Positions 1 through 64,000 of a stretch of DNA of 64,000 bases are shown here, in pieces. How positions within the stretch are numbered: position 1 is the first letter of the stretch; every line of letters starts with the position of its first letter. Below the pieces are notes generated by a model that saw nothing but the letters and a program-made list of their open reading frames with translations, was not told the DNA's origin and made no database searches. The position numbers and the translations under genes were made by a program. The stretch covers positions 32,029-96,028 of the forward strand of contig JAFTKW010000020.1 of assembly GCA_017453065.1 (NCBI GenBank), written 5' to 3'. The DNA comes from Lachnospiraceae bacterium. GTDB taxonomy: Bacteria > Bacillota > Clostridia > Lachnospirales > Lachnospiraceae.

Positions 1-308
1 ATTTGACCATACATTTCATTCTCATTTATAAGCTTATCAAAAGTATAAAGGAAATTATCCAATAATCTATCTTGTTCTATATTGTCGCGGATTGCCTTTG
101 TAAAATTTGAGATAAATTCTTCTTCAATTTGATTTAACAAATCATATGGATCCTTAAAATAATTATAGAATGTTACTCTGCTATATCCTGCTTTTTCAGA
201 TATTTCTTTTACTGTAATTTTCTCAATAGGTCTTTCTTTATAATATTCACAAAAAGCAGATATAAAATCTCTCCTTGTAGTTTCTGTTACCTCTGGGTGT
301 TTTTTCAT
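1..308 (-). CDS. TetR/AcrR family transcriptional regulator (N-terminal part, runs off the window)
   Basis: Reading the minus strand from the ATG at 308 gives an open frame to the window edge, beginning MKKHPEVTETTRRDFISAF. Residues about 11-60 have the TetR DNA-binding pattern: a helix, the turn KITVKEISEKAGYSRVTFY, then YNYFKDPYDLL, the usual end of the recognition helix. A GAGGAG-like ribosome site lies about 7 bp upstream. The C-terminal ligand domain is outside the window. It is divergent from an HXXEE membrane protein with only 117 bp between the starts, so it probably represses that gene and itself. The family call is firm; ligand and targets are unknown. Confidence 0.88.
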   Translation of the reverse strand, partial: MKKHPEVTETTRRDFISAFCEYYKERPIEKITVKEISEKAGYSRVTFYNYFKDPYDLLNQIEEEFISNFTKAIRDNIEQDRLLDNFLYTFDKLINENEMYGQ

Positions 309-349
309 CGGCACTCCTCATTGCTTAACACATCTGTCAAATCTGTAAA

Positions 350-378
350 TTGATGCGTTTTTTGTCTATTGCTATAAT
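350..378 (+). promoter_or_regulatory. sigma-A type promoter of the HXXEE gene
   Basis: TTGATG (350-355), 17 bp, TATAAT (373-378). It lies in the divergent TetR/HXXEE gap, where a TetR operator would be expected. A weak inverted repeat (TTGCT 369-373 with AGCAA near 398) overlaps the -10 box and could be such an operator; this is inference. Confidence 0.6.
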
Positions 379-425
379 ATTATACGACACATGTAAAGCA
401 ATAACAAGAAAGAGGATATATCATT

Positions 426-1043
426 ATGAAGAGATTTCTTATAAAATACAATCTTGAGATACTAACTACGATAATGTTTGCTTTCGTGACATTATCGACA
501 ATTTGTAACTGGACCTTGTCAGTTACACAAAGAATCCTTATTGCATATGTATTTTTATTTACCCTACATGAGTGGGAAGAAAATAGATATCCTGGTGGGT
601 TCACGAACATTATGGAAGGAATGATTGGCAAAAAATTCAGTGAAGATGCTAAAGAACTTTCGCATATTCCAGTTATGATTTTACTTTTGCTAATACATAT
701 TATTCCGTATATTTTTGATTCAATAATCTTTTTAACCCTTATTCCTGTTTTTCTAGGAATCTTTGAGGGATTTGTACACACAATGGGAGTCAAACTATCG
801 AAAGCAGAAAAATTTTATACTCCTGGTATGATTACTGCATATATGATGTTAATTGCTTCAATCTTTACTATTTACTATTTACTTTCAAACAATATGATAA
901 CGGGAAAAGACTGTATACTAGGATTTGTTGGCATGTTTGTTAGTTTTGCTATTATGCAAAATAGAGTACTTGCAATAAATGGAATAACTTATAAAGATAT
1001 GTTCAATATAATAAAGGCTAAGAAAGAAACAATAACAAAATAG
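426..1043 (+). CDS. HXXEE domain membrane protein
   Basis: A 205-residue protein with about five to six hydrophobic segments. Residues 48-52 read HEWEE, the H-x-x-E-E signature of the HXXEE family (PF13787), with further polar residues (EGFVHTMGVK) in a later helix. Family members are small integral membrane proteins of unknown biochemical role, often beside a TetR regulator as here. It is AT-rich compared with the housekeeping genes downstream and is followed by a strong terminator, so it forms a unit with the divergent regulator. Specific function is unknown. Confidence 0.75.
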   Translation: MKRFLIKYNLEILTTIMFAFVTLSTICNWTLSVTQRILIAYVFLFTLHEWEENRYPGGFTNIMEGMIGKKFSEDAKELSHIPVMILLLLIHIIPYIFDSIIFLTLIPVFLGIFEGFVHTMGVKLSKAEKFYTPGMITAYMMLIASIFTIYYLLSNNMITGKDCILGFVGMFVSFAIMQNRVLAINGITYKDMFNIIKAKKETITK

Positions 1044-1050
1044 ATATGAA

Positions 1051-1082
1051 AAAAGACTCTTGATTTCTCAAGAGTCTTTTTT
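1051..1082. terminator. bidirectional intrinsic terminator
   Basis: Perfect 13-bp stem AAAAGACTCTTGA / TCAAGAGTCTTTT with a TTTC loop and T runs on both strands. It serves the HXXEE gene on the plus strand and the tRNA pair on the minus strand. Confidence 0.9.
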
Positions 1083-1084
1083 AG

Positions 1085-1158
1085 TAGCGAGAGGGGGATT
1101 CGAACCCTCGACACCACGGGTATGAACCGTGTGCTCTAGCCAACTGAGCTATCTCGCC
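1085..1158 (-). tRNA. tRNA-Met (CAT), elongator type
   Basis: The minus strand folds as a full cloverleaf: acceptor GGCGAGA with TCTCGCT, T8-A9, D arm GCTCAG, anticodon stem CACGG/CCGTG with loop TTCATAC (anticodon CAT), and T arm GGGTTCGAATCCC. The G1-U72 pair and the GGCG start resemble bacterial elongator tRNA-Met rather than the initiator. tRNA-Ile2 with a modified CAT anticodon cannot be fully excluded. CCA is not encoded. It is 21 bp from tRNA-Val. Confidence 0.93.
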
Positions 1159-1179
1159 ATATCAAATTATGTTTTTAAA

Positions 1180-1252
1180 TGGGACCTATAGGGCTCGAAC
1201 CTATGACCCTCTGCTTGTAAGGCAGATGCTCTCCCAGCTGAGCTAAGATCCC
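1180..1252 (-). tRNA. tRNA-Val (TAC)
   Basis: The minus strand reads GGGATCTTAGCTCAGCTGGG onward. The acceptor stem GGGATCT/AGGTCCC has one G-U pair; the anticodon stem TCTGC/GCAGA carries loop CTTACAA (anticodon TAC); the T loop is GTTCGAGCC. CCA is not encoded. It lies upstream of tRNA-Met and is probably cotranscribed with it. Confidence 0.94.
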
Positions 1253-1404
1253 GTCCGCGAGTTGTATTCACAACCGACTTTGCTAGTATAATGGATAGGA
1301 TATGATGTTGTCAAGTCATTTTTTGAAAAAAATCCAAAAAAAATGTGATGAAATTTTTGCGGAATTTTGTACGTCTGTGGAGGACTTGGAATCCAATTAA
1401 TTTC

Positions 1405-1433
1405 TTGATTTTTAATATATGGTATATTATAAT
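1405..1433 (+). promoter_or_regulatory. promoter of the NCS2 permease gene
   Basis: TTGATT (1405-1410), 17 bp spacer, TATAAT (1428-1433). The transcript would have a leader of about 65 nt. Confidence 0.7.
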
Positions 1434-1454
1434 TTTTTTTGTGATTTTATATAG

Positions 1455-1479
1455 TAGGAACGCTTCAGGAGCGGACCTA
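1455..1479 (+). promoter_or_regulatory. 5' UTR hairpin upstream of the permease
   Basis: TAGG-AA-CGCT-TCAGG-AGCG-GA-CCTA: two 4-bp helices split by a symmetric AA/GA internal loop, 26 nt before the start codon and just 5' of the ribosome site. The classical purine riboswitch core is absent. A small regulatory hairpin is possible but unproven. Confidence 0.35.
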
Positions 1480-1505
1480 TAACGAATACGAAAGGGAGAA
1501 AAATC

Positions 1506-2861
1506 ATGGAAAAATTTTTTAAGTTGAAAGAGAATGGTACTAACGTTCGTACCGAGATCACTGCTGGTCTTACTACATTCTTCGCAATGGCGTACATTCT
1601 CTTTGTCAATCCAAACATCTTGTCCCAGTCTGGTATGGAATGGGGCGCAGTTTTCCTAGCAACAATCATTGCATCCGTAGTTGGTACTCTGATTATGGGT
1701 CTCGTTGCTAATGTTCCATATGCACAGGCACCTGGTATGGGCCTTAACGCATTCTTTGTTTACACTGTTTGCTTTGGTTTAGGATTTACCTGGCAGCAGG
1801 CATTGTCCATGGTATTTATCTGTGGATTACTCAACATCTTGATTACTGTTACTAAACTCAGAAAGTACATCATCAAAGCCATTCCTACAAGCTTGCAGAA
1901 TGCTATCGGCGGCGGTATCGGTCTGTTTGTTGCTTACATCGGCTTCTTGAATGTTGGCTTTGTTAACTTTGGTGCTGGAGTTCCTTCTCTGGCTACATTA
2001 AATACTCCAGTTCTTTGGGTATTCTGCATTGGTTTGGTAGTAACTATCGTTCTTATGCTTCTTAAAGTAAAAGGAGCTATGTTGCTTGCTATCATTATCA
2101 CAACTATCGTTGGTATTCCTTTTGGTGTTACAACTATGGGAAGTTCTGTAAGCTTCACAGAAGCTTGCGCAGCTCTTCCAACAACCTTCCTTGCTATCTT
2201 CAGAGAAGGTGGCCTTGTAAGCTTGTTCACAGATGTATCCAAATTGCCATTGGTATTGATCACAATCTTCGCATTCAGCATCACAGATACATTCGATACA
2301 ATCGGTACCTTCATCGGAACTGGTCGTCAGAGTGGTATCTTCTCTGAAGAAGATGAGAAGATGATGGATCAGAATGCTGGTTTCAAGTCCAGATTGGACA
2401 AGGCTCTCTTTGCAGATGCTACAGCTACTTCTATCGGCGCTTTGTTTGGAACATCCAATACAACAACATTCGTAGAATCTGCAGCTGGTATCGGAGCAGG
2501 CGGACGTACAGGTCTTACATCTGTAGTAGTTTCCATTTGCTTTGCACTTTCTGCATTCTTGGCTACATTCGTTAGTGCAGTTCCATCTGCAGCTACAGCG
2601 CCAGCATTGGTTATGGTAGGTGTTCTGATGGCATCCTCCTTCAAGGATATCAAATGGAACGAATTGGACGAAGCTCTTCCAGCATTTTTCGCTGGCTTAT
2701 TCATGGCTATTTGCTACAGCATTTCTTACGGTATCGCATTCGGTTTCATTACATACTGCATCGTTAAGATTTGTGCTCGCAAAGCAAAAGAAGTACATCC
2801 ACTGTTGTGGGGTTGCACAGTATTGTTCATCTTGAACTTTGTATTGTTGGCAATTCTGTAA
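1506..2861 (+). CDS. NCS2 family purine permease (guanine/hypoxanthine type)
   Basis: A 451-residue polytopic membrane protein of the AzgA/PbuG branch of nucleobase:cation symporters. The N-terminus has TEITAGLTTFFAMAYILFVNP, the family opening, followed by NVPYAQAPGMGLNAFFVYT, and in the second half DTFDTIGTFIGTGRQ and FGTSNTTTFVESAAGIGAGG, the substrate-site segments conserved in this branch. About 13 hydrophobic helices are visible. The start has AAAGGGAG 8 bp upstream. It likely imports hypoxanthine, guanine or adenine for salvage. It has its own promoter and terminator, so it is monocistronic. Confidence 0.92.
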   Translation: MEKFFKLKENGTNVRTEITAGLTTFFAMAYILFVNPNILSQSGMEWGAVFLATIIASVVGTLIMGLVANVPYAQAPGMGLNAFFVYTVCFGLGFTWQQALSMVFICGLLNILITVTKLRKYIIKAIPTSLQNAIGGGIGLFVAYIGFLNVGFVNFGAGVPSLATLNTPVLWVFCIGLVVTIVLMLLKVKGAMLLAIIITTIVGIPFGVTTMGSSVSFTEACAALPTTFLAIFREGGLVSLFTDVSKLPLVLITIFAFSITDTFDTIGTFIGTGRQSGIFSEEDEKMMDQNAGFKSRLDKALFADATATSIGALFGTSNTTTFVESAAGIGAGGRTGLTSVVVSICFALSAFLATFVSAVPSAATAPALVMVGVLMASSFKDIKWNELDEALPAFFAGLFMAICYSISYGIAFGFITYCIVKICARKAKEVHPLLWGCTVLFILNFVLLAIL

Positions 2862-2890
2862 TTACAGATAGTTTAGCAATGATTAAATGG

Positions 2891-2924
2891 GCGTTTCGGC
2901 TTAATAGTCGAAACGCTCTTTTTT
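2891..2924 (+). terminator. intrinsic terminator after the NCS2 permease
   Basis: GCGTTTCG (2891-2898) pairs with CGAAACGC (2909-2916), followed by TCTTTTTT. Confidence 0.88.
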
Positions 2925-2940
2925 GAAAGGACCGATAGGT

Positions 2941-3909
2941 ATGGAAAGTGTAGTGCAAGTAGTGTTGTTGATGGTTGCTTTTGCAATGCTTTATATTGGT
3001 GCACACTGGTTGGTAGACGCCAGCACGAGAATTGGAGTTAAATTCGGAATGCCACAAATAGCGGTGGGACTTACAATTGTGGCAATGGGGACAAGTGCAT
3101 CGGAAGCAGTGGTGAGTATAACATCTGCACTAGAGGGAAATGCTGAGATTACAATAGGAAATATTGTGGGAAGTAATATTTTAAACGTACTTCTAATTTT
3201 GGGGATTTCTGCACTGATATCTTCGCTGACTATACAAAAAAACACTGTGTATGCAGAGATTCCAATCATGTTTGGCGTCACAGTGATGCTCCTGATTGCA
3301 GGAGTAAGGGACAACAACGTGGGAAGATTAGAGGGCGTGATTTTCCTATGGATTTTTATATTCTATTTGGCTTACCTTTTTCTTTTGGCAATCAAAGACA
3401 GAAAGGATAAAGCATTGCTTGAAGTGGAAGCGCCAGAAAATAGCAAGACAAGTATAGAGCATGCAAAAACATCGGTACTGTTTTTGCGGATAGTAGTTAG
3501 TCTGATATTACTTATTGGTTCCAGTGATTTGGCCGTTCAAATTGTGAGTGCTATGGCCACGGCAATGGGAGTCGGCGATCGTATGTTGGGTTTTACAATT
3601 ATTGCTATTGGAACATCCTTACCTGAATTGTTTACCTCTGTGGTTGCAGCCAAAAAAGGAAATGCAGATATTGTAGTTGGCAATATTGTTGGAAGTTGTA
3701 TTTTTAACATTCTGTTTGTGGTTGGCACGGTGGCGGTTATGACGCCGGTTGTATTTGTGCCAGACTTTACGATAGACACATTGATTGCTTTAGCTGTTTG
3801 TGTTCTACTGTTTGGCTGTGTTTTTAGAAAGAAAGAACTTACACGCAAACATGGGATTTTGATGTTGGTACTTTATGTGTTATACTTAGTTTATCTCTTT
3901 TTTCACTAA
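2941..3909 (+). CDS. calcium/sodium antiporter (CaCA family, YrbG-like)
   Basis: A 322-residue membrane protein with two inverted repeats of the cation/Ca2+ exchanger superfamily. The two alpha repeats are seen as GTSASEAVVSITSALEGN with GNIVGSNILNVLLILG in the first half, and GTSLPELFTSVVAAKKGN with GNIVGSCIFNILFVVG in the second; the acidic residues in GTSxxE are the ion-coordinating positions of the family. A hydrophilic loop of about 35 residues separates the halves. The frame is open from a TTG at 2923, but ATG 2941 with AAAGGA 9 bp upstream is the better start. Exports Ca2+ or exchanges it for Na+ by family inference. Confidence 0.9.
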   Translation: MESVVQVVLLMVAFAMLYIGAHWLVDASTRIGVKFGMPQIAVGLTIVAMGTSASEAVVSITSALEGNAEITIGNIVGSNILNVLLILGISALISSLTIQKNTVYAEIPIMFGVTVMLLIAGVRDNNVGRLEGVIFLWIFIFYLAYLFLLAIKDRKDKALLEVEAPENSKTSIEHAKTSVLFLRIVVSLILLIGSSDLAVQIVSAMATAMGVGDRMLGFTIIAIGTSLPELFTSVVAAKKGNADIVVGNIVGSCIFNILFVVGTVAVMTPVVFVPDFTIDTLIALAVCVLLFGCVFRKKELTRKHGILMLVLYVLYLVYLFFH

Positions 3910-3964
3910 GTATGGAGGAAAAAGAATTAAAGTTATAGATTAAGATAGGAGATCAAGGAAAGTT

Positions 3965-4516
3965 ATGAGAATAGGCATGGGATACGATGTACACAAATTG
4001 GTTGAAGGCAGAGATATGATTATAGGTGGTGTGCACATTCCTTATGAAAAAGGTTTGCTGGGACATTCGGACGCAGACGTGTTGACCCACGCTGTGATGG
4101 ATGCTTTGCTTGGGGCTTCGGCTCTTGGCGATATTGGAAAGCATTTCCCGGATACAGATCCAGCTTACAAAGGAATATCCTCTATTACATTACTTGAAAA
4201 AGTAGGAGAATTATTAGAAGAGAATTGTTTCTTCATTGAAAATATAGATGCGACCATTATTGCTCAGGCACCAAAGATGCGACCTCACATTGACCAGATG
4301 CGTGCTAACATTGCAAGAGCACTGGGAATTGATGTGGATCAGGTCAATGTAAAGGCGACCACAGAAGAAGGGCTTGGATTTACTGGAGCTGGAGAAGGTA
4401 TTTCCTCTCAGGCGATATGTCTGCTTACCACACCAAAGAATATGGTGACTATGGATATGACGGGCGAAGACGGTCAATCTAAGTGTGGTGGATGTCAGGG
4501 TTGCTCCAAAAAGTAA
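3965..4516 (+). CDS. ispF: 2-C-methyl-D-erythritol 2,4-cyclodiphosphate synthase with Cys-rich tail
   Basis: IspF of the MEP isoprenoid pathway, converting CDP-methylerythritol 2-phosphate to the cyclic diphosphate. [12 protein letters not shown] (D8, H10 metal ligands), [31 protein letters not shown] and [12 protein letters not shown] are the family signatures. The protein is 183 residues against the usual 155-160: after the core ends near residue 156 there is an acidic extension finishing CGGCQGC (C174, C177, C180). In Bacillus ispF also precedes cysE; ispD and gltX are absent here. dxs and ispA of the same pathway are in this window. Confidence 0.95.
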
Positions 4517-4583
4517 GGATAGTATGCCGGCTAAGTTACAAGGCAGAGGTAAAGGTTTGGCATATTAAGTAGTGCAAAAATAG

Positions 4584-4612
4584 TTGACAAAATTTAAGGT
4601 TTTGCATAATAT
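4584..4612 (+). promoter_or_regulatory. promoter of the cysE-cysS operon
   Basis: TTGACA (4584-4589), 17 bp, TAATAT (4607-4612), starting the T-box leader about 15 nt downstream. Confidence 0.75.
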
Positions 4613-4627
4613 GAACTATATATGTAA

Positions 4628-4897
4628 AAGCGATGAACAGAAAGAGTACCTTTCGGGAAGATGTCAGAGAGGAAGCGCCACCGGCTGAAAGCGCATCTCA
4701 TTGAAACAAAAGGGAAGTGCATCTGTGAGCTGGCTCTTTGAAACGGTAGTGTTAGGGTTTAAATTCCCTCTTGCTACTTGAGTAGTAGAGCACGTTTACT
4801 TCACGTTACGGAGATTGAGGGAAGAACAGTTTGTTCTTAACAAGAGTGGAACCGCGGATACATCCGTCTCTTAGGAGATAGATGTGTCCGTTTTTTT
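4628..4897 (+). promoter_or_regulatory. T-box riboswitch, cysteine type
   Basis: A tRNA-sensing leader. Stem I begins near 4628 with GCGATGAACAGAAAGAGTACC. The likely specifier codon is TGC (Cys) at 4718-4720 in the context GAAGTGCATC. The T-box sequence AGAGTGGAACCGCGG is at 4843-4857. The terminator GGATACATC (4856-4864) / GATGTGTCC (4881-4889) with seven Ts overlaps the 3' side of the antiterminator. Uncharged tRNA-Cys should allow read-through into cysE and cysS, which fits the specifier. The T-box and terminator are certain; the specifier assignment rests on position and downstream genes. Confidence 0.93.
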
Positions 4898-5077
4898 GTG
4901 ATGGCGACGAGGAAAATGGACATTGTGCTTGCACGAATGGACATTTGACGACCGCTAATCAGAGCGAGATTCGCAAAGCGTATCTCGTCTCTGTTATGGT
5001 AACGAAGCAAGCGCACTCACGAAGTGGGTGTCGGATGGCGAACCAGATGGCGCAGAACTCTATATCAGGGGGTATAT
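4898..5077 (+). other. structured leader between T-box terminator and cysE
   Basis: 180 nt with no credible gene. It holds a hairpin CGAGAT-T-CGC-AAA-GCG-T-ATCTCG (4965-4987) and a short hairpin GTGCTTGCAC framed by two ATGGACAT copies (4916-4946). The opening ATGGCGACGAGG resembles ATGACGACGAGG found in the same place after the terminator before spoIVB (about 52957). Role unknown; possibly mRNA stability or a dispersed repeat. Confidence 0.45.
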
Positions 5078-5728
5078 ATGGGATTTATTAAAAGTCTTAA
5101 AGAAGAAATCAATATCATACGAGAACGAGATCCTGCAATTCATTCATCATGGGAAGTGCTTTTGTATCCTAGTTTTAAGGCTATGTTGCATTATCGTACC
5201 GCCCACAAGTTGTACGAGAAAAAGCATTACTTTTTGGCCAGATGGATATCTCAAAGAGCAGTTCGAAAGACTGGAATCGAGATTCATCCGGGTGCTAAGA
5301 TTGGCAAAGGTTTTTTTATAGACCATGGTCACGGCGTAATCATTGGTGAAACAACCATTATTGGCGACAATGTGACGCTGTATCAGGGTGTTACTCTTGG
5401 GGGTAACGGAAAGGAACAGGGCAAGCGACATCCTACTATTGGAGACAATGTCATGATTAGTGCAGGAGCCAAAGTTCTAGGTTCCTTTACCATAGGAGAA
5501 AACTCCAAGATTGGTGCGGGAAGTGTTGTGCTGGCCGAGGTGCCACCGAATTCTACGGTAGTAGGTGTTCCTGGAAGAGTGGTAAGACGGAACAATCAGG
5601 TATTACCTAGAGAAGAACTGGATCATGTGCATCTTCCAGACCCAGTAAAAGAAGAATTACAACTGCTTCGTAAAGCAAATGCCGATTTGGCAGAGCGTGT
5701 TTTGCAGCTGGAGAAGCATTTTTCGTAA
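5078..5728 (+). CDS. cysE: serine O-acetyltransferase
   Basis: CysE acetylates serine with acetyl-CoA, the first step of cysteine synthesis. The 216-residue protein has a helical N-terminus ([20 protein letters not shown]) and a C-terminal left-handed beta helix of hexapeptide repeats. It contains [19 protein letters not shown] with the active-site histidines, [20 protein letters not shown], and [21 protein letters not shown]. The frame is open from 5024 but ATG 5078 has AGGGGG 5 bp upstream and matches family N-termini. It is controlled by the cysteine T-box and coupled to cysS. Confidence 0.95.
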
Positions 5729-5809
5729 GCATTACTGCGATTTTTGTAAACAAGAAAATTGACGGATAATTAATCTCGAAAACGATAGAAAAGATAAAAG
5801 GAGAAAGAA

Positions 5810-7222
5810 ATGAAGATTTACAATACTTTAACCAAACAGAAAGAAGATTTCGTACCTATTGAGCCTGGAAAGGTAAAGATGTATGTGTGTGGACCTACCG
5901 TATACAACTTAATCCATATTGGAAATGCCAGACCAATGATTGTGTTTGATACTTTTCGCAGATATATGGAGCACAAGGGATACGAAGTAAACTATGTATC
6001 CAACTTTACAGATGTAGATGACAAGATTATCAAGAAAGCCATTGAAGAAGGTGTAGATTCTTCTGTGATTTCTCAGAGATATATTGCAGAGTGCAAAAAG
6101 GATATGGAGGCGATGAATGTCAAGCCAGCCACCAAGCATCCTTTGGCGACCGAAGAAATCTGCGGAATGCTGGATATGATTGGCGATTTGATTGAAAAAG
6201 GTCACGCTTATGTGGCAGCAGACGGTACTGTATATTTCCGTACCAGAAGCTTTAAGGAATATGGCAAGCTTTCTCACAAAAATCTAGATGACTTGCAGGG
6301 CGGAAATCGTTCCTTACTTGTATCTGGTGAGGATCAGAAGGAAGATTCCTTGGACTTTGTATTGTGGAAACCAAAGAAGGATGGAGAGCCTTACTGGGAG
6401 TCTCCATGGTGCAATGGTCGTCCTGGTTGGCATATTGAATGTTCTGTTATGAGCAAGAAGTATTTGGGAGACCAGATCGATATCCATGCAGGCGGTGAAG
6501 ACCTAGTATTCCCACACCATGAAAATGAAATCGCTCAGTCTGAGGCTGCCAACGGCAAAGAATTTGCACGTTACTGGATGCACAATGCATTCCTTAACAT
6601 TGACAACAAAAAGATGTCCAAGTCTGCAGGAAACTTCTTTACTGTAAGAGACATCGCTGAAAAATATGATTTGCAGGTGCTTCGTTTCTTTATGCTCTCT
6701 GCACACTATAGAAGTCCACTGAACTTCAGCGCAGACTTGATGGAAGCTGCAAAGAGTGGTTATGAGAGAATTGTAACTTGCGTGGCAAATCTGAAATACC
6801 TTTTGGATGCAAAGACAGAAGAGGCCGGATTGAGTGCAGAGGAAGAGACACTTCTTACAGAGGCAAAGCAGTTTGTGACTCGTTTTGATGAAGCCATGGA
6901 CGATGACTGCAATACAGCAGATGCGATTTCTGTTATCTTTGAATTGGTGAAATTTGTGAATACCAATGCGGACGGCACAAAGAGCAAGGCATTTATTCAG
7001 GCGCTTAAGGATGAAGTAGTCATGCTCAGTGATATCTGCGGTCTAATTGTGGAAAAGAAAGAAGAGATGCTGGATGAAGAAATCGAGAATCTGATTGCAG
7101 AGAGACAGGCAGCTCGAAAAGAAAAGAATTTTGCACGCGCAGATGAAATCCGTGATATACTGTTGGAAAAGGGTATCGAATTGAAGGATACCAGGGAAGG
7201 CGTAAAGTGGCAGAGAGTATAA
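5810..7222 (+). CDS. cysS: cysteinyl-tRNA synthetase
   Basis: Class I aminoacyl-tRNA synthetase charging tRNA-Cys, 470 residues (normal length). It has [20 protein letters not shown] with the first zinc cysteine and the HIGN nucleotide motif, [14 protein letters not shown] and [14 protein letters not shown] for the remaining zinc ligands, and [14 protein letters not shown] (KMSKS loop). The C-terminal DALR-like helical region ends [16 protein letters not shown] in style. The ribosome site is AAAAGGAG. It lies 81 bp after cysE under the same T-box, and the mrnC start overlaps its 3' end by 16 bp. Confidence 0.97.
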
Positions 7223-7647
7223 CACTATTAAGTCAAATTAAAGAGAAGTTTGGGTGTGGACCAGTGGATGTAAGAACCTACTCGCCCCTCACCCTTGCTT
7301 ACATCGGAGATGCAATCTTTGATTTGGTGATTCGCACCGTTGTCGTAGAGAGGGCGAATCGTCCAGCCAATCAGTTGCACAAAGAGACAGTCAAATATGT
7401 AAAGGCAGAGACGCAGGCACAGATGATTGATGTGTTGCTTCCTCTTTTTACAGAGGAGGAAATTGCGGTATACAAGCGTGGCAAGAATGCCAAGCCTTAC
7501 ACCAAGGCCAAAAACGCTACCTTTGGAGAATACCACAAGGCAACTGGCTTCGAGGCTGTAGTAGGCTATCTGTATTTACAGGATGATATGCCAAGAATCT
7601 TGGAATTGATTCAGCATGGTATTTCTGCTATAGGGATGGAACTTTAA
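7207..7647 (+). CDS. mrnC: Mini-ribonuclease 3 (23S rRNA maturation)
   Basis: A 146-residue RNase III-like catalytic domain with no dsRNA-binding domain. TLAYIGDAIFDLVIRTVVVE is the RNase III signature helix with its catalytic acidic residues; KRGKNAK and ATGFEAVVGYLYL complete the domain. In Bacillus, MrnC trims 23S rRNA ends. The start is GTG 7207 inside the end of cysS with GGAAGG upstream. The position between cysS and rlmB is conserved in Firmicutes and supports the call. Confidence 0.93.
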   Translation: MAESITLLSQIKEKFGCGPVDVRTYSPLTLAYIGDAIFDLVIRTVVVERANRPANQLHKETVKYVKAETQAQMIDVLLPLFTEEEIAVYKRGKNAKPYTKAKNATFGEYHKATGFEAVVGYLYLQDDMPRILELIQHGISAIGMEL

Positions 7648-7707
7648 CCATTTACAAGGATAGTGACAGCGAGTTTACAGCAGGGATTCGCAGAAAAAGG
7701 AGAATAT

Positions 7708-8448
7708 ATGGGATATCAGGAATTTACCATAGAAGGAAGAAATGCGGTTATCGAAGCATTTCGCAGTGGAAAGCCAATAGACAAAGTGTTTATCTTGGAT
7801 GGTTGTCAGGATGGACCAATCATGACCATCAAGAGAGAGGCCTCCAAACACGATACATTGATTAAGTATGTTTCCAAGGAGCGCTTGGATCAGATGTCTG
7901 AAACAGGCAAGCACCAGGGCGTTATAGCCTATGCGGCTGCCTATGAATATGCACAAGTGGAAGATATATTGGACAATGCTAAGGCGAAAGGGGAACCACC
8001 TTTTATCTTTTTGCTGGATAATATTGAGGACCCACATAACTTGGGGGCTATCATTCGTACCGCCAATCTGGCAGGTGCACATGGAGTGATTATTCCTAAG
8101 AACAGAGCGGCTGGATTGACAGCGACAGTGGCTAGAACTTCCGCTGGAGCATTGAATTATACTCCTGTAGCAAAGGTTACCAACATGTCACAGACCATCG
8201 AAGCCTTGAAAAAAGAAGGACTTTGGTTTGTCTGCGCAGATATGGGTGGCACCACCATGTACGACTTGGACCTTAGAGGACCAATTGGTTTGGTCATTGG
8301 CAATGAAGGGGAAGGCGTAGGACGTTTGGTAAAAGAGAAGTGTGATATGATTGCCTCTATACCTATGAAGGGGGATATCGATTCGCTCAATGCTTCTGTG
8401 GCAGCAGGCGTACTGGCTTATGAAATTGTAAGACAACGTCTGAAATAG
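7708..8448 (+). CDS. rlmB: 23S rRNA 2'-O-ribose methyltransferase RlmB (TrmH/SpoU family)
   Basis: A 246-residue SpoU-family methyltransferase. The N-terminal substrate-binding domain starts FTIEGRNAVIEAFRSG. The C-terminal knotted SAM domain has motif 1 DNIEDPHNLGAIIRTANLAG, motif 2 IGLVIGNEGEGVGRLV, and motif 3 IPMKGDIDSLNASVAAGVLAYE. It methylates a ribose of 23S rRNA (G2251 in E. coli numbering). The frame is open from GTG 7663, but ATG 7708 follows AAAAGGAGA with ideal spacing. Confidence 0.95.
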   Translation: MGYQEFTIEGRNAVIEAFRSGKPIDKVFILDGCQDGPIMTIKREASKHDTLIKYVSKERLDQMSETGKHQGVIAYAAAYEYAQVEDILDNAKAKGEPPFIFLLDNIEDPHNLGAIIRTANLAGAHGVIIPKNRAAGLTATVARTSAGALNYTPVAKVTNMSQTIEALKKEGLWFVCADMGGTTMYDLDLRGPIGLVIGNEGEGVGRLVKEKCDMIASIPMKGDIDSLNASVAAGVLAYEIVRQRLK

Positions 8449-8531
8449 GCGTGGATGTGCGCAGATGAGCAGGCGGCTTGGCAACAGTATGGCGCACTAG
8501 GCCGTGGCAAGAGTTTGTGTGAGGACATAGT

Positions 8532-9161
8532 ATGGAAAAGATGTATGACGACGTGTCAGATGAAGAACTGATAGATCGTTTGAGACAGGGTGAAAATGGA
8601 ATAACGGATTATCTTTTGGACAAGTTCAAAAATTTGGTTCGAAGCAAGGCTCAGTCTATGTACATCTTGGGAGCGGACAATGATGACTTGATTCAAGAGG
8701 GCATGATTGGGCTGTTCAAGGCTATCAGAGACTATGATAGTGGAAGAGATGCCAGCTTTTTTACTTTTGCCGATTTGTGTATCAGTAGGCAGATGTACAA
8801 TGCTGTACAGGCATCACAAAGACAAAAACATATTCCACTCAACACCTATATTTCTCTTTATTCCCAGGTGGACAGAGAGTCAGGCGAAGGACAGGAACTC
8901 GCAGAGACTATTCCGTCTCAAGCGGGCCCATCTCCAGAGGAAATTGTCATTGGCAATGAGGCGGCAAAGGCTTTGGAGTATTTGATTCAGCAGGAACTCA
9001 GTGACTTTGAAAATCAGGTGCTAGATTTGCATTTGATTGGAATGAGTTATGTTCAGATTGCGAAAGTCTTGGGAAGAGATGAAAAGTCCACAGACAATGC
9101 ACTTCACAGAGTGAAGTCCAAAGTAAAGAAATTGATGAAGGCGCAAAATGCAGCTGAATAA
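8532..9161 (+). CDS. sigH: RNA polymerase sigma factor SigH (early sporulation/stationary phase)
   Basis: A 209-residue sigma-70 family factor. Region 2 reads GADNDDLIQEGMIGLFKAIR with DYDSGRDASFFTFADLCI following; region 4 ends SYVQIAKVLGRDEKSTDNAL, a helix-turn-helix for the -35 box. Length and position after rlmB match SigH of Bacillus, which turns on spo0A and early sporulation genes. The yacP (rae1) gene that separates rlmB from sigH in Bacillus is missing. The 83-bp gap contains GTGCGC (8457-8462) and GCGCAC (8492-8497) as an inverted repeat. Confidence 0.9.
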   Translation: MEKMYDDVSDEELIDRLRQGENGITDYLLDKFKNLVRSKAQSMYILGADNDDLIQEGMIGLFKAIRDYDSGRDASFFTFADLCISRQMYNAVQASQRQKHIPLNTYISLYSQVDRESGEGQELAETIPSQAGPSPEEIVIGNEAAKALEYLIQQELSDFENQVLDLHLIGMSYVQIAKVLGRDEKSTDNALHRVKSKVKKLMKAQNAAE

Positions 9162-9219
9162 GAATTGGTGTATAGGCGTCAAGATAATTGATATTAAGAA
9201 AAGAAATAACAAGAAAAAG

Positions 9220-9264
9220 AAATACCAAGAGAATGGAGTCTGGCTCCTACTCTTGGTATTTTTT
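9220..9264. terminator. bidirectional terminator between sigH and the HAD gene
   Basis: AAATACCAAGAG (9220-9231) pairs with CTCTTGGTATTT (9250-9261); the loop region contains GGAGtctgGCTCC. T and A tracts flank both sides, so it serves convergent sigH and HAD transcripts. Confidence 0.9.
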
Positions 9265-9272
9265 GATTCTGG

Positions 9273-10085
9273 CTATCCGATAAAGCTGAAGTGCAAAAGT
9301 GCGTTCCAAATGCCGTCCTGGCTTGCATTGTCCGTTACATAGCTTACCTGGTCGAAGAGACTGGTTGGATTGGAGTTTCCCATGGCAATGCTGTTTGGCA
9401 CATACTGAAGCATTGGCAAATCGTTGTTGCTGTCACCGAAGGCATAAGATTGACTAAGTGGTAATTGGTAGAAATCCAATACGCGCTGAATGCCAGTAGC
9501 CTTGGAATAACCAGTAGGGACAAATTCTCTGAAGTTCCCGCCTCTGTCGATACAATCAAAGTACTTGTCGCTAACCTTTCGAAAGGCTTCTAACTGAGCG
9601 GGCTCTTGGAACCATATTACGAATTTGTCGCTGACAAAGCTAGGGTCTTCTAAATTAGTGGGCATATGATAGCCTCTGCGGAGAAAGGCCTGATACATGC
9701 GCTGAGCCTGTGGGTCATGAAGCGGACGGCTTAGGTCAAAGCAAACATGCATCTTTGACTCAAATAACAGATCCACATCGGTTGCCTTGGCAATATTTAG
9801 AATATCCATCATGGTCTCGTGGCTCTGGGTTACGGATAGAATTTCTTGTTCGCCACAGTAGATGTTGGTACCGCAGCCGCATACATACCCATCAAAACCT
9901 ATGTCGCGAAAGCGTGCTTCTACATTTTGAAAGCATCTGCCAGTGTTGATGAACATCAAATGGCCATTGGCTCTGGCCTCCTGTATTCCCTTTTTGGTAC
10001 GTTCTGGAATGGAACGGTCCACTTCGGATGTGAGGGTGCCATCTATATCAAAAAATGCAATTTTAATTTGGCGTGTATCTGTCAT
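9273..10085 (-). CDS. Cof-type HAD family hydrolase
   Basis: A 270-residue haloacid dehalogenase-fold phosphatase of the Cof/YidA type (type IIB cap). Motif I is FFDIDGTLTS near the N-terminus, motif II MFINTGR, and the C-terminal motifs III/IV are KATGIQRVLDFY and YAFGDSNNDLPML. Members dephosphorylate sugar phosphates, FMN or similar small substrates; the substrate here is unknown. The frame extends upstream to 10157, but ATG 10085 follows AAAGGAAG and places motif I at the usual distance. It faces sigH across a shared terminator. Confidence 0.9.
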   Translation of the reverse strand: MTDTRQIKIAFFDIDGTLTSEVDRSIPERTKKGIQEARANGHLMFINTGRCFQNVEARFRDIGFDGYVCGCGTNIYCGEQEILSVTQSHETMMDILNIAKATDVDLLFESKMHVCFDLSRPLHDPQAQRMYQAFLRRGYHMPTNLEDPSFVSDKFVIWFQEPAQLEAFRKVSDKYFDCIDRGGNFREFVPTGYSKATGIQRVLDFYQLPLSQSYAFGDSNNDLPMLQYVPNSIAMGNSNPTSLFDQVSYVTDNASQDGIWNALLHFSFIG

Positions 10086-10198
10086 TGTGATTACTTCCTT
10101 TATTTTTGCTTTGTTCATTGTAATGCTTTTTCTAAGTAATGTCAAAATGACCTTCAAACTAGGTCTGAAAATCTTTTTCCTTATTTATAGAAAATGGG

Positions 10199-10256
10199 TT
10201 GACATATAGTAAGGCTATGATATAATACAATCAAACATATGAACAAGTATTCATAT
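10199..10256 (+). promoter_or_regulatory. promoter with CzrA/CadC-like ArsR-family operator
   Basis: TTGACA (10199-10204), 16 bp, TATAAT (10221-10226). Just downstream, 10237-10256 reads ATATGAACAAGTATTCATAT, an imperfect palindrome (8 of 10 positions symmetric) like the operators of Zn/Cd-sensing ArsR/SmtB repressors. It covers the start-site region, so a bound repressor would block the metallochaperone/ATPase unit. No ArsR gene is in the window. Confidence 0.7.
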
Positions 10257-10357
10257 ATGAAAAGAAAAACATTTCATTCATATATCAGTGTGTACATATG
10301 TAAATAAAAGATGTATGCGTAAGCAATCAAATATGTGACAGAAGGAAGGATTTCATT

Positions 10358-10576
10358 ATGAAGAAAACTTACAAAATCGAAGTAGACTGTGCAAACTGTG
10401 CAAACAAGATGGAAGAGGCAACCAAGAATACTGCAGGTGTAAAGGATGCAACTGTGAATTTCATGGCTCTAAAGATGATTGTTGAGTTTGAAGAGGGTCA
10501 GGACCCAGAGACAGTTATGAAAGAGGTTTTGAAGAACTGTAAGAAGGTTGAAGATGACTGTGAAATTTTCTTCTAA
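10358..10576 (+). CDS. HMA domain metal-binding protein (metallochaperone)
   Basis: A 72-residue single heavy-metal-associated domain: ferredoxin-like fold with the metal site DCANCANKMEE (CxxC at residues 11-14 region), then VNFMALKMIVEF. It is 43 bp upstream of a P1B ATPase that lacks its own N-terminal HMA domain, so it probably acts as the detached metal-binding domain or chaperone of that pump. The DCANC motif is typical of Zn/Cd-type domains; the metal is not proven. A ribosome site GAAGGAAGG precedes it. Confidence 0.9.
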   Translation: MKKTYKIEVDCANCANKMEEATKNTAGVKDATVNFMALKMIVEFEEGQDPETVMKEVLKNCKKVEDDCEIFF

Positions 10577-10619
10577 GAATAGAAGAGAGGTTTAATCATT
10601 CATTAGGTTGGTGAATTAT

Positions 10620-12512
10620 ATGACAAAAAAGCAAAAGAAGGTTTTAGTTCGTATCCTGGTTACAGTGATACTTTTAATTGTGGTGCAATTTATTCCAGCA
10701 AAAGGTCTTTTGAAGTTTGGGATTTATCTGGTCCCATATCTGGTGATTGGCTATGACATCTTAAAGAAAGCTTTCAAAGGAATTTGCAATAAGCAGGTAT
10801 TTGATGAGAATTTTTTGATGGCGATTGCTACAGTTGGCGCTTTGGTTTTAGGAGCGCTGCAGACAGATGATTATTTGGAAGCAGTAGCGGTTATGCTGTT
10901 TTATCAGGTGGGTGAACTGTTCCAAAGCTATGCGGTTGGCAAAAGCCGTCGCAATATTTCCGCTCTTATGGATATTCGTCCGGACTATGCCAATGTCATG
11001 GAGGATGGAAAACTTTGTCAGGTAGATCCAGATGAGGTAGAAGTGGGAACTATCATTTGGGTACAGCCAGGAGAGAAGATTCCTATTGACGGCATAGTAG
11101 TAGAAGGAGAAACCACATTAAATACCAGTGCACTCACAGGTGAAAGTTTACCTAGAGAGGTAGCGGTAGGGGATGAGGTGATCAGTGGTTGCATCAATAT
11201 GACGGCTCTTTTACAGATTCGTACCACCAAGGAATTTGGAGAGTCTACTGTATCCAAGATATTGGATTTGGTGGAGAATTCCAGTTCCAAGAAATCTAAG
11301 TCTGAGAAGTTTATTTCTAGATTTGCTAAATATTATACTCCGGCGGTTTGCTATAGTGCGTTGGCTTTGGCTATATTGCTTCCACTTGGCAGAATGTTGT
11401 TTGGTCTGGAACCTATGTGGCTGGATGCTTTGGGCAGAGCCCTTAGCTTTTTGGTTGTAAGTTGCCCATGTGCACTGGTAATCAGTATTCCGCTTAGTTT
11501 CTTTGCAGGAATAGGTGGTGCTAGCCATGCGGGTGTATTGGTTAAGGGTTCCAACTATTTGGAATTACTTGCGAAGGCAGAGACGGTGGTCTTTGACAAG
11601 ACAGGCACCATGACGCAGGGTGTCTTTGAAGTGATCGATGTTCAGGTGGCCAATGTTTCTAGGGAGCAATTGCTTGAACTGACTGCTCTGGCAGAAAGTC
11701 ATTCCAGCCATCCTATCAGCAAGAGCATCCAGAAGGCGTATCTGGAGGACGGTCATGAGAGTCTGGATATTCAGAGAGTGACTGGAGTACAGGAGATTAG
11801 CGGAAATGGCGTCATTGCGACGGTAGATGGAAGAGAAGTGGCGGCTGGAAACCACAAGTTGATGCAGCAGCTTGGTGTGGAATATGTAGACTGTGAGCAG
11901 ATTGGCACGGTGGTCTATGTTGCTATTGATAAGAAATATGCAGGATATATCCTAATAGCAGACAAGTTAAAGCCTCATGCAAAGGAGGCTGTGAAAGCCC
12001 TTCGTAAGGCGGGTGTTCGCAACATTGTAATGCTGACAGGAGATAGAACTGAAGTGGCAGAAAACGTGGCTAGCGAACTGGGAATTACAGAAGTGTACAG
12101 TCAGTTGCTGCCAGGAGACAAGGTTGACAAAGTGGAGGAACTCCTTACCTTGAAAAAGGAGAAAGGTCAACTTGTATTCGTTGGGGATGGTATCAATGAT
12201 GCCCCAGTACTCTCCAGAGCAGATATTGGAATTGCTATGGGAGCCCTTGGTTCAGATGCGGCTATTGAAGCAGCAGATGTGGTTTTGATGGACGATGATC
12301 CTTTAAAGATTTCAAAGGCTATCAATATTTCTAGAAAGTGTGTTGGAATTGTATATCAAAACATTGTATTTGCTATTGGTATTAAGGTGATTTGCCTGGC
12401 ACTGGTAGCCCTTGGATGGGCAGGCATGTGGCTCGCCATCTTTGCAGATGTGGGAGTTATGGTACTGGCGGTGGTGAATGCAATTAGGGCGTTGTTTGTG
12501 AAGAAGTGTTAA
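10620..12512 (+). CDS. P1B-type heavy metal ATPase (Zn/Cd/Pb efflux type)
   Basis: A 630-residue P-type ATPase exporting soft divalent metals. Seen: TGES actuator loop (173-176), CPC in the transport helix (282-284), phosphorylation site DKTGT (326-330), SHPI of the nucleotide domain, GDGINDAPVL hinge, and a last helix pair with GMWLAIFADVGVMVLAVVNA; the conserved Asp there and the CPC motif favour Zn/Cd/Pb over Cu. No N-terminal HMA domain: it is the separate upstream gene. In-frame TTG 10608 and GTG 10611 also exist; the ribosome site is weak, so the start is uncertain by a few codons. Confidence 0.93.
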   Translation: MTKKQKKVLVRILVTVILLIVVQFIPAKGLLKFGIYLVPYLVIGYDILKKAFKGICNKQVFDENFLMAIATVGALVLGALQTDDYLEAVAVMLFYQVGELFQSYAVGKSRRNISALMDIRPDYANVMEDGKLCQVDPDEVEVGTIIWVQPGEKIPIDGIVVEGETTLNTSALTGESLPREVAVGDEVISGCINMTALLQIRTTKEFGESTVSKILDLVENSSSKKSKSEKFISRFAKYYTPAVCYSALALAILLPLGRMLFGLEPMWLDALGRALSFLVVSCPCALVISIPLSFFAGIGGASHAGVLVKGSNYLELLAKAETVVFDKTGTMTQGVFEVIDVQVANVSREQLLELTALAESHSSHPISKSIQKAYLEDGHESLDIQRVTGVQEISGNGVIATVDGREVAAGNHKLMQQLGVEYVDCEQIGTVVYVAIDKKYAGYILIADKLKPHAKEAVKALRKAGVRNIVMLTGDRTEVAENVASELGITEVYSQLLPGDKVDKVEELLTLKKEKGQLVFVGDGINDAPVLSRADIGIAMGALGSDAAIEAADVVLMDDDPLKISKAINISRKCVGIVYQNIVFAIGIKVICLALVALGWAGMWLAIFADVGVMVLAVVNAIRALFVKKC

Positions 12513-12548
12513 ATAGCACAAACTTGCCCGTAGACGTGTGAGATTCAA

Positions 12549-12614
12549 CGTTATCAGCTGTAACAAAAAAAGAGATATCCGAATGGATATCTCTTTTTGT
12601 TACAGCTGATAACG
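12549..12614. terminator. very long inverted-repeat terminator overlapping the tRNA-Thr 3' end
   Basis: The left arm 12549-12580 and right arm 12585-12614 are complementary over 30 bp apart from two extra A residues; the loop is GAAT. The right arm includes CAGCTGATAACG, the last bases of tRNA-Thr. T-rich tracts exist in both directions, so it should end both the ATPase mRNA and the tRNA-Thr transcript. Confidence 0.85.
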
Positions 12615-12676
12615 GGAATCGAACCCGTGACCTCTACCTTACCAAGGTAACGCTCTACCGACTGAGCCATATCAGC
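12604..12676 (-). tRNA. tRNA-Thr (GGT)
   Basis: The minus strand forms a cloverleaf: acceptor GCTGATA/TATCAGC, D arm GCTCAGTCGGTAGAGC, anticodon stem TTACC/GGTAG around loop TTGGTAA (anticodon GGT), T arm GGGTTCGATTCCC. Discriminator T; CCA not encoded. Confidence 0.94.
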
Positions 12677-12789
12677 TTAGTATATACAAGGAAAAGTTCC
12701 CTCGTAATCACCGAATGCTATTGTATCAAAAGCAAAATGCTTTGTCAACGCAAATTTCACATTAAATAGAAACAATTCAAGAGGCTAAT

Positions 12790-13080
12790 TTACAGGAAAT
12801 CGTTGGTGGATTTGCGCACGATGAAACGTACCTCATCAGTCACATTTGAGCCCAATCCTTTGATTGCTTCCTCTGCGGTTTCTCTTGAACTCTCATTTAC
12901 GCATAGCACACACAATACCTTATGGCGGCTAAAGAGTTTGCGCTTTGGCCAACGAATGAAATAAGAGATGCGATTCTGAAGCAAAACTTTTTCAATCTGC
13001 TGTTTGACTTCAAGAGAGGAAATTTCGCAAATTTCATATTCGTTATTAACTTTTTGTGAGTTAAAAATAGTGTTCTGCAT
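12790..13080 (-). CDS. hypothetical protein, 96 aa
   Basis: A real-looking gene: ATG at 13080 has GGAG nine bases upstream and a TATAAT-like box lies about 25 bp further up. The protein is mixed alpha/beta with many charged residues: QKVNNEYEICEISSLEVKQQ, a basic middle (RWPKRKLFSRHK), a hydrophobic strand VLCVLCVNES and helix SSRETAEEAIKGLG. This alternation suggests a small ferredoxin-like or DUF2007-like fold, but I do not recognise the family. It is divergent from pullulanase. Confidence 0.6.
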   Translation of the reverse strand: MQNTIFNSQKVNNEYEICEISSLEVKQQIEKVLLQNRISYFIRWPKRKLFSRHKVLCVLCVNESSRETAEEAIKGLGSNVTDEVRFIVRKSTNDFL

Positions 13081-13162
13081 AGTTATCTACTCCAATCTAA
13101 GATATTATATCATAGCATAAGAAAAATTTCATTAGAAAAAGAGAAAATTAAGTAGAAAAAAG

Positions 13163-13191
13163 TTTGCTTTTCTATGAGAATAATGTATAAT
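13163..13191 (+). promoter_or_regulatory. promoter of the pullulanase gene
   Basis: TTTGCT (13163-13168), 17 bp, TATAAT (13186-13191), 32 bp before the start codon. Confidence 0.65.
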
Positions 13192-13223
13192 ATTTTCGTA
13201 AAGTTTCGGAAGGAGACGTAAAA

Positions 13224-15209
13224 ATGACGGGGTTAGATTTTAAAAATTATTATGAGACAGAAGCATTCAAAAAGGAATGTATAGATTTAAATACCCAGTG
13301 GGGAAGTCATTATGCCAAGGAAGGAACCAGATTTTTTGTATGGTCAACAAAAGCAGATGGCGTCAATGTTTGTATCTATACGAGGGGCACAGATGGAGAA
13401 GAAGGTGCTAGACAGGTAGGCGTATATCCTATGACAGTGGGGACTGAGATGGGCAAGAAGGCTACCTATGAGTGCTATGTAGAAGGCGATCTTGAAGGCT
13501 ATTATTATACTTATCAGGTGATTAGAGAGGGCCAGATGTTTGAGTGCCCAGACCCATATGGAAGGAGTGCGGGCGCAAACGGCCAGCGCAGCATGATTTT
13601 GGATTTGGGAGCTACCAATCCTGCAGGCTGGGATAAGGATGCAAATTGGAAGCAGATCAATCCATATACAGCGATTTATGAATTACATGTGAAAGATTTT
13701 TCTTACCAGGAAGCTTCTGGCGTGTCCAGTGCTCACAGAGGTAAGTTCCTTGCATTTACCGAAAAGTGTAAAGCAACCAAGCATTTGATGGACCTGGGAA
13801 TTAGCCATGTGCATTTCCTACCGATGTATGATTATGGTTCTGTGGATGAAACTGGAACAGATGATCAGTTTAACTGGGGTTATGACCCTGTGAACTACAA
13901 TGTTCCTGAAGGTTCTTACAGTACAAATCCATATGATGGAAGAGTGCGTGTGAAGGAAGCCAAGCAGATGATTCAGGCCCTTCACAATATGGGCATCGGT
14001 GTGGTAATGGATGTGGTTTACAACCACACTTACCGTAGCGATGACGGTTTCCAGATATTGGCACCTTATTACTATTATAGAACCAAAGAGGACGGTACTT
14101 TGGCAGATGCTTCTGCTTGTGGAGACGAGACCGCTACTGAAAAAGAAATGTTCAATCAGTTTATTCGTCAGTCTTTGCTCTACTGGGCGCAGGAGTATCA
14201 CATGGATGGCTTCCGTTTTGACTTGATGGCAATTCATGATGTGGCTACTATGAACCAGATTAGAGCAGACTTAAATAGCCTTCCTACAGGCAAAAAGATT
14301 TTGTTGTACGGAGAGCCTTGGGCGGCAGCTACACCTGCAATGGCAGAGGGCGTTTATCCCGCAGACAAAGCGCATCTTGATATGTTGGACGAAGGGATTG
14401 CGATTTTCTCTGACGATACGAGAGATGCTATTAAGGGAAGTGTGTTCTATGCAAAAGAGCCAGGATATGTCAACGGAAAGGCTGGCATGGAAGACAAAAT
14501 AGCGCATACCTTTAGCGCATGGTGTCATAGTCAGGATGTACCAAAGCATGTACCTGGTCAGATCATTAGCTATGTATCAGTTCACGACAATTATACTTTG
14601 TGGGATAAATTGGTTTTGACCATGACAGGCGGTGAGGAATTTGGAAAACGCCATCCACAGGTGATAGATGCGAACAAATTGACTGCTGCAATTGTGTATT
14701 TGAGTCTTGGAACACCACTTATGCAGGCAGGTGAGGAGTTTGGTCGAACAAAGCTTGGAGATGAAAATAGTTATGCATCTTCTCCAGTGTTAAATCAGTT
14801 GGATTACAATCGAATGGAAGAATATAGTGATTTGGTTTCCTATTATCAGGGTTTGATTCAGTTTAGACGCAAACTGGGCATTTATCTGGACGGAAGCAGT
14901 GCAGCTGCAGAGCAGGTTAAGACTTTGTATGCTCAGGACGGCATTGTTGTGATGGAAGTGGACAATACTCCATACGCAGACAAAGGCGACTGGAAAAAGG
15001 TGCTTTTGATGTGTAATAGCAACCGTCAGGACAAGGAATATACTCTTCCAGAAGGTACATGGAAAAAGTTATTAGATAAAAATTCTTCTTGGTTATGGAA
15101 AAATGACAGCCTTTGGAGTACAATTACAGGAAAGGGCATCGAAACATGTAAGGGTGCAGTAACACTTTCTGCAAGTTCGATGACTGTACTCGGTAGAAAG
15201 GAAGTATAA
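13224..15209 (+). CDS. pulA: type I pullulanase (alpha-1,6-glucan debranching)
   Basis: A 661-residue GH13 enzyme cleaving alpha-1,6 branches of pullulan, glycogen or starch fragments. An N-terminal CBM48-like beta domain is followed by the barrel with the pullulanase motif FNWGYDPVNYNVPEGSYS, region I MDVVYNHTY, region II DGFRFDLMAIHDV (nucleophile Asp), region III LLYGEPWAA (acid/base Glu), and region IV YVSVHDNYTLWDKL. No signal peptide or sortase motif is present, so it is cytoplasmic and likely works on glycogen or imported maltodextrins. The ribosome site GGAAGGAG is strong. A short gene follows 3 bp downstream. Confidence 0.93.
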   Translation: MTGLDFKNYYETEAFKKECIDLNTQWGSHYAKEGTRFFVWSTKADGVNVCIYTRGTDGEEGARQVGVYPMTVGTEMGKKATYECYVEGDLEGYYYTYQVIREGQMFECPDPYGRSAGANGQRSMILDLGATNPAGWDKDANWKQINPYTAIYELHVKDFSYQEASGVSSAHRGKFLAFTEKCKATKHLMDLGISHVHFLPMYDYGSVDETGTDDQFNWGYDPVNYNVPEGSYSTNPYDGRVRVKEAKQMIQALHNMGIGVVMDVVYNHTYRSDDGFQILAPYYYYRTKEDGTLADASACGDETATEKEMFNQFIRQSLLYWAQEYHMDGFRFDLMAIHDVATMNQIRADLNSLPTGKKILLYGEPWAAATPAMAEGVYPADKAHLDMLDEGIAIFSDDTRDAIKGSVFYAKEPGYVNGKAGMEDKIAHTFSAWCHSQDVPKHVPGQIISYVSVHDNYTLWDKLVLTMTGGEEFGKRHPQVIDANKLTAAIVYLSLGTPLMQAGEEFGRTKLGDENSYASSPVLNQLDYNRMEEYSDLVSYYQGLIQFRRKLGIYLDGSSAAAEQVKTLYAQDGIVVMEVDNTPYADKGDWKKVLLMCNSNRQDKEYTLPEGTWKKLLDKNSSWLWKNDSLWSTITGKGIETCKGAVTLSASSMTVLGRKEV

Positions 15210-15212
15210 ATA

Positions 15213-15491
15213 ATGGACTTTTTCACTAAGGTAGAAGAAACCATCACCACCAAAGGACAAGCTGCAGTAGACAAGGCAAAGGAGTTGGCAGAGATTGCCA
15301 GTCTTCGTGGCCAGATTAGCACTTGCGAAGATATGTTAAAGCGCAATTATATGGAAATAGGACGTATCTACTACGAGAACTTTGGGGATATGCCAGAGCA
15401 GCTGTTTGAGAAGCAGTGTCGCAACATTAAGAATGCGCAGAGAGGCATTGAAGAATTAGAAAAACAGATTCGTGAAATTAAAGGTCTATAA
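15213..15491 (+). CDS. conserved hypothetical helical protein, 92 aa
   Basis: Begins 3 bp after the pullulanase stop, so it is translated from the same transcript. The sequence is almost wholly helical and charged: MDFFTKVEETITTKGQ, then ELAEIASLRGQISTCEDMLK and a C-terminal coiled-coil-like segment IKNAQRGIEELEKQIREIK. No membrane segment or catalytic motif. Related short proteins occur in Lachnospiraceae without assigned role. A terminator follows. Any link to glycogen metabolism would be only by position. Confidence 0.7.
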   Translation: MDFFTKVEETITTKGQAAVDKAKELAEIASLRGQISTCEDMLKRNYMEIGRIYYENFGDMPEQLFEKQCRNIKNAQRGIEELEKQIREIKGL

Positions 15492-15508
15492 GAAAAGATT
15501 TATACAAG

Positions 15509-15538
15509 AAAGGCAACCTCGTTCGAGGTTGCCTTTTG
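15509..15538. terminator. bidirectional intrinsic terminator
   Basis: AAAGGCAACCTCG (15509-15521), TT loop, CGAGGTTGCCTTT (15524-15536). It ends the pulA unit and lies just beyond the 3' end of the convergent PBP gene. Confidence 0.9.
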
Positions 15539-15574
15539 TCATTTTGAAATGATATTTCATATACCATCCAAGCG

Positions 15575-18193
15575 CTATGGGAACATATAGCCACGAGCTT
15601 GTAGCTCAGCCTTTTGAATGGCTATGATGTTGTAGGCATCAGGGTTGGTCAAGAAAAATGCTTCGTTGTGTGAACAGTAGTTGTCTGTCACAGGTTGATA
15701 AGTTGTGATGGTGCCATCTTCATTTTCGATGATGATGTTGGAGCCATCAAGCAAAGAGTAGTCTTCAATAAGTGCAAGTTCTGTAATGCCAGGAATCTTG
15801 AATGGGCATTGCTCGGAGGCAACTTTGTCCTGATAATAACAGCAAATCAAACCTGCAAAGTGAATGTCACAGTAAGTGGTAGGTTCGGTACCTACTTCGA
15901 AGTATTCGCTCTTGGTGTGGCCGTCACACACGCCTGCAACTGGCAATTTACCGGATCTGGTACAAATCTCAACCTGAACGATATCCGCTGGGATAGGGAA
16001 GGTCTGGTTAGGCAAATCTTCGTGTACACGTTCCATGACGGCACGCCAAAGAATCTTGGCAAGATTCTTTTCGTTGTTGCTCTTTCTTTCATCCATGATG
16101 ATACGGTTGTCATAGCCAGCCCATACAGTTGCTGTATAGTAAGGGGTGTAGCCTGAGAACCATACATCTCTGGTTTCAGAAGCAGTACCAGTCTTACCAG
16201 CAATGGACATGGTTTTGAAGTTAACAGCGGTACCAGTACCCTTGGTAACTACATCTACCATAGCATCTGTCAAAAGGAATGCAGTGGTTTCCTTCAATAC
16301 TCTGTGAGAGTTTGGTTCCGTGTTGTCCAAAATGATGTTGCCATCTGCATCCAAAACATGTGTGTAAAGCTTTGGCTCAATATATACACCGCCGTTGGCG
16401 ATTGCAGCGTAAGCGGCATTAAGTTCAAAGTTGGATACACCGGATACTCCGCCCAGTGCCATAGGCTGATAACAGTCATCTGCCATGGTGAGAGTAGTGA
16501 AGCCGAATTCTTTCAAATAGTCGAATCCAAGCTGTGGTGTAATCTGTGTGAGCAATTTAACGGTCAATACGTTCATGGAGTCTTCAATACCGGTGCGGAG
16601 GGAGTTGATTCCACGATATTGGTCGCCCCACCAGTTACGAACCATTACACCGTTGTCGTAAGCAAAAGGTGCATCATTCAGCACAGTTGCCAAAGTCATG
16701 TTGGAAAAGTCTAGAGCAGGCGCATAAGCTGCCAAGACTTTGAAAGTTGAACCAGGAGAACGGAGAGAGTCTGTAGCACGGTTGAGTGTTCGGCTACCAG
16801 TTTTAACACCTCGTCCACCTACCATAGCAACTACATAGCCTGTGTACTGGTCCTGAATCATCATGGACATCTGAGGCTGAACCGTAAAGTTAACGCTTTC
16901 AGCAATCTCTGTATGGTCTTCTGGAACAACAGCAGCTTTGTACTGCTCAATGGCTTCATATCCTTCTTCATGTGAGTTGAAGATCAGGTTAAAGTCTTTG
17001 TCAATATTTTCGCGATACCAGGTCTGAAGCATCTCTTTACTGTAGTTGGTGCGCTCGCCATCTGGCGCTTCTGTAGTGAGCGCATAGTTGAGATACCATT
17101 TGGTGTCAATCTGGAAGTTTTCAGGGTTTTCAAATTCCTCATCACAGATTGCCTGGATTTCTGGGTCCAAAGTAGTGAAAATCTGTAAACCACCACTGTA
17201 AAGCATGGAAGAGGCATTGGTTGGACTATAACCTGCTTCAATGAGGTCGTCGTAAACTACTTCCTGCAGATAGTCTACAAAGTAGGAGTCTACAGAGTTG
17301 TTCTGGTATTCGACGTTTACGTCCTGAATGCGAGAATATACGTCATCTGCCAAGGCTTCATCGTATTCGGCCTGAGTGATAAATCCTTCTTCAAGCATAG
17401 TGTTGAGGACACGTTTTCTACGCTCGGCATTGTTCTCGGGATGAGAGATAGGATTCCATTTGGATGGATTCTGTGTAATAACTGCGATAACCACAGACTC
17501 AGACAAAGTCAAATCTTTTACATGCTTGTTGAAATATCTGGTAGCGGCGGCTTGAACGCCAAGGGTGTTGGCACCACAGTTGATTGTGTTCATGTATCGC
17601 TCTAGTATTTCATCCTTGGACAAGACCTTGGTAAGCTCAATGGCCAAGTATTGTTCTTGAATCTTACGTTCAATCTGCTCCATTAGGTTACTTTCTGTCA
17701 CCCAATCGGTAAAAATCGTATTTTTCAGAAGCTGTTGGGTGATAGTACTGGCGCCTTCTTTACGCTTACCCATGGTTTTGATGAACTGATAACCAGAACG
17801 CATGATACCGTAAAAGTCGATGCCATTGTGTTCGTAGAATCGAACATCCTCGGCAGCAACGAAGGCTTTCGCCAAATGGTCAGGAATTTCTTCCATAGTT
17901 ACAATAGTACGGTTGGAGTTGGCAGCAACCAAAGTGTCAAGTTTGTTGCCCTGGTTGTCATAGATATAGGTGGTGAATCCAACAGGTGCAACGTCATTGC
18001 TGCTGATAACTGGAGCGGTGGCAATGATGCCCTTAAATACTCCGATGGCAGCGGATGCGCCAATGATTCCTGCGGATACAAATCCTATTAAAAATACCAG
18101 TAAAATGGTAAGAACAATCTTTTTGCCCCATTTTGGTGCTTTGGAATTCAGAGCCTTCTGCTTGTTCTTTACTCCTTTTTTACCATAATTCAT
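15575..18193 (-). CDS. class A penicillin-binding protein (PBP1A-like glycosyltransferase/transpeptidase)
   Basis: An 872-residue bifunctional peptidoglycan polymerase anchored by one N-terminal helix (IVLTILLVFLIGFVSAGIIG). The GT51 domain has AFVAAEDVRFYEHNGID with the catalytic Glu, and GASTITQQLLKN. The transpeptidase domain has SPGSTFKV (nucleophile Ser, Lys), SMN, and AGKTGTA. A C-terminal stretch with CYYQDK and several Cys and acidic residues follows. The frame is open to 18244, but ATG 18193 with GAAAGG upstream is the natural start. It stands alone between two terminator-bounded units. Confidence 0.95.
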   Translation of the reverse strand: MNYGKKGVKNKQKALNSKAPKWGKKIVLTILLVFLIGFVSAGIIGASAAIGVFKGIIATAPVISSNDVAPVGFTTYIYDNQGNKLDTLVAANSNRTIVTMEEIPDHLAKAFVAAEDVRFYEHNGIDFYGIMRSGYQFIKTMGKRKEGASTITQQLLKNTIFTDWVTESNLMEQIERKIQEQYLAIELTKVLSKDEILERYMNTINCGANTLGVQAAATRYFNKHVKDLTLSESVVIAVITQNPSKWNPISHPENNAERRKRVLNTMLEEGFITQAEYDEALADDVYSRIQDVNVEYQNNSVDSYFVDYLQEVVYDDLIEAGYSPTNASSMLYSGGLQIFTTLDPEIQAICDEEFENPENFQIDTKWYLNYALTTEAPDGERTNYSKEMLQTWYRENIDKDFNLIFNSHEEGYEAIEQYKAAVVPEDHTEIAESVNFTVQPQMSMMIQDQYTGYVVAMVGGRGVKTGSRTLNRATDSLRSPGSTFKVLAAYAPALDFSNMTLATVLNDAPFAYDNGVMVRNWWGDQYRGINSLRTGIEDSMNVLTVKLLTQITPQLGFDYLKEFGFTTLTMADDCYQPMALGGVSGVSNFELNAAYAAIANGGVYIEPKLYTHVLDADGNIILDNTEPNSHRVLKETTAFLLTDAMVDVVTKGTGTAVNFKTMSIAGKTGTASETRDVWFSGYTPYYTATVWAGYDNRIIMDERKSNNEKNLAKILWRAVMERVHEDLPNQTFPIPADIVQVEICTRSGKLPVAGVCDGHTKSEYFEVGTEPTTYCDIHFAGLICCYYQDKVASEQCPFKIPGITELALIEDYSLLDGSNIIIENEDGTITTYQPVTDNYCSHNEAFFLTNPDAYNIIAIQKAELQARGYMFP

Positions 18194-18385
18194 AGTCAAA
18201 CGCCTTTCTGTCAAAAAAACAAAATGTAGATATGTAAAGCCCAAAGGACATTACCTTCCTTATTATAACAAAAACAAAAATGTAAATAAAGGTTTTTTGT
18301 TTATATTAAGAATTCTTCACAAATATTTCAATCTTTATGCTACAATATCTTCAGTGTAGAAAGAAAAATTTCTTGAGGTATCAAT

Positions 18386-19027
18386 ATGGACATCAACAAA
18401 AAACCTTATCGCATCCTTGTAGAGGGTGGGCAAGGCGAGATTGTGGAAAAGAAATCTCGCTTTATTGCTACTTTTCGAAAGGTGGAGACGGAGGAAGAGG
18501 CTCTTTTATTTATAGAAGAAATGAAGAAAAAGTACTGGGATGCCAGACACAACTGCCATGCCTTTGTCATAGGCAAAAATGCAGAAACCATGCGTTTCTC
18601 TGATGATGGAGAACCGGGAGGAACAGCGGGCAAACCTATGTTGGAAGTGCTGCTGGGAGAAGGCGTTCGCAATGTGGCGGTGGTAGTAACCAGATACTTT
18701 GGAGGAGTACTACTTGGTACAGGAGGGCTTGTCAGAGCATATACCCAGGCTGTGCAGGAAGGACTTCGTAATTCAAGGACAGGCTGGATGAAATATGGCT
18801 GTCTGCTTTCTATGGAGACAGATTACAATGGCATTGGCAAGATTCTTTATCTGCTAGGACAGAGCGGCCTTGAACCAAGGGATGCGGAGTATACGGATGT
18901 GGTATCCCTGAAGGTCCTTGTACCGTACGAGATGCGTCAGGCGCTGGAAAAAGACATTACGGAAGCCACTTGTGGCAAGGCGAAGATAGAACTTTTAGAG
19001 GAATTGTTTTTCTTAGATGAGGAATAA
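18386..19027 (+). CDS. YigZ/IMPACT family protein
   Basis: A 213-residue UPF0029 protein. The N-terminal domain has EKKSRFIATFRKVETEEEA, then HNCHAFVIG, FSDDGEPGGTAGKPMLEVL and VTRYFGGVLLGTGGLVRAY, the strongly conserved family core; the C-terminal domain has the ferredoxin-like DUF1949 layout. Bacterial members are possible translation or nucleic-acid-associated factors of unproven activity. It ends 2 bp before an AraC-type gene, so the two are probably cotranscribed. Confidence 0.92.
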   Translation: MDINKKPYRILVEGGQGEIVEKKSRFIATFRKVETEEEALLFIEEMKKKYWDARHNCHAFVIGKNAETMRFSDDGEPGGTAGKPMLEVLLGEGVRNVAVVVTRYFGGVLLGTGGLVRAYTQAVQEGLRNSRTGWMKYGCLLSMETDYNGIGKILYLLGQSGLEPRDAEYTDVVSLKVLVPYEMRQALEKDITEATCGKAKIELLEELFFLDEE

Positions 19028-19029
19028 CT

Positions 19030-19878
19030 ATGATTGACAATAATGTTATGATTGAGCGTTTGGACCCTACTTTTTTGTTTACATGGAAGGGAACCAGACG
19101 GAGAGACGAAAAAAACTATCACAAGCATGATTATACAGAAATTGCGTACATTCTTTCTGGGCATGGCAAATACCGCTTAAACGATCAGATTTATGAGGTG
19201 TCAGAGGGGGACTTGCTTTTGCTGAATCCAGGAGTGATGCATCAGGCTTTGTGCACAGATCCAGACAATCCTACTACAGAGTTTTTTGTGGGCTTTTCAG
19301 ATGTGCAGTTTTCGGGCATGTATGTAAATGAACTTCCACTGCCGAATGGACAGCTAATCATCCATACCAAGGGAGAACTTCGTCAAAGACTGTTTAAACT
19401 TTGTGCTTCGATGGAAGCGGAGAATGCAGTTTGCTGGCAGGGGAGATACTACATGATGAAGGCGTATCTGATACAGATGCTTTTGTTTGTATTCAGAGAG
19501 CAGACAGAACCGATGCCTGTAAAGACCGGATACGCATTTGAGTCTGTAAATAGGAAATATGTAGTAGAGCAGATTGTAAGTTATTTTGAGGATCACTACA
19601 GCGAAAAAGTATCCTTGGATTCTATCGCAGAAAATATGTATTTGAGCCCATTTTATGTATCCAAGATTTTTAAGTCGGAAACGGGAGAAGCACCAATTCG
19701 CCATCTGATTAATATTCGTTTGGAAAAAGCCAAAGAAATATTGGAGAGCGGATGGGAAGGAAGCATCCAAGAAGTGGCTGCCAAGGTAGGGTACGATGAT
19801 GCGTATCATTTCAGTAAATTGTTCAAAAAACGATACGGAATCCCTCCTTCAGCGGTTAAAAAAATGGAAAAAGTTTGA
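19030..19878 (+). CDS. AraC family transcriptional regulator with cupin domain
   Basis: 282 residues. The N-terminal cupin sensor has YHKHDYTEIAYILSGHGKY and EGDLLLLNPGVMHQ. The C-terminal double helix-turn-helix reads ISLDSIAENMYLSPFYVSKI in style (VSLDSIAENMYLSP here), FKSETGEAPIRHL, then VAAKVGYDDAYHFSKLFKKR and YGIPPSA. Such regulators usually sense sugars or small aromatics. No transport or catabolic operon adjoins it; the upstream partner is YigZ, so its target is unclear. Confidence 0.93.
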   Translation: MIDNNVMIERLDPTFLFTWKGTRRRDEKNYHKHDYTEIAYILSGHGKYRLNDQIYEVSEGDLLLLNPGVMHQALCTDPDNPTTEFFVGFSDVQFSGMYVNELPLPNGQLIIHTKGELRQRLFKLCASMEAENAVCWQGRYYMMKAYLIQMLLFVFREQTEPMPVKTGYAFESVNRKYVVEQIVSYFEDHYSEKVSLDSIAENMYLSPFYVSKIFKSETGEAPIRHLINIRLEKAKEILESGWEGSIQEVAAKVGYDDAYHFSKLFKKRYGIPPSAVKKMEKV

Positions 19879-20010
19879 TACTTTTTTGTCAGTATGTTTT
19901 TTTTTAGATACTTGAGCCCAAATGTGAAAAAAATGGTTTATTTTGCTCGTTAAGTTTGCTACAATCAAAGCATGAAAGCGTTTACATTTCTCGCATATGG
20001 AGGATAGAAA

Positions 20011-20679
20011 ATGAGATACTTTTTTAGCGCAAATATTGAAAAGAAAGAAAAAGGATATACAATTCAGCTCCCATTTAATGTATGGGAAGTTTGTAAACAG
20101 AGAGAAGTAATTACAGCAGACATGGTGCTGGACAACAAGATTATTAACTGTGAACTTCTTCCAAAGGAAAAAGGTAATTACGAAATTGTACTTACAGAGG
20201 AAGATGTGGCAGGTGTGGATCTTAACTTAAAGCACAAGATGCTTCTTCATGTAAATGGAAGTTTGATTAAGATGGACCAGAATAGCCCATACAACTTTGA
20301 CAAGCCAATCCGAAAGATTGACAGCATGGAAGTAATCATTCAGCCAGAGGATGGTCTTTGTGGACAGACTTGTGTGGCTATGCTTGCAGGCGTGACCATT
20401 GCTGACGTTATCAGCGTAATGGACTGCAGAGAGTGGCAGGCAACTATGGGTCGCGTGATTTCTGCATTGAATTACTACGGTATCGACCACAGCGATATCA
20501 TTGTTTACACAGAAGGACAGGAAGCAGTACTTCCTAAGTGCTGTGTAATGATGGAAAAGATGGGACGTTACTGCCATTACCTTGTGCATTTTGATGGCAA
20601 GTTCTATGATTCTAATCTGGGCGTTTTTGAAGAGTACGATATGTCCAAGCTTCAGGGATACTTGGAGATCAAATGCTAA
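20011..20679 (+). CDS. DUF1905-like domain fused to a C39-like cysteine peptidase fold
   Basis: 222 residues. Residues 1-85 look like the small beta-barrel DUF1905 (YTIQLPFNVWEV, ELLPKEKGNYEIVLTEED). Residues 105-222 look like a papain/C39-like domain: Q111 and C117 in QPEDGLCGQTCVAMLAGV give the Q-x5-C pattern, H189 in HYLVHFDGKFYDSN and D200 or nearby complete a plausible catalytic set. No signal peptide or membrane segment, so it is cytoplasmic, unlike transporter-linked C39 domains. Has its own promoter region and terminator. Domain assignments are by eye; function unknown. Confidence 0.6.
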   Translation: MRYFFSANIEKKEKGYTIQLPFNVWEVCKQREVITADMVLDNKIINCELLPKEKGNYEIVLTEEDVAGVDLNLKHKMLLHVNGSLIKMDQNSPYNFDKPIRKIDSMEVIIQPEDGLCGQTCVAMLAGVTIADVISVMDCREWQATMGRVISALNYYGIDHSDIIVYTEGQEAVLPKCCVMMEKMGRYCHYLVHFDGKFYDSNLGVFEEYDMSKLQGYLEIKC

Positions 20680-20702
20680 TTGAATAAGTGATTTGATTCG
20701 TT

Positions 20703-20733
20703 GAGCCAATGCTTTGTGCATTGGCTCTTTTTT
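20703..20733 (+). terminator. intrinsic terminator
   Basis: GAGCCAATGC (20703-20712), TTTGT loop, GCATTGGCTC (20718-20727), six Ts. Confidence 0.93.
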
Positions 20734-20773
20734 CAAGACAGCAAGTTTTCATATTCTTTTTATTTTTCCTTTA

Positions 20774-20802
20774 TTGACACATCTATATCAAGAATATAAA
20801 AT
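20774..20802 (+). promoter_or_regulatory. promoter of groES-groEL
   Basis: TTGACA (20774-20779), 17 bp, TAAAAT (20797-20802), leaving a leader of about 155 nt. The leader has a hairpin GTTTGCT-CCAA-AGCAAAC (20881-20898). No CIRCE element (TTAGCACTC-N9-GAGTGCTAA) is present in the upstream region. Confidence 0.75.
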
Positions 20803-20963
20803 GAAACCGTTGATATTTCAGCGCATATTTTGGTGTAAAGCTGAATACATATGAAGGTGTATATTGATGAAAGAGTTTAGGTTTGCTCCAAAGCAAACAG
20901 CGCGAACTACAAAATAAGTAAATGCACCTAGAACAAATAGAAAATAGATAAGGAGATGTTTTT

Positions 20964-21248
20964 ATGAAATTAGCACCTTTAGGAGACAGAGTTGTATTGA
21001 AACAGTTGGTAGCTGAAGAAACTACTACTTCTGGAATTATTCTTACTGGCCAGACCAAGGAAAAACCTCAGCAGGCAGAAATCGTTGCAGTAGGTCCTGG
21101 CGGAATGGTAGACGGCAAAGAAATCAAGATGGAAGTTAAGGTTGGCGATCAGGTTATTTATTCTAAGTACGCTGGCACAGAAGTGAAACTTGGTGAGGAA
21201 GAATACATCATTGTTAAGCAGAGTGACATTTTGGCAATCATCCAGTAG
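20964..21248 (+). CDS. groES: co-chaperonin GroES
   Basis: 94 residues, the usual length. KLAPLGDRVVLKQLVAEETT, SGIILTGQTKEKPQQAEIVA (the mobile loop region) and the C-terminal EEYIIVKQSDILAI are standard. It caps the GroEL ring during ATP-dependent protein folding. Strong AAGGAG site; groEL follows 32 bp downstream. Confidence 0.97.
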   Translation: MKLAPLGDRVVLKQLVAEETTTSGIILTGQTKEKPQQAEIVAVGPGGMVDGKEIKMEVKVGDQVIYSKYAGTEVKLGEEEYIIVKQSDILAIIQ

Positions 21249-21259
21249 TTATAAATTGA

Positions 21260-22900
<1,641 letters not shown>

Positions 22901-23082
22901 GCGTTCTAAACCCAAGACGCAGTCGGACGAATAAAGGAAACCTCGGCCCCAAGCTTGCTTGGAGGGTCGGGGTTTTATTTATTTGGCTGGGTATGACTTG
23001 GGCAAGCGGTAGCCTCCGGATTCGACGAAGGAGAATTTGGGGGCTAAGCGCAGGCCAAGACAGCGTCTTGGGTTTAGAACGC
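22901..23082. repeat. 182-bp element with perfect 20-bp inverted ends
   Basis: GCGTTCTAAACCCAAGACGC (22901-22920) is perfectly complementary to 23063-23082. The left arm directly follows the groEL stop. Inside lie the groEL terminator, a stem TAGCCTCC (23010-23017) / GGGGGCTA (23039-23046), and an alternative hairpin CCAAGAC-AGC-GTCTTGG at 23054-23070 that would compete with the right arm. No frame of note. It could be a small MITE-like element or a branched RNA; no target-site duplication is evident. Confidence 0.6.
22941..22983 (+). terminator. groESL terminator
   Basis: CCTCGGCC-CCAAGC (22941-22954) pairs with GCTTGG-(AG)-GGTCGGGG (ending 22972), followed by TTTTATTTATTT. It sits within the 182-bp inverted-repeat element. 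Confidence 0.85.
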
Positions 23083-23186
23083 AGGAAGATTTTTGTTATG
23101 TTAGTGACATATCAAGTAAATGAATGTCAGCAGTGCCAAGAGGAACATTCCGAAAGACATTAAATTTTAAATAAGAAAGAATACAG

Positions 23187-23215
23187 TTGACAAATACAGT
23201 ATTTCTTCCTATAAT
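23187..23215 (+). promoter_or_regulatory. consensus promoter of the rimP-to-ribF operon
   Basis: TTGACA (23187-23192), exactly 17 bp, TATAAT (23210-23215): a full consensus sigma-A promoter, fitting a highly expressed translation operon. The leader to rimP is about 235 nt. Confidence 0.85.
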
Positions 23216-23244
23216 ATGCCTAGATGAATAATATTACTTGCGAG

Positions 23245-23380
23245 AGAGTGGCTGAAAAGCCACTCTTTCTTGTTGCTAAGCGAAGCTTGCAACAAGAAAG
23301 AGTGATACATGCACACGTCGAAGCGTGGCTTCGACGGCACCAACACCGTTCGCACGCAAGATTGCGTCATGCGCAATCTT
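23245..23380 (+). promoter_or_regulatory. structured leader of rimP-nusA operon with overlapping hairpins
   Basis: Hairpin 1: GAGTGGCT-GAAA-AGCCACTC (23246-23265) then TTTCTTGTT, terminator-like. Hairpin 2: CACTCTTTCTTGTTGC (23261-23276) pairs perfectly with 23289-23304, with an inner AAGC-GAA-GCTT stem; it reuses five bases of hairpin 1 plus its T tract, so the two compete. Hairpin 3: CGTCGAAGC-GTG-GCTTCGACG (23316-23336). Hairpin 4: AAGATTGCG (23358-23366) / CGCAATCTT (23372-23380). The pairings are direct observation; attenuation or RNase III processing is inference. Confidence 0.6.
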
Positions 23381-23457
23381 ATCTTTAGGGCTGTGACACA
23401 CGGTACGCTGGGATGCACACGCAAGTATCAACATTCAAGAAAGGAACAGGTGAGTAA

Positions 23458-23925
23458 ATGTCAAAGAGGGAAACCTACGAGGCAAAGGCAGAAAACCTAC
23501 TTTTGCCAATTACACAGAAATTCGGCGTAGAGGTTTACGACGTAGAGTATGTGAAAGAAGGCAGTGACTGGTATCTTAGGGCTTTTATCGACAAGCCAGA
23601 AGGAGTTAATATCATCGACTGCGAAAATGTCAGCAGAGCTTTTTCGGATGCTCTTGACCAGGAGGACTTCATTCCAGATGCATATATTTTGGAGGTGAGT
23701 AGCCCCGGTCTTGGCAGAACTTTAAAGAAGGACAGACATTTTGAAAAAAGTATAGGCCAGGAAGTGGAGGTAAAACTCTACAAGCCTATCGACAAGGTAA
23801 AGGAGTTTGTTGGAAAACTGGACAGCTTTGACAGCGAGTCTATCACTATCATTGCAGAAGACGAAGCCAAGAAAACCTTTAACCGCAGTGAAATTGCACT
23901 TGTTCGTTTGACCATAGATTTTTAA
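23458..23925 (+). CDS. rimP: ribosome maturation factor RimP
   Basis: 155 residues. GVEVYDVEYVKEGSDWYLRA and IDKPEGVNIIDCENVSRAFS belong to the N-terminal domain, LEVSSPGLGRTLKKDRHFEK is the family signature, and the C-terminal Sm-like domain follows. RimP helps 30S subunit assembly. First gene of a nine-gene operon whose order is conserved in Firmicutes. Confidence 0.96.
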   Translation: MSKRETYEAKAENLLLPITQKFGVEVYDVEYVKEGSDWYLRAFIDKPEGVNIIDCENVSRAFSDALDQEDFIPDAYILEVSSPGLGRTLKKDRHFEKSIGQEVEVKLYKPIDKVKEFVGKLDSFDSESITIIAEDEAKKTFNRSEIALVRLTIDF

Positions 23926-23957
23926 ATTGAATGAAACCATAGGAGGATAAAAGAAAA

Positions 23958-25109
23958 ATGAACAAAGAATTAATGGAAGCATTAGACATTTTGGAGAGAG
24001 AGAAAGAGATTAGCAAAGAGACATTGTTCGAGGCAATTGAGAATTCTCTTTTGACAGCATGCAAGAACCATTTTGGCAAAGCAGACAATATCAAAGTTGA
24101 GATTAACAGAGAAACATGTGATTTCTTGGTATATGCAGAAAAAGAAGTTGTGGAAACAGCTGAAGAAGTGGAAGATGATTGCTTGCAGATTTGTCTTGCT
24201 GACGCAAAAGCAGTTTCTAAGAGAGCAAAAGTTGGCACAATTTTGAAGGTTGAAATCAAATCCAAAGAATTTGGCCGTATTGCTACACAGAATGCAAAGA
24301 ACGTTATCCTACAGAAGATCAGAGAAGAAGAAAGATCTGTAATTTACAATCAGTACTACGAAAAAGAAAAAGACGTAGTGACAGGTGTAGTACAGCGCTA
24401 TGTAGGAAAGAACATCAGCATTAACCTTGGTAAGGTAGATGCTCTTCTCACAGAAAACGAGCAGGTTAAGGGAGAGGTATTCAGACCTACAGAGAGAATC
24501 AAAGTTTACATTCTCGAAGTAAAGAACACTCCTAAGGGACCACGCATCAATGTAAGCCGCACACATCCAGAATTGGTTAAGAGATTGTTTGAGGCTGAAG
24601 TAACAGAAATCAAAGATGGTACAGTAGAGATCATGAGCATTGCTCGTGAAGCTGGAAGTCGTACCAAGATTGCTGTTTGGAGCAACAATCCAAACGTAGA
24701 TGCAGTAGGTGCATGTGTAGGTCTTAACGGTGCAAGAGTTAACTCCATCGTGGAAGAACTTCGCGGAGAAAAAATCGATATCGTAAACTGGGATGAGAAC
24801 CCTGGTATCCTGATTCAGAATGCACTTTCTCCAGCAAAAATTGTTGCAGTATTTGCAGATCCAGACGAGAAGACTGCAAAAGTAGTTGTTCCTGATTATC
24901 AGTTGTCTTTGGCAATCGGTAAAGAAGGTCAGAACGCTAGACTTGCTGCAAGACTTACAGGCTACAAGATTGACATCAAGTCTGAGACTCAGGCGAAGGA
25001 TGCTCCAGGCTTCCGTTACGAAGACTACGAGTACGAAGAGTACGATGAAGAGTATGAGGAGTATGAAGGCGAGTACGAAGGCGAATACGAAGAGGGAGCA
25101 GATGAATAA
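23958..25109 (+). CDS. nusA: transcription termination/antitermination factor NusA
   Basis: 383 residues: N-terminal RNA-polymerase-binding domain (ALDILEREKEISKETLFEAI), S1 domain (VTGVVQRYVGKNISINLGKV), and two KH domains (GACVGLNGARVNSIVEEL; VVPDYQLSLAIGKEGQNARL). The last 30 residues form an unusual acidic Tyr/Glu tail (YEDYEYEEYDEEYEEYEGEY and on). NusA controls pausing and termination and may act on the hairpins of its own operon leader, as reported for the E. coli operon; that is inference here. The stop overlaps ylxR by 8 bp. Confidence 0.97.
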   Translation: MNKELMEALDILEREKEISKETLFEAIENSLLTACKNHFGKADNIKVEINRETCDFLVYAEKEVVETAEEVEDDCLQICLADAKAVSKRAKVGTILKVEIKSKEFGRIATQNAKNVILQKIREEERSVIYNQYYEKEKDVVTGVVQRYVGKNISINLGKVDALLTENEQVKGEVFRPTERIKVYILEVKNTPKGPRINVSRTHPELVKRLFEAEVTEIKDGTVEIMSIAREAGSRTKIAVWSNNPNVDAVGACVGLNGARVNSIVEELRGEKIDIVNWDENPGILIQNALSPAKIVAVFADPDEKTAKVVVPDYQLSLAIGKEGQNARLAARLTGYKIDIKSETQAKDAPGFRYEDYEYEEYDEEYEEYEGEYEGEYEEGADE

Positions 25110-25371
25110 GAAAATTCCCATGAGACAGTGCGTTGGCTGTGGTGAGATGAAAAGCAAAAAGGAAATGATGCGCGTTCTCAAAACAGCAGAAGATGCAATT
25201 GTCCTAGATGTAACAGGCAAAAAAAATGGTAGAGGCGCATATCTTTGTGTGTCAGAAGATTGCTTGAAAAAAGCAAGAAAGAACAAAGGATTAGAGCGTT
25301 CTTTCAAAATGAGTATTCCGACCGAAGTATATGACGCTTTAGAGAAGGAGTTTGAAGATATTGAAGCCTAA
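25102..25371 (+). CDS. ylxR: YlxR family RNA-binding protein (RnpM)
   Basis: 89 residues starting MNKKIPMRQCVGCGEMKSKK, with the YlxR core GRGAYLCVSEDCLKKARK. YlxR binds RNA and has been linked to modulation of RNase P in Bacillus (RnpM). The start overlaps the nusA end, behind GAGGGAG, showing translational coupling. The frame is open further upstream, but that reading lies inside nusA. Confidence 0.93.
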   Translation: MNKKIPMRQCVGCGEMKSKKEMMRVLKTAEDAIVLDVTGKKNGRGAYLCVSEDCLKKARKNKGLERSFKMSIPTEVYDALEKEFEDIEA

Positions 25372-25702
25372 TAAAATTTATTCCCTGCTAGGTTTGGCTA
25401 TGCGAGGAAGAAATGTTGTAAGTGGAGAGTTTGCGACAGAAAGTGCCGTAAAGGATGGCTCAGCCATGCTGGTGCTGGTGGCAAAGGATGCTTCAGACAA
25501 TACAAAGAAACTGTTTACCAATAAATGTTCTTTTTATGAAGTACCATGTTTTCAATATGGAACAAAAGAAGAACTTGGGCATGCCATAGGAAAGGAACTT
25601 CGTTCCTCCTTAGCAGTCACCGATTTGGGACTTGCGGATGCTATTATTGGGAAACTGGAAGAAACGGATAAACTAGGAGGTAGTGAGCATGGCGAAAATT
25701 AA
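25361..25702 (+). CDS. ylxQ: YlxQ, L7Ae-family RNA-binding protein
   Basis: About 113 residues of the L7Ae/L30e/Gadd45 fold that binds kink-turn [60 protein letters not shown]. No ATG is available near the start. TTG 25361, with AGAAGGAG ending 10 bp upstream, places the N-terminus like Bacillus YlxQ; TTG 25352 is too close to the ribosome site. It overlaps ylxR by 11 bp and infB by 14 bp. Confidence 0.9.
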
Positions 25703-28610
25703 AGTACATGAGCTTGCGAAAGAATTAGATAAACAAAGTAAAGACGTCTTAGCTTTCCTTCAGGAAAAGGGAGTGGATGCTAAGGCGGCTCAGAGTAGCA
25801 TCGAAGACGGCGATGCGGATATGGTTAGAAAACATTTTGGAGCTTCTTCTGCGAAGGCAGAAGCACCAAAGGCGGAGGCGCCAAAGGCTGAGGCACCTAA
25901 AGTAGAGGAACCTAAAGCAGAAGTGAAAGAGGCGCCTAAGGCGGAGGCACCTAAAAAGAAGAAAATCATCTTTGTAAGCAACCAGCAGAATTCCAAGATG
26001 CCAGGTCAGGGTCAGCGTCCAGCTGGTCAGGGTGGCTACAATCAGGGCCAAAGACAGGGTGGCAGAGATGGTCAGCAAAGAGATGGTCAGGGCTTTAGAG
26101 GCCAGGGCGGTCAGGGCGGCTACAATCAGGGTCAGAGACAGGGTGGATACGGACAGAATACTCGTCCAGCGCAGCCTGCAAGAACACCAATCAAGCCTTT
26201 GACACCACCATCCCCAACACCAAGTGTACAGATGGTTTCTGGACGTCCACAGCCAGCTGCTAAACCAGCGGTTGAAGAAACAAAGGCTCCACAGCAGGCA
26301 GCACCACAGACACAGCGTCCTGTGGAAAACAGACCAGCTGAGCAGAGAAATACAGATAGAGGTGAAAGACCACAGGGACCTAGAACAGATAGACCACAGG
26401 GTCCTAGAGGTGACAGACCAGAGAGAGGCGATAGAAACTTTGATAGAAATCGTCCTCAGGGTGGCAGAGATGGCCAGCCAAGAGATGGCCAAGGCTTTAG
26501 AGGTCAGGGCAGAGATGGCCAAGGCAGAGATGGTCAGGGCTTCAGAGGCCAGGGCAGAGATGGTCAAGGTGGCTTTAGAGGCGGCCAGGATAGACCGTTT
26601 GATAAGGATCGTGAGCCAGCAAGACCAGGCCAGGGTGGCTTTAGAAAACCAGCTCCGGGTAAGGGCGGTTTTGCAGGTGAGGCACCAGCAGGCAAGGATG
26701 TAGAAAAACACAGTGGTGAAGAAAAACGCCGCTTTAGTCAGGAAAAAGACAAACGTTCTAAGAAAGATCATATCTATGAAGAGGAAGAGAACGTAAAGGC
26801 AAAACCAGGCAGATTTATTAAGCCTGAAAAGAAAAAGGAAGAGGTTGTTGAAGAAGTAATCAAGGTAATCACCCTTCCAGAAGTAATTACTATCAAAGAT
26901 TTGGCTGACAAGATGAAGATACAGCCATCTGCAATCGTTAAGAAATTGTTCCTGGAAGGCAAGATTGTAACTGTGAACCAGGAAATCTCTTACGAAGAAG
27001 CAGAAAATATTGCGATGGAATATGAAATCCTCTGCGAAAAAGAAATCAAGGTTGACGTAATTGAGGAACTTTTGAAAGAGGAAGAAGAAGCAGAAGAGAA
27101 CTTGGTATCCAGACCTCCTGTTATCTGTGTAATGGGACACGTTGACCATGGTAAAACTTCTCTTTTGGATGCTATCAGAAAGACAAATGTTACAGATAGA
27201 GAAGCAGGCGGTATTACACAGCACATTGGTGCTTATACTGTAACTGTAGATGGACGTAAGATTACATTCCTGGATACACCAGGTCATGAAGCATTTACTG
27301 CTATGCGTATGCGTGGAGCAAATTCCACAGATATCGCTATTCTTGTAGTTGCAGCAGACGACGGTGTAATGCCACAGACCATCGAAGCTATCAACCATGC
27401 TAAGGCTGCTGGAATCGAAATCATCGTTGCTATCAACAAGATTGATAAGCCAAGTGCAAACCCAGACAGAGTAAAACAGGAACTTACTGAGTATGAACTT
27501 ATCCCTGTTGATTGGGGCGGAAGCACTGAGTTTGTTCATGTATCTGCAAAGCAGGGTGATGGTATCGAAGATCTGCTTGAAACCATTCTTTTGACAGCAG
27601 ATATTTTGGAACTGAAAGCAAATCCTAATAGACGTGCAAGAGGTCTTGTAATCGAGGCTGAGCTCGATAAGGGAAGAGGTCCAGTTGCAACTGTATTGGT
27701 ACAGAAGGGTACTCTGCATGTGGGAGACTTTATTTCTGCAGGCGCATGCTACGGTAAAGTGCGTGCAATGATCGATGACAAGGGTCGAAGAGTAAAAGAA
27801 GCGACTCCTTCTACACCAGTAGAAATCTTGGGTCTTTCCAACGTGCCAAGTGCAGGTGAAGTATTCCTGTCTCATGATTCTGACAAGAATGCTAAGAGTT
27901 ATGCAGAAACCTACCAGGCGCAGAACAAAGAAAGAATGCTGGAAGAAACCAAGAGCAGAATGTCTCTTGATGATCTGTTCTCCCAGATTCAGGAAGGCAA
28001 TTTGAAAGAGCTTAACCTGATTGTTAAAGCAGATGTTCAGGGTAGCGTAGAAGCAGTGAAGCAGAGCCTCATGAAGCTTTCCAACGAAGAAGTTGTGGTT
28101 AAATGTATCCACGGCGGCGTTGGTGCAATCAATGAGTCTGACGTAGTGCTTGCAAGTGCATCCAATGCTATCATCATCGGATTTAACGTTCGTCCAGATG
28201 CTACTGCTAAGGAAACAGCAGAGCGTGAAGGCGTAGATGTACGTTTGTATAGAGTTATCTATCAGGCAATCGAAGATATCGAAGCTGCTATGAAGGGTAT
28301 GCTTGATCCAGTATATGAGGAAAAAGTTATCGGTCACGCAGAGGTTCGTCAGATCTTCAAGGCATCCGCAGTTGGTAACATCGCTGGTTCCTACGTTCTG
28401 GATGGTATTTTCCAGAGAGGATGTAAAGTACGTATCTCTAGAGAGGGCAAACAGATCTTTGAAGGCGAGTTAGCTTCTCTTAAGAGATTTAAAGATGATG
28501 TCAAGGAAGTTAAGGCTGGCTACGAGTGTGGTTTGGTATTTAACGGCTTTGACCAGATGCAGGAACTTGATATTGTAGAAGCTTATATCATGGTGGAGGT
28601 ACCACGATAA
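25689..28610 (+). CDS. infB: translation initiation factor IF-2
   Basis: 973 residues. N-terminal IF2-N domain ([20 protein letters not shown]); a long low-complexity linker at about 50-330, first Ala-Pro-Lys-Glu repeats, then Gly/Arg/Gln/Asp-rich units such as [10 protein letters not shown]; then the GTPase with [22 protein letters not shown] and NKIDKPS, and the C-terminal fMet-tRNA domain. IF-2 positions initiator tRNA on the ribosome. ATG 25689 has AGGAGG 7 bp upstream and is preferred over GTG 25683. Confidence 0.97.
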
Positions 28611-29000
28611 ATGAGAAAGAATAGCGTAAAAAGTACTAGAATCAACAGCGAAGTACAGAGAGTATTGGCAGAGGTGATTCGTGGGGAAATCAAAGACCCA
28701 CGAATCAGCCCTCTTACTAGTGTGGTTGCTGTTGAGGTTGCGCCAGATTTAAAGACTTGTAAGGCATGGATTAGCGTGCTGGGTGATGACCAGGCGAGAA
28801 AAGATACCTATGCAGGCCTTCGCAGTGCAGAAGGTTTTATTAAGAATCAGATTGCACGCAAAATTAATCTGCGCAATACACCAGAGATTACTTTTATTTT
28901 GGATCAGTCCATCGAATATGGTGTGAATATGTCCAAAAAGATTGACGAAGTGATCAGCGAAATCCCAGACAGGGAAGACGAAGGAGCAGAAGTTGAATAA
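28611..29000 (+). CDS. rbfA: ribosome-binding factor A
   Basis: 129 residues with a KH-like fold: RINSEVQRVLAEVIRGEIKD, PRISPLTSVVAVEVAPDLKT, IARKINLRNTPEITFILDQS. RbfA assists 16S 5'-end maturation in the 30S subunit. The start directly follows the infB stop and the end overlaps nrnA, so translation is coupled. Confidence 0.96.
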   Translation: MRKNSVKSTRINSEVQRVLAEVIRGEIKDPRISPLTSVVAVEVAPDLKTCKAWISVLGDDQARKDTYAGLRSAEGFIKNQIARKINLRNTPEITFILDQSIEYGVNMSKKIDEVISEIPDREDEGAEVE

Positions 29001-29955
29001 AATTAATTTGATGGAAGTATGTAAAGGAGCAAACCGCATCGGTATCAGTGCGCATATCAGACCCGATGGAGATGCGGTAGGCTCATGTTTGGCACTTTAC
29101 CATTATCTTAAACATTGCATGCCAGAGGCCTATGTTAAGGTATTTTTGGAAAATCCCCCGGCTTGTTTTTCTAAGATGAAGGGGATAGAAGACATCGATA
29201 GCCAGTTCCCAGAGCAGGAACCTTTCGATGTGTTCTTTGTGCTGGATGTGGCTAAGGACCAGGAACGATTGGGTGAGGCGACAAAGTATTTCGAACAGGC
29301 AAAGAAGACAGTTAATATCGACCATCATATCAGCAATGCAAGAGGAAGCGGTGATGTAAATTATGTGCTTCCTGAGGCGGCAGCAACCTGTCAGGTGCTG
29401 TTTGAACTGATGGATCAGCAGTGGATGAATGCCAAGGTGGCAGAGGCTTTGTATGTTGGAATTATCCATGATTGTGGTGTCTTTCAGTATTCCAATACAA
29501 CACCAAGAACTTTGGAAGTGGCTGCGAACCTGGTATCCTACGGCTTCAACTTTAGCCAGCTCATAGAAGAGACCTTCTATGAAAAGACGTATTTGCAAAA
29601 TCAGCTTTTGGGCAGAGCACTTATGGAAAGCATTCGATTCATGGAAGGCAGATGTATTGTCAGCTGTGTAGATCGCAAAACCATGGAGTTTTATGGGGCT
29701 ACAAGCGCAGACTTGGATGGTATTGTCAACCAGCTTAGAAATACAAAGGGCGTAGATTGCGCTGTATTTATGTATGAAATCAGTCCAATGACCTTTAAGG
29801 TGAGCTTGCGCTCCAATGAAAAACTGGATGTATCCAAGGTGGCAGGCTTCTTTGGCGGTGGTGGACATGTAAGAGCAGCAGGATGTACTCTCAATGGCAC
29901 ATTCCATGATGTGATTAACAATGTTTCCGCACAGATTGAGAAGTGGATTCAATAA
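28993..29955 (+). CDS. nrnA: DHH-DHHA1 phosphoesterase NrnA (nanoRNase/pAp phosphatase)
   Basis: 320 residues. The DHH domain has ISAHIRPDGDAVGSCLALYH (Asp metal ligands), VDHHISN-type IDHHISNARGSGDVNYV, and YVGIIHDCGVFQYSNT; DHHA1 ends VSLRSNEKLDVSKVAGFFGG then GGHVRAAG. NrnA degrades very short oligonucleotides and dephosphorylates pAp. TTG 28993 has AAGGAG 6 bp upstream and overlaps rbfA; ATG 29011 is the alternative. Confidence 0.93.
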   Translation: MNKINLMEVCKGANRIGISAHIRPDGDAVGSCLALYHYLKHCMPEAYVKVFLENPPACFSKMKGIEDIDSQFPEQEPFDVFFVLDVAKDQERLGEATKYFEQAKKTVNIDHHISNARGSGDVNYVLPEAAATCQVLFELMDQQWMNAKVAEALYVGIIHDCGVFQYSNTTPRTLEVAANLVSYGFNFSQLIEETFYEKTYLQNQLLGRALMESIRFMEGRCIVSCVDRKTMEFYGATSADLDGIVNQLRNTKGVDCAVFMYEISPMTFKVSLRSNEKLDVSKVAGFFGGGGHVRAAGCTLNGTFHDVINNVSAQIEKWIQ

Positions 29956-29965
29956 GGGTGTTCAA

Positions 29966-30874
29966 ATGTATCACGGAATAATAAATATCTATAAAGAAGC
30001 GGGCTTTACCTCCCATGACGTGGTGGCAAAGATGCGCGGAATTTTAAAACAAAAAAAGATTGGACATACAGGTACCCTGGACCCAGATGCGGTTGGGGTA
30101 CTTCCTGTATGTTTGGGAAGTGGAACAAAACTCTGTGACATGCTTACAGATAAAGATAAAGAATATGAGGCTGTGCTGCTTCTGGGCGTAGAGACAGACA
30201 CACAGGATACTTCTGGAGAAGTGAAGGCAAGGAAGGAAGTATTGTGTGACGAAAAGCAGGTCAAAGAAGCGATACTTTCCTTTGTAGGCGAATATCAGCA
30301 GATTCCACCTATGTATTCTGCATTGAAGGTGGATGGCAAAAAGCTTTACGAATTGGCCAGAGCGGGCAAGGAAGTGGAACGCAAAGCAAGGCCTGTAGTC
30401 ATACACCACATCCAGATACTGGAAGTGGATTTGCCTAGAGTGCGTATGGTAGTTTCCTGCTCCAAAGGGACCTATATTCGTACTCTATGCCATGACATTG
30501 GACAAAAACTTGGCTGTGGTGGTGCTATGGAGAAACTTAAGCGAACCAGAGTGAGTGCTTTTTCTATTGAGGATGCCATTACCCTTTCTCAGCTGGAAGA
30601 ATTGAGAAATCAGGGGAAGGTTGAGGACAAGGTGGTGCCTGTTGACAAGGTGTTTGAGCATCTGCCAGCATTCCATGTTAAGGACAAGTATCTGTACATG
30701 GTAAAGAATGGAAATGCTCTTTATCCCAATCAGATCAAGGAACAAACCGGCGTCAAAGAGGGCGTGGAAGCCAGAATATACGATTTAGAAGAACGGTTTT
30801 ACGGCATATACGAATATGATAAGGAAAATGGACGTATGAAGCCTGTAAAGATGTTTTTGACAAACGAGGATTAG
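29966..30874 (+). CDS. truB: tRNA pseudouridine-55 synthase TruB
   Basis: 302 residues. GIINIYKEAGFTSHDVVAKM, KKIGHTGTLDPDAVGVLPV with the catalytic Asp of TruB enzymes, KEYEAVLLLGVETDTQDTSG, YSALKVDGKKLYELAR, and GTYIRTLCHDIG. Makes pseudouridine 55 in the T loop of tRNAs. The upstream frame from 29921 is inside nrnA; ATG 29966 with AAGGGTG is the start. Confidence 0.95.
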   Translation: MYHGIINIYKEAGFTSHDVVAKMRGILKQKKIGHTGTLDPDAVGVLPVCLGSGTKLCDMLTDKDKEYEAVLLLGVETDTQDTSGEVKARKEVLCDEKQVKEAILSFVGEYQQIPPMYSALKVDGKKLYELARAGKEVERKARPVVIHHIQILEVDLPRVRMVVSCSKGTYIRTLCHDIGQKLGCGGAMEKLKRTRVSAFSIEDAITLSQLEELRNQGKVEDKVVPVDKVFEHLPAFHVKDKYLYMVKNGNALYPNQIKEQTGVKEGVEARIYDLEERFYGIYEYDKENGRMKPVKMFLTNED

Positions 30875-30876
30875 GA

Positions 30877-31824
30877 ATGAAGATTATCCAGAATAAGGAA
30901 AAATTCATATTAAGCGATCCTACAGCAGTTGCCATCGGCAAATTTGATGGTATTCATGTAGGCCATAGAAGGCTGCTTTCGGAGATATTAGAGCAAAAGA
31001 AACAAGGACTTAAGGCCTGCGTTTTTACTTTTGACCCGTCTCCAGCAGTTTTTTTTGGTGTGCCTATCAACGGAGAACTTACCACCAGAGAAGAAAAGCG
31101 TAGACTTTTTGAAACGATGGGTGTAGATATACTTGTGGAATTCCCTATGAATGCAGCTACTGCGCAAATGAAACCAGAGCACTTTGTGAAGGAAGTGCTA
31201 GTGGATATGCTGAAGGCAAAGTTTGTGGCTGCGGGCGAGGATGTTAGTTTCGGGGATAAGGGTGCAGGCAATGCCAAGTTGCTGAAACAAATGGAACAGG
31301 AATGCGGGTACACAACCCGTCTCATTTCCAAGGTGTGCTATGAGGATAGAGAAGTGAGTTCCACTTATGTGAGAGAGTGCGTCGAGCGCGGGGATATGGA
31401 AACGGCTCTAACTCTTTTAGGAAGTGGGTATTCTATAGAAGGGGAAGTGGTTCACGGCCATCAGTTGGGAAGAAAACTGTCCATGCCTACCATCAACCTG
31501 ATTCCGGAAGAGGGCAAATTGCTGCCACCATACGGGGTATATTTTGCAGAGGTTTCTATCTGGAACGAGCAAACGCAGACATGGGAAACATACGGTGGTG
31601 TTACTAATATTGGATGCAAACCTACAGTAGAATCAGAGAAAAAAGTAGGTGTGGAAACACACATTTTTGACTTTGATGGAGACTTGTATGGAAAGTGGGT
31701 GAGAGTGGAACTTCTAAAGTTTCATCGACCAGAGCAGCAATTTGAAGATGTGGATCGTTTGAAGGAAGAATTGCATAAAGATTCCCAGATTTGTAGGAAA
31801 TATTTGGAAAAAAGACACAAATAG
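30877..31824 (+). CDS. ribF: bifunctional riboflavin kinase/FAD synthetase
   Basis: 315 residues. The N-terminal FAD synthetase has AVAIGKFDGIHVGHRRLLSE and VFTFDPSPAVFF, then SSTYVRECVERGDMETALTL; the C-terminal kinase has GYSIEGEVVHGHQLGRKLSM, PTINLIP and GVTNIGCKPTVE. Converts riboflavin to FMN and FAD. Last gene of the operon. A consensus promoter for the next gene begins right after its stop. Confidence 0.96.
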   Translation: MKIIQNKEKFILSDPTAVAIGKFDGIHVGHRRLLSEILEQKKQGLKACVFTFDPSPAVFFGVPINGELTTREEKRRLFETMGVDILVEFPMNAATAQMKPEHFVKEVLVDMLKAKFVAAGEDVSFGDKGAGNAKLLKQMEQECGYTTRLISKVCYEDREVSSTYVRECVERGDMETALTLLGSGYSIEGEVVHGHQLGRKLSMPTINLIPEEGKLLPPYGVYFAEVSIWNEQTQTWETYGGVTNIGCKPTVESEKKVGVETHIFDFDGDLYGKWVRVELLKFHRPEQQFEDVDRLKEELHKDSQICRKYLEKRHK

Positions 31825-31825
31825 G

Positions 31826-31854
31826 TTGACATATGAGTTTTACGTGCCTATAAT
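31826..31854 (+). promoter_or_regulatory. consensus promoter of the NlpC/P60 gene
   Basis: TTGACA (31826-31831), 17 bp, TATAAT (31849-31854); leader of about 80 nt. Confidence 0.85.
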
Positions 31855-31939
31855 GATTTTGTAACAAAGTTGTAACATTTGCGGTGTTATTTAATTTCTG
31901 CAGATGTATACATATGTTGATTAGAAAGGTACGTTAAAT

Positions 31940-32974
31940 ATGAAGAAAACAGTAGTGAAGTTTGGCGCTGGTGTTTTGGCAGGACTTTTACTAATGAATC
32001 CATTGGAGGCGGCAGCTACAGAGGCGGGATCTTTGAAAGATGTGATTCCATCTGGAGGCATAGCTTCCATATATACCATGAGCATGACGGAAGCGGAGTG
32101 CATGGAAGTAGCGAAAGAAGCGCAGGGTGCTTTGTGGGGATACACCAATCTCGGAATTGCAGATGTGTCCGAGTATTTAAATGTCCGTAAAGGACCATCC
32201 ACCAAGGATAGAGTCATTGGTAAGATGCCAAGTTTTTCAGCTTGCGAAATATTGGAGGAAAAAGATGGCTGGGCGCATATTAAGTCCGGCGAGGTAGAAG
32301 GCTATGTCAGCTGTGAATATTTGTTGACAGGAGCTGCAGCCATTTTGAAGGCAACGGAACTCATTGAACCTGTTGCAGTAGTGAAAGCAGATGCTTTGAT
32401 GGTAAGAAAGGAGCCTAGTTTAGAAGCGGCTATTCTTACCAAGGTCCCATTAAATGAGGAATTAAGCTACATTGAAACTGTAGGAGAGTGGGTGAAGGTT
32501 TCTATCGATGGAATGGAAGCCTATGTCTATGCAGAATATGTAGAAATTCAAGAATCATTAGATACAGCCATTACGATGGCAGAACTTAGATATGGTGAAG
32601 GCGTTACGGATATCCGTGTAGATATCGTAGAATATGCAAAGCAGTTCCTTGGAAACCCATACAAATGGGGTGGCACAAGCCTTACCAAGGGTGCGGATTG
32701 CTCCGGCTTTGTACAGTCTGTATACAAGCACTTTGGTATCAAGGTGTCTAGAACTTCAAGATCCCAGGCTGGTGATGGAAAGAAGATTAGTGTATCTGAG
32801 TTGCAACCAGGTGATTTGCTTTTCTATGCAGATGAAACTGGAACCATCAATCATGTAACCATGTACATTGGCAATGGACAGGTAATCCATGCTAGTAGCC
32901 CTAAGAGTGGTATTAAGATTTCCAAGTACAATTATCGTACACCAGTGAAATGTGTTGATATCATTCAAGATTAG
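31940..32974 (+). CDS. secreted NlpC/P60 endopeptidase with two SH3b domains
   Basis: 344 residues. A signal peptide (MKKTVVKFGAGVLAGLLLMN, then AAATEAG) leads to two bacterial SH3 domains (YLNVRKGPSTKDRVIG; LMVRKEPSLEAAILTKVP) and a C-terminal NlpC/P60 catalytic domain: FLGNPYKWGGTSLTKGADCS with nucleophile Cys in GADCSGFVQSVY, and His in NHVTMYIGNGQVIHASSP. It probably cuts gamma-D-Glu-diamino acid bonds in peptidoglycan for cell separation or remodelling. Expressed alone from a consensus promoter and followed by a terminator. Confidence 0.93.
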   Translation: MKKTVVKFGAGVLAGLLLMNPLEAAATEAGSLKDVIPSGGIASIYTMSMTEAECMEVAKEAQGALWGYTNLGIADVSEYLNVRKGPSTKDRVIGKMPSFSACEILEEKDGWAHIKSGEVEGYVSCEYLLTGAAAILKATELIEPVAVVKADALMVRKEPSLEAAILTKVPLNEELSYIETVGEWVKVSIDGMEAYVYAEYVEIQESLDTAITMAELRYGEGVTDIRVDIVEYAKQFLGNPYKWGGTSLTKGADCSGFVQSVYKHFGIKVSRTSRSQAGDGKKISVSELQPGDLLFYADETGTINHVTMYIGNGQVIHASSPKSGIKISKYNYRTPVKCVDIIQD

Positions 32975-32996
32975 TGATATAATTTTAAAGCCGAAA

Positions 32997-33036
32997 AAGG
33001 GTTCTTATCCTATTGGGTAGGAACCCTTATTTTCTT
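32997..33036 (+). terminator. intrinsic terminator after the NlpC/P60 gene
   Basis: AAGGGTTCTTATCC (32997-33010), TATT loop, GGGTAGGAACCCTT (33015-33028) with two G-U pairs, then ATTTTCTT. Confidence 0.85.
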
Positions 33037-33079
33037 CATAGAAAATACTATGAACTATATTGAAAATGGAGTTAATGAA

Positions 33080-34168
33080 ATGAGCAAGATTATTTTGACA
33101 GGTGACAGACCTACAGGAAGACTTCATGTGGGACACTATGTTGGTTCCCTTAAGCGCAGAGTGGAACTTCAGAACTCAGGGGAATTTGACAAGATTTTTA
33201 TTATGATTGCGGACGCACAGGCGCTTACAGACAATGCAGACAATCCAGAGAAGGTTAGAGAGAATATTATCGAGGTAGCATTAGATTACCTTTCTTGTGG
33301 ACTAGATCCTGAGAAATGTACAATTTTTATTCAGTCTATGGTACCTGAACTTACAGAGTTATCTTTTTACTACATGAATCTAGTTACTGTGTCCAGATTG
33401 CAACGCAATCCTACAGTTAAGGCGGAAATTCAGATGCGTAATTTTGAAACCAGTATTCCAGTTGGTTTCTTTACTTATCCAATCAGCCAGGCCGCAGACA
33501 TTACTGCTTTTAAGGCAAACTGTGTGCCAGTAGGTGAAGATCAGCTTCCTATGATTGAACAGTGCCGTGAAATTGTGCGTCGTTTCAACTTTACATACGG
33601 AGACACTTTGGTTGAGCCAGAGGCAATGATTCCTGAAAATGAAGTATGTTGCAGACTTCCAGGTACAGATGGCAAGGCAAAGATGAGTAAATCTTTGGGT
33701 AACTGTATTTATCTTTCTGACAGTGAGGAAGAGGTACGCAACAAGATTATGAGCATGTTTACAGACCCAAATCACTTAAAGGTTACAGACCCAGGTTGCA
33801 TCGAGGGCAATGCGGTATTTACTTATTTGGATGCATTTTGCAGACCAGAGCATTTCGAGAAGTATCTTCCTGAGTATCCAAACTTGGATGAACTTAAGGC
33901 TCATTACCAGAGAGGCGGCTTAGGTGATGTGAAGGTTAAGAGATTCCTCAATGCTATCATGCAAGAGGAACTGGCTCCTATCAGAGAGCGTAGAGCACAA
34001 CTTGAGAAGCAGATTCCAGAAATTTTTGAAATGCTTCGCAAGGGTAGTGAAGTGGCTCAAGCAGAGGCTGCAAAGACACTTTCTGAGGTTAAAGCTTCGA
34101 TGAAGATCAATTATTTTGATGATATGGAGCTTATCAATGCTATGGCAGCAAAATATGCTGAAAAATAA
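33080..34168 (+). CDS. trpS: tryptophanyl-tRNA synthetase
   Basis: 362 residues. Class I synthetase: ILTGDRPTGRLHVGHYVGSL holds the HIGH-type motif (HVGH), GEDQLPMIEQCREIVRRFN is the Trp-site region, and DGKAKMSKSLGNCIYLSD is the KMSKS loop. Charges tRNA-Trp. The frame is open from 33050; ATG 33080 has GGAG 8 bp upstream. No T-box precedes it. Confidence 0.95.
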   Translation: MSKIILTGDRPTGRLHVGHYVGSLKRRVELQNSGEFDKIFIMIADAQALTDNADNPEKVRENIIEVALDYLSCGLDPEKCTIFIQSMVPELTELSFYYMNLVTVSRLQRNPTVKAEIQMRNFETSIPVGFFTYPISQAADITAFKANCVPVGEDQLPMIEQCREIVRRFNFTYGDTLVEPEAMIPENEVCCRLPGTDGKAKMSKSLGNCIYLSDSEEEVRNKIMSMFTDPNHLKVTDPGCIEGNAVFTYLDAFCRPEHFEKYLPEYPNLDELKAHYQRGGLGDVKVKRFLNAIMQEELAPIRERRAQLEKQIPEIFEMLRKGSEVAQAEAAKTLSEVKASMKINYFDDMELINAMAAKYAEK

Positions 34169-34180
34169 ATACTTTTTTGC

Positions 34181-34209
34181 TTTACAATGGGCAGAGAGTG
34201 TGTTATTAT
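34181..34209 (+). promoter_or_regulatory. promoter of rpsO
   Basis: TTTACA (34181-34186), 17 bp, TATTAT (34204-34209). Confidence 0.65.
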
Positions 34210-34229
34210 ATCAAAGTATGATTTCAGCC

Positions 34230-34269
34230 AGTACTCAGGTGGTGGACACTCCGACCTCTCCTTAGTATT
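34230..34269 (+). promoter_or_regulatory. candidate S15-binding leader of rpsO
   Basis: AGTACTCAGG (34230-34239) pairs with CCTTAGTATT (34260-34269) with one mismatch and one G-U, enclosing TGGTGGACACTCCGACCTCT, which can form a further branched stem. A compact junction 30 nt before rpsO fits autoregulation by S15, known in several bacteria; binding here is inferred. Confidence 0.45.
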
Positions 34270-34300
34270 CGGCGGTTAACAAAAAAAGGAGGAAACAAAA

Positions 34301-34567
34301 ATGATTTCTAAAGAAAAGAAAACAGCAATCATCAACGAGTATGCTACTTGCCCTGGCGACACAGGTTCACCAGAAGTACAGGTTGCAGTACTTACAGCAA
34401 GAATCCAGGAGCTTACTGAGCACCTGAAAGATCATCCAAAGGATCATCATTCCAGACGTGGTATGTACAAAATGGTAGGTCAGCGTCGTGGTCTTCTTCA
34501 GTACCTGAAGGAGAAAGATATCGAGAGATATCGTAGCTTGATCGAGAGACTTGGTCTTAGAAAATAA
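34301..34567 (+). CDS. rpsO: 30S ribosomal protein S15
   Basis: 88 residues, the standard length: [53 protein letters not shown]. Binds the 16S central domain early in assembly. AAAAAGGAGG precedes the start. The order rpsO-pnp is conserved widely. Confidence 0.98.
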
Positions 34568-34581
34568 TTTTGCAAGAAGAA

Positions 34582-34625
34582 GGCGGAGCGTGTCCGATTT
34601 GATTCGGCCTCTCCGCCTTGTTTTA
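34582..34625 (+). terminator. terminator-like hairpin after rpsO
   Basis: AGGCGGAG (34581-34588) pairs with CTCCGCCT (34611-34618), with an inner CCGA/TCGG, followed by TGTTTTAC. Its 3' arm is shared with the next, longer hairpin. Confidence 0.7.
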
Positions 34626-34885
34626 CAAGTATGAATACTTGTAAAACAAGGCGATATTTGCACACGCTGAAACAAAGGAAGATGTCGCTAAAGCGACCTT
34701 TCAGCGGCGCGCGAGTTCGCAAGCGAACTCTTATTATTAAGCAACAATTAAATAACCATTTTCGGGGAAGGAAGCCGAGACCGCTGAAAAGGGTATTTTC
34801 ATAAGTGCCTTTTTCAGTAGTTTCGGGAGAAACCCCGATCAACAATGTATCAATGGCGAGAAGCCGAGAAGAAAAGGAGAAAAGT
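34614..34885 (+). promoter_or_regulatory. structured pnp leader with perfect 19-bp hairpin
   Basis: CGCCTTGTTTTACAAGTAT (34614-34632), GA loop, perfect complement 34635-34653. Then CGCTGAAA (34665-34672) / TTTCAGCG (34699-34706) enclosing GTCGCT-AA-AGCGAC (34684-34697), GAGTTCGC-AA-GCGAACTC (34713-34730), and before the start codon a region with TCGGGG and CCCCGA arms enclosing CTGAAAAGG/CCTTTTTCAG. No gene is present. The long duplex is a natural RNase III target; PNPase autoregulation through a leader duplex is known in E. coli, here inferred. Confidence 0.55.
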
Positions 34886-36976
34886 ATGGTAAAGACTTTT
34901 ACAATGGACCTTGCAGGCCGTACCTTAAGCGTACAGGTTGGCAAAGTAGGTAAACAGGCTAACGGATGTGTATTCATTCAGTATGGTGAGACTACAGTTC
35001 TCAGTACTGCAACAGCATCTGACAAGCCAAGAGATGGAATTGATTTCTTCCCTCTTAGTGTAGAGTACGAAGAAAAGCTTTATGCAGTTGGCAAAATCCC
35101 AGGAGGATTTAACAAGAGAGAAGGCAAGGCAAGCGAAAATGCTATCCTTACCAGCCGTGTTATCGATAGACCTATGAGACCTTTGTTCCCTAAGGATTAT
35201 CGTAACGATGTAACACTTAACAACATGGTAATGAGCGTTGATCCAGAGTGCCGTCCTGAATTGGTGGCTATGCTCGGTGCTGCTATGGCAACCGCTATCT
35301 CTGATATCCCATTCGATGGCCCATGTGCTACAACACAGGTTGGTCTTGTAAATGGTGAGTTCGTAATCAACCCTAACCAGGAACAGTGGAAGAATGGCGA
35401 TCTCAACCTTACAGTAGCTTCTACCAGCGAGAAAGTTATCATGATCGAAGCGGGTGCAAACGAAGTTCCTGAAGCACAGATGATCGAAGCTATCTATCTT
35501 GCACATAGCATCAACCAGACTATTATTGAATTTACAAACCAGATGGTAGCAGAGGTTGGTAAGGCAAAACATGCTTATACAAGTTGCGCTATCCCTGCTG
35601 AGATGTTCGAAGCTATGAAAGCTATCGTAACTCCAGAGGAAATGGAAGTTGCTGTATTCACAGATGACAAGCAGACTAGAGAAGGCAACATCAAAGAAAT
35701 CACAGCTAAGTTGGAAGAAGCATTTGCGGACAACGAAGAATGGCTTGCTATTCTTGGTGAAGCTGTTTACCAGTATGAGAAGAAGACAGTTCGCAAGATG
35801 ATCTTGAAAGATCACAAGAGACCAGACGGACGTGAAATTACACAGATTCGTCCTCTTGCAGCAGAAGTTGATTTGATTCCTAGAGTACACGGAAGTGCAA
35901 TGTTTACTCGTGGACAGACACAGATTTGTAACGTTTGTACTTTGGCTCCTCTTTCCGAGCAGCAGAAACTTGACGGACTTGATGAAAACGAAGTATCCAA
36001 GAGATATATGCACCACTACAATTTCCCATCCTACTCTGTAGGTGAAACAAAACCTTCCAGAGGTCCAGGACGTCGTGAAATCGGTCACGGTGCTTTGGCA
36101 GAAAAAGCGTTGGTTCCAGTACTTCCTTCTGAGGAAGAATTCCCATACGCTATTCGTACCGTATCTGAGACATTTGAATCCAACGGTTCCACATCCATGG
36201 CTTCTACTTGTGCATCCTGCATGTCCCTTATGGCTGCTGGTGTACCTATCAAGAAGATGGTTGCTGGTATCTCCTGCGGTTTGGTAACTGGTGATGTGGA
36301 TGACGATTTTGTTCTTTTGACAGATATCCAGGGCCTTGAAGACTTCTTCGGAGATATGGACTTCAAGGTAACAGGTACAGAAGATGGTATTACAGCTATC
36401 CAGATGGATATTAAGATTCATGGTCTTACAAGACCTATCGTTGAAGGTGCTATCGCAAGATGTCGTGAAGCAAGAATGTTCATTATGGAGAACTGCATGA
36501 AGCCAGCTATCGCACAGCCTCGTGAGACTGTGAACCAGTACGCTCCAAAGATCGTTTCTATTCAGATCGATCCAGAGAAGATTGGTGAAGTGGTTGGTCA
36601 GCGTGGTAAGACTATCAACGAAATCATTGCTCGTACCGGCGTGAAGATTGACATCACAGATGATGGCAAGGTTTCTGTATGTGGTACAGATGCAGCTATG
36701 ATGGACAAGGCTGTAGAAATGATTAAGACTATCGTTACAGATTTCGCTGAAGGCCAGATCTTCAAGGGCAAAGTTGTAAGCATTAAAGAGTTTGGTGCTT
36801 TCGTAGAGTTTGCTCCTGGTAAAGAAGGTATGGTTCACATCTCCAAGATTTGCAAAGAGAGAATCGAGCATGTTGAGGATGTGCTTACACTCGGCGATAC
36901 AGTAACTGTAATCTGCACAGGTAAGGACAAGATGGGAAGAATGGGCTTCTCTATCAAAGATGTTCCACAGCAGTAA
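34886..36976 (+). CDS. pnp: polynucleotide phosphorylase
   Basis: 696 residues. Two RNase PH-like domains (IQYGETTVLSTATASDKPRD; HGSAMFTRGQTQICNVCTLA) separated by a helical domain, then KH (GEVVGQRGKTINEIIARTG) and S1 (GKVVSIKEFGAFVEFAPGKE). Phosphorolytic 3'-5' exoribonuclease for RNA decay and quality control. The frame is open from 34805, but ATG 34886 with AAAAGGAG and the MVKTFTMDLAGRTL N-terminus is right. Confidence 0.97.
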   Translation: MVKTFTMDLAGRTLSVQVGKVGKQANGCVFIQYGETTVLSTATASDKPRDGIDFFPLSVEYEEKLYAVGKIPGGFNKREGKASENAILTSRVIDRPMRPLFPKDYRNDVTLNNMVMSVDPECRPELVAMLGAAMATAISDIPFDGPCATTQVGLVNGEFVINPNQEQWKNGDLNLTVASTSEKVIMIEAGANEVPEAQMIEAIYLAHSINQTIIEFTNQMVAEVGKAKHAYTSCAIPAEMFEAMKAIVTPEEMEVAVFTDDKQTREGNIKEITAKLEEAFADNEEWLAILGEAVYQYEKKTVRKMILKDHKRPDGREITQIRPLAAEVDLIPRVHGSAMFTRGQTQICNVCTLAPLSEQQKLDGLDENEVSKRYMHHYNFPSYSVGETKPSRGPGRREIGHGALAEKALVPVLPSEEEFPYAIRTVSETFESNGSTSMASTCASCMSLMAAGVPIKKMVAGISCGLVTGDVDDDFVLLTDIQGLEDFFGDMDFKVTGTEDGITAIQMDIKIHGLTRPIVEGAIARCREARMFIMENCMKPAIAQPRETVNQYAPKIVSIQIDPEKIGEVVGQRGKTINEIIARTGVKIDITDDGKVSVCGTDAAMMDKAVEMIKTIVTDFAEGQIFKGKVVSIKEFGAFVEFAPGKEGMVHISKICKERIEHVEDVLTLGDTVTVICTGKDKMGRMGFSIKDVPQQ

Positions 36977-36990
36977 TTAAATGAGAATTT

Positions 36991-37030
36991 AGAGCTACAT
37001 TCCTAGCAATAGGATTGTAGCTCTTTTTTT
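36991..37030 (+). terminator. pnp terminator
   Basis: AGAGCTACA (36991-36999) pairs with TGTAGCTCT (37016-37024), with inner CCTA/TAGG, then seven Ts. Confidence 0.92.
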
Positions 37031-37050
37031 ATTTATACAACCTTCTCTTG

Positions 37051-37078
37051 GTCTAAAATGAAAGCCTGTACATATATT
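37051..37078 (+). promoter_or_regulatory. candidate sigma-E promoter of spoIIIA
   Basis: GTCTAAA (37051-37057), about 13 bp, CATATATT (37071-37078): resembles mother-cell sigma-E elements (-35 with ATA/AAA core, -10 CATA...T). Position 24 bp before spoIIIAA fits the known sigma-E control of this operon in Bacillus. Confidence 0.4.
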
Positions 37079-37101
37079 AGTTTAGAAAGAGAGGAAGGAA
37101 T

Positions 37102-38076
37102 ATGGCTGATACATTTATGACTTTGTTTCCCGTAGGGGCTAGAGATATTTGGAGGCCTCTTGGAGCCTTTACTGACCAAATTCAGGAGATTCGAATTCGT
37201 TTGAACAAACCGGTTATAGTGGTGAAGAATGATGGAGAATGGTTCTTAAAAAAAGAAGGTCTTACTAAGGAATCACGGCAGGCAATTGTCATAGAGGAGC
37301 CAGAGATGAATCGGTATCTGAATCATTTTTGCCAAGATTCTATCTACGCCTTTCAGGATGAACTAAAAAATGGGTTTATTACTGTCCCAGGTGGACACAG
37401 GGTTGGTGTGGCTGGACAAGTAATGCTGGAGCAAGGGGAGGTGGTTGGAATGAAATATATCACATGCATTAATATCCGTGTGACACATCAAATAAAGGGA
37501 GTGGCGAACAGCATAATGCCATTGCTTTATGAAAAAGGAAAACTGCAAAACACCTTGATTGTTTCTCCACCGGGTTGCGGGAAAACTACTCTGCTGAGAG
37601 ATATGGTAAGACAAATATCTGACGGAAATAATTGGGGAGAGGGTATGCCAGTTTCTGTTATAGATGAGCGCTCCGAGATAGCAGGCTGCTATCTTGGAAT
37701 TCCTCAAAATGATGTTGGAATTCGCACGGACGTACTGGACGGATGCCCAAAGGAAAAAGGGATGATGCTTATGCTGCGAAGCATGTCTCCTAAAGTAGTG
37801 GCAGTAGATGAATTGGGAGGGATGGAGGACCTAAAATCGGTATTTCATTTGTCTTTTTGTGGATGCAAGGTCATTGCTACCGTTCATGGGGAAGATATAC
37901 AGCAGCTGAGGTACAAAGAGGGGTGGGAGCGAATTCTTGGCACGGGATTGTTTGGAAGAATTGTGGTTTTGGGGAAGCGAAGCGGCATGCCAGAAATAAT
38001 TGGTGTTTATGATAAAGAGATGAAACGATTGGGAGAAGTGAACGCAAAGGATATGAAAATATGCTTCGATTGTTAG
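37102..38076 (+). CDS. spoIIIAA: stage III sporulation protein AA (secretion-type ATPase)
   Basis: 324 residues, related to type II/IV secretion ATPases. EIRIRLNKPVIVVKNDGEWF opens the N-terminus; Walker A is SPPGCGKTTLLRDMVRQISD and the acidic box is VVAVDELGGMEDL. First gene of the eight-gene operon that builds the channel between mother cell and forespore. It overlaps spoIIIAB by 16 bp. Confidence 0.95.
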   Translation: MADTFMTLFPVGARDIWRPLGAFTDQIQEIRIRLNKPVIVVKNDGEWFLKKEGLTKESRQAIVIEEPEMNRYLNHFCQDSIYAFQDELKNGFITVPGGHRVGVAGQVMLEQGEVVGMKYITCINIRVTHQIKGVANSIMPLLYEKGKLQNTLIVSPPGCGKTTLLRDMVRQISDGNNWGEGMPVSVIDERSEIAGCYLGIPQNDVGIRTDVLDGCPKEKGMMLMLRSMSPKVVAVDELGGMEDLKSVFHLSFCGCKVIATVHGEDIQQLRYKEGWERILGTGLFGRIVVLGKRSGMPEIIGVYDKEMKRLGEVNAKDMKICFDC

Positions 38077-38579
38077 GTGCGTTGTTAGTTCTGGTGGGAA
38101 GTACAGGCTATGGGTTTGCTTTATACATAGAATTAAATGAAGGTTTAATAAATGCGAGAACTATTCTTTATATATTGGATGCTTTCTTAAGTGAAGTTGG
38201 ATTCCGAAGACTTAGCCTTCCAGAGTGTTGTAGGGCGATTTCGAAAGAGTGCGAGACGCCATATAGTCAGATGCTTGCAAATGTCTACCGTACTTATGAA
38301 ATAGAGAGGAAAGGAGAATTTGCAAGTTGCTGGAAAGCATCCATGGAAGAAGGGCTGAAAGGAGTTCCAATGTCTATGGAGGAAAAGAAGGTTGTTTGTA
38401 ATCTTTTTGAAGGAGTAGCCATATATGACCTAGAACGTCAAAAAAGCATTTTGGAAAACGGAAAAATGAGGATGGAGAATTTTCGGAAGAAAAGAGAACA
38501 GGAAATTGCAGAAAAGAAAAAAATCTATACTAGTTTGGGATTTATGGTTGGGGCACTTTTGGTACTTATATTGATATGA
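38061..38579 (+). CDS. spoIIIAB: stage III sporulation protein AB
   Basis: 172 residues. N-terminal membrane helix (LLGALLVLVGSTGYGFALYI), a helical body with SEVGFRRLSLPECCRAISKE, and a C-terminal membrane helix (SLGFMVGALLVLILI). Resembles GspF-like secretion components. Translationally coupled to spoIIIAA. Confidence 0.93.
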   Translation: MLRLLGALLVLVGSTGYGFALYIELNEGLINARTILYILDAFLSEVGFRRLSLPECCRAISKECETPYSQMLANVYRTYEIERKGEFASCWKASMEEGLKGVPMSMEEKKVVCNLFEGVAIYDLERQKSILENGKMRMENFRKKREQEIAEKKKIYTSLGFMVGALLVLILI

Positions 38580-38592
38580 AAGGGATTAAAAG

Positions 38593-38787
38593 ATGGGTGT
38601 AGGACTGATATTCAAGATAGCAGCTGTTGGTATCTTGATCACAATCTTGGGACAGGTATTAAAACATAGTGGCAGGGAGGAGCATGCCTTCTTGGTAAGC
38701 TTGGCAGGATTGATCATTGTGCTGGGATGGATATTGCCATACATATATGATCTCTTTGAAATGATACAGACACTGTTTGATTTGTAG
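38593..38787 (+). CDS. spoIIIAC: stage III sporulation protein AC
   Basis: 64 residues with two membrane helices: MGVGLIFKIAAVGILITILG and AFLVSLAGLIIVLGWILPYI. Size and sequence are typical of the small SpoIIIAC channel component. Followed by spoIIIAD after 7 bp. Confidence 0.95.
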   Translation: MGVGLIFKIAAVGILITILGQVLKHSGREEHAFLVSLAGLIIVLGWILPYIYDLFEMIQTLFDL

Positions 38788-38794
38788 GTGGTAT

Positions 38795-39178
38795 ATGGAA
38801 CTTGTAAAGATTGGATTGTTTGGAATAGTGGGGGTGCTGATTGCACTTCAGTTCAAGCAACAAAAAGCAGAAGTGAGTATGTATATTGGACTAGCTGTAG
38901 CTCTTGTAATGTTTCACTATGTTTTGTCTTGGCTGTTTGTGGCATTAGAGCAGTTTGAGGCTTTTCAAACGTATATTGGACAAGGCGCTTCTTATCTAAA
39001 AATCTTGCTGAAGGTAGTTGGTATTACCTATATATGCGAATTCAGTTCTGGGATTTGTAAGGATGCAGGGTATCAGTCTGTGGCAACGCAGGTTGAACTT
39101 TTGGGAAAACTATCGGTTTTGTTTTCAGGTCTACCAATCCTGTTTGCAATGGTGAAACAGATGGAGGGATTTTGGTAA
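38795..39178 (+). CDS. spoIIIAD: stage III sporulation protein AD
   Basis: 127 residues with four hydrophobic segments: MELVKIGLFGIVGVLIALQF, VSMYIGLAVALVMFHYVLSW, LKILLKVVGITYICEFSSGI and LSVLFSGLPILFAMVKQMEG. The start is ATG 38795 after TAGGTGG rather than the upstream in-frame ATG at 38777. The stop overlaps the spoIIIAE start. Confidence 0.94.
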   Translation: MELVKIGLFGIVGVLIALQFKQQKAEVSMYIGLAVALVMFHYVLSWLFVALEQFEAFQTYIGQGASYLKILLKVVGITYICEFSSGICKDAGYQSVATQVELLGKLSVLFSGLPILFAMVKQMEGFW

Positions 39179-40233
39179 TGGAAAACATAATTGCAGATAT
39201 GTGGCAGGAATATGATCTGGATGCTTTGGGAAATCAGATAGATCAATTGTTTCCTGTAGGCGGTTTGTCCCTGGATAGACTTATAGAATTAATAATAACG
39301 GGTGATATCTTAGGCGCACTTAGTCTGATGTGGCAGGCTAGCTTTGGGGGAATTGGAGCACAAATGGAGGGGATGAAACAGGTTTTTGTCAGTTTGCTAG
39401 TGGTTGGGATTTTTGCAGCACTGATCAGTCATTTCGTTGATGTTTTTGACAATCACCAGATTGCAGATATGAGTTTTTATTTTACATATTTATTGATCAA
39501 TACCATGTTACTTCGGTGCTTTCATGAAATTGCCACAGTGGGATCTGATGCCATGAATGAAATCGTATCTTTTATACAAATTTATGTGCCCACTTATTTG
39601 GTTACTGTGGGAGTGGCTACGGGGCCGACTACTGCTTATGCAAACTACTCCATATTGCTAGTCCTTATTTATGTGGTTCAAAGAGTGCTGGTTAATGTAG
39701 CAATTCCACTTATTTATGGCTATGTGTTTGTTGCTATGCTCAACGGGATTTGGTGGGATGAAAAATTAAATCTGCTGATGGGGTTGATAGAAAAAGGAAT
39801 AGCGTTGCTTTTTAAGATTATATTGGGAATGGTTTCGGGTATCGGTCTAATACAGTCTATGATAACGCCTGTTATAGATTCTGTAAAGAACACGGGACTG
39901 CAAAAGGCCATCTCTGCAATTCCAGGAATAGGTAATGCGGCAGAGGGAGTGGTTGAAGTGGTGCTTGGCTCGGCAGTAGTAATTAAGAATAGTCTAGGAA
40001 TTTTAGGACTACTGATATTGCTTGGGATATGTATGGTGCCGCTGCTGAAGATATTTTTGATATCATGTGTTATTAAAATTGCAGCTTCCTTGCTTGGTTT
40101 CATTAGTGACAAAAGGATCACGAACTTGACGGACAAGGTGGGAAGCGGAGGTATGCTTGTGTTAAAGACAACAGGGACGGCAATGCTGCTTTTTGGAGTC
40201 ACAATATCTATGGCAGCGTTCGCGGTGAAATAG
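39178..40233 (+). CDS. spoIIIAE: stage III sporulation protein AE
   Basis: 351 residues, polytopic with about eight helices. Conserved features include DLDALGNQIDQLFP, the FHEIATVGSDAMNEIVSFIQ segment and LGSAVVIKNSLGILGLLILL. ATG 39178 overlaps the spoIIIAD stop (taATG). Membrane core of the feeding-tube channel by family knowledge. Confidence 0.95.
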   Translation: MENIIADMWQEYDLDALGNQIDQLFPVGGLSLDRLIELIITGDILGALSLMWQASFGGIGAQMEGMKQVFVSLLVVGIFAALISHFVDVFDNHQIADMSFYFTYLLINTMLLRCFHEIATVGSDAMNEIVSFIQIYVPTYLVTVGVATGPTTAYANYSILLVLIYVVQRVLVNVAIPLIYGYVFVAMLNGIWWDEKLNLLMGLIEKGIALLFKIILGMVSGIGLIQSMITPVIDSVKNTGLQKAISAIPGIGNAAEGVVEVVLGSAVVIKNSLGILGLLILLGICMVPLLKIFLISCVIKIAASLLGFISDKRITNLTDKVGSGGMLVLKTTGTAMLLFGVTISMAAFAVK

Positions 40234-40246
40234 GAGGGCAGGTAGT

Positions 40247-40702
40247 ATGAACGAAATCATCGGTTTGTTAAAACAGGTTGGAATCTTTATGGTATGTGCA
40301 CAGACGGTTCTACATTTTAAACCCCATCAGAAGTATGACAAGTATTTCAAACTTTTGATAGGAATCATGGTAATGGTTCAGCTTATGTCTCCAGTCTTTA
40401 CTTTCTTAGGCGGAGAGGAGTTTGCACTGGACGTAGAACTTCCTCAGGAATGGACAGTGAATTCTTTGGATATTGGAAGTATGCTTGAAGCAGCTGATGG
40501 AATTGTAGATAAATACGCAGAAAGTGAAATTAAATCCAGATTAAACAATATAGATAACGATATGGCTGATACAGAAAAACTGATAGAAGAGGATGGAATA
40601 TCTATAGAGGATATCGCAGTTGATGAAATCAAGGTAGGAGAAGGTATGAACGGGACGGAGAGAAATGAAGCGTTGCAGGAAAAAGAGAGGACGGTGGACT
40701 AA
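40247..40702 (+). CDS. spoIIIAF: stage III sporulation protein AF
   Basis: 151 residues: two N-terminal membrane helices (IIGLLKQVGIFMVCAQTVLH; FKLLIGIMVMVQLMSPVFTF) then an acidic soluble domain. Ends at the first base of the spoIIIAG start codon. Confidence 0.92.
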   Translation: MNEIIGLLKQVGIFMVCAQTVLHFKPHQKYDKYFKLLIGIMVMVQLMSPVFTFLGGEEFALDVELPQEWTVNSLDIGSMLEAADGIVDKYAESEIKSRLNNIDNDMADTEKLIEEDGISIEDIAVDEIKVGEGMNGTERNEALQEKERTVD

Positions 40703-41304
40703 TGCTAGATAAATGGAAATCGTGGGTGAAGAATAAAAATAATTTTGTGGTGGTTTTTCTAGTTGGGGTTCTCTTTTTGGTGATGCTAATTCCTGTTGGC
40801 GACTCAGAGGATGAGGACGGACAGGAGGATGGTAGGCAAACGCTTTCAAGTCAGGAACGGGTTACAGGAAATGTTAGCATGGGTGACACCTTAGATTCCA
40901 CCCAAGCTTATTGCCTGGTGTTGGAAGAAAAATTGGCAACCCTTCTTTCTCAGATAGAAGGGGTAGGAAAAACTCAGGTAATGATTACCATGCAATATTC
41001 AGAGGAAAAGATAGTAGAAACAGAAAATGCATTGAAGATTCAGGAGACGACAGAAACGGATGCGGGAGGGGGAACCAGAGTGGTGACGAGCACAGAGGAA
41101 AGTGTAAGTGCCATATACGAGAGCAGCAGCAATGATTCAATACCATATGTTATCAAAATCCAAGTGCCGAAGGTGCAAGGAGTAATGGTGGTTGCGCAGG
41201 GTGCTGGCAATGGAGATATTGATTTAAAAATAACTCAAGCGGTACAGGCATTATTGGGAATAGATGTACATAAGATAGCAATAGCAAAAATGGAGGCACA
41301 ATAG
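40702..41304 (+). CDS. spoIIIAG: stage III sporulation protein AG
   Basis: 200 residues: one membrane helix (NFVVVFLVGVLFLVMLIPVG), an acidic spacer, and a ring-forming domain with LEEKLATLLSQIEGVGKTQV, PYVIKIQVPKVQGVMVVAQG and LKITQAVQALLGIDVHKIAI. SpoIIIAG forms a large ring in the intermembrane space in Bacillus. Confidence 0.94.
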   Translation: MLDKWKSWVKNKNNFVVVFLVGVLFLVMLIPVGDSEDEDGQEDGRQTLSSQERVTGNVSMGDTLDSTQAYCLVLEEKLATLLSQIEGVGKTQVMITMQYSEEKIVETENALKIQETTETDAGGGTRVVTSTEESVSAIYESSSNDSIPYVIKIQVPKVQGVMVVAQGAGNGDIDLKITQAVQALLGIDVHKIAIAKMEAQ

Positions 41305-41328
41305 AGTGTCAGAAAAGGGGAGTTTGCC

Positions 41329-42093
41329 TTGAAAGAATTATTAAAGAAAAACCAACTTATGATCACTGCCCTGGCAATTATGCTCGCTGTGGCAGGCTAC
41401 TTACAATTTGCTGAGAATGGACTGGAGGATGAAGACTATTTGTCTGCTGGGGGAGAAGGCCAAGTGGCATCTGGTGGTGCGGTAGAGAATTTGACCTCTG
41501 AGGATATGTCAAGTACATACGATTTGCTGGGCCTTTTGGATCTGTCTGACGAGGATTTAGAGCTTGCAGACGGGGCTGATACTTCAGATGAATACATTGA
41601 CGGAATTTTGGGCTCTGCAGGTCAGGTCGCAGATGGAGCAACGAATAGCGGAATTCAGGACGTGGAAAGCATGGACATTGATATTGAAACACCAGGTGCT
41701 GGCGAGGTGCCAGGAGATGCAGTGTTTACTTCTGGAATGGGAGTAGTAGATTTGTCTGAAGTTCGTCTTATGAAGGAGCAGACCCGTGCCAAAAACAAAG
41801 AGACATTGATGGAAATCATCAACAGCGCAGGGCTAAACGATGTGCAGAAGCAGAGTGCGGTGGATACAATGGTTCGTATGACAGAAATTGCAGAGATGGA
41901 AATGGCTGCAGAAATTTTGTTGGAAGCAAAAGGGTTTTCGGGTGTTTTGGTAAGTGTAAATGGAGATACTGTTGATGTGGTGGTAAATGCTGTGGAGCTT
42001 ACGGATGCACAGAGAGCGCAAATCGAGGATATTGTAAAAAGAAAAACCGAGATTGATGCATCAAATATTGTGATTAGTACGGTTGTGCAGTAA
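41329..42093 (+). CDS. spoIIIAH: stage III sporulation protein AH
   Basis: 254 residues: a membrane helix near the N-terminus (LMITALAIMLAVAGYLQFAE), a long acidic linker, and a C-terminal YscJ/FliF-like domain (AAEILLEAKGFSGVLVSVNG, then DVVVNAVELTDAQRAQIEDI). The mother-cell partner of forespore SpoIIQ in Bacillus. Start TTG 41329 behind GGGGAG. Confidence 0.94.
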   Translation: MKELLKKNQLMITALAIMLAVAGYLQFAENGLEDEDYLSAGGEGQVASGGAVENLTSEDMSSTYDLLGLLDLSDEDLELADGADTSDEYIDGILGSAGQVADGATNSGIQDVESMDIDIETPGAGEVPGDAVFTSGMGVVDLSEVRLMKEQTRAKNKETLMEIINSAGLNDVQKQSAVDTMVRMTEIAEMEMAAEILLEAKGFSGVLVSVNGDTVDVVVNAVELTDAQRAQIEDIVKRKTEIDASNIVISTVVQ

Positions 42094-42111
42094 TCCAAAA
42101 TGTGTTAAAAT
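42083..42111 (+). promoter_or_regulatory. candidate promoter of prfC
   Basis: TTGTGC (42083-42088), 17 bp, TAAAAT (42106-42111), overlapping the end of spoIIIAH. Confidence 0.5.
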
Positions 42112-42123
42112 ATTTCGATATGT

Positions 42124-42151
42124 CTCAGTTCACGGTTTGCCGTGAACTGAG
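42124..42151 (+). other. perfect 12-bp hairpin in prfC leader
   Basis: CTCAGTTCACGG, TTTG loop, CCGTGAACTGAG. No T tract follows, so it is not a standard terminator; it sits about 30 nt before the start and may stabilise or regulate the mRNA. Confidence 0.6.
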
Positions 42152-42182
42152 GAAGTGAAATGGTTTTATGGAGGAAATGAAA

Positions 42183-43778
42183 GTGGCTTTATACACAGAA
42201 GAAATAAACAGAAGACGAACCTTTGCGATTATTTCTCACCCTGACGCAGGTAAGACAACCTTGACAGAGAAATTCCTGCTTTACGGTGGAGCAATTAATT
42301 TGGCAGGTAGCGTAAAGGGAAAGGCAACAGCTAGACATGCTGTTTCTGACTGGATGGAAATTGAAAAAGAAAGAGGTATTTCTGTTACCTCTTCTGTACT
42401 GCAGTTCCAATATGATGGATTCTGTATCAATATTTTGGATACACCAGGACACCAGGATTTCTCAGAGGATACCTATCGTACTTTGATGGCGGCAGACTCT
42501 GCGGTTATGGTAATTGACGCTTCTAAGGGTGTTGAGGCGCAGACTCGTAAACTTTTCAAGGTTTGTGTAATGCGTAAGATTCCAATCTTTACCTTTATCA
42601 ACAAGATGGACAGAGATGCCAACGATACGTTTGAACTTTTGGATGAGATCGAAAAGGAACTTGGTATTGCCACCTGCCCTGTAAACTGGCCAATTGGTTC
42701 TGGTAAGGGATTTAAGGGTGTGTATGATCGAAATAAAGAGGCGGTTCTTACTTTTTCTGATACCGAAAAAGGTACAAAGGAAGGAGAGACCAAAGAGATT
42801 TCCGTTAAGGACAAAGAAAACCTTGCTTCCATCATTGGACAGGATGCAGCGGACAAGTTGTATGATGAGATTGAACTATTAGATGGCGCTAGTGCAGAAT
42901 TTGACTTAGATGCAGTTAGAAGTGGTGATTTAACTCCTGTTTTCTTTGGATCTGCGCTAACTAACTTTGGCGTGGAAGTGTTTTTACAGCATTTCTTAGA
43001 GATGACTACAACACCACTTCCAAGAAAGTCCGATCAGGGACTGATTGATCCAGTGGAGAACGATTTCTCTGCTTTTGTATTTAAAATCCAGGCAAATATG
43101 AACAAAGCGCACAGAGATCGTATTGCCTTTATGCGTATTTGTTCTGGCAAATTTGATGCCAATATGGAAGTAAGACATGTGCAGGGACAGAAAGTGATGA
43201 GACTTTCTCAACCTCAGCAGATTATGGCAGATGAAAGAAAGATTTTGGACGAGGCCTATGCCGGAGATATCATCGGTGTATTTGACCCGGGTATTTTCTC
43301 TATTGGTGACACTGTCTGTATGCCAAAGGAAAAATTCTGCTATGAAGGAATTCCTACTTTTGCGCCAGAGCATTTTGCAAGAGTACGTCAGGTGGATACT
43401 ATGAAGCGTAAACAGTTTGTCAAAGGTATCAACCAGATTGCGCAGGAAGGTGCGATTCAGATTTTCCAGGAACTGAGTTCTGGTATGGAAGAGATTATTG
43501 TAGGTGTAGTAGGTGTGCTTCAGTTTGATGTGCTTAAATATCGTTTGGAAAATGAGTACAATGTAGAAATTAGATTGGAGCCATTGCCATACGAACACAT
43601 TAGATGGATTGAAAACAAAGATGAAGTGAAAGTGGACAAGATTGTAGGAACTTCTGATATGAAAAAGATTCAGGATTTGAAGGGCAATCCACTTTTGCTC
43701 TTTATCAACTCTTGGAGTATCGGAATGACATTGGACCGTAATCCTGGTCTGCAGCTGTCAGAGTTTGGTAAAAATTAA
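42183..43778 (+). CDS. prfC: peptide chain release factor 3
   Basis: About 531 residues. Translational GTPase that recycles RF1/RF2: RRTFAIISHPDAGKTTLTEK (G1), ERGISVTSSVLQF (G2), LDTPGHQDFSEDTYRTLMAA (G3), FINKMDRDAND (G4). The start is uncertain: ATG 42168 and ATG 42177 are in frame, but GTG 42183 has GGAGG at the best spacing and gives the family-length N-terminus. It takes the place that accB-accC occupy in Bacillus between spoIIIAH and yqhY. Confidence 0.95.
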   Translation: MALYTEEINRRRTFAIISHPDAGKTTLTEKFLLYGGAINLAGSVKGKATARHAVSDWMEIEKERGISVTSSVLQFQYDGFCINILDTPGHQDFSEDTYRTLMAADSAVMVIDASKGVEAQTRKLFKVCVMRKIPIFTFINKMDRDANDTFELLDEIEKELGIATCPVNWPIGSGKGFKGVYDRNKEAVLTFSDTEKGTKEGETKEISVKDKENLASIIGQDAADKLYDEIELLDGASAEFDLDAVRSGDLTPVFFGSALTNFGVEVFLQHFLEMTTTPLPRKSDQGLIDPVENDFSAFVFKIQANMNKAHRDRIAFMRICSGKFDANMEVRHVQGQKVMRLSQPQQIMADERKILDEAYAGDIIGVFDPGIFSIGDTVCMPKEKFCYEGIPTFAPEHFARVRQVDTMKRKQFVKGINQIAQEGAIQIFQELSSGMEEIIVGVVGVLQFDVLKYRLENEYNVEIRLEPLPYEHIRWIENKDEVKVDKIVGTSDMKKIQDLKGNPLLLFINSWSIGMTLDRNPGLQLSEFGKN

Positions 43779-43886
43779 ATCTAAAGGAAACTGTTTCCTA
43801 TCTGGAGGATGAGTCAATGCTTATATTGACCATACTCCTTGGGGGAGAATAGGCAAATAAAAGCCTATGCAAAATGAATGGCGATG

Positions 43887-43895
43887 TGCTATAAT
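43887..43895 (+). promoter_or_regulatory. extended -10 promoter of yqhY
   Basis: TGCTATAAT: TG (43887-43888) one base before TATAAT (43890-43895). No good -35 is seen. Upstream lies a hairpin ATAGGC-N8-GCCTAT near 43850-43869. Confidence 0.55.
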
Positions 43896-43930
43896 AACGC
43901 TAAGAATAAGTATTCTGGGAGGAAACTTAA

Positions 43931-44311
43931 ATGGAAAGAGAAGTGGAAAGAAGTACTTACGTGTTACAGGAAGATGATAGCATCGGAGCAGTACAGATTG
44001 CAGATGATGTTGTTGCTATGATTACAAGCCTTGCAGCTACAGAAGTAGAAGGCGTATCTGCTATGGCTGGCAATATTACAAATGAGCTTATGAGTAAGGT
44101 GGGCGTAAAGAGCCTTACCAAGGGCGTAAAGGTAGACATTTTTGAGAATTCTGTTACTGTGGATTTGGCAGTGATGGTAGAGTATGGCTACAATATTCCT
44201 GCTATTAGCCAGAAGGTTCAGCAGAAGGTAAAAACTGCGATTGAAAACATGACTGGCCTTACTGTTACCGATGTAAATATTCGTATTGCTGGCGTAAATA
44301 TGCAGAAATAA
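43931..44311 (+). CDS. yqhY: Asp23/Gls24 family envelope stress protein (YqhY-like)
   Basis: 126 residues of the Asp23 family: IGAVQIADDVVAMITSLAAT, EVEGVSAMAGNI, VEYGYNIPAISQKVQQKVKT, GLTVTDVNIRIAGV. YqhY in Bacillus lies before nusB, as here, and is linked to control of fatty acid (acetyl-CoA carboxylase) metabolism. No membrane segment. 17 bp before nusB. Confidence 0.9.
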   Translation: MEREVERSTYVLQEDDSIGAVQIADDVVAMITSLAATEVEGVSAMAGNITNELMSKVGVKSLTKGVKVDIFENSVTVDLAVMVEYGYNIPAISQKVQQKVKTAIENMTGLTVTDVNIRIAGVNMQK

Positions 44312-44328
44312 GAATTGAAAGGTACACT

Positions 44329-44727
44329 ATGGGAAGAAGAGAACTGAGAGAACAGATTTTTCTGCTCTTGTTTCGAGTAGAATTTAATAGCCCTGAAGAT
44401 ATGCCTGAACAGATCAGGATGTTTTTTGAGGATGACGAAACCTATTTCTCAGAAAAGGATGAAACATATATCACTGAGAAGTACGGAAAGATTATAGAGA
44501 AGAAATCCGAGTTGGATAGCCTCCTGGATGAGAAGGCAGAAGGCTGGGATGTAGGACGTATGGGCAAGATTGAATTGGCCGTACTCAGGTTGGCTCTCTA
44601 TGAGATTAAATATGACGAGGATGTTCCTGCCAGCGTTGCTATCAACGAAGCTGTTGAACTTGCAAAGAAGTTTGGACAGGACAACTCAGGAAGCTTTGTA
44701 AATGCAATATTGGCAAAGTTTGTATAA
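44329..44727 (+). CDS. nusB: transcription antitermination factor NusB
   Basis: 132 residues: MGRRELREQIFLLLFRVEFN, then GWDVGRMGKIELAVLRLALY and DVPASVAINEAVELAKKFGQ, SGSFVNAILAKF. All-helical protein of the rRNA antitermination complex. Confidence 0.96.
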   Translation: MGRRELREQIFLLLFRVEFNSPEDMPEQIRMFFEDDETYFSEKDETYITEKYGKIIEKKSELDSLLDEKAEGWDVGRMGKIELAVLRLALYEIKYDEDVPASVAINEAVELAKKFGQDNSGSFVNAILAKFV

Positions 44728-44743
44728 ATTTGTGTAAGGCTTG

Positions 44744-45976
44744 GTGATTACTATACGCAACGTATATACCGTAGCACAAGTGAATACGTATATTAAAAAT
44801 ATGTTCACGCAGGATTTTATGTTACAGTCCATTTTCATCAAAGGTGAAATTAGCAACTGTAAGTATCATTCTTCTGGACATATTTATTTTACGTTAAAGG
44901 ATGAAAAAGGGACTCTGGCGTGTGTCATGTTTGCCACATATCGCAGTGGTCTCTCTTTTCGTATGCAGGAAGGCCAACAGGTAATTGTCGGTGGACATGT
45001 GGATGTCTACGAGAGGGACGGGAAGTATCAGCTTTATGCCAAACAGGTGATTTTGGATGGTGCTGGATTCCTCTATGAGAGATTTGAGGCCTTAAAGAGA
45101 GAGTTAGAAGAAAGAGGGATGTTTTCCCCTATATACAAAAAGTCTATTCCAAGGTTCATTAAGACACTTGGAGTGGTGACTGCGCCAACTGGAGCGGCAG
45201 TGCAGGATATCATCAATGTGGCTACCAGACGCAATCCTTACGTGCAGATTATTTTGTATCCTGCTATTGTGCAGGGTGAGGATGCTGCGCCAAGTATTGT
45301 GAGGGGCATCAAGGCCCTGGCGGCTATGGGCGTAGATGTGATGATTGTAGGTCGAGGTGGCGGTTCCATCGAGGACTTGTGGGCCTTCAATGAAGAGATG
45401 GTGGCGCAGGCAGTTTTTGACTGCGAGGTGCCTATTATTTCTGCGGTAGGACACGAAACCGATACAACCATCATTGATTATGTATCTGACCTTAGAGCAC
45501 CCACACCATCTGCGGCGGCAGAACTTGCGGTGTTTGACTATGAACTGATACAGGATAGCATCTTGGATTGTAAGGAGCGACTGCACAGACAGATGCTTCG
45601 AAACATTCAAAGCCAGAGACAGAAGATTCAGTCCTATCAAATGAAACTGAAATATTTAAGCCCTGCAGGACAGATTCGTGAAAAGAGAACTTATCTCATA
45701 CAGCTAGAAGAAAATCTTCAAAATGCCATGAGTAGAAAATTGCAGGATAGACGACACAAACTGGAAATCTACATTGAAAAGATGAAAGGTTTGTCCCCAC
45801 TTGAAAAGTTAAATCAAGGTTTTTCCTATGTGAAAGCACCGGACGGGAAGAGCCTACGACACACTTCCCAAGTCAAAGTGGGAGATACAGTGCAGATTCA
45901 TGTGATTGATGGCAGGATTTATGCCAAGGTTACAGACAAGGAGGCAGACGATGTCACTAGAGGAAAACTTTGCTAA
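44744..45976 (+). CDS. xseA: exodeoxyribonuclease VII large subunit
   Basis: About 410 residues. OB fold (FIKGEISNCKYHSSGHIYFT), catalytic core (VVTAPTGAAVQDIINVATRR, VGRGGGSIEDLWAFNEE, ISAVGHETDTTIIDYVSDLR), and a coiled-coil C-terminus. Degrades single-stranded DNA with XseB. Start GTG 44744 (or TTG 44741). Its end overlaps xseB by 26 bp. Confidence 0.95.
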   Translation: MITIRNVYTVAQVNTYIKNMFTQDFMLQSIFIKGEISNCKYHSSGHIYFTLKDEKGTLACVMFATYRSGLSFRMQEGQQVIVGGHVDVYERDGKYQLYAKQVILDGAGFLYERFEALKRELEERGMFSPIYKKSIPRFIKTLGVVTAPTGAAVQDIINVATRRNPYVQIILYPAIVQGEDAAPSIVRGIKALAAMGVDVMIVGRGGGSIEDLWAFNEEMVAQAVFDCEVPIISAVGHETDTTIIDYVSDLRAPTPSAAAELAVFDYELIQDSILDCKERLHRQMLRNIQSQRQKIQSYQMKLKYLSPAGQIREKRTYLIQLEENLQNAMSRKLQDRRHKLEIYIEKMKGLSPLEKLNQGFSYVKAPDGKSLRHTSQVKVGDTVQIHVIDGRIYAKVTDKEADDVTRGKLC

Positions 45977-46145
45977 GTTAGAAGAAACAATTAAGAAGTT
46001 GGAGCAGGAAGATATCAGCCTGGAGGATTCCTTTGCTGCATACACCGAAGGAATGGAACTATTAAAACTTTGCAATGAGGAAATCAGCAAGGTGGAAAAG
46101 AAAGTTCAAGTAATCAGTGAGGATGGTACTCTGGAGGAATTCTAA
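45951..46145 (+). CDS. xseB: exodeoxyribonuclease VII small subunit
   Basis: 64 residues: MSLEENFAKLEETIKKLEQE, then ISLEDSFAAYTEGMELLKLC, helical as expected. ATG 45951 has AAGGAGG in the xseA 3' end; a longer upstream frame is spurious. The stop overlaps the ispA start. Confidence 0.94.
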   Translation: MSLEENFAKLEETIKKLEQEDISLEDSFAAYTEGMELLKLCNEEISKVEKKVQVISEDGTLEEF

Positions 46146-47062
46146 TGGGAATCGAAAGACAGATAGAGGACAAAGCAAAACAGATTGAGGCTTTACTTAA
46201 GACTTATCTTCCTAAGGAAGAAGGATATCAAAAGACAGTGTTGGAAGCGATGAATTACAGCCTATTAGCAGGGGGCAAAAGACTTCGCCCAATGCTGATG
46301 CAGGAGACATATCGTATGCTAGGTGGTATGGGACATGTGGTGGAGCCATTTATGGCTGCCATTGAGATGATTCATACCTATTCTTTGGTGCATGATGATT
46401 TGCCTGCAATGGACAATGACGAATATCGCAGAGGCCGCAAAACCACCCATGTGGTTTACGGAGAAGATATGGCTATTTTGGCAGGAGATGGTCTGCTTAA
46501 CTATGCCTTTGAGACTGCCATGAAGGCCTTTGATTCCTGTATTGTAGACGAGATTAAATTGGGTGACCGTTATGAAATGGTAGCCAGAGCACTTAAGGTA
46601 CTTGGCCATAAAGCTGGTATTTATGGCATGATTGGTGGACAGACTGCAGATGTAGAGGCTGAAAATAAGGAAGAAAGCCTTACTGGAGAACAGCTTTTGT
46701 TTATTCATCAGCACAAAACAGCAGCTTTGATTGAAGCCTCTATGATGATTGGTGGCATTTTATCTGGTGCGGATCAAGATACCATTGATAAATTGGAAAA
46801 ATGTGCATACGATTTGGGGGTGGCATTCCAGATTCAGGATGATATTTTGGATGTAATTGGCGATGAAGCAACCCTTGGCAAGCCAATCGGAAGTGATGCG
46901 CGCAACGGAAAGCAAACCTACGTAACCATCTATGGAATGGAACAGGCGAAGGCGCAGGTGCTTAAACTGTCTGAGGAGGCAGTGTACATCTTAGATACAT
47001 TATGTGGAGACAATCAATTTATGAAAGAGTTGATGACTTATTTAATCCACCGGGAGAAATAG
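46145..47062 (+). CDS. ispA: farnesyl diphosphate synthase (polyprenyl synthetase family)
   Basis: 305 residues. First Asp-rich motif HDDLPAMDNDEYRRG, second motif FQIQDDILDVIGDEATLG, and LLAGGKRLRP near the N-terminus. Condenses IPP with allylic diphosphates to farnesyl (or geranyl) diphosphate for cell-wall lipid carriers and quinones. Next to dxs, as in other Clostridia. Confidence 0.95.
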   Translation: MGIERQIEDKAKQIEALLKTYLPKEEGYQKTVLEAMNYSLLAGGKRLRPMLMQETYRMLGGMGHVVEPFMAAIEMIHTYSLVHDDLPAMDNDEYRRGRKTTHVVYGEDMAILAGDGLLNYAFETAMKAFDSCIVDEIKLGDRYEMVARALKVLGHKAGIYGMIGGQTADVEAENKEESLTGEQLLFIHQHKTAALIEASMMIGGILSGADQDTIDKLEKCAYDLGVAFQIQDDILDVIGDEATLGKPIGSDARNGKQTYVTIYGMEQAKAQVLKLSEEAVYILDTLCGDNQFMKELMTYLIHREK

Positions 47063-47064
47063 AT

Positions 47065-48918
47065 ATGTTACTGGAACAGATAGAACAAGCAAACGATATA
47101 AAAAAGATTGAGGCCAAAGATTACGATTTACTGGCAGAAGAAATCCGCCAGTTCCTTATTCAAAAGATTAGTGTGACAGGTGGTCATTTGGCATCCAATT
47201 TGGGTGCAGTGGAATTGACCATGGCTCTTCATCTGTCATTGGATTTGCCAACAGACAAAATCATCTGGGACGTGGGACACCAGTCTTATACCCACAAACT
47301 GCTTACTGGAAGACGAGATGGCTTTGAGTCCTTGCGTAAATTCCACGGCATGAGTGGTTTTCCAAAGCGCAAAGAAAGTGACTGCGATGCTTTCGATACA
47401 GGTCACAGCTCCACTTCCGTGTCCGCAGGCTTGGGACTCGCCAAGGCCAGAGATATCCAAGGTCAGGACCATACCATTGTTTCTGTAATTGGAGACGGTT
47501 CTTTGACGGGTGGCATGGCTTATGAAGCATTGAACAATGCTTCCAGACTGACCACCAATTTTATCATTGTATTAAACGACAACAATATGTCCATCTCTGA
47601 AAATGTAGGTGGCGTATCGAAATATTTGAACAACATTCGTACTGCGGAGAGTTATCAGGGAACCAAAAAAGGGGTCTATGATACTTTGTTAAATATTCCT
47701 ATGGGTAATGCCATGGTAAATACCATCCGCAAAGTGAAAAACAGCGTGAAGCAGCTGGTGATTCCAGGTATGTTCTTTGAGGATATGGGAATTACCTATT
47801 TGGGCCCTGTAGATGGACATGATGTAAAGGGACTTGTGAAAGTGTTTAAGGAAGCCAAGCGTGTAAAAGGCGCTGTTATGGTCCATGTCATTACAGAAAA
47901 AGGAAAGGGATATGAGCCAGCGGTTCGTCATCCATCTAGATTCCATGGAACAGATCCTTTCGAGATTGAAACAGGACTTCCAGCTAAGCCAAGAAATGTA
48001 GCAAACTACACAGATATTTTTTCAACAGTTATGTGTAAGCTTGGAAACCGCAATGAAAAGGTAGTTGCTATCACAGCAGCCATGCCGGATGGTACTGGAC
48101 TGAAGCGTTTCCGCAATATGTACCCAGATAGATTTTTTGATGTGGGAATCGCCGAAGAGCATGCGGTTACCTTTGCTGCAGGATTGGCAGCAGGGGGACT
48201 GAAGCCTGTAGTTGCTATATACTCTTCTTTCCTGCAGAGAGCCTATGACCAGATTTTGCATGATGTGTGTATTCAAAATCTGCCAGTGGTATTTGCCATC
48301 GACAGAGCGGGACTGGTAGGAAGCGACGGAGAGACCCATCAGGGTATCTTTGATTTGTCTTATCTGTCCAGTATTCCTAATCTGGTGGTTATGGCACCAA
48401 AGAACAAATATGAACTTTCCGATATGATGAAATTTGCAGTGGCTTACGATGGCCCTATAGCTGTGCGTTACCCAAGAGGCGTGGCTTACAGTGGTTTGGA
48501 AGAGTTTAGAGCACTTGTGGAACTAGGAAAGAGTGAATGGATTTACAAGGAAAGCGGTGTGGCCCTTTTTGCAGTGGGTGGCATGGTGAAGGTTGCTGAG
48601 GAAGTTCGTGAGGCTTTGAAGGCAGCAGGAGTTTCCTGTAGTCTTGTAAATGCTCGCTTCGTTGAGCCAATTGACCAGGAAGCAGTAAGTGAGGCTGCAA
48701 AGAGTCATGACTTGATTGTGACATTGGAAGAAAATGTGGCTAGTGGCGGATATGGAGCAAAGGTAGTGGAGTATGTGAACAAAGAAAGATTATCCACTAG
48801 GGTGCTTCCTATCACTTTGCCAGATGCCTATATTGAGCACGGCAATGTGGATTTGCTCCGCAAGGAAGTAGGCACAGATGCAGAAAGCATCGTAGCAAAG
48901 ATAAAAGAGATTTTGTAA
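47065..48918 (+). CDS. dxs: 1-deoxy-D-xylulose-5-phosphate synthase
   Basis: 617 residues. Thiamine-diphosphate enzyme starting the MEP pathway: VGHQSYTHKLLTGRRDGFES, GHSSTSVSAGLGLAKARD, GDGSLTGGMAYEALNNA (TPP motif), DVGIAEEHAVTFAAGLAAGG (catalytic Glu) and a C-terminal transketolase-like domain. ATG 47065 with CGGGAG is chosen; the longer frame runs into ispA. Confidence 0.97.
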   Translation: MLLEQIEQANDIKKIEAKDYDLLAEEIRQFLIQKISVTGGHLASNLGAVELTMALHLSLDLPTDKIIWDVGHQSYTHKLLTGRRDGFESLRKFHGMSGFPKRKESDCDAFDTGHSSTSVSAGLGLAKARDIQGQDHTIVSVIGDGSLTGGMAYEALNNASRLTTNFIIVLNDNNMSISENVGGVSKYLNNIRTAESYQGTKKGVYDTLLNIPMGNAMVNTIRKVKNSVKQLVIPGMFFEDMGITYLGPVDGHDVKGLVKVFKEAKRVKGAVMVHVITEKGKGYEPAVRHPSRFHGTDPFEIETGLPAKPRNVANYTDIFSTVMCKLGNRNEKVVAITAAMPDGTGLKRFRNMYPDRFFDVGIAEEHAVTFAAGLAAGGLKPVVAIYSSFLQRAYDQILHDVCIQNLPVVFAIDRAGLVGSDGETHQGIFDLSYLSSIPNLVVMAPKNKYELSDMMKFAVAYDGPIAVRYPRGVAYSGLEEFRALVELGKSEWIYKESGVALFAVGGMVKVAEEVREALKAAGVSCSLVNARFVEPIDQEAVSEAAKSHDLIVTLEENVASGGYGAKVVEYVNKERLSTRVLPITLPDAYIEHGNVDLLRKEVGTDAESIVAKIKEIL

Positions 48919-48919
48919 G

Positions 48920-49810
48920 ATGAAAGAACGATTAGATGTGATTTTGGTGGAGCAGGGATATGCTGCATCCAGAGAAAAAGCAAAAGCCATAATTATGTCT
49001 GGCAATGTGTTTGTTGACGGACAGAGAGAGGACAAGGCTGGAACTTGCTTTGATACTTCCAAAGTGAAAATCGAAGTGAAAGGGGCGACTCTTAAGTATG
49101 TCAGCAGAGGTGGCCTGAAACTAGAAAAAGCCATGCAACGTTTTCCGCTTACTTTGGATGGAAAGATTTGTATGGATATTGGTGCTTCCACAGGAGGCTT
49201 TACGGACTGCATGCTTCAAAACGGCGCAGCCAAGGTGTACTCCGTGGACGTAGGACATGGACAGCTGGACTGGAAACTTCGAAGCGACGAGAGAGTGGTC
49301 TGCATGGAAAAGACCAATTTCCGCTATATGGTTCCAGGAGATATAGAAGACAAGCTTGATTTTGCGTCAGTGGATGTATCCTTTATCTCCCTGACCAAGA
49401 TATTGGTTCCTGCCAGAAATCTTCTGAAAGAAGGGGGCCAGATGGTCTGCCTGATCAAACCACAGTTTGAAGCAGGCAAGGACAAGGTAGGCAAAAAAGG
49501 TGTGGTGAGAGAGTCTGAAGTTCACCACGAAGTAATCTGCAAGGTCGTAGATTTTGCCTATAGTATCGGCTTTGATGTGATGGATTTGGAGTTCTCACCT
49601 ATTAAGGGGCCAGAAGGCAACATTGAATATTTGATTTTTATACAGAAAAATGAACAGAGAACCAAAGAAACGCTGGAGATTACGGAGAGAGAAGCGGAAG
49701 ACAATTTGGCAGTATTGATTGCAGAGAAGTCAGGCTATTCTAATGACCCTGTATGGGCTGCCAAGATTGATGAGATTACGAAAGAATCCCACAAACTGTT
49801 AAACAGTTAA
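48920..49810 (+). CDS. tlyA: TlyA family rRNA 2'-O-methyltransferase (YqxC)
   Basis: 296 residues. N-terminal S4 RNA-binding domain (RLDVILVEQGYAASREKAKA), then an FtsJ-like SAM domain with MDIGASTGGFTDCMLQNGA and VDVSFISLTKILVPA, KPQFEAGKDKVGKKGVVRE. TlyA proteins methylate 16S/23S cytidine riboses; hemolysin naming is historical. One base after dxs. Confidence 0.92.
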   Translation: MKERLDVILVEQGYAASREKAKAIIMSGNVFVDGQREDKAGTCFDTSKVKIEVKGATLKYVSRGGLKLEKAMQRFPLTLDGKICMDIGASTGGFTDCMLQNGAAKVYSVDVGHGQLDWKLRSDERVVCMEKTNFRYMVPGDIEDKLDFASVDVSFISLTKILVPARNLLKEGGQMVCLIKPQFEAGKDKVGKKGVVRESEVHHEVICKVVDFAYSIGFDVMDLEFSPIKGPEGNIEYLIFIQKNEQRTKETLEITEREAEDNLAVLIAEKSGYSNDPVWAAKIDEITKESHKLLNS

Positions 49811-49831
49811 TGGGAGAAAGGAAGGCCCAAA

Positions 49832-50665
49832 GTGGGAAAAGTATTTTTGATATATACAAATATTCATAAAGATACGGATTTGTCCCAAACCGAGAGAATC
49901 AAAAACTTGCTTTTGGGCAAAGATTGCAAGGTATATCTTTATCATGAGATAGAAGAGCAGTCATTTCCTACAGATATAGATTACATGCTAGTGCTAGGCG
50001 GAGATGGGACTATGCTTCAGGCACTGCGTGATGTAAAAGATCGCCATATACCAATGCTGGGAATCAATCTTGGTACATTGGGATATATGACAGAGGTGGA
50101 GCCAGAACAGGTGGAAGTAGCGATAGACAAGCTTCTTTCTGGTCAGGCCAAAACAGAAGAACGCATGATGCTGAAGGCTACTGTGAGTCAGCAAGGACAA
50201 AATCAGGCTCAGCAGTGGGCTCTCAATGACGTGGTAGTTTCGCGTAGAGGCCCTTTGCAAATTTATGATTTTAATATTTATGTCAATGGGCAGTTTTTAA
50301 AAAGATATAGTGCAGATGGAATTATTGTAACTACGCCTACAGGCTCTACTGGGTACAATCTTTCTGCTGGCGGACCTATTGTAGATCCAAAGACGCAGCT
50401 TTTGATGATTACACCAATCTGTCCACACACCTTCAATCAGAGGACGATTGTACTTTCGGCGGATGATGAAATCGTGGTGGAGATCCCTGCGGGGAAAGAA
50501 GGTAAGGACGCACAGGTGGAAGCCAGCTTTGATGGCAGTCATCAGATGATGCTACAGACAGGTGATCGAATTACTATAAGCAAATGGGAAAAAGAAGCTG
50601 TTTTCCTAAAATTGAATCAAGTAAGCTTTTTGGAAATACTTAGTCGCAAGATGAGTGAAAACTAA
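49832..50665 (+). CDS. nadK: NAD kinase
   Basis: 277 residues. VLGGDGTMLQALRDV (GGDGT ATP motif), GINLGTLGYMTEVEP, DGIIVTTPTGSTGYNLSAGG. Phosphorylates NAD to NADP. GTG start at 49832 with AAAGGAAGG upstream. Placed between tlyA and argR as in many Clostridia. Confidence 0.95.
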   Translation: MGKVFLIYTNIHKDTDLSQTERIKNLLLGKDCKVYLYHEIEEQSFPTDIDYMLVLGGDGTMLQALRDVKDRHIPMLGINLGTLGYMTEVEPEQVEVAIDKLLSGQAKTEERMMLKATVSQQGQNQAQQWALNDVVVSRRGPLQIYDFNIYVNGQFLKRYSADGIIVTTPTGSTGYNLSAGGPIVDPKTQLLMITPICPHTFNQRTIVLSADDEIVVEIPAGKEGKDAQVEASFDGSHQMMLQTGDRITISKWEKEAVFLKLNQVSFLEILSRKMSEN

Positions 50666-50680
50666 GAAACGGAGAGTACA

Positions 50681-51133
50681 ATGAAGAAAAACAGACACGG
50701 CAAGGTAATTGAGATAATTGAAAAGTATGAAGTAGAGACACAAGAGGAACTTGCGAATTACTTAAAAGAGGCAGGTTATCAAGTTACTCAGGCAACTGTA
50801 TCCAGAGATATCAGAGAATTAAAGCTTACCAAGGTACCAACGGGTAAAGGTAAGCAGAAGTACGTAGTTTTGAAGCAGGAAGATACTCATTTGGGTGACA
50901 AATATATCCGTGTGCTTCAGGATGGCTTTATTTCTATGGATAAGGCGCAAAATTTGCTTGTGATTCGAACGGTTGCAGGTATGGCTATGGCCGTAGCTGC
51001 TGCAATCGATGCACTTAAATTTAAAGAGGTTGTGGGAACTATAGCAGGAGATGATACCATCATGGTGGCCAATCGCACTGTAGAAGATACCGAGAATCTC
51101 ATGGAAAAAATTAACGAATTAATCGCAGGATAA
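50681..51133 (+). CDS. argR: arginine repressor
   Basis: 150 residues. N-terminal winged helix with GYQVTQATVSRDIRELKLTK, and C-terminal hexamerisation/arginine domain with AGMAMAVAAAIDALKF and TIAGDDTIMVANR. Represses arginine synthesis when arginine is bound. No ARG box was identified in the window. Confidence 0.95.
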   Translation: MKKNRHGKVIEIIEKYEVETQEELANYLKEAGYQVTQATVSRDIRELKLTKVPTGKGKQKYVVLKQEDTHLGDKYIRVLQDGFISMDKAQNLLVIRTVAGMAMAVAAAIDALKFKEVVGTIAGDDTIMVANRTVEDTENLMEKINELIAG

Positions 51134-51192
51134 GCTTCCTTCACATGGGGGTGTGACAGGCATTCGATATGCATTGGAGTTAGGAGTAGCTT

Positions 51193-52875
51193 ATGTTAAT
51201 TAGTTTACATGTGAAAAATTTGGCTTTGATTGAAGAGGCCGAAGTATTGTTTGGACCAGGACTCAACATACTGACTGGTGAGACTGGAGCAGGTAAGTCC
51301 ATATTGATTGGCTCAGTTAATTTGGCACTGGGGGCCAAAGCGGACAAGGATATAATCCGAACTGGCGCAGAATTTGGACTGGTAGAATTGGTGTTCCAAT
51401 CAAGTGACCAAGAACTTATGGCCAAGATGGAAGAACTGGATTTGCCGGTGGAGGAAGACGGAACGGTCATTATCAGCCGTAAGATCCAGCCGATGAGAAG
51501 CGTCAGCAAGATCAATGGCGAAACCGTTACCAGCAAACAGATCAAAGAATTAGCAGAGTTTTTGATTGATATTCATGGTCAGCATGAACATCAGTCTTTG
51601 CTTCACAAGAAAAAGCATTTGGAGATACTGGATGCGTTTGCGGGCGAAGAAGTCACATCACTTCTTTTGAAAGTGGAGCAGGAGTATAAGGAATATCGAC
51701 AACTTCAGCAACAGATGGATGAGGAAAACTTAGACGAAGTATCTCGCAAAAAAGAACTGGATTTGGCGCTCTTTGAGTTGGAAGAGATATTGGATGCTCA
51801 GGTCACATTGGGTGAAGATGAAGAGTTGGAGGCCAAATACCGTAAGATGGTACATAGCCAAAAGATTGGCGATGCAGCCTGCTTAGCTTATCGTATGACT
51901 GGCTATGAGGATGAATCTGCAGGCGGCAGCAGCATTGGAAGAGCCTTGCGAGAGATTAGAAATGTATCTAATCTGGACGAGGGAATTGCTGATTTAGAAA
52001 GCCAGTTGTTGGAAATTGATGGCCTTTTAAATGATTTTAATAGAGATTTGTCACAATATATTTCAGACCTTGAGTTTGACCCTGAAGATTTCCAGAGAGT
52101 GGAAAATAGACTGAATTTGTTGAACCACTTGAAGAACAAATACGGTCAAAGCCTGGAGCAGGTGCTTGCTTATGCCCAGGATAGGCAAAATCAGGTAGAT
52201 AAGTTAAATGATTTTGAATTTTATATGCAGAATTTGCAAAAGCAGCTTAGCGAGCAAAAAGCCATGTTGGATGCAGATTGCAAACTGCTTACAGACACTA
52301 GACGCAATGCGGCGAAGGCTTTAGAAGAAATCTTAAAGCAGGCTTTGGAGGATTTGAACTTCCTGTCTGTGAATTTCAAGATAGATTTTAAAGCAAAAGA
52401 GCCAAGTCTAAATGGTGCAGATGATGTGGAGTTTTTGATTTCCACCAATCCAGGAGAAAGTGTGAAATCACTTGCAAATGTTGCCAGTGGTGGTGAACTT
52501 TCCAGAATTATGCTTGCAATTAAGACTGTGCTAGCAAATAAGGATTCTATTGATACGTTGATATTTGATGAAATCGATGCAGGTATCAGTGGAAAGACAG
52601 CATGGAAGGTTGCAGAAAAACTTGGAAGACTTGGTCAGGCTCATCAGGTAATCTGTATCACGCATTTGCCTCAGATAGCGGCTATGGCGGATGACCATTT
52701 TGAAATTGCTAAATCCGCAACAGACAGCAGTACAGTGACGGAGATTACACATCTTAAAGAAGAGCAGGCTTTGGAGGAACTGGCAAGACTTCTCGGAAGC
52801 GACACTCTAAGCGAGGCAGCACTTTCCAATGCAAGGGAAATGAAGCAGCAGGCGATTAATCAAAAAGGAAAATAA
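51193..52875 (+). CDS. recN: DNA repair protein RecN
   Basis: 560 residues, SMC-like. LISLHVKNLALIEEAEVLFG, Walker A GETGAGKSILIGSVNLALGA, central coiled coils, C-terminal LANVASGGELSRIMLAIKTV (signature), Walker B LIFDEIDAGISGKTAWKVAE. Acts early in double-strand break repair. Ends 49 bp before a terminator. Confidence 0.96.
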   Translation: MLISLHVKNLALIEEAEVLFGPGLNILTGETGAGKSILIGSVNLALGAKADKDIIRTGAEFGLVELVFQSSDQELMAKMEELDLPVEEDGTVIISRKIQPMRSVSKINGETVTSKQIKELAEFLIDIHGQHEHQSLLHKKKHLEILDAFAGEEVTSLLLKVEQEYKEYRQLQQQMDEENLDEVSRKKELDLALFELEEILDAQVTLGEDEELEAKYRKMVHSQKIGDAACLAYRMTGYEDESAGGSSIGRALREIRNVSNLDEGIADLESQLLEIDGLLNDFNRDLSQYISDLEFDPEDFQRVENRLNLLNHLKNKYGQSLEQVLAYAQDRQNQVDKLNDFEFYMQNLQKQLSEQKAMLDADCKLLTDTRRNAAKALEEILKQALEDLNFLSVNFKIDFKAKEPSLNGADDVEFLISTNPGESVKSLANVASGGELSRIMLAIKTVLANKDSIDTLIFDEIDAGISGKTAWKVAEKLGRLGQAHQVICITHLPQIAAMADDHFEIAKSATDSSTVTEITHLKEEQALEELARLLGSDTLSEAALSNAREMKQQAINQKGK

Positions 52876-52923
52876 AAGCAGAAGCAGAAATAGCGATTAT
52901 CCCATACTATTTTTGAGCACACT

Positions 52924-52953
52924 AAAAAGGTATCTACTTAGATACCTTTTTTT
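52924..52953 (+). terminator. recN terminator
   Basis: AAAGGTATCTA, CT, TAGATACCTTT (52926-52949) then T tract. The next 58 nt hold GGCGAAC-GAC-GTTCGCC, a perfect hairpin, before spoIVB. Confidence 0.92.
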
Positions 52954-53011
52954 GTTATGACGACGAGGCGAACGACGTTCGCCATGTGTTTGACAGGTGT
53001 GGGGTGAGAAA

Positions 53012-54364
53012 ATGGAAGAGTGGAAGCTTGCAGTAATACAAAGAGAAAAAAATCGTATTAGAATATATAGAAGACTGCTTGTGGCAGTTACTTTCATTTT
53101 GTTTAGTGTGATGTTCACATTGACATACATGCAGGCATACAATTGTGTGCCTAAACAGATTAGACTCATTCAAGGAGATTGGCAACAGTGGGATTTTCGC
53201 TTACCAGTGAAGGGTACTATTACCAAACTGGACGGTGCAGAAATACAGAATCAGGATTCGCTCGACAGCTTACAGGTAAGTGGTCAGCGTCCATCCAATA
53301 TCCCAGCAGATGCGATCTCTATCGATTTAAGTAAAGAAATTTCTGTGAAGGCAGATGCCATGGAAACCTACCTGATGGACCTGAAACTTTTCGGAATTAT
53401 TCCTTTTAAACAGGTGGAAATTCAGGTTATGCAGGAACAGATGGTGGTTCCTGCGGGCATTCCAATCGGAATTTATGTAAAAACAGAAGGTGTGCTGGTG
53501 GTCGGAACAGGTGACTTTGAAGGCTTAGGAGGTGTGGAATGCAATCCCTGTGAGTTTGTTCTTAAATCAGGTGACTATATTTTGGAAGTGGACGAATGTG
53601 AGATTGACTACAAGAATCAGTTAGTGGAGCGAGTGGAAGAGTCTGATGGTGAAAAAATGGATTTGACTATCCTTAGAGGCGAAGAAACACTTAAGGTCAG
53701 TGTAACTCCCCAGAAAAATCTGGAGGGGGATTACAAACTAGGGATATGGGTCCGAGACAATGCGCAGGGAGTGGGAACACTTACCTTTATAGATGAAGAA
53801 GGAAACTTTGGTGCCTTAGGTCATGGCATTAGCGATGTGGATACTGGAGAAGTGCTGAATCTTAAGAGTGGAACCCTTTATAGTACTCAAATCATAGCAC
53901 TGAAGAAGGGAAAAAGTGGAGAGCCTGGTGAAATGACAGGCATGATTGAGTATGTAGATGCCAATATTTGGGGCATCATTGATGAAAATAGTGACAAGGG
54001 AATCTATGGCGATGGAAATAAGAAATTGCTTGACCAAGTGGAGTCAAAAGCACTCCCTATCGGTTTGAAACACGAGATTGAAAAAGGAGCTGCACAGATT
54101 TTATGCAGCGTGGAGGGAGAGCCTAAATACTATGATGTAGAGATCAAGGATGTATATCTGGAGAATGCCCATGTCAACAGAGGAATATTGCTTGAAGTGA
54201 CTGATCCAGAGCTTTTGGCAGTGACAGGTGGAATTATCCAGGGCATGAGCGGTGCGCCTATCATACAGGATGGCAAAATCATTGGTGCCGTCACACACGT
54301 CCTTGTCCAGGATGCAACCAGCGGATATGGAATATTTATTGAAAACATGTTAGAGCATAATTAA
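53012..54364 (+). CDS. spoIVB: SpoIVB serine peptidase (sporulation signalling)
   Basis: 450 residues. N-terminal membrane anchor (LLVAVTFILFSVMFTLTYMQ), a PDZ domain around GDYILEVDECEIDYKNQL, and an S55 peptidase domain with H271 in GALGHGISD and S413 in GMSGAPIIQDGKIIGAVTHV. In Bacillus, forespore SpoIVB cleaves SpoIVFA to activate pro-sigma-K processing. ATG 53012 after GGGGTGAG is the start. A 19-bp sequence covering the catalytic-serine codon (54246-54264) recurs at 60950, starting a decayed second 3' end. spo0A, the usual next gene, is absent. Confidence 0.95.
   Translation: MEEWKLAVIQREKNRIRIYRRLLVAVTFILFSVMFTLTYMQAYNCVPKQIRLIQGDWQQWDFRLPVKGTITKLDGAEIQNQDSLDSLQVSGQRPSNIPADAISIDLSKEISVKADAMETYLMDLKLFGIIPFKQVEIQVMQEQMVVPAGIPIGIYVKTEGVLVVGTGDFEGLGGVECNPCEFVLKSGDYILEVDECEIDYKNQLVERVEESDGEKMDLTILRGEETLKVSVTPQKNLEGDYKLGIWVRDNAQGVGTLTFIDEEGNFGALGHGISDVDTGEVLNLKSGTLYSTQIIALKKGKSGEPGEMTGMIEYVDANIWGIIDENSDKGIYGDGNKKLLDQVESKALPIGLKHEIEKGAAQILCSVEGEPKYYDVEIKDVYLENAHVNRGILLEVTDPELLAVTGGIIQGMSGAPIIQDGKIIGAVTHVLVQDATSGYGIFIENMLEHN
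54246..54264 (+). repeat. left copy of 19-bp direct repeat bounding the island (att-like)
   Basis: TGAGCGGTGCGCCTATCAT inside spoIVB, encoding part of GMSGAPII. The identical 19 bp are at 60950-60968; homology to spoIVB starts exactly at the right copy. The two copies are 6704 bp apart. Confidence 0.7.
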
Positions 54365-54369
54365 TAAAA

Positions 54370-54420
54370 AAGCAGATTTTACAAGACTTTGCGAGCTCTT
54401 GTAGAATCTGCTTCGTTTTA
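54370..54420 (+). terminator. spoIVB terminator
   Basis: AAGCAGATTTTACAAGA (54370-54386) pairs with TCTTGTAGAATCTGCTT (54397-54413), then CGTTTTA. Confidence 0.85.
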
Positions 54421-54526
54421 TATATAAATTGATTACAGTTGATGATAATGAAAAAAGAGATTAAGAAAAATAGGGACGAGTTATGTTGGGAACAACAAGA
54501 ATTCGCCCATTTTATGGAGGAGAAAA

Positions 54527-54706
54527 ATGAATTAATTTATACCATTATCAAGTTTAAAGGATACAACAGAAATTGTGGAGATATGCGAAAGCATTGATAA
54601 GCCATTTCCTATTAAAAGAAATGGTTATGATGAATTGTATGTAATGAGTTATAAGGAGTATTTGAGAAGAAAAGCAATTATAACGTTTTTTAAAAGGACT
54701 TTTTGA
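54527..54706 (+). pseudogene. Phd/YefM-type antitoxin remnant (stop at codon 3, truncated end)
   Basis: ATG 54527 behind GGAGGAG reads M-N-stop, then stays open as FIPLSSLKDTTEIVEICESI, then KPFPIKRNGYDELYVMSYKEYL, to TGA 54704. The pattern LKDTTEI...ICES..KPF.IKRNGYDELYVMS..EYL is that of Phd/YefM antitoxins, which bind DNA and neutralise a partner toxin. The N-terminus is interrupted and the C-terminal toxin-binding part is cut short (ends FFKRTF). No RelE/Doc-like toxin gene adjoins it, although the Fic protein downstream belongs to the same superfamily as Doc. Confidence 0.65.
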
Positions 54707-54796
54707 AATAAAATACAGAAATAAGCAGTTTTATTTCAAAAACCTAATGACTTTTTGAAATAAAAGAGATATACTAAATGTAGCTATTTCAAAAAA
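54697..54796 (+). repeat. array of four half-sites upstream of fic
   Basis: GACTTTTTGAAATAAAA occurs identically at 54697-54713 and 54749-54765; the inverted form TTTTATTTCAAAAA is at 54729-54742 and a shorter inverted TATTTCAAAAA at 54785-54795. The result is two facing pairs, as expected for binding of a dimeric or tetrameric regulator. Downstream are hairpins CTGCCTG-TGTAAT-CAGGCAG (54812-54831) and TTTTGC-TTC-GCAAAA (54835-54849). Intergenic otherwise. Confidence 0.6.
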
Positions 54797-54862
54797 GAGG
54801 TGAAAAATTCTCTGCCTGTGTAATCAGGCAGGCATTTTGCTTCGCAAAACAAGGAGAATTAT

Positions 54863-56002
54863 ATGAATAGAGCAGGAATATATGTTGACAATTTAACAGG
54901 AGAGGCTACTTATCAATCTTTTAAACCAAATCCATTACCACCTATGCCGGAAATTGAAATGAATGAGGAGATTGTAAAACTTTTAGTAGATGCCAATAAA
55001 CAACTTGTAAAACTTGATACTGCATCACAGTTAATTTCTAATGCGGATTTGTTTATATCAATGTATGTTAGAAAAGAAGCATTAATTTCCTCACAAATAG
55101 AAGGCACACAGTGTACTCTTGATGATGTATTAGATCCAGAGGTGGAAGCAAATGCAAATCTTGACGTTTCAGATGTTATTAATTATGTTAAAGCAACACA
55201 GTATGCATTGAAACGTCTGGAAAGCTTACCTTTATGTTGCAGATTAATAAGAGAAATACATGAAGTATTAATGGAGAATGTTCGCGGACAGGATAAAACT
55301 CCGGGAGAATTCAGACATTCTCAAAATTGGATTGGACCTGCCAATTGCTCATTAAAGGATGCAAGATATATTCCACCGAATGTAGAGGATATGCAAGACG
55401 CCATGTCTGATTTGGAGAAATATATTAATGAGAATGCGGATTATGATCCATTGATTAGAGTTGCATTGATTCATTATCAGTTTGAAACAATACATCCGTT
55501 TTTGGACGGCAACGGAAGAATCGGAAGACTTTTGATACTCCTTTATCTGATGGAGCAGGGATTGCTTGCTAAACCGGTCATTTATATATCCTATTTTTTG
55601 AAAAAGAACCAGATAGAATATTATGATCGAATTAGTGAAGTTAGAAGAAGTGGAAACTTTGAACAATGGATAAGATTCTTTTTGGAAGCGGTGAGTAAAG
55701 CAGCATCGGATTCTTTAGAAGCAATTCGTCAGCTTTCTGCATTGCATGATACAAATATAGAAAAACTTCCAAAGACAACTCGAAGCAAAGATAATTTACG
55801 AGCAGTTTTTGATTATATTGAACAGTATCCAATTATTGATATTAAGAGAACTGCAAAGGAATTAGATATTAGTTATAATACAGCAGCTACGGCTGTGAAG
55901 AAGCTTGTGGAACTTGGGGTTTTGCAGGAAACAACCAATGCTGCGAGAAACAGGGTGTTTGCGTATGAGGAGTATTTGGGAATATTGAGGAAGGATACGT
56001 AA
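54863..56002 (+). CDS. Fic family protein, class II, with C-terminal HTH
   Basis: 379 residues. The active-site motif is HPFLDGNGRIGR (residues 211-222), complete for AMP transfer. The inhibitory helix motif S-x3-E-G is SSQIEG (76-81), N-terminal to the Fic core, so it is a self-inhibited class II enzyme. Residues about 315-370 form a winged-helix-like domain (IDIKRTAKELDISYNTAATA). Family enzymes AMPylate target proteins; the target here is unknown. AAGGAG precedes ATG 54863. The large STAND-like gene starts 17 bp after its stop, so they form an operon. Confidence 0.92.
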   Translation: MNRAGIYVDNLTGEATYQSFKPNPLPPMPEIEMNEEIVKLLVDANKQLVKLDTASQLISNADLFISMYVRKEALISSQIEGTQCTLDDVLDPEVEANANLDVSDVINYVKATQYALKRLESLPLCCRLIREIHEVLMENVRGQDKTPGEFRHSQNWIGPANCSLKDARYIPPNVEDMQDAMSDLEKYINENADYDPLIRVALIHYQFETIHPFLDGNGRIGRLLILLYLMEQGLLAKPVIYISYFLKKNQIEYYDRISEVRRSGNFEQWIRFFLEAVSKAASDSLEAIRQLSALHDTNIEKLPKTTRSKDNLRAVFDYIEQYPIIDIKRTAKELDISYNTAATAVKKLVELGVLQETTNAARNRVFAYEEYLGILRKDT

Positions 56003-56019
56003 GAAGGAGGAAAAAGATA

Positions 56020-59000
56020 ATGATACCTGAGACATCTGTTAATTGGAAAGCATTTGAATATAAGTTTTCAGACAATCCACAAAGAGCATTTGAAAATCTA
56101 ACGTATTATTTGTTTTGTAATGAATATGGACAAAAATATGGAATATCTAGATACTTTAATCAGCCACATATTGAAACAAATCCTATACATGTAGGAAATA
56201 AAATTATAGGGTTTCAGGCTAAATATTATACGGATAGTGTTGCTATGTCGAGTAAGGAAAAAGAATTAAGTGAAGCGGTAGAAGGAGCTGCAAGATCTTA
56301 TCCTGGTATTACGACACTTTATTTTTATATTAGTCGTGAGTTTTCACCAAGTTCAGAGAAAGATATAGTGAAACCGGCATATCAGACGAATATTGAAAAT
56401 ACTGCGAAAGAATTAGGTATAACAATTGAATGGAAAGGTCCTAGTAATATTGAAGCTCAGCTTATGCAAGATAAGAGACTTACTATTTGTAGAAATGTTT
56501 TTTTTCAAGTGGATTCTGCAGTACAGGAGTGTTGTGAAAGTCTAAAAAAGCATAAAGAAGATATATTTAATCATATTAGAACACAAGTATCGTACAAAGA
56601 TAAAACAATTGTTTTGGATACCAATGATATCATTATAGATAGTTTTTTGAAGTCTAATAATCAGATTTTAGTAATAGATGGTGAGGCTGGTACAGGGAAA
56701 TCGGCACTCATTAAGAAAGATTTAGTGAGTATTGATAATAATACAATCGTTCTGGCATTCAGATGTACAGATATGGATGTTTCTGACAAGAGAAATTTCT
56801 TATTGACATATGGATCGCTTGTAATAGATGAAGTGTTAAAAGTGTATGAAGAGACAGAAAACAGAATTCTATATGTTGATGCCGTTGAAAAATATTTTAT
56901 TTTAGAAAATCAGCAAACATTTGAAGATTTACTTCAAGTGTTTATTTCTGCTGGTTGGAAAATAATTCTTACCATTAGAACTGCCTATGTAGAGTCGTTT
57001 CATAATTTGATGTTAAATGGAATATGTGTACAATCATATCATGTTGATCCTATTAGTAACAAATTGCTTTATGAATTGTCTGATACATATGGATTTGTAT
57101 TGCCAAGTGATAAGAAATTGACGGATATACTTCGTATACCATTTTATCTTGGTTTATATTTGACACTTGATAATATAGAAGATGCAGAGTTATCTGCTTT
57201 AAATCGAGAAGTATTTGAGGAAAAAATATGGGATGAAATTATTCGTAACAATCGAATGCGAAAAAACAACTTACCAACAAGACGTGAGAATGCGTTAGTA
57301 TTCATAACGAAAGAAATGCTTAAAAATGAAAGCTATTCGTATATGATACAGCCCGGAGATGATCATGATGCACTTTTTGAATTGGAACAAAATGGTGTGA
57401 TAATCGAATCTGAAGATGCCAAAACGTATTACCATGGACATGATGTGTTTGAAGAACTAGTGGTAAATCATATCTTTACGGAACAATATAAAAATAATAT
57501 TCCTGTAAAAGAATTTTTTGAGCAATTTGGGACAACGTTACGCATTAGAAAGCTGTTTCGCGGATGGTTAACAGATTTTGCAAGTATAGAAGCACATCAG
57601 GATTTGGTGTTTGCAACGCTTGAATGCAAAGATGTTAATGTGATATGGAAAGACGAAATTATATTAACTATAATCAGTACGGATAAATTAAAAGATTGTT
57701 ATAATAAGCTTATGCGAAATATGGATGACAATAATTATGCATTACTAAAGAAAACGGTCTTTCTGATTAATACATGTTGTCGTGTTGCAGAACATGTAGA
57801 AGGAGCTTTGAGTAAAGGAAATATATGGCCCTTAAGATTCTCTAAACCATCAGGATATGCATGGGAGTCAATTTTTAAGTTCATTCTTGACAAGAAAGAT
57901 AAAATAAATTGGGATAAGGAATTAGTAGCAAGTGTGATTGAGATTTTGGATTCTTGGACTAAGGTTTATGTGAATCGGAAAACAGAGAATACGAGAACAA
58001 GTGGCAAGATTGCTTTGTATTTGTTTGAAAAACTGTCAGCAAGTGAAGAATTTCGATATACTATAAAAAAAGATTATATTGAAAAGCTGGAAGATGTTTT
58101 GTTGAATTCAGCTTGGATGATAAAAGATGAGCTGGGAAATATATTTCAGATTGTTATTAATGGAATAAAGGATGAGGAAGAGATTTCCTATCCTTTTGGT
58201 AGAAGAAGTAGAAAACCTGATGCACCAAAGATGTATATTGATTTAGCGGAAAAAGCGATGTCAGATGTATATCATTACGGACAAGTTCCATATGCAATGC
58301 CAGAAATGGTAATTGAGTTGATGAAAAAAATGTGGCTTAAACCAGATGGAATGCCGATATACCATAATTCTCTGGAAATGGATGGCTACTTTGGGCTTAA
58401 TGAACATTTGTCACATGATTATTACCCTGCTAGTGCATTTAAAACACCGATAGGAGGATTATTACAAGCTAATCAGCAGTTGGCGACAGATTTTATTATA
58501 TATTTTTGTAACAAAACAGGAGAAGCATATCAAAAATCGCGTTTAAATATAGATTATAGAGAATGTTTTGATATTACTATCTATGTTGGAGAGCAGACGG
58601 TGAAGCAGACAGCATCAACTCGTTTATGGCAAATGTACAGGGGAAGTCATGTGGGTTCAAATCTTCTTGTTAGTCTTTTGATGGGATTTGAGAAGTGGTT
58701 ACTTAATGTTGTAAAAAACTCTCCAACTAATGCTGTTGTGGATTACTGTCAACGTATATTAAATGAGTCAGAGAATGTAATGTTGACTGCAATTGTTGTT
58801 AGTATTGCGGAAGCATATCCAGAGAAAATGCTGGACGTTGTTTGTGAGTTGCTTAAGACTAAGGAGATTTTTCATTTAGATTCCAACCGATTTAGTTCTG
58901 AACGCACGGGAACTTTGGCACTTCTTAAAAACGACTTTTTTTCCATAGAGAGAAAAGAGAGTAATAATCTTCCGCATAGAAAAATTAGGTTAGAGGATGT

Positions 59001-60816
59001 TATTTTAAAATATCAGACAAATCAATCGGAGTTATCAGAAGAAGATTTTGCCAAACAGAGGGATAAAGTCTTTGCAGCTATTGATGAGGTAACGGTAGAT
59101 TTGGATATGTGGCAGACTGATGATAAGTATGCATATTTTAGAATGGATTTACGGCGCTATAAGGAAGTGGCAGATGTAAATATCGATGATGAAGGTCGTG
59201 CAGTATATATGATAGCTCCTGAGTTTACAGAAGATATGAAGGTATTGAGCAAAGAAAGTAAAGAAATCAATGATTTTCATTTTAAGTATGCAGATTTACA
59301 ATGTTGGAGTGATTATAAGTTTAATCGTAATGAGAAGTTCAAGCAATATACGAAATATTCTGATACTAATGTGATTTGTGAAGAATTAAGTATAGTATGG
59401 GAACTACTAAACAAAATAAATTCAGATGATAGCATAAATGATGATGATAAATGGTTAGCTACCCATAGATATGTATCAATAGTTTCGTATACAAGTGCGG
59501 TATTACTTAGAGATTATGTAAGGGAGTTAGAACAAAAAGATCGAGAACTATGTAAACAAATTGTTTTTAGTTTGGGCAAAATGTTTGCTAAGGCATCAAA
59601 ATATGAATTTGTTCAAGCCGGAAATGGCGTAGACGCAATCGTAGTGGGACTTCTTGTTCTAATAAGTGAAGATAATCGTCATTTAATTAGTGAAGATAAT
59701 CCGTTGTATTTGCTATTGAAATTAATTCTTATAGATTGGAGTGATGACAGTTGTATAATAAATCAGATATCGAGTAATATTTGGGAGTGTGGAAAGCAAT
59801 ATGGCTGGCAATTCCTATATGCTTTTTCCGTGGTTGCAGAACAATATAAAAAAGAAATTATAAAAAACAGAGACACTTCTATAAATGATTTTTTCAAAAA
59901 GAACAAGAAACTAATAAAGCAAGTATTAGAAAAGGAAGTAAGTACCTATACAGATATTGATTTCAAACAATTAAATATGTCCATTATGTTTGCGACCATT
60001 TTAATGATTCCATTTAAGAGTAAAGAAGCGTCATTAGTTGCGGAGTTGACGAAAGACATTGCAATGCGGCTTGCTTTTGATAATAAGGACTCTTTGCGAG
60101 AAAAATATGGGAATATTTATGGACATATATTTAATTACGTGGTGTGGTTTGCACATGTCTTATTGTATTGTGAAGAGCAAGATAGAACTATACTTATTAA
60201 TTTATTTTTAGAACGAGCAGATTTTATTAGGAATGATAATACAGAACATTTGCTCAAATGGCTTATTCAGGAACAAGAAATTCATGGTAAGGTAAATGAA
60301 TTTTGGAGTGTGTGGAAGGCTCTGAAACCACGAATGCTTGAATTGAGTCATGAAAAGGAACGATACTATTATACTGATTATAATGGACCGATAGGTAAAG
60401 ATAGAGTCATCGCAGGCTATTTATTTGCTAATGTTGAATGGCGTGAAAATGTTCATAGATGCATGTTACTTTCTGAAGAAAAAATAGAATTTTTTGATGA
60501 TTTTATTTCGAACACGGGAAGTTTTAAGGTAGTGCTTTTCGCTATAGCTAGACTACTTAATACGGTTGGAAAGGAACCATATTTTGAGAAAGGAATTGAG
60601 TGGATTTATATTTTAATTCAAAAGGATCCAGAATGTGATGCAAAGCTTTATGTGAATACATTGTATTATTTAGAAGAGTATGTTGGAAGTTTTGTTGCTT
60701 CTCATAGAAATGATTTTAGGACGGAGGTAGTTCTAGCACAGAAAACACAAGCTGTATTAGAGTATATGGTTGGTCAAGGTTCACAGATAGCTTTTTTTAT
60801 CAGAGAAGAAATTTGA
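56020..60816 (+). CDS. Avs-like antiphage STAND NTPase with N-terminal nuclease-like domain (candidate)
   Basis: 1598 residues. Residues about 18-110 resemble a PD-(D/E)xK domain of Mrr/Cap4 type: E25 in RAFENLTYYLF, E52, and Q66-x-K68 in GFQAKYY. Then a P-loop NTPase: Walker A GEAGTGKS (221-228), Walker B-like RILYVDAVE (282-290), sensor-like KIILTIR (314-320). The remaining 1100 or more residues are helical without known motifs, as in the target-sensing repeats of Avs/AVAST proteins; Avs4 has a similar size and Mrr-type effector. AT-rich relative to the flanks. AAGGAGG precedes the start. Domain calls are by eye; a restriction-like NTPase of another family is the alternative. Confidence 0.65.
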   Translation: MIPETSVNWKAFEYKFSDNPQRAFENLTYYLFCNEYGQKYGISRYFNQPHIETNPIHVGNKIIGFQAKYYTDSVAMSSKEKELSEAVEGAARSYPGITTLYFYISREFSPSSEKDIVKPAYQTNIENTAKELGITIEWKGPSNIEAQLMQDKRLTICRNVFFQVDSAVQECCESLKKHKEDIFNHIRTQVSYKDKTIVLDTNDIIIDSFLKSNNQILVIDGEAGTGKSALIKKDLVSIDNNTIVLAFRCTDMDVSDKRNFLLTYGSLVIDEVLKVYEETENRILYVDAVEKYFILENQQTFEDLLQVFISAGWKIILTIRTAYVESFHNLMLNGICVQSYHVDPISNKLLYELSDTYGFVLPSDKKLTDILRIPFYLGLYLTLDNIEDAELSALNREVFEEKIWDEIIRNNRMRKNNLPTRRENALVFITKEMLKNESYSYMIQPGDDHDALFELEQNGVIIESEDAKTYYHGHDVFEELVVNHIFTEQYKNNIPVKEFFEQFGTTLRIRKLFRGWLTDFASIEAHQDLVFATLECKDVNVIWKDEIILTIISTDKLKDCYNKLMRNMDDNNYALLKKTVFLINTCCRVAEHVEGALSKGNIWPLRFSKPSGYAWESIFKFILDKKDKINWDKELVASVIEILDSWTKVYVNRKTENTRTSGKIALYLFEKLSASEEFRYTIKKDYIEKLEDVLLNSAWMIKDELGNIFQIVINGIKDEEEISYPFGRRSRKPDAPKMYIDLAEKAMSDVYHYGQVPYAMPEMVIELMKKMWLKPDGMPIYHNSLEMDGYFGLNEHLSHDYYPASAFKTPIGGLLQANQQLATDFIIYFCNKTGEAYQKSRLNIDYRECFDITIYVGEQTVKQTASTRLWQMYRGSHVGSNLLVSLLMGFEKWLLNVVKNSPTNAVVDYCQRILNESENVMLTAIVVSIAEAYPEKMLDVVCELLKTKEIFHLDSNRFSSERTGTLALLKNDFFSIERKESNNLPHRKIRLEDVILKYQTNQSELSEEDFAKQRDKVFAAIDEVTVDLDMWQTDDKYAYFRMDLRRYKEVADVNIDDEGRAVYMIAPEFTEDMKVLSKESKEINDFHFKYADLQCWSDYKFNRNEKFKQYTKYSDTNVICEELSIVWELLNKINSDDSINDDDKWLATHRYVSIVSYTSAVLLRDYVRELEQKDRELCKQIVFSLGKMFAKASKYEFVQAGNGVDAIVVGLLVLISEDNRHLISEDNPLYLLLKLILIDWSDDSCIINQISSNIWECGKQYGWQFLYAFSVVAEQYKKEIIKNRDTSINDFFKKNKKLIKQVLEKEVSTYTDIDFKQLNMSIMFATILMIPFKSKEASLVAELTKDIAMRLAFDNKDSLREKYGNIYGHIFNYVVWFAHVLLYCEEQDRTILINLFLERADFIRNDNTEHLLKWLIQEQEIHGKVNEFWSVWKALKPRMLELSHEKERYYYTDYNGPIGKDRVIAGYLFANVEWRENVHRCMLLSEEKIEFFDDFISNTGSFKVVLFAIARLLNTVGKEPYFEKGIEWIYILIQKDPECDAKLYVNTLYYLEEYVGSFVASHRNDFRTEVVLAQKTQAVLEYMVGQGSQIAFFIREEI

Positions 60817-60837
60817 TTGGTATTTAACCAGGATTCA

Positions 60838-60890
60838 AAAACCATTACTAAATTTTGTGTTTTGCACAGATTTTAGTAATGGTTTTGCTG
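60838..60890 (+). terminator. terminator of the fic/Avs-like operon
   Basis: AAAACCATTACTAAA (60838-60852) pairs with TTTAGTAATGGTTTT (60872-60886), extended by GTG/CAC, then TTTTGCTGTTT. Confidence 0.9.
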
Positions 60891-60949
60891 TTTATACCGA
60901 AAAACAGCAAAATTTGCAGAAAAGTGTTGCTCCCTACTTGACACGTGAT

Positions 60950-61062
60950 TGAGCGGTGCGCCTATCATTCAAAATGGGAAACTGATAGGGGATGTGTTGG
61001 TGCAGGATTCCACCAGCGGATATGGAATCTTTATCGAAACTATGCTGGATGCAGCAGGGTGA
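60950..61062 (+). pseudogene. spoIVB 3'-end remnant (right boundary of island)
   Basis: From AGC 60952 the frame reads [20 protein letters not shown], then [16 protein letters not shown] and TGA. It aligns with the last 38 residues of SpoIVB (SGAPIIQDGKIIGAVTHVLV...[15 protein letters not shown]) but lacks three codons of the conserved AVTH segment. Homology starts abruptly at the 19-bp repeat (60950-60968); an in-frame TGA lies just before. Too short to function alone. Confidence 0.85.
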
Positions 61063-61104
61063 TGGAGGATGGATAGGGAATAAATAGGAGCAAATGGGGA
61101 ACAA

Positions 61105-61131
61105 AAAGCCAAGGGTGTCACCTTGGCTTTT
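61105..61131. terminator. bidirectional terminator
   Basis: AAAGCCAAGG (61105-61114), GTGTCA loop, CCTTGGCTTT (61121-61130), A and T runs on both sides. It lies 43 bp after the spoIVB remnant and just beyond the 3' end of the convergent HTH-TPR gene. Confidence 0.9.
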
Positions 61132-61135
61132 GGCT

Positions 61136-62065
61136 TTATTTATTATGCATTTTCTGGAGAACTTTTTGTCCATCTTCTTCAGCCATATCTGCTTCCACAT
61201 CGTAGTGGGAGTCTCTAAGAAGTTTGGCAAGTTTTAAATATGTTTCATAGGATTTTTCGTATTCGCCCATATCTTCATAGCAAAAGGCTTTACAGTAATA
61301 TTCATCAAAAAAGTCAGTTCCCAGTTCCCCGGCCTTATCCCAATAGGAAAATGCCTCGTCGTATTTTTTGAGAGCCTGACAAATTTCACCGCCATGTATG
61401 AACAAGGTCCAGTTGTCAGGGAATCTTTCGATGGCTTTGCAAAAGACAGAATATGCCTCAGCATAATTTTTGTCATAAATGTATGCTTCAATTAAAAATA
61501 TCCATTCATTAACGTTGTTTGGATGTTGTTCGCAAATGGATAGTTGCTCTGTGATAACTTCGCCGCCTTTTCCGAAGTCAAATAACAACTGGTTTTTCAT
61601 GGAGCGAGCTCTGCAGTATGCATGGGAATCAGCATCTACTCCATCTGCAATTGTTTTGTCATACCATTTAAGCGCCTTTTCTTTGCAATCACACAACATG
61701 ATATGATAGGTGGCAGCAAGATTCCACTTGTCAGAGGTAGATAGTTCATTATTTTTTATCATTTTTTCAAACTCTAAAATGCATTGAAGAAAATCCTCAG
61801 GGTTAAGGGTTAGTTCATATACGGACGCAAGGCGTTGCGCATAGTTTGCGTAAGCGACAGAACTCTTTTTGTAAAAGTCATCTACGGTTACGCCGTAGAG
61901 TTTTGCCAGTTCTGGCAGAGTTAGTACATCGGGCAGGGTGGCAGCGCATTCCCATCTAGATACAGTCTGCGCATTGACATGTAGTGCAGTGGCTACCTGC
62001 TCCTGCGTTAAGCCTTTCGCTACTCTAAATTTTTTGAAATTCTCAGATAGAATATTGTTTGTCAT
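61136..62065 (-). CDS. XRE-family regulator with TPR-like repeats
   Basis: 309 residues. Residues 5-62 form a Cro/CI helix-turn-helix: FRVAKGLTQEQVATALHVNA, QTVSRWECAATLPDVLTLPE. The rest is helical with TPR-like repeats (AEAYSVFCKAIERFPDNWTL; KYDEAFSYWDKAGELGTDFF; EYEKSYETYLKLAKLL). Such proteins often sense peptides or cell state. ATG 62065 follows AAGGAG. Monocistronic; the target is unknown. It lies just outside the island boundary. Confidence 0.9.
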   Translation of the reverse strand: MTNNILSENFKKFRVAKGLTQEQVATALHVNAQTVSRWECAATLPDVLTLPELAKLYGVTVDDFYKKSSVAYANYAQRLASVYELTLNPEDFLQCILEFEKMIKNNELSTSDKWNLAATYHIMLCDCKEKALKWYDKTIADGVDADSHAYCRARSMKNQLLFDFGKGGEVITEQLSICEQHPNNVNEWIFLIEAYIYDKNYAEAYSVFCKAIERFPDNWTLFIHGGEICQALKKYDEAFSYWDKAGELGTDFFDEYYCKAFCYEDMGEYEKSYETYLKLAKLLRDSHYDVEADMAEEDGQKVLQKMHNK

Positions 62066-62455
62066 AGTGGATACTCCTTGTATGTTTAAGTTTTAGTTTG
62101 CTTGTAATGCTTAGTTCGTTTTAGAAGCTTCTAAGGAGATTATAGCGAAAGAATTAGCAGGGGTAAATATCTTAATTTGTGTTTAGACTCTTGATTTGTG
62201 TGTAGCTTGGATGGAGCCAAGGTAAAAGATAATTTGAATATGTAGAACAGATAGATTTGAAGTTGTCGCGCTCAAGGAAAAAGGAAGCACTCACTTTGCG
62301 CACCAAATCCTTATTTCATTAATAATATATGAGTCTCTTTGATTAAGCAATTATGATAATGAAAGAGATTTTCGGAATTAAAGATGGTATAATAGAAGAT
62401 AGTTATGGGTGAACTGAAAACATCGCTGAAAGACTAGAGTAGGAGAGGACACGGT
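62066..62455 (+). other. 390-bp intergenic region
   Basis: Divergent spacer between the HTH-TPR gene and patB. It holds near-repeated CTTAATTTGTGTTTAG and CTTGATTTGTGTGTAG around 62171-62206, and the patB -10 box. No gene or riboswitch seen. Confidence 0.5.
62385..62393 (+). promoter_or_regulatory. extended -10 promoter of patB
   Basis: TGGTATAAT: TG (62385-62386) before TATAAT (62388-62393); no clear -35. Confidence 0.5.
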
Positions 62456-63649
62456 ATGAAATATGATTTTACAACTATTATGAATCGAGAGGGGAAAGAT
62501 GCCATTGCAGTGGATATCATTCCGATTGAAGGGGCGCAGATTAAAGAGGGATTTACAAAGATTCCTATGTGGGTTGCAGATATGAATTTTGCAACAGCGC
62601 CATCCATTCAAAAAGCAGTAATCGAGAGGGTGGAGCATCCTGCATTTGGATATTTTGAGCCAAGTGAGGAATACTTCGATGCTATAGCAAATTGGCAGAA
62701 AGTAAGAAATGGAGTAGAAGGAATCACCCAAGAGCACATAGGGTATGAAAATGGAGTTTTGGGCTGTGTGACTTCCGCGCTGAATGCATTTACCTCACAA
62801 GGAGAGCCTATTTTAGTACATAGACCATGCTATATCGGATTTCTTCATGTACTGGAGGATCTAGGACGTAAGATTGTTTACAGTGATTTAAAGAGGGATG
62901 AAGATGGCGTGTGGCGCATGGATTATGAAGACATGGACCGTAAGATTAAAGAGAACAATATTCACTTTGTAATCTTTTGCACACCACACAATCCTACAGG
63001 CAGAGTTTGGGAAAAAGAAGAAATTGAAAAAGCGATGGAAGTGTACAAAGCCAATGACTGCATAGTTGTCTCAGATGAGATTTGGTCTGATTTGATTTTG
63101 CCTGGAGCAAAGCATATTCCAACACAAAGTATTTCGGAGGATGCAAAGCAGCGTACCATTGCTATCTATGCACCATCCAAGACCTTTAATCTGGCTGGCT
63201 TGATTGGCTCTTATCATATTATTTACAACAAGTACCTGCGTGACAAAGTACAAAGAGAAGGGGCAATCACACACTACAATTCCATGAATGTTCTGTCTAT
63301 GCATGCTCTGGTGGGCGCATATGGCAAGGAAGGCCAAGAATGGGTGGACGAGCTTAGACAGGTCATCAGTGACAACGTGGATTACGCCCATGAGTTTATC
63401 CTAAAGAATTTTGAAGGAGTGTCTTTGGCGAAACCACAGGGTACATATATGCTTTATCTTGATTGTACGCAGTGGTGTGAAATTCACAAAACAACCATGG
63501 ATGAACTGCTTAAGGCGGGCGCAGGCGTAGGAGTGATTTGGCAGGATGGAAGACCATTTGGATTTCCAAATACCATTCGAATCAACTTGGCTGTACCTCA
63601 CAGTTTGGTAATAGAAGCCATGGACCGTTTGAAGAAGTATGTGTTTTAA
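62456..63649 (+). CDS. PatB/MalY-type pyridoxal-phosphate aminotransferase (cystathionine beta-lyase-like)
   Basis: 397 residues, fold-type I PLP enzyme. Start pattern MKYDFTTIMNREGKDAIAVD and IPMWVADMNFATAPSIQKAV are typical of the MalY/PatB group. PLP contacts: FCTPHNPTGRVWEKEE, VVSDEIWSDLILPGAKHIP, and Schiff-base Lys in YAPSKTFNLAGLIGSYHII. The C-terminus is GTYMLYLDCTQW and IRINLAVPHSLVIEAMDRL. Members split C-S bonds of cystathionine or cysteine, making H2S or homocysteine. Exact substrate not deducible. Confidence 0.92.
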   Translation: MKYDFTTIMNREGKDAIAVDIIPIEGAQIKEGFTKIPMWVADMNFATAPSIQKAVIERVEHPAFGYFEPSEEYFDAIANWQKVRNGVEGITQEHIGYENGVLGCVTSALNAFTSQGEPILVHRPCYIGFLHVLEDLGRKIVYSDLKRDEDGVWRMDYEDMDRKIKENNIHFVIFCTPHNPTGRVWEKEEIEKAMEVYKANDCIVVSDEIWSDLILPGAKHIPTQSISEDAKQRTIAIYAPSKTFNLAGLIGSYHIIYNKYLRDKVQREGAITHYNSMNVLSMHALVGAYGKEGQEWVDELRQVISDNVDYAHEFILKNFEGVSLAKPQGTYMLYLDCTQWCEIHKTTMDELLKAGAGVGVIWQDGRPFGFPNTIRINLAVPHSLVIEAMDRLKKYVF

Positions 63650-63796
63650 TTCTGATTTGGAAAGGGTAGCATAACGGTGCTTAGCTAAAAGCTGTCAAAG
63701 ATAAATGTCAGTGTGCCACAAATGAGTTAACACGATTGAGGAATAGGAAACCTTCGATTCGACAGATATAATGGCTTTGTGATGGAGGTGATATAA

Positions 63797-64000
63797 GTGA
63801 AATATGAGAATGGTAAAGATATTTTTCCAGAGCGTTTGTTAAGACAGATACAGAAATATGCTGCTGGGAAACTGGTCTACATTCCGTCTTCATACGAGAC
63901 TATTCGAAAAATTGTTTACTCGAAAAAGGAGGTATTCGTGATGGAATATAAGAGTACATTGACATCCGCAATCGGATATGCCAGAAATGGTAAATTGGAA
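63797..64000 (+). CDS. CD3324-like small DNA-binding protein (partial, runs off the window)
   Basis: GTG 63797 has GGAGGTGAT six bases upstream. The frame MKYENGKDIFPERLLRQIQK, then YAAGKLVYIPSSYETI, is like CD3324/Mor-type small regulators of Clostridia (MKYENA.DILP..LL..IQKY..G..IYIP). The frame stays open to the window end. Inside it, AAGGAGG sits eight bases before GTG-ATG 63939-63942 (MEYKSTLTSAIGYARNGKLE), an ideal internal start; a second protein or a merged gene is possible. Confidence 0.55.
   Translation, partial: MKYENGKDIFPERLLRQIQKYAAGKLVYIPSSYETIRKIVYSKKEVFVMEYKSTLTSAIGYARNGKLE

Follow-up and report, generated by a model that had tools for sequence, protein, structure and literature searches.

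Class II Fic enzymes are defined by an N-terminal (S/T)xxxE(G/N) inhibitory motif combined with the Fic catalytic motif. One of them, SoFic, is reported to be a single-gene antiphage toxin acting through toxic AMPylation and abortive infection (PMC12249575), and CccR, a Fic-HTH protein, is reported to repress its own promoter through AGATAATCAT-N26-ATGATAATCT (PMC9755527). CccR is a secreted effector and is not known to control an immune gene. Avs1-4, for their part, are reported to be activated by terminase, portal or another phage protein (PMC12931631). Cells with suicidal STAND sensors have to keep them safe; in the locus described here, a catalytic Fic toxin would govern the transcription of such a sensor.

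The locus lies in a stretch of 64,000 nucleotides (hereafter the window). The original prediction of two open reading frames on the + strand, 17 nt apart, was borne out by the ORF check at exactly the positions proposed, and the motifs it had named were all present: SSQIEG and HPFLDGNGRIGR in Fic, and Q66, K68 and GEAGTGKS (K227) in the large protein. The features of the locus are the following.

52997..54364, + strand: spoIVB, intact (Pfam Peptidase_S55, 274 bits)
54527..54706, + strand: Phd/YefM-like antitoxin remnant, with a stop at the third codon (frame translation)
54700..54710, + strand: operator half-site 1, exact copy of TTTTTGAAATA, inverted repeat
54732..54742, - strand: operator half-site 2, exact copy of TTTTTGAAATA, inverted repeat
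54747..54775, + strand: promoter-like ATGACT-17-TATACT, 9/12 consensus match, between operators
54752..54762, + strand: operator half-site 3, exact copy of TTTTTGAAATA, inverted repeat
54785..54795, - strand: operator half-site 4, exact copy of TTTTTGAAATA, inverted repeat
54811..54832, + strand: terminator-like hairpin within the leader of fic, a possible attenuator (stem also upstream in G462)
54863-56002, + strand: fic, class II Fic gene, 379 codons uninterrupted
55088-55105, + strand: SSQIEG inhibitory motif, Fic residues 76-81
55493-55528, + strand: Fic catalytic motif HPFLDGNGRIGR, containing His211
about 55775-55963, + strand: C-terminal winged helix of Fic
56020..60816, + strand: avs4-like gene, 1598 aa, frame uninterrupted; approximate domain limits of the protein are nuclease about 1-170, STAND NTPase about 171-560 and C-terminal sensor about 561-1598
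60838..60886, no strand: inverted repeat 3' of the avs4-like gene, possible terminator (self-complementary match, absent from the terminator scan calls)
60938..60943, + strand: TTGACA of the right terminus, 6 nt before the junction
60949..61062, + strand: displaced spoIVB 3' end (remnant), 74.7% nucleotide identity to the intact 3' end

The gap between the two genes (56003-56019) contains GGAGG, a ribosome-binding site, and leaves no apparent room for a promoter. GC3 is 0.27 in fic and 0.25 in the avs4-like gene, versus 0.39-0.42 in five flanking genes. An assembly artefact at the junction was ruled out, since L068, a goat-caecum MAG contig, repeats it and agrees with the window in the fic 3' end, in avs4 and in the right end. 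A further, partial copy where contig C15 ends (L003, L175) proved to be a near-identical contig overlap, not a separate locus.

The large protein had been proposed to be an Avs-like nuclease-NTPase, and the evidence is stronger than first claimed, with an Avs4 match over the full length. The PADLOC Avs4 model aligned at 921.3 bits (residues 7-1598 with 4-1569 of 1570), and E. coli Avs4 (PDB 8dgf, E=3e-142) is co-linear (7-1598 with 4-1586), similar in length and equipped with the same nuclease and NTPase residues. Across 87 aligned Avs4-type proteins, including four fragments, the nuclease residues E52 and K68 were kept in 84/84 rows having a residue there and Q66 in 80/84, the other 4 having E, while in the NTPase K227 and D287 were each kept in 86/86 rows and R320 in 85/86. 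The P-loop and Walker B of the STAND NTPase are both present, and Q66 and K68 sit on strand 61-68 of a predicted model of residues 1-560 (mean pLDDT 86.8). Pfam was dropped as a basis for domain assignment because its STAND and AAA models matched only below their cut-offs.

On the other hand, identity to E. coli Avs4 is 26-28%, and the window protein belongs to a separate clade: in an Avs4 tree built without L068, L088, L138 and L140, it forms with L069 and L148 a deep group of three members. These three all fail the NCBIfam Avs4 equivalog NF041815 (cut-off 1500 bits), with 1073.9 bits for the window protein, 1035.3 for L069 and 1056.7 for L148, whereas L070 (2177.3) and L035 (1848.4) pass. 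Therefore, we use the label "Avs4-like, divergent clade". Similarity is lowest in the C-terminal half (median 22% to other Avs4s), which suggests that the trigger of this second, deep Avs4-like lineage, including that of the window protein, may differ from the known Avs4 trigger. A search of the order with the Avs4 model was set aside: of 392 genomes, 118 gave a match at E<=0.001, as did one control genome, but matches above 180 bits were confined to four (G000, G249, G048 and G268), the rest being short or weak. Our verdict is that the large protein is a divergent Avs4-like sensor in an apparently Fic-controlled operon.

The Fic of the window is a SoFic-like class II enzyme in which the inhibitory and catalytic motifs are both complete. 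It matches SoFic over its full length, C-terminal domain included, and reaches 412.5 bits with the PADLOC SoFic model, although it fails the NCBIfam SoFic equivalog (208.9 bits, cut-off 550). Unlike SoFic, it is followed by avs4 rather than by a small antitoxin gene such as AS1; sitting in an operon with fic is likewise one of the differences between the large protein and Avs4. The two CccR-like features, a C-terminal HTH (DNA-binding) domain and an inverted-repeat operator at the -35/-10 region of the protein's own promoter, are both recognisable at the sequence level. The relationship to CccR (PDB 7XUX) is nevertheless distant (E=1.8e-16, match over residues 66-302 only).

In the entire 64 kb, the four half-sites are the only exact copies of TTTTTGAAATA; these 11-bp arms, 21 and 22 nt apart, surround the fic promoter, in a window where the promoter consensus scan overall was at chance (34 sites versus 33.9 in shuffles). 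Furthermore, the operator type changes with the recognition helix across 16 Fic homologues. N-type helices (SYNT, SFNT, TFNT, AYNT, SYNA) have 2-5 TGAAAT and 0 TCAAAAT upstream in 10/10 cases, SFST helices have 2-4 TCAAAAT and 0-1 TGAAAT in 5/5, and the SRNA helix has 5 CTCACAAA in 1/1, against a background of 0-0.34 per 180 nt for motifs that were picked after the upstream sequences had been read. Several of these homologues are closely related to one another (G651/G629/G732; G000/G462). When repeats were tested blind against shuffles, the result was <=5/100 in 11 of the 16 promoters and 6-62/100 in G462, G530, G405, G201 and G077; partial loci and L253, whose start was not found, were left out of the operator test. 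The suggestion that Fic may regulate its neighbour is supported at the level of transcription, as judged from the operator array and its co-variation with the recognition helix. Fic looks like an autorepressor of the operon that probably silences its own promoter, so the dosage of the Avs4-like sensor is likely set by Fic. The helix-operator code makes this idea of Fic as governor directly testable.

Considering all the above, the reading that we regard as probably correct is that the divergent Avs4-like sensor is encoded downstream of a SoFic-like Fic in one operon, under the fic promoter and repressed by Fic, the two being separate modules on an element at spoIVB. What supports it in the sequence is the full-length Avs4 relationship, the intact motifs, a single promoter region with an operator array and the helix-operator match. 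Fic dimers would bind the inverted TTTTTGAAATA repeats and hold down transcription of both fic and avs4, so that little of a lethal nuclease is made. Once a phage protein bound to its C-terminal part, the Avs4-like protein would oligomerise and cut DNA, leading to abortive infection as with known Avs, while Fic would be a second, self-contained AMPylating toxin. Contact between Fic and the Avs4-like protein would not be required.

Of the original interpretation, the Avs-like sensor and its transcriptional regulation by Fic are supported, but not the conserved fic pairing, which a co-occurrence survey did not find beyond this one element. Fic lies directly upstream of Avs4 in only two of 83 Avs4 loci, L068 (same element) and L103, and a conserved partnership was rejected on this count. 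Among 18 assessable fic loci (L249 and L252, 142 and 203 nt downstream, were left out of this count), avs4 directly follows fic in the window locus only. The original prediction had taken an unconserved pairing as refuting it, and by that criterion the result argues against a dedicated partnership. A literature search for Avs4 together with Fic found nothing, and one for AVAST and the Fic domain gave a single older paper on Fic.

These counts raise the possibility, which we consider appreciable if clearly the lesser one, that two unrelated defence genes were stacked by chance, Fic neither regulating nor needing Avs4 and avs4 having its own promoter, which could lie inside fic. As a rule, fic homologues stand alone and Avs4s have no fic. 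In keeping with two separate modules, the lone fic of G462 matches 54680-56002 at 93%, and the avs4 genes of L069 and L148, the nearest independent Avs4s (59% and 57% identical), match the window from 56020 onward, both without fic. The Fic of L103 is of a different type, 171 nt upstream of its Avs4, and since the flanks of the 83 Avs4 loci contain roughly one Fic-family gene every 230 kb (5 loci in 1171 kb), its adjacency is at about chance level. However, the short gap with its ribosome-binding site speaks against chance stacking, as does a junction that is identical in two host backgrounds (window and L068) despite differing fic alleles.

The retention of this junction while fic alleles were exchanged would also suit a true two-component system, in which AMPylation of the Avs4-like protein, or of its trigger, is a dedicated off/on switch operated by Fic, and so would the order of the genes and a Fic that is catalytically complete and has an inhibitory motif; we nonetheless find this improbable, given that L069 and L148 work without fic, if functional, and that fic homologues persist without avs4. 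That the locus is a functionless passenger in decay is very improbable, since the broken Phd-like ORF nearby, the internal stop in the avs4 of L068 and the mere pieces of fic in G030 are set against uninterrupted window genes, conserved catalytic residues and dN/dS values of 0.26 (avs4 versus L068) and 0.07 (fic versus G462).

The favoured reading, a Fic-repressed operon, places both modules on an element that entered the spoIVB 3' end by site-specific insertion. Some site-specific genomic islands replace the 3' end of their target gene. The fic-avs4 pair sits between an intact spoIVB and a displaced spoIVB 3' end, and its right terminus is common to other inserts at the spoIVB site in related genomes (a count that does not include L217 or a 39-nt fragment in L207), so that the displaced target 3' end and the shared terminus expected of such islands, with an intact 3' end on the left, are both present. 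On these features, the pair belongs to a small mobile DNA segment at the spoIVB 3' end, which would have brought with it the copy that now forms the intact 3' end, starting near 54246. Unlike those islands, it has the sporulation gene spoIVB as target, and neither fic/avs4 nor the 21 ORFs scanned from six other spoIVB inserts yielded a recombinase, so an integrase for the insert was rejected among the genes scanned. A literature search on spoIVB as an integration or prophage site found no paper and one on spoIVB with mobile elements and insertion gave six; within these searches, the use of this site by the cargo seen here (TA, Cas3, AlbA_2 and Avs4-like) appears to be unreported.

A more far-reaching idea, which we hold to be rather unlikely, is that the Fic toxin-repressor controls an NLR-like phage sensor as its master switch: phage attack, Fic self-modification or the ATP state would free TTTTTGAAATA and let toxin and sensor rise together, on a family of recombinase-less elements mobilised in trans and using the spoIVB 3' end as a genus-wide slot for defence-type cargo. 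The Phd/YefM-like remnant resembles L208:1804-2220, a weak Pfam PhdYeFM match below the curated cut-off. The host of the fic-avs4-like pair is a gut bacterium.

The originally predicted arrangement, a Fic-type gene followed by a large gene, is real:

54863-56002, fic, 379 aa
56020-60816, large gene (avs4), 4.8 kb, 1598 aa

The two ORFs share one orientation, with fic first and 17 nt between them; a recN-like gene and spoIVB lie on the 5' side, and an HTH-TPR gene (opposite strand) and an aminotransferase gene on the 3' side. Both are AT-rich, with GC3 values of 0.27 (fic) and 0.25 (avs4) versus 0.39-0.42 in five flanking genes.

The reading of the large protein as an antiphage sensor also stands. 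The PADLOC Avs4 model matched it end to end (921 bits), the NCBIfam Avs4 model covered residues 8-1598 at 1073.9 bits, below its 1500-bit cut-off, and the single match in a PDB sequence search was E. coli Avs4 (8dgf, full length, E=3.4e-142). We collected the best 80 of 152 relatives from 84,980 species genomes, plus three from viral contigs, and the active-site columns were kept among those of Avs4 type. In an AlphaFold2 model of residues 1-560 (42 sequences, mean pLDDT 86.8, pTM 0.70), Q66 and K68 lie on strand 61-68, within the order helix 20-35, strand 56-58, strand 61-68, helix 76-93, strand 99-104, which is that expected for a PD-(D/E)XK nuclease. In a midpoint-rooted tree of 83 sequences, the window protein formed one clade (support 1.0, stem 1.3) with those of a rabbit Lachnospiraceae MAG (L069, 59% identical) and a viral contig (L148, 57% identical), where a serine recombinase gene immediately precedes avs4. 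The C-terminal third is the least similar part of the window protein. PMC12931631 describes Avs1-4 as killing via DNA cutting once terminase, portal or another phage protein is sensed.

Among the relatives, L037:757-5781 couples an Avs4-like STAND and C-terminal part to a different N-terminal domain, the Avs4 model matching from its position 144 only; by sequence, this is an effector swap. Five proteins of ~1370-1450 residues (L039-L041, L043, L044) matched the model by the N-terminal nuclease region only, and may represent Avs4-type nucleases on other NTPases.

The Fic protein matched PADLOC SoFic (412 bits) and SoFic PDB chains (residues 14-378, E about 1e-42); its match to the NCBIfam SoFic model fell below that model's cut-off. 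As presented in PMC12249575, Sofic is a toxic AMPylase causing abortive infection, and its E. coli gene is followed by a small antitoxin gene. Here, the gene that follows is avs4.

We did not find a conserved fic-avs4 pairing among 83 Avs4 loci and 18 assessable Fic-homologue loci (20 examined, 18 with enough downstream DNA for a next-gene call). Fic-family genes occurred anywhere in the flanks examined of 5/83 Avs4 loci (L068, L073, L102, L103, L146) and directly upstream of avs4 in two: L068, a goat-caecum MAG contig with the same element as the window, and L103, whose Fic is of a different type and whose adjacency is about what chance predicts. The L103 protein (8280-9830, Arenibacter) has its Fic motif near the C-terminus and is encoded 171 nt upstream of avs4. 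Conversely, avs4 followed fic at 1/18 loci, the window's own. Homology blocks end at the fic/avs4 junction: a lone fic in genome G462 matches window 54680-56002 at 93%, and the matches of the L069 and L148 avs4 genes begin at 56020. The idea of a Fic partner is retained only in a weaker form, shared regulation, to which the operators, the helix fit and the 17-nt gap point; Fic directly modifying Avs4 finds no support here.

The motif TTTTTGAAATA occurs at four exact sites in alternating orientation at 54700-54795, with no other exact copy in the 64-kb window. These sites form two inverted repeats (11-bp arms, 21-22 nt between arms) flanking a promoter-like site, and lone fic homologues also have such arrays, of different sequence. 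When 16 homologues were sorted by winged-helix segment and motifs, chosen by eye beforehand, were counted in the 180 nt upstream of each gene start (background 0-0.34), N-type helices went with 2-5 TGAAAT and no TCAAAAT (10/10), SFST helices with 2-4 TCAAAAT and 0-1 TGAAAT (5/5), and the one SRNA helix with five CTCACAAA; close relatives among the homologues do not count as independent. A blind repeated-9-mer test gave ≤5/100 shuffles in 11/16 fic upstream regions, and did not single out G462 (12), G530 (6), G405 (10), G201 (17) or G077 (62). A precedent for a Fic autorepressor is CccR, a Fic-HTH protein which, as outlined in PMC9755527, represses its own promoter via a 10-bp inverted repeat with 26 bp as spacer. 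In the window, Fic would keep its own promoter down, and avs4, the 17-nt gap leaving no apparent room for a promoter, would be read off the fic transcript; Avs4 would wait for a phage protein and then cut DNA. The predicted operators and Fic helix fit are the sequence-based part of this scheme, and we infer the later steps. Downstream of the fic promoter and ahead of the start codon lies a terminator-like hairpin (54811-54832), also present in G462, which is a possible attenuator.

The 3' end of spoIVB is present in two copies: the intact one precedes fic, and a 114-bp remnant (60949-61062) follows avs4. Together with L174, L206-L216, L218, L068 and L167, window 54246-61062 represents a recurrent site-specific insertion at this 3' end, marked by a displaced copy of that end and a common TTGACA-N6 terminus; some inserts are <1 kb (G068 C14, G456 C2). 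The last 46 SpoIVB residues matched in 119/138 genus genomes, 17 of them with more than one match; among these, G459 and G066 each look like a single spoIVB split between contigs. Nine loci have both copies on one contig; in these the remnant always starts with the same codon, and its identity to the intact copy is 75-99%. Of 17 remnants inspected, 14 have TGACA a short distance before the junction (15 counting TTGACG); it is absent from L206 and L212. A terminus plus spoIVB core pattern, derived from these same remnants, matched exactly at 11 places in the genus, 10 of these being remnants; run backward as a control, with one mismatch allowed, it matched at five. No recombinase families were found in 21 ORFs scanned from six inserts.

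Because dS between the window and L068 is low in avs4 (0.042) and high over the last 95 fic codons (0.58), with complete identity over 55982-56132, we infer a common fic-avs4 junction and a fic allele exchanged by recombination. L068 has the right end of the element as in the window but a different spoIVB remnant beyond, suggesting that one and the same element occupies spoIVB in two hosts. The near-identical L068 avs4 has one in-frame stop (codon 779 of 1596), either a decayed copy or a sequence error.

Other spoIVB inserts carry different cargo:

G035, RelB/PIN TA, DUF3990
G026, Cas3, AlbA_2
G082, Phd-like, AAA_14
G010, AlbA_2
G502, 2395-aa CHC2-RT-Toprim protein, AlbA_2, ABC genes
G071, transporter-like genes

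The G502 protein (L210:9590-16774, minus strand) joins a CHC2 zinc ribbon, Toprim and reverse-transcriptase domains, an unusual combination.
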